From: a bacterium
GTDB lineage: Bacteria; Patescibacteriota; Microgenomatia; Daviesbacterales; UBA10151
DNA length: 39,798 nucleotides
Direction of reading: 5' to 3'
Assembly (NCBI GenBank): GCA_030647265.1
Contig: JAUSJM010000021.1
Location: forward strand, 1-39,798
Under the pieces are notes generated by a model that searched no databases, had not been told where the DNA came from, and saw only the letters and a list, made by a program, of their open reading frames with translations. Below are positions 1 to 39,798 of the stretch, in pieces. The number at the start of each line of letters is the position of its first letter. Position 1 is the first letter of the stretch. Both the position numbers and the translations under genes were made by a program.

Positions 1-1
1 A

Positions 2-154
2 GAAGACGTTGACGCCGTAAGAGTTGATGTTATAGATCTCCAAAGTAAGGCTGGATCAATCAAGGATCAGCTAGTGGGTATTAACGAGAAATTAGACGAA
101 AATAGAAAAACTATCCGTCAAATTAAAAGGCATGTTGGCCTGCCCCTTAGCTAA
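2..154 (+). CDS. C-terminal fragment of an uncharacterised, probably coiled-coil protein
   Basis: An open frame enters from the left edge and stops at TAA 152-154, giving 50 residues. The composition (charged residues, regularly spaced L/I/V, ending in HVGLPLS) suggests an amphipathic helix or coiled coil. It ends 1 bp before the stop of convergent mreB, typical of the tight packing here. Function cannot be assigned from the fragment. Confidence 0.6.
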   Translation, partial: EDVDAVRVDVIDLQSKAGSIKDQLVGINEKLDENRKTIRQIKRHVGLPLS

Positions 155-155
155 G

Positions 156-1211
156 TTATCTTAATCCTCCTGTGACCTTAACCTTGGATAAAAGATCTAA
201 ATCTTCTAAAACTCTGCCACAACCTCTGACTACCGTAGTTAGAGGATCATCAGCTACCCAAACCGGTATCTTTGTTTCTTCAGCTATCTTTTTATCCAAA
301 CCTCTGACCAAAGACCCACCTCCGGTGATAACAACCCCCCTTTCCAAAACGTCTGATAGAAGTTCTGGAGGTGTTTCCTCTAAAACTTCACCAATAGTCC
401 CAATGATTTGATTAATAGTAGAGGATAGAGCTTCCCTGATCTCTTCCGAGGAAACCTTGATGGATTTTGGGAGGCCGGTAGCCAAATCCCTACCCCTTGC
501 TACAGCTTCCTTCTCCTGCTTCAGAGGTATAGCTGATCCCAGCTCAATTTTGATATTTTCTGCTGTCTTCTCCCCAATAAGCAGCCCATACCTCATCTTC
601 ATGTAGTTAACAATGTCCTCATCCAGTTCGTCTCCTGCCACTCGGAGTGACCTGATGATCACTGCCCCACCCATAGAGATAACAGCTATCTCCGTTGTAC
701 CTCCTCCGATATCCACAATCATTGTTCCCTCCGGTTCTTCAATGGGCAGCCCGGCTCCGATAGCTGCTGCCATCGGTTCTTCAATAAGGTAAGCCTCCCT
801 TGCTCCGGCGGACAAAGCAGCATCCTGAACTGCTCTTCTTTCCACCTCCGTAACCCCGGAAGGGATACCTATCACCACTCTGGGCCGGGGGATCTTGGGA
901 AGTTTAAAACCCGGACCGGGATTTTGATGGACTTTTTGGATAAAGTGCCGAAGCATCGCTTCCGTGGTATCAAAGTCAGAGATCACTCCGTCCCGAAGAG
1001 GCCTGACAGCCTCGATAGCCATAGGAGTTCTACCCAACATTCTTTTAGCTTCCGTACCGATAGCTAAAACCTGCTTGCTTTTTCTATGGATAGCTACCAC
1101 CGAGGGTTCCCTAATAACAATCCCCTTCCCCCTGACCAGCACCAGGGTATTAACTGTCCCCAAATCAATACCAATATCATGAGAGAATAACCTAAAGAAG
1201 GAATCAAACAT
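156..1211 (-). CDS. mreB: Rod-shape-determining actin homologue MreB
   Basis: Bacterial actin that forms membrane-associated filaments guiding peptidoglycan synthesis in rod-shaped cells. With the ATG at 1211 the protein has 351 residues, the normal family length. Visible motifs: an N-terminal amphipathic FDSFFRLF segment (membrane anchor in this family), phosphate-1 loop DIGIDLGTVNT (about 12-22), phosphate-2 IVDIGGGTTE, and the adenosine motif VVITGGGS. The frame stays open 29 codons further upstream (to 1298), but those codons do not resemble MreB and overlap the divergent gene. A TTGTTC-18-TACACT promoter lies just before 1211, so the mRNA would be leaderless. MreC/MreD/RodA are not adjacent. 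A penicillin-binding protein lies at 22.1 kb. Confidence 0.96.
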   Translation of the reverse strand: MFDSFFRLFSHDIGIDLGTVNTLVLVRGKGIVIREPSVVAIHRKSKQVLAIGTEAKRMLGRTPMAIEAVRPLRDGVISDFDTTEAMLRHFIQKVHQNPGPGFKLPKIPRPRVVIGIPSGVTEVERRAVQDAALSAGAREAYLIEEPMAAAIGAGLPIEEPEGTMIVDIGGGTTEIAVISMGGAVIIRSLRVAGDELDEDIVNYMKMRYGLLIGEKTAENIKIELGSAIPLKQEKEAVARGRDLATGLPKSIKVSSEEIREALSSTINQIIGTIGEVLEETPPELLSDVLERGVVITGGGSLVRGLDKKIAEETKIPVWVADDPLTTVVRGCGRVLEDLDLLSKVKVTGGLR

Positions 1212-1218
1212 CACCTGG

Positions 1219-1248
1219 AGTGTACCATAGTGGGTTGCCCAAGAACAA
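1219..1248 (-). promoter_or_regulatory. Putative mreB promoter (leaderless)
   Basis: Read on the minus strand: TTGTTC (1243-1248), 18 bp, TACACT (1219-1224). The expected transcription start falls at about 1212, next to the mreB ATG at 1211. Motif reading only. Confidence 0.45.
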
Positions 1249-1275
1249 TGGTTCTGGTAGGATAATGTCAGCCAG

Positions 1276-3306
1276 ATGATTAATAAACTTTTATCCATCT
1301 CTTTCTACCTTTTATTCTTTCTGACTCCCTTATTCTGGACTCCCTGGAACTTTGAACTTTTTGAATATAACAAGATGATGTTGGTTTATTTTCTCACCCT
1401 TATTATCTTCACCTCCTGGATTTTAAAGATGTTAAAGTCCCAGTCTTTAATTTTTAAAAGAACTCCTTTGGATATTCCCTTACTGTTTTTCCTGCTAGCC
1501 AATATTTTATCCACCATCTTTTCCGTTGATACTCACACTTCCCTCTGGGGTTATTACTCCCGTTCTAACGGAGGACTTCTATCTATCATCTCCTACACTG
1601 TTTTGTACTACGCCTTGGTTTCTAACTTTGGCAAAGAAGAAGTCATGAAGTTTTTAAAGGCAGCTTTATTGGGAGGGCTGGTAGTTTCCCTTTATGCCAT
1701 CCCTGAGCATTTCGGAATCTCCCCTTCGTGTGTTTTCTTAACTGGACAATTTTCTGCTTCCTGTTGGGTACAAAATGTCCAGGCCAGAGTTTTTGCAACT
1801 CTCGGCCAGCCCAACTGGCTGGCAGCTTACCTTGGCATGCTCATCTTCCCTGCACTCTACTTTGCCTTAACAGCCAAAAACACTCTTACCCGTACCATCT
1901 ACTATTCACTATCCACTATCTACTATTTGGCCTTTACTTTTACCTATTCCCGAGGAGCTACTTTAGGAGTCATGGCAGGTCTGGCTGTCTTTCTCTCTGC
2001 CATGGCTTTAAGTACTTTTAAGTCCCTTAACTTACAAACTATACAAATTAGAAACCAGTTCTGGATTAAACCGCTAGCTATAATTTTAGGAGGATTTTTA
2101 CTAACTAACCTGCTTTTTGGATCAAGCCTCACCCGTTTCCAGCTCTTCTTACAATCATCCAAACCCACTGTAACCCAGGTTGTGAGTGGTACCCAGCTGG
2201 AATCCGGAGGATCGGAGTCAGGGCAGATCAGACTTATTGTTTGGAAGGGAGCTTTGGAGATCTTTAAACACTATCCCATCTTTGGTTCAGGAGTAGAGAC
2301 CTTTGCTTACACTTACTATAACTTTAGGCCTACAGAACACAACTTAGTTTCTGAGTGGGACTTTTTATATAACAAAGCCCACAACGAGTTTCTTAATTAT
2401 TTAGCCACCACCGGAGCAGTGGGATTCTTAAGCTATCTGGCAGTGATTATCACTTTCCTAGTATGGAGCTGGAAACAGATAATGAGCTCAGAACTGAAGG
2501 TGAAAGCGGGAGAAGGCAAATATGCACTATTCATCCAATACCCCATACTTACCAGCGCAATGCTTGCTTCCTACCTTTCCTACCATGTTCAGGATTTCTT
2601 TGGTTTCTCGGTAGTCATTATTGCTGTTTTCTTTTATCTTTTCCCAGCTATAGCATTTATCACTTCAGAGTCTACCAAACCTCTCTCTTTGAATTTCCAC
2701 CTTTCACCTGCCATGAAAAACCTGCTTTATTCCAAAATAACTAAAACTTTTATCATCCTCTTTTCCCTTTGGCTGGGCTGGACAATCCTGCAATACTACA
2801 GGGCTGATACCATCTTTGCCCGAGGAGAAAGAGAATCGGAAGCAGGAAATGCCGGGGTTTCCTATAACCTTTTAACTGATGCTGTTTCCTTAAACTCGGG
2901 AGAACCTTATTACCAGAGTGAGTTAGCTTATGCAGCTGCAGCTTCTGCGACAGCCCTGGCAGAACAGGATGCTACCACCTCCTCCCAACTCAAAGACCAG
3001 GCAGCAACTCTTACTGAAAGAGTGTTAACTCAAAACCCAAAAAATGTTTCCTACTACCGGACAGCTGTCCGAACTTATTATCTTTTATCCACCATGGACA
3101 AAAACTTTACTAACAAAACCCTTCAGGTTCTAGATCAAACTATGGCTTTGGCTCCCACCGATGTCAAACTTCCTTACAATAAAGCCTTAATTTTAGAAAA
3201 GTCAGGCCAAACAGAAGAAGCCATCATCCTCCTCAAAAAAGCTCTTCAGTTAAAGCCTGATTACAAGGAAGCTCAGGAAGCTTTGAAAGAGCTGAAAAAC
3301 AGATGA
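1276..3306 (+). CDS. O-antigen ligase family membrane protein with C-terminal TPR repeats
   Basis: A 676-residue polytopic protein with about 10-12 hydrophobic helices through residue ~510, then a soluble C-terminal region. The loop GSGVETFAY (about 336-344) followed by AHNEFLNYLATTGAVG (about 368-383) matches the Wzy_C/WaaL region that carries the catalytic His in O-antigen ligases and polymerases. The end (about 610-676) reads as TPR helices (NKALILEKSGQTEEAIILLK). The likely role is polymerising or transferring a lipid-linked glycan at the outer face of the membrane; the substrate is unknown. In monoderm-like CPR cells such proteins may attach glycans to proteins or other surface polymers instead of LPS. 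It is divergent from mreB and overlaps the next gene by 4 bp (ATGA), so the two are probably cotranslated. Confidence 0.85.
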   Translation: MINKLLSISFYLLFFLTPLFWTPWNFELFEYNKMMLVYFLTLIIFTSWILKMLKSQSLIFKRTPLDIPLLFFLLANILSTIFSVDTHTSLWGYYSRSNGGLLSIISYTVLYYALVSNFGKEEVMKFLKAALLGGLVVSLYAIPEHFGISPSCVFLTGQFSASCWVQNVQARVFATLGQPNWLAAYLGMLIFPALYFALTAKNTLTRTIYYSLSTIYYLAFTFTYSRGATLGVMAGLAVFLSAMALSTFKSLNLQTIQIRNQFWIKPLAIILGGFLLTNLLFGSSLTRFQLFLQSSKPTVTQVVSGTQLESGGSESGQIRLIVWKGALEIFKHYPIFGSGVETFAYTYYNFRPTEHNLVSEWDFLYNKAHNEFLNYLATTGAVGFLSYLAVIITFLVWSWKQIMSSELKVKAGEGKYALFIQYPILTSAMLASYLSYHVQDFFGFSVVIIAVFFYLFPAIAFITSESTKPLSLNFHLSPAMKNLLYSKITKTFIILFSLWLGWTILQYYRADTIFARGERESEAGNAGVSYNLLTDAVSLNSGEPYYQSELAYAAAASATALAEQDATTSSQLKDQAATLTERVLTQNPKNVSYYRTAVRTYYLLSTMDKNFTNKTLQVLDQTMALAPTDVKLPYNKALILEKSGQTEEAIILLKKALQLKPDYKEAQEALKELKNR

Positions 3307-3575
3307 AAGCTATTGGCCAGCTGATTGCTGAAGCCCATCATCCAGACCATCCTAAAAATTTATCCAAAGAATTTCAAGTTTATGGAATCTATTTAGCAGA
3401 AGCTTTACAAGATATTAAACATTACTCTCTTTATATTAAATTAGCTAAAGAATACCCCAGAGCTATCTTAGAAGAAGCTTTAAGTTATACCAAGGGCTAC
3501 ACTTCAGCAAAATCTAGAGCTAAGATTTTTATGTGGAGACTCCAAGAACTTAAGAAACTAAAGTCCCTTAAGTAG
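3303..3575 (+). CDS. Small helical protein of unknown function, coupled to the O-antigen ligase-like gene
   Basis: Encodes 90 residues, mostly helical and basic at the C-terminus (RLQELKKLKSLK), with no signal peptide or membrane helix. The ATG overlaps the upstream stop as ATGA, implying translational coupling. I do not recognise the family. The overlap and absence of a promoter suggest expression with the membrane protein before it. Confidence 0.7.
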   Translation: MKAIGQLIAEAHHPDHPKNLSKEFQVYGIYLAEALQDIKHYSLYIKLAKEYPRAILEEALSYTKGYTSAKSRAKIFMWRLQELKKLKSLK

Positions 3576-3592
3576 AAAATTCTAGGTTAAAT

Positions 3593-3994
3593 TCAAACTT
3601 GTTTTAGACCCTGTTTAGTAAAAAACTTATCGTAAGCAAAAACTCCATCCGCTTTGATCTTTTTGGCAACCGCTACCACTGAGCAATCAATTAAAGTGTT
3701 TTTCTTACTTCCTTGTGGATCAAACAACTTGGCTGCTTCCTTTAAGATTTCCTCATCGACCACAAAAAGTGACAACTGATCATTTTTGATCATCTCTAAA
3801 ATTGTCATGGTCACCTCAGGGGTAGGTAAAACTCTTTGGAAGAGCGAGATCACTTCAAAAATAACTGAAGTAGGATAAATTAACTGGCAGTCAGTCTCAA
3901 TGAGTTTCTGAAAGGTGGTTACTGCTTTTGTGTTTAAAGGATCATTTGGATTATAGAGGGCAAAAATGGCATCCGAGTCAACTACAACTTTCAT
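3593..3994 (-). CDS. PIN-domain ribonuclease toxin (VapC-like)
   Basis: A 133-residue PIN domain. The acidic metal-binding set is visible: D6 (VVVDSDA), E47 (VIFEVIS), D103 (LIDCSVVAVAK) and D122 (FAYDKFF). PIN toxins of this type cut tRNA or rRNA with Mg2+. It overlaps the upstream antitoxin gene by 4 bp (ATGA), the usual antitoxin-first order. The RNA target cannot be predicted. Confidence 0.9.
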   Translation of the reverse strand: MKVVVDSDAIFALYNPNDPLNTKAVTTFQKLIETDCQLIYPTSVIFEVISLFQRVLPTPEVTMTILEMIKNDQLSLFVVDEEILKEAAKLFDPQGSKKNTLIDCSVVAVAKKIKADGVFAYDKFFTKQGLKQV

Positions 3995-4266
3995 TTGGAG
4001 TACAATATTTCATTTGCTCTCTGACGCAAATCAGCTGGCAAACTCTTAAGATTTCTCTTGTTACTTAACGCTAGTTTAAGTATCTCTAAAGAGCCCTGCT
4101 TGGCTTTAGCCCGTTCTAATTGCTGATAATCTTCAAGACTGACAATAACTGCCTGTGGCCCACTTTTACTCATCACCACTTTGGCCTTTTTACTTTTTTT
4201 GACCTCAGCAATAATCTCTTTAGGGCGTCTAGCTAAATCTCGTAGGCTGGTAGAAGTTAGCAACAT
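3991..4266 (-). CDS. Phd/YefM-type antitoxin
   Basis: With the ATG at 4266 the protein has 91 residues. The N-terminal half (SLRDLARRPKEIIAEVKKSK...KVVMSKSGPQAVIVSLEDYQQL) matches the Phd/YefM DNA-binding fold; the basic helical tail should cover the PIN toxin. The frame continues to a GTG at 4293, but that would place the start inside the promoter (-10 at 4277-4282), so 4266 is preferred. Phd-type antitoxins repress their own operon, probably here through the 12-bp repeats just upstream. Confidence 0.88.
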   Translation of the reverse strand: MLLTSTSLRDLARRPKEIIAEVKKSKKAKVVMSKSGPQAVIVSLEDYQQLERAKAKQGSLEILKLALSNKRNLKSLPADLRQRANEILYSK

Positions 4267-4276
4267 ATATTGGTAT

Positions 4277-4303
4277 ATTATACTTTCTGACACTTTTTGT
4301 CAA
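4277..4303 (-). promoter_or_regulatory. Promoter of the Phd/PIN operon
   Basis: Minus strand: perfect TTGACA (4298-4303), 15 bp, perfect TATAAT (4277-4282). The spacer is short. Transcription would start around 4270, leaving a leader of only a few nucleotides before the ATG at 4266. The -35 lies inside the first copy of the tandem repeat. Confidence 0.7.
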
Positions 4304-4341
4304 TATATTTGTCATAATATTTGTCATCATATTTGTCATTA
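4294..4341. repeat. Four exact-period 12-bp tandem repeats, probable operator
   Basis: Units at 4294-4305, 4306-4317, 4318-4329 and 4330-4341 all contain TTTGTCA at the same phase; the last three begin TATTTGTCAT. The array covers the -35 box of the Phd/PIN promoter and continues upstream. A 12-bp phase is slightly over one helical turn, which suits cooperative binding of antitoxin dimers along one DNA region. Confidence 0.8.
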
Positions 4342-4399
4342 CTTTTCTTAGAATTATACAGAGGTTTTATGCAGAAGTTAAAGAGGGGTTAAGAAAAAC

Positions 4400-5071
4400 C
4401 TAATCATAATAGTGCTCAAAAATATATCTACTTATCCAAGGAAAAACTCTAACTCGTTCTACAAGTTTACCATTATGAAGCACAACAGGATCTTCTCTAT
4501 CACAAGGAGTTTTTAAGTGCAAATACTGGACCGACTGCCCTACTAAAGAGAGATCAACTACGCGTTCAAATGATTGACCACAATCATAGCATCTTTCGCT
4601 AGCTCTCCCTTTTCTAATCTCTGCCAATACCTCATCATGAGTAAGATAGCTTCCATTTATAAAGTGTTCTCCCAAAACCCCTGGCTCTAAAACATAGCCA
4701 TCCTCAGAAACTGTAGTCTTCCCTGAGTGGCTTCCAGAATAAAGTCTCAGATCCTCTACCCCTACTGGAGTCACAACATTATGATGGTTTCCTTGATAAA
4801 CAATAAGACCACTTAGAGTTTTAGCCAAACGCATATTCATGGCATCTAAACCCAGAAGGTTAGCACTCCATAACTTTTCTACCTTAAACCTGGCTTCACC
4901 CCAAATATCCCTTCCACCCTCTTGGTGTACTAAATTAAAAATCCCATCATCGGTAAAATACCCAACACTATCATGAGGAAAAATTCTCCCCTCACTAAAT
5001 TTTTCCCTCATTAGATCTATATCCCCTAACCCCATCGGTCGAGGTAATCTTCCAAGGTTTATCTCTGACAT
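4400..5071 (-). CDS. Protein of unknown function with a CxxC pair
   Basis: 223 residues, no signal peptide or membrane helix. C161-x2-C164 (ERCYDCGQSF) and C190 (KTPCDRED) may form part of a metal site. There are many aromatic and charged residues and an Arg/Pro-rich beginning (GRLPRPMG). A strong promoter just before the start and orientation divergent from def argue for a real gene. Family not recognised. Confidence 0.75.
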   Translation of the reverse strand: MSEINLGRLPRPMGLGDIDLMREKFSEGRIFPHDSVGYFTDDGIFNLVHQEGGRDIWGEARFKVEKLWSANLLGLDAMNMRLAKTLSGLIVYQGNHHNVVTPVGVEDLRLYSGSHSGKTTVSEDGYVLEPGVLGEHFINGSYLTHDEVLAEIRKGRASERCYDCGQSFERVVDLSLVGQSVQYLHLKTPCDREDPVVLHNGKLVERVRVFPWISRYIFEHYYD

Positions 5072-5082
5072 CTTAGCTAAGG

Positions 5083-5110
5083 ATTATAACTCGATTTCTC
5101 ACCTTGTCAA
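5083..5110 (-). promoter_or_regulatory. Promoter of the unknown gene starting at 5071
   Basis: Minus strand: TTGACA (5105-5110), 16 bp, TATAAT (5083-5088). Both hexamers are perfect. The predicted leader is about 4-6 nt, with no Shine-Dalgarno. Confidence 0.8.
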
Positions 5111-5140
5111 TTATGGAATGATGAAAATTCAAGGTTAAGC

Positions 5141-5149
5141 TGGTAAAAT
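5141..5149 (+). promoter_or_regulatory. Extended -10 promoter of def (leaderless)
   Basis: TGGTAAAAT (5141-5149) carries the TGn extension. It lies 6 nt before the def ATG at 5156, so the transcript probably starts at the start codon. The same TGGTAAAAT occurs before tRNA-Thr(TGT). Confidence 0.6.
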
Positions 5150-5155
5150 TAGCCC

Positions 5156-5680
5156 ATGGATATTGTCAAAGCACCGGATTCTAGACTGAGAGTCCAAACC
5201 AAACCAGTCAAAAAGGTTACTCCTGAACTTTTAAAAGTAGCCCGGGAGATGATCAAACTGACAAAAACCTTTCAGGACCCGGAAGGGGTGGGCTTGGCTT
5301 CTACCCAAGTTGGCAGGGTCGAAAGGTTTTTTGTGGGAAAAGTTGGTAAAGGTGGAGAATTTATTACCTGCTTTAACCCAAAAGTTCTATCTGTCTCTAA
5401 AAAAACCAAAGTTTTCTTTGAAGGATGTTTATCCATTCCCAATTTTTGGGGAGAGGCCCAAAGGCCTATTTCAATCCTGGTAGAATATACCAATAAACAG
5501 GGGGAAAAGGTTAAAAAAAGGCTTTTCGGTTCTGCGGCTTGGATCTTCCAGCATGAGGTAGATCATTTAGATGGAAAACTTTTTATGGATCATGTCTTAG
5601 GCCAAAAAGGAAAAGTTTTTAAAGTAGTAGGTAGAGATAAGGCAGGTTCAGAAATTTTTGAAGAAGTAAGGCTGATTTAG
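5156..5680 (+). CDS. def: Peptide deformylase
   Basis: Removes the N-formyl group from nascent proteins in the cytosol using Fe2+ or another metal. Length 174 aa is normal. All three family motifs are visible: motif I GVGLASTQ (44-51, with Ser where Ala is usual), motif II EGCLS (89-93, metal ligand C91), and motif III QHEVDHLDG (132-140, ligands H133 and H137, catalytic E134). It precedes fmt by 24 bp, the classic def-fmt pairing, so one operon supplies both halves of the formyl-methionine cycle. Confidence 0.97.
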   Translation: MDIVKAPDSRLRVQTKPVKKVTPELLKVAREMIKLTKTFQDPEGVGLASTQVGRVERFFVGKVGKGGEFITCFNPKVLSVSKKTKVFFEGCLSIPNFWGEAQRPISILVEYTNKQGEKVKKRLFGSAAWIFQHEVDHLDGKLFMDHVLGQKGKVFKVVGRDKAGSEIFEEVRLI

Positions 5681-5704
5681 GCACAAAATAGGGGTGTCCC
5701 TTTT

Positions 5705-6580
5705 ATGAAATCACAATTAAAAATTGTCTTCTTTGGTACTCCACAGTTTGTAGTTCCTGTTTTAGAAAAGCTGGCTGAGAACTTCCAAGTAGTGGGAGTT
5801 GTAACCGCTCCAGACCAAAAAGCAGGCAGGAAACAGCTTTTAACCCCTTCTCCAGTAAAATTAGCCTCACAAGGCCAGGCCTGGGAGGCTAACGTTTTAA
5901 CTCCCCAGAAACTTGATCCCACTTTAGCTGAGCAGCTAACAAAAATCCACCCTGATCTTTTTGTAGTTGCTGCCTATGGGAAAATTATCCCTCAAAATAT
6001 CTTAGATATACCTAAGTTTGGGGCTCTAAATATCCATTATTCACTACTACCTAAATATCGGGGAGCTTCTCCCATCCAAGAAGCTTTATTAAATGGAGAT
6101 AAAGTCTCAGGGACTTCCATTATAAAAATGGATGCCAAATTAGACCATGGGCCTATTGTTTCCACAAAGGAGATTAGATTGTCAGAGAGTGATAATTTTG
6201 AATCTTTGAACACAATAATGACAAAAGAAACCATACCTCTTCTTTTAAAAACAATTCCCGATTTTATGACTGGCAAAATCAAACTACAGGTGCAAGACGA
6301 TACTATGGCTACTTATTGTTCTATTATCAAAAAAGAGGATGGCTTTTTTGACATTAATAATTCCCCTCCTTTAGAAAAACTGGACAGGATGATCAGAGCT
6401 TATTACCCCTGGCCTACTGCCTGGACTAAGTGGCCCTTCGACAAAGCTCAGGGTAAAAACAACAAAATAGTAAAGCTTTTACCGCAAAATATGGTCCAAA
6501 TTGAAGGTAAAAAGCCGGTTAAACTAGAAGAGTTCCTCAGGGGTTATCCAGATTTTCCTATTAAGACTTTGGCTGTTTAG
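5705..6580 (+). CDS. fmt: Methionyl-tRNA formyltransferase
   Basis: Formylates initiator Met-tRNA with 10-formyl-THF. 291 residues. The N-terminal Rossmann domain has FFGTPQFVVPVLEKL; the catalytic triad reads N109 and H111 in ALNIHYSLLP and D147 in KLDHGP. The C-terminal tRNA-binding domain is shorter than in E. coli. AGGGG at about 5690-5694 could serve as a Shine-Dalgarno site. Codons for PFDKAQGK (about 244-251) are made of a CCCTTCGACAAAGCTCAGGG element that looks like an inserted dispersed repeat. The end overlaps a convergent small gene by 20 bp. Confidence 0.96.
   Translation: MKSQLKIVFFGTPQFVVPVLEKLAENFQVVGVVTAPDQKAGRKQLLTPSPVKLASQGQAWEANVLTPQKLDPTLAEQLTKIHPDLFVVAAYGKIIPQNILDIPKFGALNIHYSLLPKYRGASPIQEALLNGDKVSGTSIIKMDAKLDHGPIVSTKEIRLSESDNFESLNTIMTKETIPLLLKTIPDFMTGKIKLQVQDDTMATYCSIIKKEDGFFDINNSPPLEKLDRMIRAYYPWPTAWTKWPFDKAQGKNNKIVKLLPQNMVQIEGKKPVKLEEFLRGYPDFPIKTLAV
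6434..6453. repeat. Imperfect palindromic REP-like element inside fmt
   Basis: CCCTTCGACAAAGCTCAGGG has CCCT/AGGG ends and a partly symmetric core. It resembles the CCTTCGACAAGCTCAGG dispersed repeat that I recall from many metagenome-derived genomes. It is read in frame as PFDKAQG in the C-terminal domain. The assignment rests on recall, with no second copy found in this window. Confidence 0.5.
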
Positions 6581-6803
6581 GCATAGTTTTCCTACCTCTT
6601 CTTTTTCTTCCTATTTTTTCCTGACCTCGGTAAACTACTCCCCCCAGAGGATGAGTTATTCGTAAATACTCCTCCCTTTTCTCATCAGGAACAGCATAAG
6701 GGATACCTGCATTTATCTTATCCTCAAGTCCTAAGTCCCTCTTTGGCCTTGGAACTTCTTTTCCACCCTCTTTTTGAGGAATTTTTTCCAACTCTCTTTC
6801 CAT
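6561..6803 (-). CDS. Small basic protein of unknown function
   Basis: 80 residues, very rich in charged residues, ending in a basic stretch (GRKRRGRKTMPKQPKS) that suggests nucleic-acid contact. A good Shine-Dalgarno, AAGGAAGG (6811-6818, minus strand), lies 7 nt before the ATG with a TATAAA box just upstream. That is the main reason to accept it as real. It overlaps the fmt end by 20 bp on the opposite strand. Confidence 0.6.
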   Translation of the reverse strand: MERELEKIPQKEGGKEVPRPKRDLGLEDKINAGIPYAVPDEKREEYLRITHPLGGVVYRGQEKIGRKRRGRKTMPKQPKS

Positions 6804-6862
6804 AAAAAAACCTTCCTTTTATACCTAGGCCTTAAGTTTAACTGACCAGGGAAAGATCTACT

Positions 6863-7768
6863 TTAAAAATTAGTAGCAGGATAGTAAGAAAGCCCGCTGG
6901 CTGCTCTAAGAAGAGGAAGAGGAGGCTGAAGGCTCTGAATATCTTTCCAACGACGATGATCAACCAACAAAGCCCCAGCAGCTGCCACAAGAACCTCTGG
7001 AAAATACCTTCTTTCCATTACACCTTGGACAAACTCTATTTTCATTGCTCTTACACCTTTTAGGGGTTTGGGATAATAACAGAAGTTGGCAGCTCGGTCT
7101 ATCTCGTCTGCTACCCGCACAATTTGCCCCTCCTGTGTAAGATCCTCTCTTGTAACGGATTTTGGATAGCCTTTACCCCTGGCATCTTTGTGATGCTGTT
7201 CCACAGCGTCTTTGACCACTTCGCTGCAACCTAAAGCATGGACAATCATTCTGCCAACTTTGGGGTGTTCGTACATGACATCCTCCAACTCTTCCGGAGT
7301 AAGCAGAGCGGGTTTTCTTAAAATATCCTTCGGAGTACTTGCTTTACCACTATCATGCAGTCGTCCAGCCAAAGCAACTTCGTTCAACGCAGTATCTTTG
7401 TATCCCAAACGCTTCGCTATGTCATGAGCGATTTGCTCCACCCTTCTTTGATGATAACCTGTTACCGGGTCACAGAGTTCTTGGATGAGGGCAAAGACCT
7501 CCCCGGCTTCTCGCCCCGCTTGAATAATTCCCGCCTTGACCCACGATTTAAGCACCTCCGTATATTTAGGAGGAAACATGTAGTAACGTTCAGCTAGGTA
7601 GTAAGGAGTTCTTCTTTCTTCAAACTCTTCTGAGGCTACAGATTGAATCCCATTTTTAGTAGTTATGACCACACCTTCCAGTTTCCCGGTTTCTCCCATA
7701 ATAGGGCTAACCCTACTTAGTGATCCTCGGGAAGCAACAGCTAAATCATTTTCTACTCTTACAGGCAT
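6863..7768 (-). CDS. HD-GYP-like metal-dependent phosphohydrolase
   Basis: 301 residues. The HD core is clear: H106, HD at 138-139 (RLHDSGK), K142, H168 (YEHPKVG), H192-H193, G200-Y201-P202 and D221 (VADEID). HD-GYP proteins hydrolyse cyclic di-GMP or related nucleotides, but the usual HHE is HHK here (K194), so a bi-metal centre or another substrate is possible. No GGDEF or EAL gene is in the window. The N-terminal ~90 residues are not recognised. Cytosolic; no membrane helix. A TTACAA-17-GATACT promoter is plausible at 7777-7803. Confidence 0.82.
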   Translation of the reverse strand: MPVRVENDLAVASRGSLSRVSPIMGETGKLEGVVITTKNGIQSVASEEFEERRTPYYLAERYYMFPPKYTEVLKSWVKAGIIQAGREAGEVFALIQELCDPVTGYHQRRVEQIAHDIAKRLGYKDTALNEVALAGRLHDSGKASTPKDILRKPALLTPEELEDVMYEHPKVGRMIVHALGCSEVVKDAVEQHHKDARGKGYPKSVTREDLTQEGQIVRVADEIDRAANFCYYPKPLKGVRAMKIEFVQGVMERRYFPEVLVAAAGALLVDHRRWKDIQSLQPPLPLLRAASGLSYYPATNF

Positions 7769-7941
7769 ATAAAAAGTATCTTCTAGGATAAACTATCTTG
7801 TAAGTGTGAAAACTGTTTCTGATAGTTTTTCCCTTAAAACTATACTAGTTTAAGATCAATCTCTGAAGAAACAAATAATAGAATGGTAAGAAAACAGTAA
7901 GAAGTACAGGAATACTGGTAAATTAATTTTGTCTTGTAGTT
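7769..7941. other. Intergenic region with two dyads near the HD-GYP promoter
   Basis: 173 bp without a gene. AAACTATC (7790-7797) is mirrored by GATAGTTT (7821-7828), and CTTAAAACTA (7833-7842) is nearly mirrored by TAGTTTAAG (7846-7854). The first dyad touches the likely -35 of the HD-GYP gene, so an operator is possible. No T-run terminator is evident. Confidence 0.35.
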
Positions 7942-8187
7942 TTAGGCAGCCGGGGTAACAGCAGTGACAGTTTTAGAGACAGCTTTTTTCTTCAGGTTGC
8001 TGGCTTTGGCCATTCTTAAACATTTAGTACAAAACTTCATCCCCATATAAGTGTGAAGGTTGGGTCTCTGGATTCTTTTATGGATTTGAGCACGAAGCGG
8101 CCACTCCGAAGCTCCGGAGGAACCCTTCTTATGCCGGGAGTAGGCAATCTTTCTTACTCCCTTATGACAAACAGCACAAACTAACAT
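7942..8187 (-). CDS. rpmB: Ribosomal protein bL28, divergent zinc-ribbon form
   Basis: 81 residues from the ATG at 8187. Upstream codons to 8232 (TTG) do not look like L28. Pattern: MLVCAVCHKGVRK, a central SRHKKGSSG segment, RIQRPNLHTY and FCTKCLRMAK, matching bL28 with two CxxC pairs (C4/C7 and the later CTKC) that probably bind zinc. It is the last gene of the minus-strand pilus run. That may place ribosome and pilus expression on one transcript, or the gene may have its own weak promoter. Confidence 0.85.
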   Translation of the reverse strand: MLVCAVCHKGVRKIAYSRHKKGSSGASEWPLRAQIHKRIQRPNLHTYMGMKFCTKCLRMAKASNLKKKAVSKTVTAVTPAA

Positions 8188-8236
8188 AACGGGATTAAGT
8201 TTATCATCAAATGAATCTGGTTGCAACCACAAGCAG

Positions 8237-9313
8237 TCAGGGTTGAGAATATGGACCGGTGATAATTTGAATATCTAGATCATCCTTGATTTGGGCGCTG
8301 GAGGTAGAAACCTTATTCAACATTTTTCCCAGTTCTTCTAAAACCTCATCTTTAATCCGGGAAGAGACCCGGGAGGAAAAAATCACTTCAGTAGCAGAAA
8401 CTTTCTCCTCACTATTTCCTGCTTCCACCTTCTGAAAACCGATTCCTTCCAGCAGGTCCTTCACTTTCAAAGCTTGGCCTGCGATACCGCTGCCGTTTAA
8501 AATCTCCACCTGCAAATCTTCCTTGTTTATCTTCTTGGTCAAAACAGCTGGGGAAGAACTTTCTACTGGCACGGTAGAGGGAACATTCTGGGGCAAACTA
8601 GCTTGGGGTTTCCCTTTCCCAGGCAAAAGATTATTTATTGTTCGAGAAGAGAAGACAAAAATTCCGCCTCCTCCTAAAAGCAACAGCAAGACAAAAGTTA
8701 CCACCACCCATCCCTTCAGACCTGAAGATTGTTTTACTTCCTCCCCACCTGATTCCTTATCTAATAGAAAATTTCCCTCCTGAATTTCCCGGCTTTCCTG
8801 GGAAATTTTTTCCGCCTCCTCTACCGCTAAATTACCTTCCCCGCTTTGTATACCAAAGGCCGAGAGCGGTAAAACCCCGGTGATTTTCCACCCCAGGCTT
8901 TCCAAGGCAGAGACAATTAATTCCCAAAGCTCCTTATTGGCTGCCACAAGGTATGTTTTTTGACCCTGGGTAAGCTTAACATGGGCAACTTTTCCAGGAT
9001 CAAAGGGCACTTCACCTAAGAATGTTTCTGTCTCTGAAACGAGTTTCTGAGGATCCAAAGTGGTAACAGACTTGATAAAAAGCACTTTGTCAGATAAAAC
9101 CACCACCCCCCTCTTTTTCCCGCCCAACTCCTTCGAGATCCATCCAGTGAGAAGCTCCCGGAATTTTTCTTTATCAGAAACTTCCAAATTACTGACCATC
9201 TCAGGAGGAAAATCCAACTTGGAATAGCTTTTTTTAGAACCGAGGTAGTAAATTTCCAGTGATTTCTCCCGAAGGTAAAAGATAACTTGGGGGTCAGCAC
9301 CAAAAGAGAACAT
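8237..9313 (-). CDS. PilM/GspL-like membrane protein with LytR_C domain
   Basis: 358 residues. The N-terminal ~160 residues look like the PilM/GspL-type inner-membrane platform family (weak identity: LYLREKSLEIYYLG-like beta strands, GWKITGVLPLSAFG near 141-154). A single helix follows at 201-221, then a Pro/Ser linker and a C-terminal domain at 266-353 (DLQVEILNGSGIAGQALK) with the signature of LytR cell-envelope C-terminal domains. Topology: cytoplasmic head, one helix, external LytR_C. It may connect the PilB/PilC assembly to the cell wall. Extended -10 TGGTATAAT lies 6 nt before the ATG. Confidence 0.7.
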   Translation of the reverse strand: MFSFGADPQVIFYLREKSLEIYYLGSKKSYSKLDFPPEMVSNLEVSDKEKFRELLTGWISKELGGKKRGVVVLSDKVLFIKSVTTLDPQKLVSETETFLGEVPFDPGKVAHVKLTQGQKTYLVAANKELWELIVSALESLGWKITGVLPLSAFGIQSGEGNLAVEEAEKISQESREIQEGNFLLDKESGGEEVKQSSGLKGWVVVTFVLLLLLGGGGIFVFSSRTINNLLPGKGKPQASLPQNVPSTVPVESSSPAVLTKKINKEDLQVEILNGSGIAGQALKVKDLLEGIGFQKVEAGNSEEKVSATEVIFSSRVSSRIKDEVLEELGKMLNKVSTSSAQIKDDLDIQIITGPYSQP

Positions 9314-9319
9314 AAAAAT

Positions 9320-9328
9320 ATTATACCA
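9320..9328 (-). promoter_or_regulatory. Extended -10 box before the PilM/LytR_C gene
   Basis: Minus strand TGGTATAAT with TATAAT at 9320-9325. The ATG at 9313 follows after 6 nt, again a leaderless arrangement. Confidence 0.55.
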
Positions 9329-9345
9329 ACAAATGCGAGAGGTTT

Positions 9346-9843
9346 TTAGCGGGAAACACTGATAACTGTGGAACCATCAGTGCTGCAAGCCTTAATAGTG
9401 ACAATGCCATTGCTGTCCTGAACAACGGAATAACCTGTTTTACCAGCCGTACCACCACCCGGATCAAGAGGCATACTGGCTAAATATTTGCTAAGGTTTT
9501 GAGACCCGGTCATAAGATCTTCACAAGCGGCAGCAGCAATGGTGCAATTAGAGTTGCTAACGGCACAACCGGTGACATCGGTCCCCAGTTGAACTTCCGT
9601 TCCGGCAGCTGGCATATTAGAAGGAGAAGTGCCTTTATTATCAACAATCGATTGATGAATAGCAGAGAGAATAGTATCAACATCGGCAGAACGTCTGGCA
9701 TCCTTGGAATCCTTTAATCTTTGGGCCGGATTTAAAGCTACATAAACAGAGACAGCCAAAATAGTAACAATAGTCAAAGCCACCAGCAGTTCAATGAGGG
9801 TAAAACCACGTTGCTGAGTAAACCTGGGCAGTGCTTTTCTCAT
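9346..9843 (-). CDS. Type IV pilin / major pseudopilin
   Basis: 165 residues. The class III signal QQRG^FTLIELLVALTIVTILAVSVYVALNPAQ gives a Gly cleavage site, Phe+1 and Glu+5, followed by the hydrophobic assembly helix. The short globular domain has four Cys (GCAV, NCTI, ACED, KACS) able to form two disulphides, as in Gram-positive-like pilins. It has its own TTGACA promoter within the operon and resembles a major subunit, so extra transcription is likely. It is exported and assembled by PilB/PilC; no prepilin peptidase is in the window. Confidence 0.93.
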   Translation of the reverse strand: MRKALPRFTQQRGFTLIELLVALTIVTILAVSVYVALNPAQRLKDSKDARRSADVDTILSAIHQSIVDNKGTSPSNMPAAGTEVQLGTDVTGCAVSNSNCTIAAAACEDLMTGSQNLSKYLASMPLDPGGGTAGKTGYSVVQDSNGIVTIKACSTDGSTVISVSR

Positions 9844-9852
9844 CTCTATATT

Positions 9853-9883
9853 TAGACTATCTTGTTCTCCGCTTTACTGTCAA
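9853..9883 (-). promoter_or_regulatory. Internal promoter for the pilin
   Basis: Minus strand TTGACA (9878-9883) followed after about 18 bp by TAGTCT. The ATG at 9843 is about 10 nt downstream. The -10 match is weak, the -35 perfect. Confidence 0.5.
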
Positions 9884-9891
9884 GATCCCAG

Positions 9892-10761
9892 TTACCGTGA
9901 TGTTTTGCGGCTGGGCACATTGGAAATGGCACTGATGTTGGCTACGGCGTCTGAAGATTTAATGGCGAAATAGTAAGTTTTATTGGAGGTTAAACCGGTG
10001 ACGGTAAAAGACTGCAGTGTGCCGGGAGCAGAAGGAGTAGGCTCACCGTTGGCCTGGGTAGCCGATGCCCAATTAGCTTCAGTAATAGTCGCGGTGTTGT
10101 AACGGATATCGTAAGAGGTTACTCCTACATTATCTGCGGGAGCACTCCAGCTTAAACTGACCATCGTCCGGGGATCGGAACCTGCGGCTGTAGCCAGATC
10201 GGTTACAGCAGCAGGAGAAGTGGTATCACCAACCGGGGTAGGAGTGGGAGTAAAAGTAGGAGTAGGTATGGGAGTATCAGTTGGTGTGGGGATTGGTGTG
10301 TCAGTGGGAGTAGGTACGGGTGTATCAGTAGGAGTTGGACCACCGGGAGTGGGGGTAGGTATGGCGGTAGGGGCGGGGACGGGAGCGGTTTCCTGCCAAC
10401 TGGTCAGGGCTAAACCAGTGGGAGGCCTGGTAAAAGTTACCCTTACTTGCCTTTGATAAGCAGGCTCCCCAGAGCTAACCGTGACATCCCAGCTAGGATC
10501 CCGAGAATTATAAGTAATATTACAACTTCCTTCCGGCAGGGTTATGGTGGTTTGGTTAAAGTTTTGATCAGCCCGGATTTTGAGCAGCAAATCCTCCATA
10601 CACCCTTCCACCAGGTGCAGATTATCCTCCCCTTTGAGTAAAACCAAACCTGATTGAGCCTCGCCGATAGAAAGAAGGCTTGATGTAGCAGCGATGGCCA
10701 CTACCACCACCGAAACAACTAGCACTGTCGTTAAAGCTATAAACCCTTTTTGTAAAAACAT
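9892..10761 (-). CDS. PilX-like minor pilin-type protein with Pro/Thr linker and FN3 domain
   Basis: 289 residues from the ATG at 10761, whose A is shared with the upstream TGA (TGATG). An N-terminal hydrophobic helix (KGFIALTTVLVVSVVVVAIAATSSLLS) resembles PilX/GspK-type pilins that lack the standard E5. It continues with a small pilin-like domain containing C55/C79-type cysteines, a Pro/Thr linker of about 50 residues (TPTPTDTPVPTPT pattern), and a C-terminal fibronectin type III domain (DLATAAGSDPRTMVSLSWSAP ... TYYFAIKSSD). Probably a tip or surface-exposed minor pilin that binds something through FN3. Confidence 0.82.
   Translation of the reverse strand: MFLQKGFIALTTVLVVSVVVVAIAATSSLLSIGEAQSGLVLLKGEDNLHLVEGCMEDLLLKIRADQNFNQTTITLPEGSCNITYNSRDPSWDVTVSSGEPAYQRQVRVTFTRPPTGLALTSWQETAPVPAPTAIPTPTPGGPTPTDTPVPTPTDTPIPTPTDTPIPTPTFTPTPTPVGDTTSPAAVTDLATAAGSDPRTMVSLSWSAPADNVGVTSYDIRYNTATITEANWASATQANGEPTPSAPGTLQSFTVTGLTSNKTYYFAIKSSDAVANISAISNVPSRKTSR
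10230..10380. repeat. Low-complexity Pro/Thr-linker repeat
   Basis: Degenerate repeats of GGAGTAGGTGTGGG-type DNA encode alternating TP/PT on the minus strand. The slippage-prone tract could vary linker length between strains. Confidence 0.7.
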
Positions 10762-11252
10762 CAATTACCCCTTATCTCTGCGCTTGATTCAACAGTGAGA
10801 GGAGAGGCATTATATTCCTGCCTCGTTCCACTGTAATTATCATCAATGGTAAAAACAAACTGAATGTTCTTAGTTTTATAATCAGCCGAGGTGTAGTTGG
10901 TAAAGGTCAAGGCAGGAACATTAGTATTGTCAGAGTTGAGAGCAGTTGCCCCTGCCCCCCCGCGATTTAAAGTAACCTTCCCTGCCGAAAGTGTTATAAC
11001 CACACTGTTATTGTTAATATCGGTCAGGTTTAAAGTGGCAGGAGGGATGATGCTCACAAAATCCTTGGCATTGCGGATCTCTGTTTTGATCTTCTCCGAG
11101 ACAATCCTGGCTTGGGAAGAAACTTCCTGATCGGTTTGGCTTTTGACCTCCCCGCCGATAATATTCCAGGCAAAAGGAATCAGTGAACCTAAAACAATAG
11201 CCACAATAGCCACATACAAAATCAGCTCAATCAGCGTGAATCCTTTTTGCAT
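10761..11252 (-). CDS. Minor pseudopilin (PilW/GspJ-like)
   Basis: 163 residues. MQKG^FTLIELILYVAIVAIVLG is a minimal class III leader (G4 cleavage, E+5) with the assembly helix. The rest is beta-rich with few charges. It lies between the PilV-like and PilX-like genes, with a 1-bp gap from the former and TGATG overlap with the latter. This is the order of a minor-pilin priming complex. Confidence 0.88.
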   Translation of the reverse strand: MQKGFTLIELILYVAIVAIVLGSLIPFAWNIIGGEVKSQTDQEVSSQARIVSEKIKTEIRNAKDFVSIIPPATLNLTDINNNSVVITLSAGKVTLNRGGAGATALNSDNTNVPALTFTNYTSADYKTKNIQFVFTIDDNYSGTRQEYNASPLTVESSAEIRGN

Positions 11253-11253
11253 A

Positions 11254-12738
11254 TTAATTAGGTTTTAGAGCACCTGTCCAGATATAACCAGCAGGTGCAG
11301 AAGCTCCACCATTACCTAATGTCCAAGCTCCCGGATCTTCTGCTCCAGCACTAGCTTTTTTAAAGTAGGCAGCACCAGCAGAAGCATCATTACCAGCTGT
11401 TGAGGAGTTAGACCCAGCTGTGGTGTAACTTGCAGGAGGGGTAATACTGGTGTAGTTATCTATTTTTCCAAAGATAGGTACTACCATGACATTGTTGCTT
11501 AAAGTAGTAACAGCAGGAGGATCAGGGTTGACACCAGTAAAGGTTATGGGAGCACCTGATTGAGCTTCAAATGGATCAGCAGAAGTATTTACTCCACTAA
11601 AGACTGATGTGCCCCAAATAGTGGTAGAGTTAGAAGATGAAGAAGAAGTCCAAGCGAAGGCAGAATCACCCGCTTGTAAGACTCTGTAAGCTATATAAAT
11701 TCTCCCAAACCCAGCAGAAGAAGTTTGTTGCGTTTGGGTAATGGCACCCGGCGGAGTGATAGTTTTGGTATTGTTATAGGTATACCACCAAAAGACAGCG
11801 ACATCTCCAGGATTCCACCCGGCAGGCAATGTGAAGTTTGATGAGGTGGTATTGTTACCTGATGAGCTGACGCTACCAATGTATTCGATACTTGGAGGTG
11901 CTCCGGTATTAAAGGACATAACATTTCCCGAATTGGTTCCTTGAGAATTAGAAGCTATGGCACAGAAGTAATAGGTCGTTGATGCAGATAAACTGGTGAT
12001 ATCTTGTGAATAATTCACATCTGATGTACCAGAACCTAAATCCGTACCCCCAGAAAGAGGAGCTCTGGTACCAAAGGTGTCATTACAAGTTCCCGGATCA
12101 GTAGTGTCATATCTGAACCAACCGGTTGATAAAGATCCATTAGGGTTTGCTAAACCGTTTAATGTAGCAGAAGTAGGGGTTACATTAGTGGCTGCTGAGG
12201 TAGTGACCGTGGGAGGTGATGACCCAGCTAAGGCTTTTCGCCAATCAGATAAGTAAGTAGCCAAGGAAACAGATTCCGGTCTGGCAGAGTTAAAATTCCA
12301 GGAAACAGTGGAAGTAATTTTTTTGGTATCCGGATCAGGAGTACCAGAGGCAACAATATTACCACTGCCATCCCTTTGAGCATCCTCCATCTTAATTACC
12401 CTGGTGTAGTTATTCTGACTGTTATGAAGCAATATGTCTGAAGTGTTATTTCCTTCAAATTGCCAAACCTCACTACCGTTCCTTATTAAACCAGTGCCGC
12501 TCGTGTAGGCAGAAGAATCGAGCAGAGAAAACTGCTGATTTTTAATGGATTTGACTGCTTCTAATCCTTCCGAGGCAAATTGGCTGGCCACAGTATATTC
12601 TGCCCCCAGCCGGTTGGCATTGTAGCCTTGGACCACCACCCCGATGGAAGCGACAGCAAAAAGTACAAACAGAGCTGCCGCAATGACCACCTCCAGTACA
12701 GTAAATCCCCCTTCTTTATCAATTCTGAATTTCTTCAT
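11254..12738 (-). CDS. Large PilV-like pseudopilin with two extra surface domains
   Basis: 494 residues, about three times a normal minor pilin. DKEGG^FTVLEVVIAAALFVLFAVAS is the class III leader and helix (E+5 retained). A pilin-type region extends to about 165. Next is an FN3-like unit (PPTVTTSAATNVTPTSATLNG ... TTYYFCAIASNSQG), then a Ser/Thr/Gly-rich domain of ~210 residues (IEYIGSVSSSGN ... PAGWNPGDVAVFWW ... GYIWTGALK) resembling GDV-type beta-sandwich domains in surface proteins. Likely a modular adhesin carried at the pilus tip. Overlaps the upstream gene by 4 bp. Confidence 0.85.
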   Translation of the reverse strand: MKKFRIDKEGGFTVLEVVIAAALFVLFAVASIGVVVQGYNANRLGAEYTVASQFASEGLEAVKSIKNQQFSLLDSSAYTSGTGLIRNGSEVWQFEGNNTSDILLHNSQNNYTRVIKMEDAQRDGSGNIVASGTPDPDTKKITSTVSWNFNSARPESVSLATYLSDWRKALAGSSPPTVTTSAATNVTPTSATLNGLANPNGSLSTGWFRYDTTDPGTCNDTFGTRAPLSGGTDLGSGTSDVNYSQDITSLSASTTYYFCAIASNSQGTNSGNVMSFNTGAPPSIEYIGSVSSSGNNTTSSNFTLPAGWNPGDVAVFWWYTYNNTKTITPPGAITQTQQTSSAGFGRIYIAYRVLQAGDSAFAWTSSSSSNSTTIWGTSVFSGVNTSADPFEAQSGAPITFTGVNPDPPAVTTLSNNVMVVPIFGKIDNYTSITPPASYTTAGSNSSTAGNDASAGAAYFKKASAGAEDPGAWTLGNGGASAPAGYIWTGALKPN

Positions 12739-13172
12739 CTGCTCACCACTCCTTGTGAATTTAAAGTCACTGTTTTACTGTTCCCGTTGCCGCTTATGGT
12801 AACGCTGGCACTCTGGGGAGTAGGCAAGCCCGTGACCTGGGCAAAGCTGATATTAGAAAGTCCTGCCACCGTTACATTGGGGTTAACGCTGAACTTTTCA
12901 TCAAATGAGGTGTCGCGATCTAAAAAGTCCGTCCCTTTATAAAGAGTAATGGTGTCAGTGGAATAGTTGACCGCCCACCCACTGCCCCTCTTTCCCTCCA
13001 TGCTATAAATCTGGGCTTTGCGAAAACTCCCCACTAATTGTTCCGTGGTGTTTTCCACCGCGTTCTGCACCAAAAACCGGGCATAAAAGGAAGCAGACAA
13101 AACGGAGAGGGTCAGCACAATTGCCACCACAAGCAAAAGTTCAATGAGCGTAAAACCAGAATTTTTCTTCAT
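12735..13172 (-). CDS. Minor pseudopilin (GspH/FimT-like)
   Basis: 145 residues. KKNSG^FTLIELLLVVAIVLTLSVLS has a clear cleavage site, E+5 and helix. The following QLVGSFRKAQIYSMEGKRGSGWAVNY is the GspH/FimT signature region. It sits 3 bp after pilC and overlaps the next gene by ATGA, which fits a cotranslated minor-pilin set. Confidence 0.9.
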   Translation of the reverse strand: MKKNSGFTLIELLLVVAIVLTLSVLSASFYARFLVQNAVENTTEQLVGSFRKAQIYSMEGKRGSGWAVNYSTDTITLYKGTDFLDRDTSFDEKFSVNPNVTVAGLSNISFAQVTGLPTPQSASVTISGNGNSKTVTLNSQGVVSR

Positions 13173-13175
13173 CTC

Positions 13176-14258
13176 TCATTTTTTAATACCGCCGGTAAGC
13201 TCATAAATCGGTGAAATAATTGATAAAGCTACAAAAGCCACCACCAGACCGATGATAATCAGCAGGAGGGGTTCTAAAATATTGGCTAAATTTTTCATGG
13301 TATCATCCACTTCCTCTTCAAAAAAATCCCCTAAGTAAGAAAGAGTCTCTTCCAGCTTCCCGGTTTTTTCTCCCACTCCCACCATCTTAGCCATAAAATG
13401 AGGGATCTTAGGGAAACCGCCTTTAGTGAGCGTTTCCTCCACCGATTTACCTTTGTCCACCGACTGCTGAATCTGGGCCAGGTATTTTTTATAGACAAAG
13501 TTTCCTTCCGCCTGGTATTGAGCCTCTAAAGAAGCCGGTAAAGTTAAACCGCTTTTAAGCATCAGCCCAATGTTACGGCAGATGGAGGCCAGCTCAATAT
13601 TTTGCAGTAACAGGCCAAAAATAGGCAGGGAGAGAAGAAATTTATGCCAGGATGGTTTAACAGCGGGATGACGAAGGAGTACGGAGAGGGCAACTCCCAA
13701 AATTAAAACTGCTCCGGCGATAAAAAAACCGTCATCCCTCATCAGAGCAGAAAACCAGAGCAGGATTTTTGTCGATAAGGGCAAGGGGACATCCAAAGAT
13801 TTAAAAAGGTCAGTCAGCTTGGGCAAAACAAAGAGGGAAAGTGAGCCCCCGATCACCACGGTGACAGACAGCACCAGGAGAGGGTAAAGCATTGCTCCCT
13901 GGACTTTCTTTTTAAACTCGTAAGCTTTGGCCTGTTGGACAGCTAAATATTCCAGATTTTCTTCCAGCTTTCCCGATTTTTCTCCGATCCCCACCAAATT
14001 AACACTCAAAGCATCAAAAACCTGCGGGTAACCGGCCAGAGATTTGGAAAGGGATTGCCCGTTGTTGACCTCCTTCAAAACCCCTTGCAGCACCTTTTTC
14101 AAAGCGGTGTTTTTAGTCTGTTCCTCGGAAGTGGAAATTGCTTCTGCCAGGGGAATGCCGGATTTAATCATCACCGCCAGGTGCTTGGTCAGCATCAGCT
14201 TGTCTACAAAGCTGATGCGGTCTAAAAGCCTCATACCGGTGGGCAGTTTTATCTTCAC
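13176..14258 (-). CDS. pilC: Type IV pilus platform protein PilC (GspF family)
   Basis: 360 residues with two T2SSF repeats: the first around 20-140 (LTKHLAVMIKSGIPLAEAIS, GIGEKSGKLEENLEYL) and the second around 225-345 (NIGLMLKSGLTLPASLEA, GVGEKTGKLEETLSYL). Transmembrane helices lie near 125-150, 175-195 and 330-352. It forms the inner-membrane platform moved by PilB. A 4-bp overlap with pilB indicates coupled translation. Confidence 0.95.
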   Translation of the reverse strand: MKIKLPTGMRLLDRISFVDKLMLTKHLAVMIKSGIPLAEAISTSEEQTKNTALKKVLQGVLKEVNNGQSLSKSLAGYPQVFDALSVNLVGIGEKSGKLEENLEYLAVQQAKAYEFKKKVQGAMLYPLLVLSVTVVIGGSLSLFVLPKLTDLFKSLDVPLPLSTKILLWFSALMRDDGFFIAGAVLILGVALSVLLRHPAVKPSWHKFLLSLPIFGLLLQNIELASICRNIGLMLKSGLTLPASLEAQYQAEGNFVYKKYLAQIQQSVDKGKSVEETLTKGGFPKIPHFMAKMVGVGEKTGKLEETLSYLGDFFEEEVDDTMKNLANILEPLLLIIIGLVVAFVALSIISPIYELTGGIKK

Positions 14259-15928
14259 TGTTTGGTAACCCTCATCACCTCTTCAATGGTGGTTATTCCA
14301 TTTAAAGCTTTCTCTATTCCGTCATCAAGCATGGTAGTCATCCCCTCAGTAATGGCTTTTTTAGCAATAACTTCGGAGTCGGCTTTAGCACTGATGAGCT
14401 CCCTGACAGCCTCGCTGACTACCAGGACTTCAAAGACCCCCACCCTTCCCACATAACCTGTGGAGTGGCAGACCGGACATCCCTTGCCGCTATAGAGACG
14501 CACCTCTTTTTTGCCCCGGAAATGTTTTTCCACCGCTTCTTTGGGAAGTTGTTTGGAAACTTCCGCCACCGTGACAGTTTTGGAAACACGGCACTTCTCG
14601 CAGATCTTCCTCACCAACCGTTGCCCGATTATGACATTGACTGTGGAGGCGACTAAAAAAGGCTCAATATCCATGTCAATGAGGCGGGGTAAGGTGGTAG
14701 CCGCATCGTTGGTATGAAGCGTTGATAACACCAGATGCCCCGTCATGGCGGAGTTGACGGCAATGCCGGCAGTTTCTTTGTCCCGGATCTCTCCCACAAA
14801 GATAATGTCCGGATCCTGGCGTAAAATGGCCCGCAGCCCGTCCGCAAAAGTAAGGTTGGTTTTGGGATTAACCTGGATCTGATTGATGCCGTCAATATCA
14901 TATTCCACCGGGTCTTCGATGGTGGCAATATTTTTCTCCCGGGTGTTTAAAATTTTTAAAACGGAATAAATGGTGGTTGTTTTACCGCTGCCGGTAGGCC
15001 CGGTGGATAAAACCATACCGTATGGTTTGTTAAACCCCGCGGTAACTTTTTCCAAATCCTTGCTGTTCATTCCTAAATCGCCCAGGGAAAACTGGCGGGA
15101 GTGGGAAGAAAGAAGCCTCATCACCACCTTTTCCCCTTCCACAATAGGGACGATGGAAATCCTGATATCCAGCTCCTCTTCTTCCAGTTTTATCCTCATC
15201 TTGCCGTCCTGGGCGCTTAAGTGTTCGTCGGTACGAAGCTTGGACAAAACTTTAATACGGGTCACCATCTGCTCATGGAGTGTGGAAGGGACACTCAAGA
15301 CGTCATGAAGCACCCCGTCAATGCGGAAACGCACCAAAGAGCTCTTTTCCTCAGGCTCGATATGGATATCGGAAGCTTTATTTTCATAAGCATACTCGAT
15401 TAAAAGATCAATAATTTTGGAAACCGGGGCCTCAGCCGGACCGCCTTTGGCCTCCTCCACCGCCTCTTTGAGCATCTCATCAAAGGTCTTTTGCAGCTCC
15501 TTGCGGTAAAGCCTAAGCGCCTCGTTAAGATCGTTTTCTGTAGCAAAGTAAGGAACAATCTTTTCCCCGGTTTTTTTTGATAAAAATTGCTGCACCTCGA
15601 CATTTTCCGGATCAGCCAGGGCTACTTTTAACCCTTCTCCGTCATTTTCAAAGGCGATAATTTTCTGTTTTCTGGCAACTACTTCGGGAATAATCTGCAA
15701 CACCTCCTGGGGAATCGAAACTTTAGATAAAGCCACAAAGGAAATCTTTAAGAAATCCGCAATCATTTTTCCCAGCTGCTCGTCAGAAATAAGGTCCAAA
15801 GAGAGGAGCGATTCGTAGAGGGAAAGATGCCTGCTTTCACTGTTTTTGGAGGCTTTTTGCAACTGTTCGGCAGTCAAAAGCCGGCTTTCGCCTAAAATTT
15901 TAGCAAGTTGTTGGTCGGTAACGGTCAT
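14255..15928 (-). CDS. pilB: Type IV pilus assembly ATPase PilB (GspE family)
   Basis: 557 residues. An N-terminal MshEN-type domain (about 1-135), then the secretion ATPase core: Walker A GPTGSGKT (310-317), Asp box ATIEDPVEY, Walker B IIFVGE (375-380) and His box HLVLSTLHTNDAATT (398-412). Four cysteines (C443, C446, C484, C487) form the typical PilB zinc site. It powers pilus extension. No PilT retraction ATPase is in the window. Starts at 15928, overlapping the receiver gene stop by one base (TAATG). Confidence 0.97.
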   Translation of the reverse strand: MTVTDQQLAKILGESRLLTAEQLQKASKNSESRHLSLYESLLSLDLISDEQLGKMIADFLKISFVALSKVSIPQEVLQIIPEVVARKQKIIAFENDGEGLKVALADPENVEVQQFLSKKTGEKIVPYFATENDLNEALRLYRKELQKTFDEMLKEAVEEAKGGPAEAPVSKIIDLLIEYAYENKASDIHIEPEEKSSLVRFRIDGVLHDVLSVPSTLHEQMVTRIKVLSKLRTDEHLSAQDGKMRIKLEEEELDIRISIVPIVEGEKVVMRLLSSHSRQFSLGDLGMNSKDLEKVTAGFNKPYGMVLSTGPTGSGKTTTIYSVLKILNTREKNIATIEDPVEYDIDGINQIQVNPKTNLTFADGLRAILRQDPDIIFVGEIRDKETAGIAVNSAMTGHLVLSTLHTNDAATTLPRLIDMDIEPFLVASTVNVIIGQRLVRKICEKCRVSKTVTVAEVSKQLPKEAVEKHFRGKKEVRLYSGKGCPVCHSTGYVGRVGVFEVLVVSEAVRELISAKADSEVIAKKAITEGMTTMLDDGIEKALNGITTIEEVMRVTKQ

Positions 15929-16311
15929 TATTTTACATAGCCTCTGATTTTATCTACCATCTCCTGAATGGATAACCCTGCCTTTGTCAGGTATTCCAAA
16001 GCCCCCATCTCTTTGGCTCTTTTAATATCCTCCTGCTGGCCCAAGTTGGAGCACACCACCACTTTAACGTTTTTAAGCTCAGGATCTGCCTTTAACTCGG
16101 CGAGGGTTTCAAAGCCGTCTTTGACAGGCATAATGAGGTCTAAAATAATAAGATCCGGTTTTTTATCCCGGGCAGCTTTTAAAAGCATTTCCCCGTCTCC
16201 CACTACCTGCACCTCAAAACCCTCCTTTGCTAATTTTACTTTGTAGATGTTGGCATAAAAATTTTCGTCCTCGCCAACCAAGATAAACTTTTTTTTAATC
16301 CCTGTGTCCAT
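15928..16311 (-). CDS. Single-domain response regulator
   Basis: 127 residues, a receiver domain only: acidic pair E14-D15, phosphoacceptor D58 (LIILDLIMP), S88 (VVVCSNLG) and K110 (YLTKAG). With no output domain it must act by protein contact. Lying between a histidine kinase and pilB, it most likely modulates pilus assembly or MshEN/ATPase activity directly. Confidence 0.92.
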   Translation of the reverse strand: MDTGIKKKFILVGEDENFYANIYKVKLAKEGFEVQVVGDGEMLLKAARDKKPDLIILDLIMPVKDGFETLAELKADPELKNVKVVVCSNLGQQEDIKRAKEMGALEYLTKAGLSIQEMVDKIRGYVK

Positions 16312-16314
16312 TTT

Positions 16315-17514
16315 TTACACCTTTTCGGAGAGCAAACCCTCCGATAGCACCCCGTTGTGAGGAACTTTGGGCAAACTTATATAAAAGGTTGTTCCTTTAC
16401 CCTCCTCACTCTCAAACCAGACCTTCCCTCCCCAGCCTTCAATATAAGATTTTACAATAAACAGTCCCAACCCGTTACCTTCCGTGCGGCTATGGGCAGC
16501 GTTTGAGGCACGGAAGAATTTAGAAAACAACTTTCCTTGCTCTTTTTTAGGAATCCCAATGCCTTTATCGTGAAAGCTTAAATTTACAAAATCATCCTTA
16601 AAATCAACCCTCACCACTACCTTTTCCCCGAAGCGGTTATACTTTACGGCGTTTGAGATAAGGTTTTGCACTACATCTCTCAGCCTTTGGCTATCGAGGA
16701 AAATTTTGGGAATTCTCGATGAGCCAATTTTGAGCTCAACTCTCTCCGATCTTTCTACGGTGCTAAACTCCACCTCTCTGATAACATCTTTGATCACCTC
16801 TACCACATCCACCTTGCTGGGCTGCTCGGGAACACGGCCCTGATCTATCCGGGAAACAGTAAGAAGATTACTTACTAAAATAATCATCCGTTGTGTGCCC
16901 TGGTAAACCTCCATCAGAGTCCCTCTGATCTTCTTAGAAAGTTCTCCCATGTCACCGTTAAGCAGCATCTCGATATTCCAACGCATGCTCCCCAAAGGGG
17001 TGCGCAGTTGGTGGGCAGCGATAGACAAAAACTCCGTTTTGACCCGGTCTGCCTCCTTGCTGGGAGTAACGTCATGAACTACAATAGCTGCTCCCAAAAT
17101 CTCCCCGGCATCAGACCTGACGGGATTAATAAACATCTCATAAATGGAACTGTCCAGGCAAAGATCATCAATATAAACAGAAACTCCGCCGCTTAAAACT
17201 TCGTCCAGTTTCTTCCCCAAATCCAGTTCGGTACAATCAAAAGTCTGGAAAAAACTCTCGATAGTAGTATCTTTAGAAGAGAGGCCGATAATGGTTTCCA
17301 AAGCCGGGTTAGTTAAAAGCACCACTTTACCACCGTCACAAACCAATAAGCCATTGGTAATACTTTTTAAAACATCAGCCAGCCTGGGAAAGCGGTGCAA
17401 GGCAGGAAGAGGTTGTTGAAGCATGGCAGCTACACTGTTAGCCTTTGGAGCACCATTCTGAGAACTGCTTTTTCCGAGAGCTTTTAAGATACGGTGGTAG
17501 AGATGCCCAGGCAT
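16315..17514 (-). CDS. Soluble PAS-containing sensor histidine kinase
   Basis: 399 residues, no transmembrane helix. PAS domain about 45-150 (ITNGLLVCDGGKVVLLTNPALETIIG); HisKA with phosphoacceptor H168 (SIAAHQLRTPLGSMRW); HATPase_c with N box NLISNAVKYNRFG (284-296), G1 DKGIGIP and G2 GNGLGLFIVKSY. It should autophosphorylate at H168 and pass phosphate to D58 of the adjacent receiver. First gene of the pilus operon. A cytosolic sensor suggests response to an internal signal such as redox or energy state. Confidence 0.93.
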   Translation of the reverse strand: MPGHLYHRILKALGKSSSQNGAPKANSVAAMLQQPLPALHRFPRLADVLKSITNGLLVCDGGKVVLLTNPALETIIGLSSKDTTIESFFQTFDCTELDLGKKLDEVLSGGVSVYIDDLCLDSSIYEMFINPVRSDAGEILGAAIVVHDVTPSKEADRVKTEFLSIAAHQLRTPLGSMRWNIEMLLNGDMGELSKKIRGTLMEVYQGTQRMIILVSNLLTVSRIDQGRVPEQPSKVDVVEVIKDVIREVEFSTVERSERVELKIGSSRIPKIFLDSQRLRDVVQNLISNAVKYNRFGEKVVVRVDFKDDFVNLSFHDKGIGIPKKEQGKLFSKFFRASNAAHSRTEGNGLGLFIVKSYIEGWGGKVWFESEEGKGTTFYISLPKVPHNGVLSEGLLSEKV

Positions 17515-17522
17515 TACCTTAT

Positions 17523-17551
17523 ATTAACATAGAAAGTTTGCCCTGTGACAA
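17523..17551 (-). promoter_or_regulatory. Promoter of the pilus operon
   Basis: Minus strand TTGTCA (17546-17551), 17 bp, GTTAAT (17523-17528). The ATG at 17514 follows within about 9 nt. The -10 is weak. Confidence 0.45.
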
Positions 17552-17607
17552 GAGATCTCAAAGACACCGCCCCTTAACAGGAACTATGTTCCCGCCGGTA
17601 AATATCA

Positions 17608-17613
17608 TATAAT
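17608..17613 (+). promoter_or_regulatory. -10 box of the site-2 protease gene
   Basis: Perfect TATAAT ends 6 nt before the ATG at 17620. No convincing -35 is seen. Leaderless transcript expected. Confidence 0.5.
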
Positions 17614-17619
17614 CTTCTG

Positions 17620-18267
17620 ATGGACCCAACCATTTTGGCTTTAGGAATAGTTATCCTGCTTTTCTCAGTAATCCTTCATGAAGTGATGCATGGCTTTGTG
17701 GCCTTAAAGTTTGGAGACAGGACAGCAGAACTGGCCGGGAGGCTAACCTTAAACCCTCTTCCCCATATTGATCCTGTAGGAACAATTTTAGTCCCAGCAA
17801 TTTTAATTTTACCTGCAGTTTTAGCTGGAGTTTCCCCCAGTTTTGTTTTTGGGTGGGCCAAACCGGTTCCGGTAAACCCTTTTAACTTTAGGGATATTAA
17901 AAAAGGAGAGCTTTTTACCTCGGGAGCCGGAGTAGCAGCTAACTTTGGACTGGCAGTAATAGCAGCTTTAATTTTTCATTTACTACCTGCTACAATCAGT
18001 CCTCTTTTACCGGGACTTTTAAGCTTTGTGGTCCAGATCAACCTTCTTTTGGGCCTCTTTAATCTTTTACCTCTTCCACCTTTAGATGGATCAAAGATTT
18101 TAATGACCTTCCTTCCACCAAAATTGGCTGCTCAGTACCAGGCTATAGAAAGATATGGGCTGTTTATTTTAATCCTCCTCTGGTTTATCCCCCTTGGTAA
18201 TACTACTATCCTGGGCTTTGTTCTTGGTACATCCCTGGGTCTTCTCCATTCCCTTTTAGGAGTCTAA
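17620..18267 (+). CDS. Site-2 protease family membrane metalloprotease (M50)
   Basis: 215 residues, almost entirely hydrophobic helices. HEVMH (20-24) supplies the zinc ligands and catalytic Glu. The second site NLLPLPPLDGSK (about 148-159) carries the metal-binding Asp D156. Compact members like this lack a PDZ domain and cut substrates within the membrane, often anti-sigma factors or signal peptides. The substrate is unknown. Divergent from the pilus operon, so a link to pilin-leader turnover is possible but unproven. Confidence 0.93.
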   Translation: MDPTILALGIVILLFSVILHEVMHGFVALKFGDRTAELAGRLTLNPLPHIDPVGTILVPAILILPAVLAGVSPSFVFGWAKPVPVNPFNFRDIKKGELFTSGAGVAANFGLAVIAALIFHLLPATISPLLPGLLSFVVQINLLLGLFNLLPLPPLDGSKILMTFLPPKLAAQYQAIERYGLFILILLWFIPLGNTTILGFVLGTSLGLLHSLLGV

Positions 18268-18307
18268 AAACTATTATCTTTCTCTCCAAGATGACATAAC
18301 ATTGGGT

Positions 18308-18336
18308 TTGAAAAACACCATCAAATATCCTAGAAT
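18308..18336 (+). promoter_or_regulatory. Promoter of the unknown gene at 18345
   Basis: TTGAAA (18308-18313), 17 bp, TAGAAT (18331-18336); the ATG at 18345 follows after 8 nt. No Shine-Dalgarno. Confidence 0.7.
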
Positions 18337-18344
18337 ATCCTTCT

Positions 18345-19400
18345 ATGAGTAATCCTGACCACGAGAACGATAACCATGTAGAAGATCCACAAAAGAGAGA
18401 GCTAATAGGTTTAGTCCTCAAGACAACAGCATTAGGCATAGTCTTGTCCAAAATAGGACTTGCCTATACCACTTACCAAACCCTAACCTCAAAATCTCCA
18501 GGAGAAGGAACTATCCCTGTAACTAGTGGCACCACTTCCCTTGCTATTTTTAATCCAAGAAGAGCTTTGGGTGTGTGGAGTAAAGAAGAGGTAGAAGCCT
18601 TGGCAAAATCAATGATGGAAGAAAGTGATCTAAATGATATTGCTGTTGCAGGTCAAGTCCTCCTTAAAAACCAACAAAGAGAACCTTCCTTTTCTGAATT
18701 CACTCCACTATTTGCCGATACTCCTTTAGAAATACAAACCACATACCAAGCACCAACAGTTGGTACGACAGAAAACCCAATCCTTGGAGGTAAACTCATG
18801 CGAGGTGGTCCAGGTAGCAGTATTAGAGAAATTGGAAACCGCCTAGAATTTTCTCTCCGAGGCCGAGAACAATCTACTCCCCCATTACCATTTGCTGCAC
18901 CCACCCAACTTGAACTCTACAGAATAAGGGTTCCTCAAGAAGACACTACATTTCCACCGCTAATTTTTAAGCTGTTCATGGCTAAAGAGGTCTTTAACGC
19001 CCGCGCTTATGATGCTACCTCTAGGTATCTGGCAAACAAATTGTATGAATTCTATATTCCACCCAAAGATACTCAGCAGGAAAGAGCAGTCAGGGTAGCC
19101 ACAATGAGAGGAGTAAATGGGATGTTACCGCCCTCCTTCTTAGCCGATATTTGGGGCCACTTCTATCTTGTTCCAAATTTTACTAAGGCTTTAACAGAGG
19201 GAAAAATCAAAAAGGAGAATCTCGATCTGTTAGTAATCTTTAAAGATTCCTCCGATTTTTTCTTAAAGACTGGTTTGCTTCAAAAGAAGGATGGTAATTA
19301 TGTTTGGGATAATTCAAATCAAGGAGGATTTTACCAACTCTGGGAAAATCAAGCTACCAATATCGTTGATCGTTATTTCCCTCACTTATTAACAAGATAG
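18345..19400 (+). CDS. Protein of unknown function with a weak N-terminal helix
   Basis: 351 residues. A moderately hydrophobic helix lies at about 24-42 (LIGLVLKTTALGIVLSKIGL) after a very acidic/polar start, so it may be a single-pass membrane protein with N-in topology. The remainder is soluble, with Pro/Thr-rich stretches (about 50-65 and 120-185) and a helical C-terminal half. No catalytic motif recognised. A good promoter and normal codon use support it as a gene. Confidence 0.78.
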   Translation: MSNPDHENDNHVEDPQKRELIGLVLKTTALGIVLSKIGLAYTTYQTLTSKSPGEGTIPVTSGTTSLAIFNPRRALGVWSKEEVEALAKSMMEESDLNDIAVAGQVLLKNQQREPSFSEFTPLFADTPLEIQTTYQAPTVGTTENPILGGKLMRGGPGSSIREIGNRLEFSLRGREQSTPPLPFAAPTQLELYRIRVPQEDTTFPPLIFKLFMAKEVFNARAYDATSRYLANKLYEFYIPPKDTQQERAVRVATMRGVNGMLPPSFLADIWGHFYLVPNFTKALTEGKIKKENLDLLVIFKDSSDFFLKTGLLQKKDGNYVWDNSNQGGFYQLWENQATNIVDRYFPHLLTR

Positions 19401-19458
19401 CTATCTCCCTAACAGACACATCAAATAACCAACATGTTTTTAAGGTATCATCCCACCG

Positions 19459-19486
19459 TTGACTTTTGATCTTATAAGAATATAAT
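19459..19486 (+). promoter_or_regulatory. Promoter of the unknown gene at 19497
   Basis: TTGACT (19459-19464), 16 bp, perfect TATAAT (19481-19486). The ATG at 19497 gives a leader of about 4 nt. Confidence 0.8.
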
Positions 19487-19496
19487 TAGTTCGTAA

Positions 19497-20126
19497 ATGG
19501 CAGAATCAATTAAACCAACACCAGAAGAAGTAATTTCTGCTCTCCCTAATATTCCAGACAAACTCAGATTAGTCCAGGCTTTTATAACCCACACTATCCC
19601 TGGAACATATCTTACAGACGAGAGAGAGGTATATACTTACAGTGAAGTGGAAGGAAACCCTAAAGCAGCAGGTTTGGTCCTCTTTTCTCGAGGCGATAGA
19701 CTACTCACCCTAGCAATGTACCGTTTTCAAGATATGTCTTCTGTGGCAACACCAATAGATTTAGACCAACTTTATAAGAGTGGTGTTGATAGTCTTCATT
19801 CTGGCTATTTGGGGTGTGTGGAAAATCACTATGAAGACAACGGAAGGCCAGGACCAATGAGAATATCCTTAGGTCATGGGCACCAAGGGCTTAGACTTAA
19901 TTCCTCCTTTACCTTTTGGGCACTACAGGTTGCTTCAGATTGTATTAAACCAACACATACCAAACCACCTCGACGTACCCTCACAACTATTACTACTCCT
20001 CAAGGACTAGAATTTGAACTGAATCTTAGAAGTAATCCTGCAGGCCTTTCAGAGGAAGAGTTAGAGGTCGTAGGTGCCATAACAAAAGCAGAAGTAGAGA
20101 TGGTATTACGGCAAGAACACACTTAA
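19497..20126 (+). CDS. Protein of unknown function
   Basis: 209 residues, soluble, mixed alpha/beta by eye. N-terminal helix-rich region (TPEEVISALPNIPDKLRLVQAF), a central DNGRPGPMRISLGHGHQGLR stretch with His and Gly that could be a loop or active region, and an acidic C-terminus. I do not recognise a family. Its own strong promoter, no coupling to neighbours. Confidence 0.75.
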   Translation: MAESIKPTPEEVISALPNIPDKLRLVQAFITHTIPGTYLTDEREVYTYSEVEGNPKAAGLVLFSRGDRLLTLAMYRFQDMSSVATPIDLDQLYKSGVDSLHSGYLGCVENHYEDNGRPGPMRISLGHGHQGLRLNSSFTFWALQVASDCIKPTHTKPPRRTLTTITTPQGLEFELNLRSNPAGLSEEELEVVGAITKAEVEMVLRQEHT

Positions 20127-20134
20127 AAGCCACA

Positions 20135-20392
20135 TTAACCATACAAGTTACTGTGAGAGTCTATAGCCATAAACATAATTTCATCGCTGCTTTTTCTGTA
20201 AATAGCCCTTAAATCTCCTGTAATGTTAATACTTCTGTATCCTGAATAATTCCCTTTTAAGGTATGATTATTGAGAACAGGCTCAAATTCATCCTTCTCA
20301 AAGAGTAAAATCTTTTCAGTAAATTTTCTTTTTATCTTATCAGACAGCTTTTTGAAATCCTTTTTAAAATCCCTGTGGTAAGAGATGTTCAT
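20135..20392 (-). CDS. RelE/YafQ-type mRNA interferase toxin
   Basis: 85 residues. The RelE fold is indicated by FKKDFKKLSDKIKRKFTEKI, LKGNYSGYRSINITGDLRAIYRK and a short C-terminal strand with an Asp-His-Ser stretch. Such toxins cleave ribosome-bound mRNA. It overlaps the antitoxin by 4 bp. Confidence 0.9.
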   Translation of the reverse strand: MNISYHRDFKKDFKKLSDKIKRKFTEKILLFEKDEFEPVLNNHTLKGNYSGYRSINITGDLRAIYRKSSDEIMFMAIDSHSNLYG

Positions 20393-20664
20393 GGAGAATT
20401 AAGAGCTTCAAGAAACTCCTTGGCAGTTTTATAGCGAGGGGATACATTACGCCCATGTTTTATATCTTCCTCTACCTTTTCTATAAGCTTCTCCAGTTTA
20501 GGTGTCATTTGGGGAATGTCGGAAAAAACAACCTCTCTGGTACGGATAAAGTTTCTTAAAGCGGCGTTAATAACATCAGTTAAAGTCAAGCCTAAATCTT
20601 TAGCCGCCCTTTGGGCATTTTTCTTTACTTCCTTATTAATTTTAATATGAATCACTGCATTCAT
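20389..20664 (-). CDS. RelB/DinJ-type antitoxin
   Basis: 91 residues. The N-terminal ribbon-helix-helix is clear (VIHIKINKEVKKNAQRAAKDLGLTLTDVINAALRNFI). The C-terminus (PRYKTAKEFLEALN) is a common RelB tail that wraps RelE. It should bind as dimers to the palindrome overlapping its own promoter. Confidence 0.92.
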   Translation of the reverse strand: MNAVIHIKINKEVKKNAQRAAKDLGLTLTDVINAALRNFIRTREVVFSDIPQMTPKLEKLIEKVEEDIKHGRNVSPRYKTAKEFLEALNSP

Positions 20665-20701
20665 GTAACCAAAGTATACACAATGGTTACATTTTTGTCA
20701 A
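20664..20701 (-). promoter_or_regulatory. relBE-type promoter with palindromic operator
   Basis: Minus strand TTGACA (20696-20701), 17 bp, TATACT (20673-20678); start codon at 20664, about 8 nt after the -10. Perfect 8-bp inverted repeat TGTAACCA (20664-20671) and TGGTTACA (20684-20691), 12 bp apart, brackets the -10 box. This layout gives direct autorepression. Confidence 0.88.
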
Positions 20702-20732
20702 GGCCAAACTTACTCTCCCACCGTAGAAAAGT

Positions 20733-21959
20733 TTAAACCCATTTCTTTTTTAGTAGTTCAAATTGGTGATCAATAATTGCTTCTCTAATTGATTTGACAA
20801 GATTTACTATAAAGAAAACATTATGAATAGTAGCCAGTCTGTAATATAAAAGTTCCTTAGCTAAATAAAGATGCCTCAGGTAGGCTTTAGAAAAATTTTG
20901 GCAGGTGTAACAGGAACATCCCGGATCAACAGGCCTGGGATCAGCGGTAAATTCTGCCCGGGAAATGGAGAGAGTGTACTTATTAGAAACCTTTCCGCCG
21001 TTTTTAGGGCCTATGTAGAGGCTTCCATTCCTGGCACGTCTCATGGGAGCCACACAATCAAACATATCTATCCCTCTTTCTATACAGGCAAATAAATCTC
21101 TCACCTCCCCGATTCCCAAAGCATGTCTGGGGAGACTAACCGGTAGTAATGGAACAACCCAGCTTATAGTTTGATCAATAGCTTTGGCTGCAGCCCAATC
21201 AGCTTCTGTCCCAAAAGATCCTCCAATGGAAATACCAGCAAAGTCTTGTCCTGTCACCCATCTAGCCTCCTGAACTCTCACTTCTTTATCAAAAACCCCC
21301 TGTAAGATCCCAAAAAGCTGCGGTCCTATTCCTCTTTCCCCTTCAGTCCTTACCCCCTTCCTAAAGTATTCCTCAGATCTTATCTCCCACCGGTGGGTTC
21401 TTTCCAAAGATTGTTTAACATATTCTGGACCATGGAGTGGTGATAACAGCTCATCCAGAACTAGACAGATATCTGAACCTAAATCAAGCTGAATTTCCAT
21501 CGATTTTTCCGGGGTTAGAAGGTGTTTACTGCCATCCAAATGGGAAACAAATTGTACTCCCTCTTCAGTAATCTTACTAACCAACGGCCCCCTTGCCAAA
21601 CTCTCATCTCTATTATTTTCCGAGCGACCTATTTTTTTGACCCCGTGTTCGATCATCGCCCCTAAGGAAAAGGCCTGAAATCCCCCAGAATCAGTGAGGA
21701 TTGGTCCTTCCCACCCCATAAATTGATGGAGGCCTCCCATTTTTTTAATTAGTTTGTTTCCAGGTCTTAAATAGAGGTGATAAGTATTCCCCAAAATAAT
21801 CTGAGTACCACAGTTTCTCAGATCCTCTGGATCCAAAGCCTTCACTGTCCCCTGGGTTCCCACCGGCATAAAAACCGGAGTCTGAACTTCCCCATGGGCT
21901 GTTTTTAACACCCCAGCCCTGGCTTTCCCCTCAGTAGCTACCACTTTAAAATTAGACAT
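20733..21959 (-). CDS. tgt: Queuine tRNA-ribosyltransferase
   Basis: Exchanges G34 of tRNAs with GUN anticodons for a queuosine precursor. 408 residues from the ATG at 21959. D90 (ILTDSGGFQ), GILQGVF, the DMFDCVAPMRRARNG stretch around 298-312 with the nucleophilic Asp, and zinc ligands C348, C350, C353 and H379. About 25 residues longer than usual because of an insertion near 102-130 (GVKKIGRSENNRDESLARG). No queuosine synthesis genes nearby, so the base is probably salvaged. Promoter TTGAGT (21989-21994)-17-TATTCT (21966-21971). Confidence 0.95.
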   Translation of the reverse strand: MSNFKVVATEGKARAGVLKTAHGEVQTPVFMPVGTQGTVKALDPEDLRNCGTQIILGNTYHLYLRPGNKLIKKMGGLHQFMGWEGPILTDSGGFQAFSLGAMIEHGVKKIGRSENNRDESLARGPLVSKITEEGVQFVSHLDGSKHLLTPEKSMEIQLDLGSDICLVLDELLSPLHGPEYVKQSLERTHRWEIRSEEYFRKGVRTEGERGIGPQLFGILQGVFDKEVRVQEARWVTGQDFAGISIGGSFGTEADWAAAKAIDQTISWVVPLLPVSLPRHALGIGEVRDLFACIERGIDMFDCVAPMRRARNGSLYIGPKNGGKVSNKYTLSISRAEFTADPRPVDPGCSCYTCQNFSKAYLRHLYLAKELLYYRLATIHNVFFIVNLVKSIREAIIDHQFELLKKKWV

Positions 21960-21965
21960 CAAAGA

Positions 21966-21994
21966 AGAATATCACGCCAGCTCCTAAGACTCAA
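21966..21994 (-). promoter_or_regulatory. tgt promoter (leaderless)
   Basis: Minus strand TTGAGT (21989-21994), 17 bp, TATTCT (21966-21971); ATG at 21959 follows after 6 nt. Confidence 0.65.
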
Positions 21995-22054
21995 CTTACC
22001 TATCTCTTTCGTTTTTTTCACGCTGCCCATTAAAAATTTCTTTATTATTTAGGC

Positions 22055-24151
22055 ATGGGGCTAGCCTGGGGAAATTTAATCAAAGACTTTTTTAGAATTG
22101 ATTTGACAGATATTTTGGTTTGCTTTATTTTTACCTCCCTCTTTTTAATGGTTGTTCCTATTCTAACCTTTGCTTCTTTCAGCCTGGATCTTATCACCAA
22201 AGAAGCAGTAATGAACAAAAATGATACCGGGTTGACCCTTTTGGACAGAAATGGTGTTCCTTTCTTTAATTTTTATGAAGCTAAAAACAAAACTTTTGTT
22301 CCCCTTTCCCAAATTCCCAAATCAGCTCAGGAAGCAGCTATAGCCTCGGAAGACAAAGATTTTGATTCCCACCCAGGTTTTTCTGTCAAATCCATCTTAA
22401 GGTCCCTCTATATTGACATCAATCAAAGAGATCTGGCCTATGGAGGGTCCACTTTAACCCAGCAATTGGTAAAAAATACCCTTTTAAACCCCCAAAAAAA
22501 TCTGATGAGAAAATACCAGGAAGTTATTTTGGCCCATGAGATTGAACAAAGGTATAGCAAAGCAGAGGTGTTGGAGATGTATTTAAACTCAGTTTATTTT
22601 GGGGAGGGGGCTTTCGGTATCGAAGAAGCTTCCCAAACCTTTTTTGGTAAACCAGCTGTCCAGCTGGACCTGGCAGAGTCAGCTTTCCTCATCGGGCTGC
22701 TGCCTGCTCCCTCTAAACTTTCTCCCTTCACCGGAGATCCAGAGGAAGGAAAAGTCAGACAGGTCATTGTCCTCCAAAAAATGGTGGAACAAAAATATAT
22801 CACTCTTGAGCAAAAAAGCCAGGCTGAAGCAGAAAAGCTGACCTTCCAACATCCCACCAAACCCTTCAACTCCCAGGGCTTTCACTTTGCCATGCTGGTG
22901 AGAGACCAGCTAGTCCAAAAGTACGGAGAAGAGATAGTCTCCCGTTCCGGATTCAAAGTTCGAACCACTCTGGACCTTAGCTGGCAAGACTTCACGGAAA
23001 AGACAGTTAAAGAGCAAGTCAGAAACTTAGGTCCTAACGGAGTCACTAACGGGGCAGCGGTAGTGATGGACTCCAAAACCGGTGAGGTCAAAGCCCTAGT
23101 GGGCAGTATTGATTTCCGAAACAGCAAATTTGGCCAAGTGGATGTAGCCACCTCCCCCCGTCAACCGGGCTCCTCTTTTAAACCCATTTATTACTCAGCA
23201 GCTTTAGAAAAAGGGATCATTACACCAGCCACTATCCTGCAGGACACTCCCCGAACTTTCGGCATTAATTACCGCCCCAAAGATTATGATGGCAGATTCC
23301 GGGGTCCGGTAACTGCCAGACGAGCCCTCTCTAACTCCTTAAACATTCCTTCCGTGGAGGTGATGTCCAAACTGGGAGTGCCAGAGGCTTTGGACCAGGC
23401 CCAAAAGTATGGCCTTACCACCCTCCAGGATCCCAACCAGTATGGTTTATCACTGGCTTTGGGGGCAGGAGAAGTAAAACTTTTAGAGATGACCGGGGCT
23501 TATGCTATTTTTGCTAACCAGGGTCAAAAAAACGACAATGCTACTATCCTGCAAATCAAGGATAAACAAGATCAGGTAGTTTACTCTTACCAGCCTCAAC
23601 CCCAGCCTGTTTTATCACTGGGAGCAGCCTTTTTAATCTCCTCCATCCTCTCCGATAACCAGGCCAGAAGGGAGATCTTTGGCAACACTTTAGACATGTC
23701 CCGTCCGGCAGCAGTCAAAACCGGCACTACGGAAAACTACCGGGACGCTTGGACTTTAGGTTACACTCCTTCTCTCACTGTAGGAGTGTGGGTAGGAAAT
23801 AATGATGGGAAACCGATGGACAACATCGCCGGATCTTTGGGAGCTGCCCCTATTTGGAGAATTTTAATGGAGAAGTTTTTAGCAGGAACTCCGGTAGAAA
23901 AGTTTACCCCACCATCCAATGAGATCATAATGTACAACTGCCGTGTTCAATACGGTAAAGAGGCTACCCAATCCGCTACCCTTAATGAATACTTTTTAAA
24001 AGGCTCTTCTCCAGGTTATTGTTCTCCGGTTAAATCCAATCCTACTCCCGGTATTTCACCTACCATAAGCCCTACCCCCTCCGTTTTTCTATTGACAGAA
24101 GGGGTCTTTTTTGCTATGATGAAAGTGCCCAAATCGGGCAAAGGTAGATAG
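22055..24151 (+). CDS. Class A penicillin-binding protein (PBP1-type)
   Basis: 698 residues. One N-terminal membrane helix (about 20-45). The glycosyltransferase domain has catalytic E99 (ASEDKDFDSHPG) and GGSTLTQQ (130-137). The transpeptidase domain has S373-x-x-K376 (QPGSSFKP), SLN (428-430) and KTGT (555-558). It polymerises and crosslinks peptidoglycan outside the membrane. The C-terminal tail has a Pro/Thr run (about 660-676). TATTAT (22043-22048) lies 6 nt before the ATG, no Shine-Dalgarno. Confidence 0.95.
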   Translation: MGLAWGNLIKDFFRIDLTDILVCFIFTSLFLMVVPILTFASFSLDLITKEAVMNKNDTGLTLLDRNGVPFFNFYEAKNKTFVPLSQIPKSAQEAAIASEDKDFDSHPGFSVKSILRSLYIDINQRDLAYGGSTLTQQLVKNTLLNPQKNLMRKYQEVILAHEIEQRYSKAEVLEMYLNSVYFGEGAFGIEEASQTFFGKPAVQLDLAESAFLIGLLPAPSKLSPFTGDPEEGKVRQVIVLQKMVEQKYITLEQKSQAEAEKLTFQHPTKPFNSQGFHFAMLVRDQLVQKYGEEIVSRSGFKVRTTLDLSWQDFTEKTVKEQVRNLGPNGVTNGAAVVMDSKTGEVKALVGSIDFRNSKFGQVDVATSPRQPGSSFKPIYYSAALEKGIITPATILQDTPRTFGINYRPKDYDGRFRGPVTARRALSNSLNIPSVEVMSKLGVPEALDQAQKYGLTTLQDPNQYGLSLALGAGEVKLLEMTGAYAIFANQGQKNDNATILQIKDKQDQVVYSYQPQPQPVLSLGAAFLISSILSDNQARREIFGNTLDMSRPAAVKTGTTENYRDAWTLGYTPSLTVGVWVGNNDGKPMDNIAGSLGAAPIWRILMEKFLAGTPVEKFTPPSNEIIMYNCRVQYGKEATQSATLNEYFLKGSSPGYCSPVKSNPTPGISPTISPTPSVFLLTEGVFFAMMKVPKSGKGR

Positions 24152-24360
24152 GTCTTTTGCTTTACGTAGAAGACTTTTCCTACTTGGTACGTTTGACAAT
24201 TTGAGGATGTATTTTCCTCCATCGTTGACCTCAACGGGTTGATCTGGAGTTGATGCACTATAACGGTACATCACAGGATTCCCATCTGGTGTCCAGGGGA
24301 AAAAGCCTCACAAGCACGGCCGAGTAGGATGAAATTATTTTTATAAAGAAAGTTTACCTA

Positions 24361-24390
24361 ATCCATCCCCATCATGGGATGGATTTTTTA
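24361..24390 (+). terminator. Rho-independent terminator after the PBP gene region
   Basis: Perfect 9-bp stem ATCCATCCC/GGGATGGAT with a 6-nt CATCAT loop followed by TTTTT. It separates the PBP transcription unit from the tRNA genes. Confidence 0.88.
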
Positions 24391-24426
24391 GTATAAAAGG
24401 GTTTTTGTTTCTTTTTCCCATCCTAA

Positions 24427-24437
24427 TCTGGTAAAAT
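24427..24437 (+). promoter_or_regulatory. Extended -10 promoter of tRNA-Thr(TGT)
   Basis: TCTGGTAAAAT, with TGG extension and TAAAAT at 24432-24437, 13 nt before the mature tRNA. An identical 11-mer stands at 24521-24531 between the two tRNA genes. Confidence 0.55.
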
Positions 24438-24450
24438 TAGCTCTGGAAGT

Positions 24451-24521
24451 GCCCTCTTAGCTTAGTGGCAAAGCAGCGGTTTTGTAAACCGTCGACGACA
24501 GTTCGATTCTGTCAGAGGGCT
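24451..24521 (+). tRNA. tRNA-Thr(TGT)
   Basis: Acceptor stem GCCCTCT/AGAGGGC, anticodon loop TTTGTAA with anticodon TGT at 24483-24485, T-loop GTTCGATTC. 71 nt, CCA not encoded. Reads ACA/ACG-type Thr codons. Confidence 0.95.
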
Positions 24522-24543
24522 CTGGTAAAATATCCGAGGAAGT

Positions 24544-24561
24544 TTACACTGAGGAGTGTAA
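24544..24561 (+). other. Perfect hairpin between tandem tRNA genes
   Basis: TTACACT-GAGG-AGTGTAA, a 7-bp stem with a 4-nt loop, lies in the 49-nt spacer. No T-run follows, so it is more likely a processing or promoter element than a terminator. Confidence 0.5.
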
Positions 24562-24570
24562 CGACGAAGT

Positions 24571-24642
24571 GCCGACTTGGCTCAGTGGTAGAGCAGCTCC
24601 ATGGTAAGGAGCAGGTCGTGGGTCCGATTCCCACAGTCGGCT
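24571..24642 (+). tRNA. tRNA-Thr(GGT)
   Basis: Acceptor GCCGACT/AGTCGGC, anticodon stem GCTCC/GGAGC, loop ATGGTAA with anticodon GGT at 24603-24605. 72 nt, CCA not encoded. Together with the upstream gene it covers Thr ACA and ACC/ACT codons. Both genes share a GAAGT leader just before the mature 5' end. Confidence 0.95.
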
Positions 24643-24653
24643 CTTGAGACAGA

Positions 24654-24676
24654 AAGTCCCCTTGTGGGACTTTTTT
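24654..24676 (+). terminator. Terminator after the tRNA-Thr pair
   Basis: AAGTCCC-CTTGT-GGGACTT stem-loop followed by a T run. Ends the tRNA transcript before the convergent PIN gene. Confidence 0.88.
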
Positions 24677-24754
24677 GTAACGCTTTAATAATATAACTTC
24701 ATTAGGATCTGAGTTATCATTGAATAAATTTTGGAGTCCTCCTTAACACTGATT

Positions 24755-25156
24755 CTAAGAAGATTCTTCCTGATAGATCTGTTTCAGATTCTCGTCAAAT
24801 GTTAAAAACTCATCTGGTTCAAAACTTTGAATTTGATTTAAAATAACACAATCTGTAAAACTGATTCCTGTTGAGGTTTTATATAGATTTAAAGCAAGTT
24901 CAATCTCCTTTTTATCTTTCAGAATAACATTATCAAGTAACAGTAATTCCTGAAAAAATTTTATTATTTGATCTTTAGACTGTCCATAATATGATCTTAA
25001 CACCCATTCACTCTCTAGAAAAACCAGATTCGGGATGAATATCTCTTCTTTATTCTCCAAACAACGTTCAAAAACTTTTTTTACATCTTGGAAATAGGGT
25101 TTTCTTTCAAGTCGGTAGTTTAAAAGAGCATTCGTATCTATAGCCGTTGTTTTCAT
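24755..25156 (-). CDS. PIN-domain toxin of an AbrB/PIN pair
   Basis: 133 residues. Acidic residues D7 (TAIDTNALLNY), E49 (FLESEWVLR), D102 (FTDCVILNQ) and D121 (FLTFDENL) form the PIN active site. Little sequence similarity to the 3.6 kb PIN protein, so it arose separately. Overlaps the antitoxin gene by 4 bp. Confidence 0.9.
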   Translation of the reverse strand: MKTTAIDTNALLNYRLERKPYFQDVKKVFERCLENKEEIFIPNLVFLESEWVLRSYYGQSKDQIIKFFQELLLLDNVILKDKKEIELALNLYKTSTGISFTDCVILNQIQSFEPDEFLTFDENLKQIYQEESS

Positions 25157-25419
25157 TTGGATATGATTTTTGCATTAATTTCTTCTGCAGCAAGCCTTTG
25201 AGCTTCTTCACGAATCTCTTTGATAGTTTTGCCATTATCAAGATTTTTTAGATCACCAGCAAAGTTGAGTATCCTTGATCGTCTTTTTAATCTGCCAATA
25301 AACCCATCGCTAGTTGGATAAATATCAAATCTAACTCCCTTTTTAACTCCTAATTTATCCCTGACAGGCTTAGGCAGTGTTAATTGATTTTTTGTGGTTA
25401 ACGTAGTCGTAAAACTCAT
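25153..25419 (-). CDS. AbrB/SpoVT-type antitoxin
   Basis: 88 residues. The N-terminal swapped-hairpin domain is visible: FTTTLTTKNQLTLPKPVRDKLGVKKGVRFDI. The helical C-terminus should bind the PIN toxin. It has both a consensus promoter and a strong Shine-Dalgarno AAGGAG (25427-25432) 7 nt upstream, unlike most neighbours. Confidence 0.9.
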   Translation of the reverse strand: MSFTTTLTTKNQLTLPKPVRDKLGVKKGVRFDIYPTSDGFIGRLKRRSRILNFAGDLKNLDNGKTIKEIREEAQRLAAEEINAKIISK

Positions 25420-25426
25420 TTTAATT

Positions 25427-25465
25427 CTCCTTACTTATTATATAATCTCCTTGATTTTTTGTCAA
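25427..25465 (-). promoter_or_regulatory. Promoter and ribosome site of the AbrB/PIN pair
   Basis: Minus strand TTGACA (25460-25465), 17 bp, TATAAT (25437-25442), then AAGGAG (25427-25432). The AAGGAGA segment also appears in the promoter spacer, a direct repeat that may be an operator. Confidence 0.85.
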
Positions 25466-25531
25466 ATTCCATACTAATCAAATTCTTGAAAACTTCCGCT
25501 CCAATTTTCTCCTTTTTTCTTCTTGCCATCT

Positions 25532-25542
25532 TATAGTATACT
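25532..25542 (+). promoter_or_regulatory. -10 boxes of the unknown gene at 25549
   Basis: Overlapping TATAGT (25532-25537) and TATACT (25537-25542) lie just before the ATG at 25549. No clear -35. Confidence 0.45.
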
Positions 25543-25548
25543 TCCCTC

Positions 25549-26292
25549 ATGGCAGCAGAATATGATCATGAGATAAGAGGTGGACATCTTTTTGGTTATG
25601 GTACCTATTACCTTCTCACCAAAGAAGCTATATCAACCCCAGAGGCCATTTATAATACAGCTTTGCTTTTGGGATGGTCCCATGGTTGCCCTATTGCCAG
25701 AGAGCTTTGTGACCCAGCTAACAGGGATTATGGACCTCAGAGAATGGTAAAACGTTACCGTGAGGTAAATGCTTGGTTTTGTCGTCTATCCCAAATAGCC
25801 CAACGAGAAAATCTCTACTTGCACTACCTATTAACTCACCCTGTCACAAGACGAGTTGGTGAACCCATTGGTAAATGCGAGAAAGAGTCTGTCCCCCCAT
25901 CCCATCAGAGACAAATAGCCCCTATGACTACTATCTGGGGTTATGCTACTCCCAGGGTAGTCATTGAGGTGGAGAGATTAAAATCTGTCCGAGAATGGGA
26001 AAGAACTCAGAGAGTTTACGAGTTAGCTTTAGAGCAAGTTAAGGAGGCTCATTCCCCTCTTGAACTTTTAGTGTCAACTTCCAAAGCTGCCCTGTTACAA
26101 GGTGTCAGAGCTGTCGATATCCTAAAACACACTCTGGCAGTTGAGGTTTTGACAACAGAGAACTGCTCTCAAACTTACATTCATCTAGCCCAATTTTTAG
26201 AAAGAACTGTTCCTAATCTGATGAGTGACTACCTTGGACTAGGTTTTGAGGAAAGGAAAAGTTTAGGCATAGCCGAAATACCCTCTCGCTGA
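25549..26292 (+). CDS. Protein of unknown function
   Basis: 247 residues, soluble, helical by eye, with several Tyr/His-rich segments (EYDHEIRGGHLFGYGTYYL). No membrane segment or signal. Family not recognised. It lies just upstream of rpmG on the same strand but rpmG has its own promoter. Confidence 0.75.
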   Translation: MAAEYDHEIRGGHLFGYGTYYLLTKEAISTPEAIYNTALLLGWSHGCPIARELCDPANRDYGPQRMVKRYREVNAWFCRLSQIAQRENLYLHYLLTHPVTRRVGEPIGKCEKESVPPSHQRQIAPMTTIWGYATPRVVIEVERLKSVREWERTQRVYELALEQVKEAHSPLELLVSTSKAALLQGVRAVDILKHTLAVEVLTTENCSQTYIHLAQFLERTVPNLMSDYLGLGFEERKSLGIAEIPSR

Positions 26293-26299
26293 CTACTGC

Positions 26300-26329
26300 T
26301 TGAATCTTCACTAAAATCTAAGGTATAAT
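26300..26329 (+). promoter_or_regulatory. rpmG promoter (near-leaderless)
   Basis: TTGAAT (26300-26305), 18 bp, perfect TATAAT (26324-26329); the rpmG ATG at 26339 follows after 9 nt. Confidence 0.75.
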
Positions 26330-26338
26330 CCCTAAGCT

Positions 26339-26509
26339 ATGGCTAAAAAAGGCAACAGACAAATATTTTATTTGGAGTGCTCTACTTGTAAGAATAGGAA
26401 TTATGTGACTAGTAAAAATGTCATTAATACCAAAGACAAGTTGGCTTTAAAAAAATTCTGTAATATCTGTAGGCAGCAAACCCTCCACAATGAAGCCAAA
26501 ATTAAGTAG
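26339..26509 (+). CDS. rpmG: Ribosomal protein bL33
   Basis: 56 residues, too short for simple length filters. Begins MAKKGNRQIFYLECSTCKNRNY with C14/C17 and C41/C44 (FCNICRQQT), the zinc-binding form of bL33. It starts the conserved rpmG-trnW-secE-nusG-rplK-rplA block, which is interrupted here between tRNA-Trp and secE. Confidence 0.93.
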   Translation: MAKKGNRQIFYLECSTCKNRNYVTSKNVINTKDKLALKKFCNICRQQTLHNEAKIK

Positions 26510-26648
26510 TAAGGCCTGGTCGTTCCTCCACCTATCTCTTCACGGGTAAAATAGCTGCAGCGAAGACCTATGACTTCACTCGCCGAAAGAGGCACAGAAA
26601 TATCAGTTGTTACAGCCATCATCTATGTTATAGACCTTCTGTCAAACT

Positions 26649-26676
26649 TTGAATAGGGGGTATTTTGGGGTATACT
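26649..26676 (+). promoter_or_regulatory. Promoter of tRNA-Trp
   Basis: TTGAAT (26649-26654), 16 bp, TATACT (26671-26676), 10 nt before the mature tRNA 5' end. Confidence 0.65.
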
Positions 26677-26686
26677 ACACATACCT

Positions 26687-26757
26687 AGGGGCGTCGGTTA
26701 ATGGTAAACCACGGGTCTCCAAAACCCGGACTGAAGGTTCAAGTCCTTCCGCCCCTG
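26687..26757 (+). tRNA. tRNA-Trp(CCA)
   Basis: Acceptor AGGGGCG/CGCCCCT, anticodon stem CGGGT/ACCCG, loop CTCCAAA with anticodon CCA at 26719-26721, T-loop GTTCAAGTC. 71 nt, CCA end not encoded. The CCA anticodon and TGA used as stop indicate the standard code, not the UGA-Gly code of some CPR groups. Confidence 0.95.
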
Positions 26758-26770
26758 CCGACTCCCTATT

Positions 26771-26804
26771 TTTTACCCCCAGCCCCAGATTTTACCCCCA
26801 GCCC
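26771..26804. repeat. 15-bp direct repeat after tRNA-Trp
   Basis: TTTTACCCCCAGCCC occurs at 26771-26785 and 26790-26804, just before the -35 box (26805-26810) of the next gene. It sits exactly at the left edge of the accessory insertion, so it may be a scar or an activator site. Confidence 0.7.
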
Positions 26805-26833
26805 TTGACTAAATCTTCAGGATAAGCTAAAAT
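26805..26833 (+). promoter_or_regulatory. Promoter of the small gene at 26855
   Basis: TTGACT (26805-26810), 17 bp, TAAAAT (26828-26833). Supports choosing the ATG at 26855. Confidence 0.75.
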
Positions 26834-26854
26834 TTGCTTCCAGAACTTTTAACT

Positions 26855-27091
26855 ATGACTGAAGCAATAACAGACTACCGAAGTATGGTGCCAACACCCT
26901 TGAAACCAGAGGCAGTCCCTGTTGCTACACCAGAGGTAGCAGAAAGCCTCTCACAAACATTCTCCCTAAAAAAAGAACTAACTTATCACTGGTATAGGTA
27001 TTCCAAAATGGTTGATGAGGAAGATAAAGTTTCTTTCATCCCCACCCGCGTTCCTCAAGCAGAAGTCTCCACCATTGTCTGGAATACTTAA
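26855..27091 (+). CDS. Small protein of unknown function upstream of the sigma factor
   Basis: 78 residues from the ATG at 26855; an upstream in-frame start at 26834 would lie at the promoter. Soluble, Pro/Val-rich first half and a Tyr/Trp-rich segment (LTYHWYRYSKMVDEEDK). It is 60 bp from the sigma gene. Role unknown; regulation of the sigma factor is only a positional guess. Confidence 0.6.
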   Translation: MTEAITDYRSMVPTPLKPEAVPVATPEVAESLSQTFSLKKELTYHWYRYSKMVDEEDKVSFIPTRVPQAEVSTIVWNT

Positions 27092-27109
27092 TACCATACC
27101 CTTCTCTTT

Positions 27110-27117
27110 GTTATAAT
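27110..27117 (+). promoter_or_regulatory. Extended -10 promoter of the sigma gene
   Basis: TGTTATAAT-type box with TATAAT at 27112-27117, about 33 nt before the ATG at 27151. AAAGGA at 27131-27136 is too far for a normal Shine-Dalgarno. Confidence 0.5.
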
Positions 27118-27150
27118 GCCAATTATACAAAAAGGATTTTATCCACCCAT

Positions 27151-28203
27151 ATGGCCACAGAACAGTCCGCTGAAGATGCCTTAATTGGAACATACCTCCA
27201 AGAAATAGGAGCTATCCCTCAACTGAGCAATACAGAAACCATCGGGATATTTAAGAAAATCAAGCTGCATCGGGAATTAGCAGCCCTGCACTACCAGGAT
27301 CTTACTCAATACCAACAATTTTCTCCCCTGCTTCTTCTGGAAGGAAGATTAACTTTGGAAGAAAGCTTAAGAATCACTCAGGCAGATTTAAAACAGCTGG
27401 AGGAGCAGGCAACCGCCTCAAACCTTAGACTGGTAGTTTCGCTGGCTAAAAAATTTCGCAGCCCCAAGCTGTCACTTCTGGATCTCATTCAGGAAGGCAA
27501 TCTGGGCCTGATAAAAGCGGTAGGGGGATTTGATCCAGATTCAGGGAATAATTTCTCATCTTATACTGTCCCTTGTATCACCAATGCTATCCGCGATGCC
27601 CTCTCCGAACAAGGGCATGACTTTAAAATATCACGAGGCACTTTTAATCGGGCTGTGGAACTTCGTCAAATACGTGATCAGCTAAGAAGTGAAGGAAAAG
27701 AACCGAGCTACGAAGACGTCGGAACTGCCAATGGGCTGGGGGCAGAAACAGTTAGAAAAGTCTTAGCTGCTGTTCAACCAGCGGTCAGTCTTGAATGGTT
27801 GGCGTCTAGTAAAGAACGAGCAGACTATGATTGGTCACCATACGAAATCTCGAGCAATGAGACGGAAGGACCAGAATTACTAGGAGAAAGCCATCTATCT
27901 CTTCTCTTAGTGCGTGACATCTTAGAAAAACTGCACAGTTTACAATATCTTACTGACAACGAAATAACAGTTCTCCATGCTCTTTTTGGATTCTTAGACA
28001 ATATTGAGAGGACACTTGAGGAAGTGGGACAAGCAAGCGGGAAAACCCGCGAAAGAGTACGGCAACTCAGAAATAAGGCCCTGAAAAAGCTTCGGGGTTT
28101 CGAGAAGCAATCCCCTAGTGCTCAATCTCAACTACGTCGGCATGGCCACGAGGCTGAAATCGTTGCCAGCTTAGAACAATTAAATTCCTTAAGGGCCGCT
28201 TAA
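27151..28203 (+). CDS. Divergent sigma-70 family factor
   Basis: 350 residues with region 1.2 (IGTYLQEIGAIPQLSNTE, about 12-30), region 2 (about 87-157, SNLRLVVSLAKKFR, LIQEGNLGLIKAVGGFD), region 3 and a region 4 helix-turn-helix (LEEVGQASGKTRERVRQLRNKAL, about 289-311). Primary sigma factors have Tyr-Ala-Thr-Trp-Trp in region 2.3 for promoter melting; here it is YTVPC (138-142), so both Trp are missing. No 1.1 region. It is therefore more likely an alternative factor with its own promoter class than the housekeeping sigma. It heads a run of carbohydrate genes in the same direction. Confidence 0.88.
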   Translation: MATEQSAEDALIGTYLQEIGAIPQLSNTETIGIFKKIKLHRELAALHYQDLTQYQQFSPLLLLEGRLTLEESLRITQADLKQLEEQATASNLRLVVSLAKKFRSPKLSLLDLIQEGNLGLIKAVGGFDPDSGNNFSSYTVPCITNAIRDALSEQGHDFKISRGTFNRAVELRQIRDQLRSEGKEPSYEDVGTANGLGAETVRKVLAAVQPAVSLEWLASSKERADYDWSPYEISSNETEGPELLGESHLSLLLVRDILEKLHSLQYLTDNEITVLHALFGFLDNIERTLEEVGQASGKTRERVRQLRNKALKKLRGFEKQSPSAQSQLRRHGHEAEIVASLEQLNSLRAA

Positions 28204-28223
28204 TTATGTTATGCTAATAGTAA

Positions 28224-29510
28224 ATGGCTGAAGAGAAAGTTCCCCCTAAACACGATCATGCTACTTTGGAGTTTCCTCAAGGGTTTTTATGGGGGGCAGC
28301 TACTTCTGCCCATCAGGTAGAGGGAAATAATACTAAAAATGATTGGTGGGATTGGGAACAAGGCAGGGAAAAAGAGTTCAGGTCTGGTGAAGCTTGTGAT
28401 CAATATAGAAGATATGAAGAAGATTTTGATCTGGCCAAAGAGTTAAACCACAACTCCCACAGACTTTCCCTAGAATGGTCCAGGATTGAACCGGAAGAAG
28501 GAAAATTTGACCTTGATGAGATTGAACACTATGTTAAGGTGCTTAAGTACCTTAAGTCCCTTAACTTTACAGTGATGTTAACACTGCACCATTTTACCAA
28601 CCCTCAGTGGTTAGCTAAAAAAGGAGGCTGGGAAAATAGTAAATCAGCCTGGTACTTTGAGAGGTTTGTCAAAACCATAGTTCCCAAGCTTAAAGACTAT
28701 GTAGATATGTGGATTACCATAAACGAACCCCAGATTTTGGTGTGGGGATCTTATATTGAAGGCTGCTGGCCTCCTCAGAAAAAAAGTACTTTAGCTACCA
28801 TTAAAGCCACTTGGAATCTAGTCCAAGCTCATAAAAAAGCCTACAAAGCTATCCACAAAATAATCCCTGAAGCCAAGGTTGGTATTGCCCAAAATGTCCA
28901 ATCATACACCGCCTATCATAAACACTCCATAGTTGAACAAGTGGGGGTGATAGTCTCAGATTTTATGGCCAACCACATCTTTTACACCCTCAGTCATGGT
29001 TATCATGACTTCTTAGGCTTAAACTATTACCTCCATCACCGTTTAAAGAGCAAAGGACTTAAACCGGAATTGGTAGATGTGACAGCTTTTTCCAAAGATG
29101 TTTCAGACCTGGGTTGGGAAATTTTCCCGGAAGGGATTTTTGATGTCCTCACAGACTTATCTGATGGCATCCCAATTTACATTACCGAGTGTGGCATTGC
29201 TACCACCAACGATGACCGAAGAATCAGGTTTTTAATGCAGTATCTGCAAGAGGTTTACCGAGCCATTCAGGCAGGAGTTAAAGTAAAAGGCTTTTTCTAC
29301 TGGTCACTCCTTGATAACTTTGAATGGGCAGAAGGATTTGATCCTAAGTTTGGTTTAGTTGAAGTGGATTTACAAACCAAAAAAAGGGTAGTTAAACCTT
29401 CCGCTAAAGTGTATGCTGATATCGTTGCCCATAACGGCATCAGGCATGAGTTGATGAAATTCTTAGGCCACAGAATTCATGTGGCAGATGTCCTGGAAGA
29501 AAAAACGTGA
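28224..29510 (+). CDS. Glycoside hydrolase family 1 (beta-glucosidase/galactosidase-like)
   Basis: 428 residues, a cytosolic TIM barrel. FLWGAATSAHQVEGN (21-35) is the GH1 N-terminal signature; acid/base E168 in TINEP; nucleophile E322 in ITECG, where most members have TENG; WSLLDNFEWAEGF (360-372) is the aglycone-binding region. About 40 residues shorter than usual, with loops missing around 230-265. Retaining hydrolysis of beta-linked sugars; substrate unknown. It starts 20 bp after the sigma gene. TATGCT (28210-28215) may serve as a -10. Confidence 0.92.
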   Translation: MAEEKVPPKHDHATLEFPQGFLWGAATSAHQVEGNNTKNDWWDWEQGREKEFRSGEACDQYRRYEEDFDLAKELNHNSHRLSLEWSRIEPEEGKFDLDEIEHYVKVLKYLKSLNFTVMLTLHHFTNPQWLAKKGGWENSKSAWYFERFVKTIVPKLKDYVDMWITINEPQILVWGSYIEGCWPPQKKSTLATIKATWNLVQAHKKAYKAIHKIIPEAKVGIAQNVQSYTAYHKHSIVEQVGVIVSDFMANHIFYTLSHGYHDFLGLNYYLHHRLKSKGLKPELVDVTAFSKDVSDLGWEIFPEGIFDVLTDLSDGIPIYITECGIATTNDDRRIRFLMQYLQEVYRAIQAGVKVKGFFYWSLLDNFEWAEGFDPKFGLVEVDLQTKKRVVKPSAKVYADIVAHNGIRHELMKFLGHRIHVADVLEEKT

Positions 29511-29535
29511 TCCATAGTGATATAGTTATATAAAG

Positions 29536-30441
29536 ATGAGCTTTCTGCCTATCGCTGTCATTGCTTATGGTTTTAATGCTGGAGCCATAATTATTGATAA
29601 AATCTTGCTTCAGAAGGCTTTAAAACATCCTCTTTCCTATACCTTTTTTATCAATGTCCTCCAGCTTTTGGTTCTTTTTCTAGTTCCTTTTGGTTTTAAA
29701 CTGGAAATTAACAGATTTTTTTACCTGGCAGTTTTATCAGGCCTTACTTGGGTTCTGGCTACTTATACCATGTTTGTAGCTTTAAAGAAGAATGAGGTCT
29801 CAGCTGTAGGGGCAGTGGTGGGAACTTTTAACCCCCTCTTTGCCTTGATCTTAGGCAGCCTCTTTTTAGGACAACTCCTCTCCCCCAACCAGTATTTAGC
29901 TTTCTCTATCCTCCTTTTGGGAACTGCTGTCTTTACTATTAATCTTTGGTTAGGAAAGTTAAAGTTTAATTCCCAGCTTCTAGGCATGATTTTATCCGGT
30001 TTTGTTTTTGGGTTATCCTATGTGCTGCTTAGAGAAGCCTTTTTAGGAACAAACTTCATTACCGGGTTGATCATCAGAGGAGTCTCTGCTGGAGTTTTAG
30101 CTTTGTCTCTACTGATAGTTCCCCAGTTTAGAAAACTTATCCTCACTTCCTCCGAGGGAAGCCGGGGAATCACTTCCAAAGTTACCTTAATTTTAATGGG
30201 AACCGGACAAACCATGGGAGCAGCTTCCGGGCTGATGATTGCCTATGGAGTTTCTTTAGCAAGTCCTGCCTTGGTAAACTCTCTATTTGGTGTTCAATAC
30301 TTAGTAATTTTAGTTGTTTCTTTAATATTGCTTAAAAAGCACCCCCATCTTTTAGGGGAAAACCTCACTAAAGATGCCATTCTTCAAAAAATTTCCGGAG
30401 CAGGAATAATCAGTTTAGGACTCTATCTTTTAGCCAGATGA
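29536..30441 (+). CDS. EamA/DMT-type transporter
   Basis: 301 residues, ten predicted hydrophobic helices in two repeats of five, each with the EamA pattern (VSAVGAVVGTFNPLFALILGSLFLGQ at about 95-120; SLASPALVNSLFGVQYLVILVVS at about 238-260). Members move sugars, amino acids or nucleotides. Position between two glycosidases suggests a sugar or glycoside. Overlaps the next gene by 4 bp. TATAGT/TATATAA sequences stand directly before the ATG. Confidence 0.88.
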   Translation: MSFLPIAVIAYGFNAGAIIIDKILLQKALKHPLSYTFFINVLQLLVLFLVPFGFKLEINRFFYLAVLSGLTWVLATYTMFVALKKNEVSAVGAVVGTFNPLFALILGSLFLGQLLSPNQYLAFSILLLGTAVFTINLWLGKLKFNSQLLGMILSGFVFGLSYVLLREAFLGTNFITGLIIRGVSAGVLALSLLIVPQFRKLILTSSEGSRGITSKVTLILMGTGQTMGAASGLMIAYGVSLASPALVNSLFGVQYLVILVVSLILLKKHPHLLGENLTKDAILQKISGAGIISLGLYLLAR

Positions 30442-31451
30442 AACTGAAACACCCTTTTAAATACCCTATTTTAATAGCTGGTGTGATTCTCATCTTTTTT
30501 ACCCTTTTTTGGGGAGCTGATTTTTTAGTAAGATTTGTTACTCCCACCCCAAAAATTGATTATGGAGTAACCTTTTCTACCGTTTATAGCAAAGAGTTAG
30601 GACTTGATCCTCCTGTTGTTTTTCAGGCTGTCTTGGACGATCTGGGAGTAAAGAAAGTCAGGCTACCTATTTATTGGGACTCGGTGGAAAAAGAGCCGGG
30701 AGAGTTTAATTTTCAGGATACTGATATCCTGCTCAAACAGGCAGAACAAAGAGGAGCCGAGGTAATATTAGCCATCGGTTATAAAGTCCCCCGCTGGCCG
30801 GAGTGTTTTGCTCCTTCCTGGGCAAAGGATCTTCCTAAAGAGCAGTTCCAGCAGCAAATCCTTCAGGAGTTAGCAGCAGCAGTTGATCATTATCAAAACC
30901 ACCCGGCGGTGACAGCCTGGCAGGTAGAAAACGAGCCTTTATTAAACTTTGGACTTTGCCGCATGTTTGACAAAAGTTTTTTAGAGTCTGAGGTGAATTT
31001 AGTTAGATCCAAAGATTCCCGTCCCATTGTTCTCACCGATTCCGGAGAACTGGGCTTGTGGGTCACAGCTTTACAGTATTCTGACATTATGGGAACCTCT
31101 CTTTATAGAACAGTTTGGGATCCTCACATTGGATACTTTAATTACCCATTCCCTCCTCTTTATTACCGTTTAAAAGCAAATCTTACCCAAAGGATCTTTG
31201 CCCCCCTATCCCAAGGGGTGATGGTCAGTGAACTGCAAGCTGAACCCTGGGCTCCCGGTAAATCTATCACTAAGATACCTCTAAAAGAACAGATCCAGTT
31301 CTTTTCTCTGGATAACTTGAAAGGAGTGGTCGATTTTACCACCAGAACTGATATCAAATCCCAATACTTCTGGGGAGTAGAATGGTGGTACTATATGAAG
31401 CTTCATAACCACCCGGAATACTGGGAATATGCCCAAACTCTTATCAGATAG
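30438..31451 (+). CDS. Membrane-anchored clan GH-A-type glycoside hydrolase
   Basis: 337 residues. One N-terminal helix (9-31) followed by an external TIM-barrel domain. Catalytic pair: acid/base E166 in WQVENEP and likely nucleophile E265 in MVSELQAEPW. LPIYWDSVEKEPGEFNF (76-92) fits GH5/GH39/GH42-like barrels. It probably works outside the membrane, producing sugar that the transporter imports and the GH1 enzyme processes. Exact family not assigned. Confidence 0.82.
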   Translation: MKLKHPFKYPILIAGVILIFFTLFWGADFLVRFVTPTPKIDYGVTFSTVYSKELGLDPPVVFQAVLDDLGVKKVRLPIYWDSVEKEPGEFNFQDTDILLKQAEQRGAEVILAIGYKVPRWPECFAPSWAKDLPKEQFQQQILQELAAAVDHYQNHPAVTAWQVENEPLLNFGLCRMFDKSFLESEVNLVRSKDSRPIVLTDSGELGLWVTALQYSDIMGTSLYRTVWDPHIGYFNYPFPPLYYRLKANLTQRIFAPLSQGVMVSELQAEPWAPGKSITKIPLKEQIQFFSLDNLKGVVDFTTRTDIKSQYFWGVEWWYYMKLHNHPEYWEYAQTLIR

Positions 31452-31859
31452 CTATTCTATAACCATCCAGCCTCGGAGGTCTGATTTTTTAATCTTGATA
31501 GGTGAAGTGATCAGCCTTTCTGATTCTGAGATAAAGATCAGGGTTCCATAGAAAGAACCCTGCTTCAGCTTTTCATATGCCTCATCTTCTAACTTATCCC
31601 CCACAGAAATTTCTTTTCCATAGTCTGAAAAAATCTTCTCTATGTCTTTGGGGGTGAGCCCTTCAAAAGAGAACACTTTTTTTACCCTAAACTGGCCAAC
31701 TATTTCACCTCCGGGGGGCTTCATAAAAACTAAATCCCTGGCATTAATGACCCCAAAAGGAGAGATTTTATGTTTGCTAAAACGGGTCTCAACGGTTTTC
31801 TTGCCGGAAAGGATGGCTTCCAGAGCAGATTTATGCATGATGGCAAGGTGTTTTCTCAT
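31452..31859 (-). CDS. ASCH-domain protein
   Basis: 135 residues. The PUA-like ASCH fold is indicated by LEAILSGKKTVETRFSKHKI (14-33) and GEIVGQFRVKKVFSFEGL, with Lys/Arg residues typical of the RNA-binding or modified-cytidine hydrolase pocket. Faces the neighbouring genes and abuts the hydrolase stop without a gap. Role uncertain: RNA binding or N4-acetylcytidine-type hydrolysis. Confidence 0.82.
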   Translation of the reverse strand: MRKHLAIMHKSALEAILSGKKTVETRFSKHKISPFGVINARDLVFMKPPGGEIVGQFRVKKVFSFEGLTPKDIEKIFSDYGKEISVGDKLEDEAYEKLKQGSFYGTLIFISESERLITSPIKIKKSDLRGWMVIE

Positions 31860-31939
31860 CTCCCCAGAATATACTCTCTAGAGCTACAGGGTGCAAGTAT
31901 GCTAAACTTAGAGGGTTAGGTGTAATTTTTAACAAAATT

Positions 31940-32134
31940 ATGAGGATATTGCACAAAGTCATTGACTTTTTTAGTGAAGTTAAGGTAGAATTATCCAAGG
32001 TTGTTTGGCCTACGCCAAATCAAACTATCAGGCTTACGCTAATTGTGATTATCGTCACCATTACTGTAGGCTTTTTTCTTTTCGGTGTCGACTCTGCACT
32101 AACGAAGCTCATTGAGCTTCTTTTAAAGATCTAA
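31940..32134 (+). CDS. secE: Preprotein translocase subunit SecE
   Basis: 64 residues. The amphipathic helix FFSEVKVELSKVVWPTPNQT is the SecE signature, followed by one membrane helix (about 30-52). Stabilises SecY in the translocon. Followed by nusG as in nearly all bacteria. TATGCT at about 31899-31904 may be the promoter. Confidence 0.95.
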   Translation: MRILHKVIDFFSEVKVELSKVVWPTPNQTIRLTLIVIIVTITVGFFLFGVDSALTKLIELLLKI

Positions 32135-32171
32135 GACACCGAAAATAGCTCGAATGGAATGAGAGCTAATT

Positions 32172-32178
32172 GGGAGGA
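32172..32178 (+). promoter_or_regulatory. Shine-Dalgarno fixing the nusG start
   Basis: GGGAGGA, 6 nt before the ATG at 32185. It rules out the in-frame TTG at 32170 as the start. Confidence 0.85.
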
Positions 32179-32184
32179 ATCAAA

Positions 32185-32823
32185 ATGGATGACCAAGTAA
32201 AAGACCGCGATCAAACTGAAGAAGAAAAGAATCAGGACCTTTCTGAAGAAACCTCAGCTGAGGAAGCAGAGGAAACAGAAATTGAAGATTCTGACTCCCC
32301 TGCTAAATGGTATGTAGTCCATACCTATTCCGGACATGAGAATAAAGTAGCTACTGCCTTAAAACAAAGGATTGAGTCAGAACATCTGGAAGAGAAAATC
32401 ATCGATGTTTTGGTTCCCACCCAGGAAAAAATAGAGATCAGAGGTGGAAAGAAAGAAACTGTTAAAGAAAAGATCTTCCCAGGCTATATCCTGGTAAAGA
32501 TGGTTTTGGATGATGAAGCCTGGCTGGCAGTTCGAACCACCCAAGGGGTCACAGCTTTTATTGGCATGGGAGGAAAGCCCACTCCTATCTCCAACAAAGA
32601 GGTTAAATCCATTGTTTCTTACATGTCCCAAGGAGGCCAGCCTACCTATAAGCAGGTTTATTCAGAGGGAGATACAGTTAAAATTACCGACGGACCATTT
32701 ACTGAGTTTATCGGTAAGGTGGAATCAGTTGATAAAGAAAGGGGCAAGGTGAGAGTTTTGGTTTCCATCTTTGGCCGGGAAACCCCGGTCGAGTTGGACT
32801 TTCTACAGGTCGCTAAACTTTAA
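32185..32823 (+). CDS. nusG: Transcription elongation/antitermination factor NusG
   Basis: 212 residues from the ATG at 32185. A very acidic N-terminal extension of about 42 residues precedes the NGN domain (KWYVVHTYSGHENKVATALK ... FPGYILVKM), and the KOW domain closes the protein (EGDTVKITDGPFTEFIGKVE). Couples RNA polymerase to ribosomes or Rho. In a block with secE, rplK and rplA. Confidence 0.96.
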   Translation: MDDQVKDRDQTEEEKNQDLSEETSAEEAEETEIEDSDSPAKWYVVHTYSGHENKVATALKQRIESEHLEEKIIDVLVPTQEKIEIRGGKKETVKEKIFPGYILVKMVLDDEAWLAVRTTQGVTAFIGMGGKPTPISNKEVKSIVSYMSQGGQPTYKQVYSEGDTVKITDGPFTEFIGKVESVDKERGKVRVLVSIFGRETPVELDFLQVAKL

Positions 32824-32854
32824 GTACCCTAAGTGACTTAAGTAACTTACTTAT

Positions 32855-33280
32855 ATGGCTAAAAAGATTAAGACATACATTAAATTAAATATTCCGGCAG
32901 GGGCTGCTACTGCTGCTCCTCCAGTAGGCCCTGCTTTAGGTCAGCATGGTTTACCTATCATGGAATTTGTGAAGGCCTTTAATGAAAGAACAGAAAGCAG
33001 AAAAGGTAATATTTTGCCTGTAGTGATTACAGTTTATGAGGACAGGACCTTTTCTTTTATCACTAAGGAACCACCGGTAGCAGAGATGATCAAAAAAGCT
33101 TTAGGGGTAGAAAAAGGTTCAGGAAAAGCTGGCAAAGAAACAGCTGGAACTTTGTCTAAAATGCAGGTCAGAAAGATTGCTGAAGATAAGATGCCTGATT
33201 TAAATACTCAAAATATAGATGCTGCCATGAAAGTTGTAGAAGGTACAGCCAGATCAATGGGAGTAAAAATAGCTAAGTAG
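32855..33280 (+). CDS. rplK: Ribosomal protein uL11
   Basis: 141 residues, exactly the usual length. Signatures: [39 protein letters not shown], and [23 protein letters not shown]. Forms the stalk base with 23S rRNA. No Shine-Dalgarno; the 30 bp before the start repeat TAAGT motifs. rplA starts 5 bp after the stop. Confidence 0.97.
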
Positions 33281-33285
33281 ATCCT

Positions 33286-34218
33286 ATGGGTAAAACAAAG
33301 ATTAAAACATTAGAAGAAACAGAAATCAAAACTCCAGAAGTAATGGCGAGGGGTGACATTTTGACAGGTGACTCGCAGCGAGGGGTGACGCAAGCTGAGA
33401 TAGTGGGTGGCGCGGAGGAGAGATCTCGCGCGTCGACCGCAGCGAGTGAAACGAGCGAGGACGCACGCGAGAAACCGGAGCGACCCGCTTCGCCCGCGAA
33501 GCGAGGCGAGCAGGACCCACTAGCCACAAAGCAAAAAAAAGCTAAGGTCAGCAAAAGAGCCCAAAAGAAAACTGCTGCTAATAGAAAAATCCGTTCTAAA
33601 AAGTATTTAGAAAAAATAGAGCTGGTAGAAAGAAACAAAAGATATCCTCTAAAAGAGGCTATAGAACTATCTCAAAAAGTATCTTACTCCTCGTTTTCCG
33701 GAACAGTAGAAGCCCATTTAAACACTGCTGTTAAAAACATAAAGGGTTCTGTTTCCTTACCCTACCTGGCTGGAAAAAAGTTGACCATTCTGGCTTTTGG
33801 TAAAGATGCTGCCAAAGCCGGAGCAGATTTAGTAGGATCAGATGAAACCATCTCCCAAATAGAAAAGGGTAAAGTTAATGCTGATGTTGTAGTTTCCACC
33901 CCTGAATGGATGCCTAAACTGGCCAGAGTAGCCAAGGTCCTGGGGCCAAAAGGTTTAATGCCCAGCCCTAAAAATGAGACTGTCACTGAAAATTTAACCA
34001 GGGTTATCTCAGAACTAAGGGGTGGTAAAACAGAATTTAAAACAGAAAACAACGGTCAGGTCATCCATCTGGCTATAGGTAAGGTAAACCAGGATCCGGA
34101 AGAGATTGCTGCCAATATTAAGATTTTGTACAACACCATCGGAAGATCTAAAATTAGAAAACTCACCCTTTCCCCCTCCATGGGTCCGGGAGTAAAAGTA
34201 GATTTAGGTTCCATCTAG
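33286..34218 (+). CDS. rplA: Ribosomal protein uL1 with an inserted GC-rich segment
   Basis: 310 residues against about 230 in most bacteria. The L1 body begins near residue 105 (KYLEKIELVERNKRYPLKEAIEL) and has LTILAFGKDAAKAGAD, VLGPKGLMPSPKNETVT and NIKILYNTIGRSKI. The N-terminal extension splits into native-looking ends (MGKTKIKTLEETEIKTPEV and KKAKVSKRAQKKT) and a middle of about 60 residues (roughly 20-80) coded by GC-rich, palindromic DNA unlike its surroundings. The insertion stays in frame, so L1 is probably functional. Confidence 0.93.
   Translation: MGKTKIKTLEETEIKTPEVMARGDILTGDSQRGVTQAEIVGGAEERSRASTAASETSEDAREKPERPASPAKRGEQDPLATKQKKAKVSKRAQKKTAANRKIRSKKYLEKIELVERNKRYPLKEAIELSQKVSYSSFSGTVEAHLNTAVKNIKGSVSLPYLAGKKLTILAFGKDAAKAGADLVGSDETISQIEKGKVNADVVVSTPEWMPKLARVAKVLGPKGLMPSPKNETVTENLTRVISELRGGKTEFKTENNGQVIHLAIGKVNQDPEEIAANIKILYNTIGRSKIRKLTLSPSMGPGVKVDLGSI
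33345..33530. repeat. In-frame GC-rich palindromic insertion in rplA
   Basis: Symmetric parts: CTCGC-A-GCGAG (33372-33382); CGCTTCGC-CC-GCGAAGCG (33486-33503); outer TAGTGGGT (33401-33408) and ACCCACTA (33515-33522). A 12-bp direct repeat GCGAGGGGTGAC lies at 33346-33357 and 33378-33389. GC content and word use differ sharply from the AT-rich neighbours, suggesting a small REP/MITE-like element. Edges are approximate. Confidence 0.8.
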
Positions 34219-34226
34219 ACCCTCTG

Positions 34227-34277
34227 TTGACTTATCTAATACAATCTAATATAATCTGCTATAGTTAGATTAAGGAG
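34227..34277 (+). promoter_or_regulatory. Promoter, operator and ribosome site of the Fic gene
   Basis: TTGACT (34227-34232), 17 bp, TATAAT (34250-34255). AATCTAA (34243-34249) is mirrored by TTAGATT (34266-34272) around the -10, with a further ATCTAAT copy at 34234-34240. AAGGAG (34272-34277) lies 7 nt before the ATG at 34285. Confidence 0.85.
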
Positions 34278-34284
34278 ATAAATT

Positions 34285-35346
34285 ATGCTGAGAGGAACAA
34301 AATTTGACAAAAGAATAGCAGTAATCTCGCCTGAGATTTTATCCAAAATAGCCCATATTGAAGAGCTTAAGGGTCGGTGGACAGCTGGAGCAAATCTCAA
34401 CCCCTATTTACTAGGCCAGTTAAAAAGATCGGTGCTTATTACTTCCACTGGTGCTTCAACCAGAATAGAGGGAGCCAAACTCTCCAATGAAAATGTGGAA
34501 AAACTAATGCAAGGTCTGGCTATCCAAAAGTTTGCTGACCGGGATAAACAAGAGGTCCAGGGATACTTTGAACTACTGCAAAATGTCTTTGAAGCCTTCG
34601 AGGATATTAAATTTAGTGAAAACTCCATCAAACATCTCCATAAAGAGCTTTTAAAGTATGTAGATAAAGATAAACTTCATAGAGGTGAATATAAAAAAGG
34701 AGAGAACAGAGTGGAGATGGTTGACTCTCAAGGCAGAAGGATAGGAGTTCTGTTTGATACTATACCTGCCTATCTTACTCCAAAATACATGCAGGAGCTT
34801 GTGGAGTGGACCCAAGGTACTTTAAAGGTTAAAACTTATCATCCCCTCCTTATAGTGGGAAACTTTTTAGTAGAGTTTTTAAATATCCATCCGTTCCTTG
34901 ATGGAAATGGCAGGTTATCAAGAATTCTTACCAACTTACTCCTGTTAAAAGAAGGTTATGCTTACATGCCTTTTGTTTCCCATGAGAAATTAATAGAAGA
35001 TAAAAAACTAGATTATTACTTGGCCCTAAGAAAAAGCCAAAAAACCTTCAAAAGTAAAAAAGAAAATATTTTAGATTGGCTCAACTTCTTTTTGGATATT
35101 GTCTTAGAGCAGTCCCAACAAGCAATTGATTTATTAACAACTGAGAATATTGAGCCACTATTATCTAAAAAACAGCTGAAGGTCTGGGAATATCTGTCTC
35201 AGGTCAAAGAAGCTACTCCGAAGCAAATAGCAGACAGAACTAAAATTGCCAGGCCCACTGTTAACCAAACCCTAACTAAACTTTTAAAGCTGAAAAAAAT
35301 AGAGAGACTGGGACTGGCCAGAAGTACACGGTACAGAAAAACCTAA
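34285..35346 (+). CDS. Fic-domain AMPylase-type protein with inhibitory motif and winged helix
   Basis: 353 residues. An N-terminal inhibitory helix carries S58-xxx-E62-G63 (STRIEG), marking a class II Fic. The active motif HPFLDGNGRLSR (202-213) has catalytic H202. The C-terminal winged helix (about 291-353, ATPKQIADRTKIARPTVNQTLTKL) should bind DNA, probably the inverted repeat at its own promoter. Fic enzymes transfer AMP or other nucleotide parts to proteins. Target unknown; the attached winged helix suggests autoregulation. Confidence 0.94.
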   Translation: MLRGTKFDKRIAVISPEILSKIAHIEELKGRWTAGANLNPYLLGQLKRSVLITSTGASTRIEGAKLSNENVEKLMQGLAIQKFADRDKQEVQGYFELLQNVFEAFEDIKFSENSIKHLHKELLKYVDKDKLHRGEYKKGENRVEMVDSQGRRIGVLFDTIPAYLTPKYMQELVEWTQGTLKVKTYHPLLIVGNFLVEFLNIHPFLDGNGRLSRILTNLLLLKEGYAYMPFVSHEKLIEDKKLDYYLALRKSQKTFKSKKENILDWLNFFLDIVLEQSQQAIDLLTTENIEPLLSKKQLKVWEYLSQVKEATPKQIADRTKIARPTVNQTLTKLLKLKKIERLGLARSTRYRKT

Positions 35347-35349
35347 GAT

Positions 35350-36345
35350 TTATCCACCTTTAACTTTTTTCCAAACCAAACCTAAATCAAACTTCAGAAG
35401 GTAAAGGGCAGAGAGCCCTCCTATGAGTAAGGTAATAATGGTAACAACATGGTATAGCACCGAGGCTGCCGAGACCATATTGGCTTCCAGACCTAAAATG
35501 CCTCCAAAAACAGCCAAAATGGAGGCTTCAGCTGATCCCACATAGCCCGGAGCTGCTGGCACTATAAAAGTGAGGGCAGTTAAGGAGTTTCCTAAAATCA
35601 CTTTGCCTATACCCAGATCTATCCCTAACGACTTAAATGCTATTATCCATATCATACTATCAGAAACTGTTGCTAAAATCGTCAGTACTACTAACCAAAC
35701 CACTTCTAAAGGATGTCTCCTTAAAACCTCAAATCCTTCAATGATAGTATGAATAAAACTCACCACTTTTTCCTTCACTCCTTCAAAAATCAAAAATTTT
35801 CCTAAGAAAGTTACTAATTTTTTAGCCCGGCTCTGGCTGCTGACAATAATTACTGCTGCCAGACTAAAGACTAAGAAAACCACTAAAACTGATTGGGCAA
35901 GGGAGGCAGGCAAGATAGTGGGAGTTAAAAAAAGAAAGATCACTATCAGAAGCAGTACAACCCAAAAATCCAGGAACCTATCCACAAAAACCCAAGTCAA
36001 GGCTTTTCCCAGGGGAAGATCAAATTGGGAAGTAAGATAAACACTTTTAGTAATTTCCCCTAACCTAATAGGGATCATAAAAGAAAGAAACTGGCTCAAG
36101 ACATTGAGTAAGGAGAGATCTTTCAAAGGCAATTTGTAATCCCCCAAAAGGATTTTAAAACGAAGGCCCCTCAGGAGGGTGGAAATAATATAAAAGAGAA
36201 AGAAAAAAGCTACCCATTGGAGCTGAACTGTTTTAAGGATGGCAAAGGTTTGCCCTAAATTAACAAACCTCGTCCAGACAAAAACCAAGACTATTCCTAA
36301 GATTGAATTGACTACAATTCTTAAGAAATTCTTTTTCTTCAACAT
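35350..36345 (-). CDS. YbhN/LPG-synthase-type flippase-like membrane protein
   Basis: 331 residues with about eight hydrophobic helices. Family marks include LLRGLRFKILLGDY (about 61-74), PIRLGEITKSVYL (about 91-103) and FIVPAAPGYVGSAEASILAVFGG (about 258-280). It belongs to the lysylphosphatidylglycerol synthase TM-region/UPF0104 group, which lacks the synthase domain here. Likely lipid or glycolipid transport; substrate unknown. Divergent from the dockerin gene. Confidence 0.9.
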   Translation of the reverse strand: MLKKKNFLRIVVNSILGIVLVFVWTRFVNLGQTFAILKTVQLQWVAFFFLFYIISTLLRGLRFKILLGDYKLPLKDLSLLNVLSQFLSFMIPIRLGEITKSVYLTSQFDLPLGKALTWVFVDRFLDFWVVLLLIVIFLFLTPTILPASLAQSVLVVFLVFSLAAVIIVSSQSRAKKLVTFLGKFLIFEGVKEKVVSFIHTIIEGFEVLRRHPLEVVWLVVLTILATVSDSMIWIIAFKSLGIDLGIGKVILGNSLTALTFIVPAAPGYVGSAEASILAVFGGILGLEANMVSAASVLYHVVTIITLLIGGLSALYLLKFDLGLVWKKVKGG

Positions 36346-36397
36346 CTGCTCATTGTATCAAAGAAGATTTAGATATGATATCTTTGAGAAAGGACCC

Positions 36398-37261
36398 ATG
36401 GAAAATACTGACACTCACTGGAACTTCAGCACCAAAAAGGTTATTGTTGTAGCAGGATTTCTTTTTATCCTCATCAGTATCCCCCTAAGTCTGACACTGG
36501 TCAAAAACACTCAGATTTTTAAATCAAGAGCCTTAGAAACTAAGACCAACAAACAACAAACCTCCACCCTGGATAAACAACTCACTAAAGAAGTGCCTGC
36601 AACCTCTCCCCTCTCCGATCTTAAAAAACAGCTGGAAGAGAGTTTAACTCCTCCTACTGCTACACCCACTCCCATGGCTAACCTGGCTTTTGGTCCTACC
36701 CTAACTTTAAAAATCAGTATTGAGGGCAGGCCTAAAGATAAACAAGCAGCCAAGGTTTTTATCGGAATCGCTGAGGGAGAAACTTCTACCAAACCTAAAT
36801 ATCTTCTAACCTTTACTGTTAATTTCCCGGACCTTGGAGTTTTTTCCGGTCTCAGTTTAGCCGGATTAAACCCCGGTTCTGTTTATACAGCGTACATTAA
36901 AGGTCCGGGGCAAGTAGATACTGCCTCCACCTTTACCATGGGCCCCAATGAAACCCATTTAAACAATGACCAGTCCTTAACTTTGCTCTCCGGAGATTTA
37001 AATGAAGATAATACCGTTAACACTGCTGACTACACTTTAGCTAAGAACCTCTATAACACCACCCCTTCTTCCTCCAACTGGAACGAGAGGGCAGACTTTA
37101 ACTTGGACAAGGTAATAAACAATCTTGATCTAAGCTTAATCCTAAAAAACTTTGGGAAAATTGGAGACTCCGGTGCCTGGTACTCACCCCCACCATCTGC
37201 TTCAGGCTCAGCTACCCCCTCCGGAGGACCTTCCGGTGGCTATTGGCTATGGATCCCCTAA
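36398..37261 (+). CDS. Exported dockerin type I domain protein
   Basis: 287 residues from the ATG at 36398; upstream codons overlap the divergent gene. One N-terminal membrane helix (about 13-32), a Thr/Pro spacer, a beta-sandwich-like region (FGPTLTLKISIEG ... GSVYTAYIKGPGQ), then two Ca2+-binding dockerin repeats (GDLNEDNTVNTADYTLAKN and DFNLDKVINNLDLSLILKN), and a Gly/Ser/Pro tail. It should bind a cohesin-like partner outside the cell. No cohesin is seen in this window. AAAGGA (36389-36394) lies very near the ATG; TATGAT (36374-36379) is a candidate -10. Confidence 0.88.
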   Translation: MENTDTHWNFSTKKVIVVAGFLFILISIPLSLTLVKNTQIFKSRALETKTNKQQTSTLDKQLTKEVPATSPLSDLKKQLEESLTPPTATPTPMANLAFGPTLTLKISIEGRPKDKQAAKVFIGIAEGETSTKPKYLLTFTVNFPDLGVFSGLSLAGLNPGSVYTAYIKGPGQVDTASTFTMGPNETHLNNDQSLTLLSGDLNEDNTVNTADYTLAKNLYNTTPSSSNWNERADFNLDKVINNLDLSLILKNFGKIGDSGAWYSPPPSASGSATPSGGPSGGYWLWIP

Positions 37262-37970
37262 ACCTATTAATTTCTCGCTCCAGTGTAGATTTAAAATCTC
37301 GTATAATTGCCCAATGCGATCTTGGCAAAAATTCTTTTAGCTCCTTTTCAAAATTAATATCTGAATCCTTTAGAGCATTAAAAGTCTGAGGTAAGACACT
37401 CTTTTTCTGAGCCGGGAGTAAATTTGCTCTGAGGATAAAATATAAATCGTAAAAGTCTCTCGGCTTTTTGCGTGCTAGTAGAGCCTGTATCTTCTCGTCT
37501 ACCAACTGATCTTGTAAAAGTGCGAAAACGGTATAGGTAGGGATGAAGTCGCTTTGAACTGTTATCAACTCCCCCTCTTTTTCTCCCTGTCTTAAGGAAA
37601 TTTCTAAATCTATTTTAACAGTAGGTTCTTTTTGAAAAAAAAGCGTAGCTCTATATCCCCCACTGGTACTTGTGGCTTCTGCATAATCTGTGGATGTCCC
37701 CTCTTTTTCAATCTGATCTAATGTCTGGATTAGAACTTGTTCTACCTCCTCTTTATTTGAAAGATTGGCAGAAAAGTCTAAATCTTCTGAAAATCGGGGG
37801 CTTTTATAGAGAATCTTAAGTGCCGTTCCGCCTTTAAAAAAGATATTGTTGGTTTGAGTTTGTTGGAAAAAGTATGACAAAAATAGGTGCTGATAATACT
37901 CACGAAGTACATTTATATCTGATGTTTGGTATTGGGTAATAAGTTTGTTAATTTGATCTTGAGCAATCAT
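37212..37970 (-). CDS. AbiEii-type nucleotidyltransferase toxin
   Basis: 252 residues from the ATG at 37970, which overlaps the upstream stop by ATGA. An earlier in-frame ATG at 37982 is possible. Nucleotidyltransferase motifs: FFKGGTALKILY and RFSEDLDFS, then KIQALLARKKPRDFYDLYFIL. AbiEii family members add nucleotides to tRNA or otherwise block growth; the pair can act in phage defence. The end overlaps the convergent dockerin gene by 50 bp. Confidence 0.92.
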   Translation of the reverse strand: MIAQDQINKLITQYQTSDINVLREYYQHLFLSYFFQQTQTNNIFFKGGTALKILYKSPRFSEDLDFSANLSNKEEVEQVLIQTLDQIEKEGTSTDYAEATSTSGGYRATLFFQKEPTVKIDLEISLRQGEKEGELITVQSDFIPTYTVFALLQDQLVDEKIQALLARKKPRDFYDLYFILRANLLPAQKKSVLPQTFNALKDSDINFEKELKEFLPRSHWAIIRDFKSTLEREINRFRGSIANSHRKVLRRG

Positions 37971-38590
37971 ATAATTTCCCATCTTTGTGGAAAGTCAAAT
38001 AATTTCTCCACTTTTTTAACAAGGGTTTTCCGTCCGAATAGTCTAGCATATTCAACAGCCTTACTTTTGTTAAGTGAGGAGACATTTAATCTGTCGAGTG
38101 ATGGACCACGTCCTAAGGTTGCAAAATACACATAGTCAACCAGTGCCTTCTCCGGCTCGGCGATCAAAAATGATCGCTCTCCCTCTTTGGCTAGTATGTA
38201 TCCGGTAAAAGCTTCCTCTTTAATGGTGTAGTAAGAAAAAGTTACGTTTGGACCGTTAAATACCCTCGTTGGTTTTGTAGTAGCCGAAGTCACTGTATAG
38301 GGCATCTCTGGGATAATATTGTAGTAAGCAAGAGCATATGCAAATGAGATATATGAAGGTCTGTACAGCTTATTGGCTACTTCCCTCTCATTAGGTGGGT
38401 CAGTTTTAAGAGTATAGAGACCTTGCTTTAGCCTCATTAACAACCCCTCTTCCACTTGGGTTTCTAGGAAGTATTTAATAGCATATGGTGAGGCTTGAAA
38501 AATCCGGGAAAACTCCAACGGGGTAAAAACTCGCACTCTTCTCTTAATAAGTTCCTCTCTGACTAGTAATGGTTTCAGAAAAGTGTACAT
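37967..38590 (-). CDS. AbiEi-type antitoxin/regulator
   Basis: 207 residues. The N-terminal winged helix (FTPLEFSRIFQASPYAIKYFLETQVEEGLLMRLKQGLYTL) binds DNA; the C-terminal AbiEi domain has YISFAYALAYYNIIPEMPYTVTSAT and IAEPEKALVDYVYF. Precedes and overlaps the toxin gene, the standard type IV arrangement. Repressed by its own product, most likely at the promoter below. Confidence 0.9.
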   Translation of the reverse strand: MYTFLKPLLVREELIKRRVRVFTPLEFSRIFQASPYAIKYFLETQVEEGLLMRLKQGLYTLKTDPPNEREVANKLYRPSYISFAYALAYYNIIPEMPYTVTSATTKPTRVFNGPNVTFSYYTIKEEAFTGYILAKEGERSFLIAEPEKALVDYVYFATLGRGPSLDRLNVSSLNKSKAVEYARLFGRKTLVKKVEKLFDFPQRWEII

Positions 38591-38610
38591 ATTTATACTT
38601 CACTGAAATG

Positions 38611-38640
38611 ATTCTACCATTTTTCTACCTTATTTGTCAA
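38611..38640 (-). promoter_or_regulatory. Promoter of the AbiE pair
   Basis: Minus strand TTGACA (38635-38640), 18 bp, TAGAAT (38611-38616). Leader about 15-20 nt. Confidence 0.7.
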
Positions 38641-38688
38641 TACTTTATCTTTATCACTGTTTTAAAGTACATCCTTAAATTTTTAGCG

Positions 38689-38730
38689 GACAAATCTAGG
38701 CATTTTTCCTATTCCTGGATTGACAAATCT
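38689..38730. repeat. 9-bp direct repeat before the MerR-like fusion gene
   Basis: GACAAATCT at 38689-38697 and 38722-38730, 33 bp apart (about three helical turns). The second copy overlaps the -35 TTGACA (38720-38725). Candidate operator for the MerR-type head encoded just downstream. Confidence 0.55.
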
Positions 38731-38749
38731 CTGCAAATAAGCCTACATT
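38720..38749 (+). promoter_or_regulatory. Promoter of the MerR-like fusion gene
   Basis: TTGACA (38720-38725), 18 bp, TACATT (38744-38749); the ATG at 38756 follows after 6 nt. Confidence 0.65.
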
Positions 38750-38755
38750 AGAGTT

Positions 38756-39798
38756 ATGGCTGGTAGACTGCTCAAAATCGGCGAGGCTGCAAAGATATTA
38801 AAGATCTCTCAGGATACTTTACGCCGTTGGGAAAAGACTGGCAAAATTACTGCTATTAGGACTCCTGGGGGTACCAGACTCTACTCTTTAGAATCTCTCA
38901 AAACATTCCTTCCTCAAGATTCAACCTCAGCTTTTAAACCTCTAAAAAAGCTTGGCTTAGGTGTTTCCCTTAGAACACTAAGACGTTGGAAAGCCAAGGG
39001 ACAAACCCTTGTGATAACTCCCTTACCTTTACCAACCAGCCCATCTCCAGTTAGTAATCAAGAGAAAGTGGAGAGAACCATTAGAGAAGCTCAATTAAAG
39101 TCTTTGGAAAACCCTCAGGAGATCTATTTAGCAGAACCAGATCTTTCTTCCTCCTATAACCTCTCCTTTAGATCTTCTCTCTTTAAGATCACCTCTATAG
39201 TTTTAGTATCTCTTTTAATCTCTACCACCCTCCTGACAGGAGTACTTACTGCCTTTTATCTGACTAATCCTGTAAAGACTAAAGCTTTCTTTGCCAGTAA
39301 GTCATCAGTAAGCAGTTTTTTATCCCCCTTTAATCAGTTATCTTTAAAGATCTTACCAGCTTTATCTCCCCAAATAGCCTCATCAGTCTTAGTTCAAACA
39401 CCTGTTCATAACAGTATTTCTTCCTCTGTCCTGGCTGAAGAAGCAGTAGGTAGGTATTTAGAGATTAACTCTGATACCTATATCAAAGGGGATTTAATAG
39501 TAGAGAGGAATATTAATGGGGTAAACCTGGAATCTTTGGAAGGGGGAGGGATCAGGATCTCTGATTTAGAAGGTACCACCTCTTTAGATATCAGTGGTTC
39601 TAATTTAACATTAGATCAAGAGCTAGCAGGAGGAGGTACCCCTACCATAGAAGGGTTAAACTTAACCTCTACTAAAAACCAGCTTGTTTTAGGACCGGTA
39701 GGTGGTATTACCGGTACCTTAAGTTGGACACCTGCCTCTTCTTCCAAAACTTTAACCTTACCGGATATCACTGATACTTTAATTTCCAAAACTTCCAC
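38756..39798 (+). CDS. MerR-like DNA-binding head fused to a membrane helix and exported region (3' truncated)
   Basis: The open frame runs off the window: 347 residues are visible. Residues 5-53 are a MerR/excisionase-type winged helix (LLKIGEAAKILKISQDTLRR WEKTGKITAIRTPGGTRLYS). A second short TLRRWKAKG copy at 74-82 repeats its recognition-helix wording. After a Pro/Ser linker, a helix at about 143-168 crosses the membrane; the rest is Ser/Thr/Gly-rich beta-type sequence (DTYIKGDLIVERNINGVNL, GGIRISDLEGTTSLDISG, TLDQELAGGG) resembling tail-fibre or surface stalks. Topology implies a cytoplasmic DNA-binding head and external stalk. Related joined proteins may be common in CPR. No chimera artefact is apparent. 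Confidence 0.85.
   Translation, partial: MAGRLLKIGEAAKILKISQDTLRRWEKTGKITAIRTPGGTRLYSLESLKTFLPQDSTSAFKPLKKLGLGVSLRTLRRWKAKGQTLVITPLPLPTSPSPVSNQEKVERTIREAQLKSLENPQEIYLAEPDLSSSYNLSFRSSLFKITSIVLVSLLISTTLLTGVLTAFYLTNPVKTKAFFASKSSVSSFLSPFNQLSLKILPALSPQIASSVLVQTPVHNSISSSVLAEEAVGRYLEINSDTYIKGDLIVERNINGVNLESLEGGGIRISDLEGTTSLDISGSNLTLDQELAGGGTPTIEGLNLTSTKNQLVLGPVGGITGTLSWTPASSSKTLTLPDITDTLISKTS

Follow-up and report, generated by a model that had tools for sequence, protein, structure and literature searches.

The gene at the end of the window (the whole stretch of 39,798 bases analysed here) encodes, in our reading, a fibre held in the membrane, with a head that binds the fibre's own promoter at the sites described below and most likely represses it; we give this reading, taken as a whole, a probability of about 0.7. 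Computation gives good support to the predicted binding of the head to its own promoter; repression, action from the membrane, host attachment as the job of the fibre, and physical binding are what we infer.

Gene, DNA-binding head and membrane helix

The MerR-headed, membrane-anchored fibre gene was found on the forward strand at 38756-39796 as a single frame of 347 codons, uninterrupted as the sequence-only reading had stated, and open up to the final base of the contig (G000:C24, 39,798 bases); the 3' part of the gene is therefore absent from the contig. The same genome carries a second MerR-stalk copy on contig C7, where it directly follows an ATP synthase epsilon gene and is likewise truncated by the end of the contig; a different contig end encodes a stalk C-terminus 68% identical to that of a relative. 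Apparently the assembly is broken at the repetitive stalks, which would explain the truncated gene. Also in the window are a gene whose product has a type I dockerin domain close to the C-terminus (36239-37261, forward strand; 4.8e-9), an AbiEii-type nucleotidyltransferase toxin (37212-37982, reverse strand; PF08843, 5e-27) and, in the antitoxin position ahead of the toxin, a gene for 207 residues (37967-38590, reverse strand); the pair is divergent from the fibre gene.

The N-terminus had been read as a MerR/excisionase-type winged helix, and both profile and fold searches agree. The winged helix-turn-helix (HTH) covers residues 5-52 (38768-38911, forward strand): residues 7-43 match PF00376 with 57.2 bits (cut-off 28.2), PF12728 and PF13411 are likewise above their cut-offs, and residues 6-52 exceed that of TIGR01764 ("excisionase"). 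The best PDB match by sequence is BldC. The AlphaFold2 model is confident only over residues 1-50 (pLDDT 75-89), and its best PDB matches by Foldseek are the BldC-DNA complexes (6ama/6amk, target-normalised TM-score 0.73-0.79), followed by RacA. It should be noted that the whole-protein model has a mean pLDDT of 46.9, with values below 50 in the region after the transmembrane helix, and is usable for the head only, so that we make no claim on the structure of stalk or tip. Against the NCBIfam BldC subfamily the head scored 38.5 bits, below the cut-off of 77, and we regard it as a relative of BldC, not as a member of the subfamily.

The residues with which BldC contacts DNA were taken from PMC5859096. 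Among the first heads of the 79 proteins gathered (see below), in BldC numbering, Thr27 is kept in 97%, Arg29 in 100%, Arg30 in 83% (Asn in a further 15%), Trp31 in 86%, Arg41 in 83% and Arg47 in 97%. This retention equals that of soluble MerR-headed controls, and the exposed head positions that make no contacts vary freely across the 79 heads. Loss of the contact residues in all homologues would have spoken against a DNA-binding role; with each contact position conserved in 83-100% of the heads, the head has kept the appearance of a DNA-binding domain and does not look like a fossil. A second recognition helix, TLRRWKAKG, had been proposed as well. The stretch that includes it (residues 60-88; 38933-39019, forward strand) does match a second HTH, with only 16 bits; in L039, L064 and similar relatives a full second MerR HTH (64 bits) stands in its place, and about a third of the homologues have two full HTHs. 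We read the region as a decayed tandem repeat of the HTH, so what stands of the proposal is a degenerate copy.

The single transmembrane helix placed at residues 143-168 (39182-39259, forward strand) was confirmed by the strongest hydropathy window, at about residues 148-166, which lies within a predicted helix at 134-170. The topology is based on hydropathy and a weak positive-inside bias, the charge being more positive before the helix in 39 of 66 proteins and after it in 18. A conserved juxtamembrane motif, VL[AG], is present in the window as VLA (residues 225-227; 39428-39436, forward strand). It occurs within 130 residues of the helix in 63 of 79 proteins, compared with 0.17 expected per 130 residues, and sits 6-98 residues after the helix. 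The motif resembles the -3/-1 pattern of signal peptidase, yet it is usually far from the membrane; it may be a processing site or the first strand. The linker between head and helix differs in length and sequence among relatives, and no signalling domain was recognised in it.

Giant fibres across the Patescibacteria and their neighbours

When the genomes of the family were searched with the protein, about 25 of 34 presented a MerR head in a long frame. The set used here (79 proteins counting the window's own, spread over 13 families within the class and four outside it) comprises the MerR-headed frames from class and phylum samples that were fetched and then checked. Exactly one transmembrane helix was detected by hydropathy in 74 of the 79, shortly after the HTH, their frames ranging from hundreds of residues to thousands (8,840 in the longest, from G204); four of the other five are below the threshold, and L152, with several helices, is of a different kind. 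Long MerR-headed controls that are not stalks (C5/cytosine methylases, HsdM, PAS-kinase) have no transmembrane helix, so the test discriminates. The architecture, which had been proposed as one to look for in other CPR genomes, recurs there with a head of MerR type rather than OmpR type on a membrane-anchored stalk, and the genes are not split in related genomes; a split would have told against it. In the phage, plasmid and viral-contig collections the fusion of head, helix and fibre was not found: apart from one HsdM-type fusion and transposase heads, all matches were solo HTH proteins of short length. Searches of the literature turned up neither a MerR protein bound to the membrane nor a CPR fibre with a MerR head. 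MerR-type HTHs were also identified by eye on the N-terminus of cytosine methylase-like or HsdM-like proteins of several Patescibacteria (L075, L118, L121, L166-L168; L117, L163, L165, L192).

The exported stalk starts in the window at 39437-39796 (forward strand) with a YLEINSDT..GDL.V.. domain, recognised by alignment and similarity to relatives and cut by the contig end; it is 54-71% identical to giant proteins of G016. An external beta-repeat-like region continuing past the window had been described: it does run past the window, and its beta-rich nature cannot be demonstrated from the window's residues alone. A search of the window's first ~120 stalk residues for a tail-fibre match gave nothing significant (best PHROG E 0.16). 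Complete homologues do show the tail-fibre-like character of the stalk, through matches to tail-fibre families; the stalk of L064 matches tail-fibre PHROGs with 2.6e-33 and 1.9e-32. Peptidase_S74, a chaperone, is present in 5 of 17 long proteins and LamG in 2, collagen, Kelch and SH3 modules were found in other long stalk proteins, and the L070 stalk has collagen and an H-lectin-like stretch. The C-terminal 500 residues of the stalk are conserved in the alignment of relatives, in the order GDYLTSSSTPGVAMKAT..VVGKALE domain, Ala/Ser-rich stretch and tip ending in FDWWIV; for the conserved penultimate domain no Pfam family was found, and a PDB search with it gave nothing significant. The modules and the conserved C-terminus suggest a trimeric adhesive fibre. 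Two fibre genes, L053:4839-11084 and L069:6760-10764, contain Intein/Hint splicing domains; in them a VVGQCV motif is followed by runs rich in arginine close to the C-terminus.

An association of fibre genes with ATP-synthase-like genes recurs in two arrangements. In one, about 20 stalk genes immediately follow, and are co-oriented with, an ATP synthase epsilon gene (L038, L041, L044, L045, L048-L051, L053-L056, L058-L060, L112, L122 and the C7 copy mentioned before). In the other, the divergent neighbour belongs to a family (L123:3084-3923, L131:2979-3758, L161:15881-16729, L072:1628-2401 and others) built of a signal peptide, an external domain homologous to the GDYLTSSSTPGVAMKAT domain of the stalk (33% identity, 4e-15, for one member) and a two-helix hairpin. 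The hairpin has a GRNP loop like that of the ATP synthase c-subunit and no obvious proton-binding acid in its second helix, and the c-subunit-like protein matched no Pfam family. A b-subunit-like gene often follows and, in L072, also an atpD-like gene.

Promoter, operator and head class

The operator motif was derived from words over-represented upstream of the stalk genes, which resolve into CAAATCTATGCA. In family f1, the 36 upstream regions (9.4 kb) contain 31 such sites (at most one mismatch), against 8 in the rest of these loci (~564 kb), a 233-fold upstream enrichment, with the qualification that discovery and testing used the same upstream set, the held-out test of the window excepted. 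A second over-represented upstream word, GCAGACGGA, occurring 2-12 times per genome, was not accepted as an operator specific to stalk genes; it is often found 16-32 nt before the stalk start codon (L041, L048-L054, L056, L058, L059, L112 and the C7 copy). Repeat-spacing counts pooled over all lineages were too weak alone and were replaced by an analysis per head class.

In the window all elements lie on the forward strand ahead of the ATG. Operator copy 1, CAAATCTAGGCA (38691-38702), is 33 bp upstream of copy 2, CAAATCTCTGCA (38724-38735), and the latter overlaps the predicted -35 hexamer TTGACA (38720-38725), which agrees with the class consensus. A degenerate further repeat, CAAATAAGCC (38734-38743), probably follows 10 bp after copy 2, by comparison with the 10-bp repeats of relatives; copy 2 and this repeat together fill the 18-bp spacer. 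The predicted -10 hexamer, TACATT (38744-38749), lies 18 bp from the -35, the spacing of the class, and 6 bp before the ATG, and the fibre mRNA is predicted to be near-leaderless. The repeats (38691-38743) had not been noticed in the sequence-only reading, although the interval that it singled out for a DNA-binding assay, 38680-38760, covers them. When the window was excluded from the training of the matrix, its two operators ranked first and second of ~79,600 positions, with 18.0 and 16.2 bits versus 10.0 bits for the next best site. In the 785-kb genome the paired operator pattern occurs once, at the fibre promoter, and a reversed control pattern has zero occurrences.

The same organization was observed in the relatives. 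The -35 consensus TTGACAAA[T/C][C/T/A]T is present in 22 of 24 promoters of the GGTR head class, and the spacer from TTGACA to the -10, usually TAnnnT, is exactly 18 bp in 22 of 23; it usually contains two copies of a 10-bp direct repeat, and additional operator sites are found near +1 and, in inverted orientation, near +25. In a set of 45 genomes, the other clean CTATG/CTAGG pairs are mostly located ahead of stalk heads; among the exceptions are pairs inside genes and G019:C1:195342 (L257). The latter is a clean 10-bp operator direct repeat upstream of a 176-residue frame with one hydrophobic segment, a small membrane protein, in a genome with no recognised stalk gene.

The operator changes with the class of the head. 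CAAATCTATGCA precedes 19 of 25 genes of the GGTR class (TLRRW helix, GGTR wing; Fisher 3e-11); the RN class (TLRNW, in which Arg30 of BldC is replaced by Asn) is without it and has the palindrome ATTCCTAGGAAT in 4 of 12 (Fisher 3e-4), and the GNQR class (GNQRRY wing) has AACTTGGACAT in 9 of 13 (Fisher 3e-9), these tests treating genes as independent, so that the shared descent of orthologous promoters could explain part of the conservation of the motifs. No motif occurs in another of the three classes. Upstream of the 29 proteins with other head types, for which no operator was identified, CAAATCTATGCA occurs in 2 cases, and shuffled upstream regions score 0-0.25%. In all eight genomes that hold paralogues of two head types (G007, G010, G012, G014, G016, G022, G031, G136) the GGTR-class copy is closer to CAAATCTATGCA, a contrast that lessens the effect of shared descent and does not remove it. 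Operators of the GNQR class are placed immediately after the -10. In L123, L125, L129 and L131 exact or near-exact sites are also present 49-80 bp ahead of the divergent gene, which in L123, L125 and L131 encodes the c-subunit-like membrane protein, and fibre and stalk-related neighbour may therefore be co-regulated. The simplest reading of these patterns is that each fibre's head recognises its own promoter.

Proposed mechanism, alternatives and meaning

According to the mechanism that we propose, the cytoplasmic N-terminus of a giant single-pass surface fibre would be a functional BldC/MerR-type DNA-binding head, which would bind repeated CAAATCTATGCA sites between and around its own -35 and -10 as head-to-tail units on 10-bp direct repeats. 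It would thereby repress its own transcription, and the number of inserted fibres would limit further synthesis of a very costly protein. Sites in the spacer and near +1 (GGTR), or just past the -10 (GNQR), argue for repression. The gene would be near its own product because the head is made first and the membrane protein is inserted during synthesis, and local self-limitation of a protein of several thousand residues would be an attractive reason for an N-terminal HTH. Instead of acting from the membrane, the head could be set free by proteolysis and act as a soluble fragment.

That the head works like BldC of Streptomyces on its own promoter appears well supported. BldC is its best match by sequence and fold; neither has a coiled coil or effector domain, the sites are AT-rich direct repeats about one helical turn apart (9 bp in BldC, PMC5859096, and 10 bp in the fibre promoters), and the equivalent of the base-contacting Arg30 is present. 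BldC binds its direct repeats as head-to-tail multimers, and by analogy the fibre heads may do so on theirs. However, BldC is a soluble protein of 68 residues with a regulon, while in the fibre the domain forms the cytoplasmic end of a giant protein anchored in the membrane, and its sites are nearly confined to its own promoter.

A different possibility, which we hold only tentatively, is that the host-contact fibre is itself a transcription factor in the sense of ToxR or CadC: contact or tension at the outer end, or shedding at VL[AG], would alter promoter binding at the inner end and so induce or silence the fibre gene and, in some lineages, the divergent ATP-synthase-like operon. One protein would link exported fibre and operator, VL[AG] could be the cleavage site, and the four GNQR loci with operators upstream of the divergent gene are in line with this, but the head is joined to the helix by a linker that is variable and holds no recognised signalling domain, and contact sensing by the protein is speculative. 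Activation is doubtful. The operator fills the 18-bp spacer, which is compatible with MerR-type activation, where the head twists an over-long-spacer promoter into active form, as in MerR promoters, where the operator is situated within a spacer of 19-20 bp (PMC5859096). However, the spacer is just 1 bp above the 17-bp optimum, and the further operators near +1 and +25, like the GNQR operator just downstream of the -10, are in repressor-typical positions. It is improbable that another, soluble regulator owns the operator and that the stalk head is a relic: solo MerR/excisionase-type HTH proteins are present in many relatives, but the window's own genome (785 kb, 92% complete) has just two MerR domains at E<=1e-5, both of them stalk heads, with no other recognisable MerR protein at that threshold, and the operator sequence shifts with the head class of the downstream gene within single genomes. 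Finally, the idea, also raised in the sequence-only reading, that the head became a structural anchor, a RodZ-like or RacA-like HTH tethering the fibre to cytoskeleton or chromosome with transcription control lost, would recall RacA, which is MerR-like and serves to anchor chromosomes (cited in PMC5859096), and the MreB genes near four of the stalk genes, but it is very improbable, since the operator in the gene's own promoter and almost nowhere else in the genome fits promoter control rather than scattered anchoring sites, and a RodZ-like HTH would no longer bind DNA, while contact residues and operator appear to be kept here.

The autoregulatory fibre, as we prefer to read it, can be compared with other known systems. 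As in ToxR, CadC and TcpP, DNA-binding head, one transmembrane helix and external part are in one polypeptide, which by architecture would make it a transmembrane transcription regulator; however, its head is of MerR/BldC and not OmpR type, its outer part reaches thousands of residues instead of being a small sensor, and the principal target identified is the fibre gene itself. The main text of a 2023 survey (PMC10269533) does not name MerR, and what is new here is probably the transmembrane-regulator build with a BldC/MerR head and a giant fibre outside, autoregulatory. Classical MerR regulators have a C-terminal coiled coil and effector domain and a palindrome in a 19-20 bp spacer, whereas the fibre head is followed by helix and stalk and has direct repeats in an 18-bp spacer, and we would place it outside that group. 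RacA of Bacillus also links DNA to cell structure through a MerR-like HTH, but it is soluble, anchors the chromosome at the cell pole and binds GC-rich sites as a symmetric dimer (PMC5859096). The stalks of complete relatives share profile matches and S74 domains with phage tail fibres, but their genes are in Patescibacteria genomes and the proteins are membrane-anchored and DNA-binding-headed. The very large surface proteins of Absconditicoccaceae are also patescibacterial, exceed 1,500 residues and carry adhesion domains; they were proposed for host recognition, with no mention of a MerR or HTH head (PMC13059738).

In the Patescibacteria, which are ultra-small and mostly uncultured, host attachment and the control of the largest and costliest proteins are poorly known. 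The fibres described here form a phylum-wide family of giant proteins with a readable control element, whose operator can be predicted from sequence, and would add a MerR/BldC head and a self-regulating structural fibre to what is known of transmembrane transcription regulators. The specificity changes between paralogues are ready-made swap experiments, and E. coli can serve for tests of head and promoter, so that no culture of the organism is needed. If, in addition, the tentative reading of the host-contact fibre as a transcription factor were true, one molecule would close the loop from the host surface to the gene.
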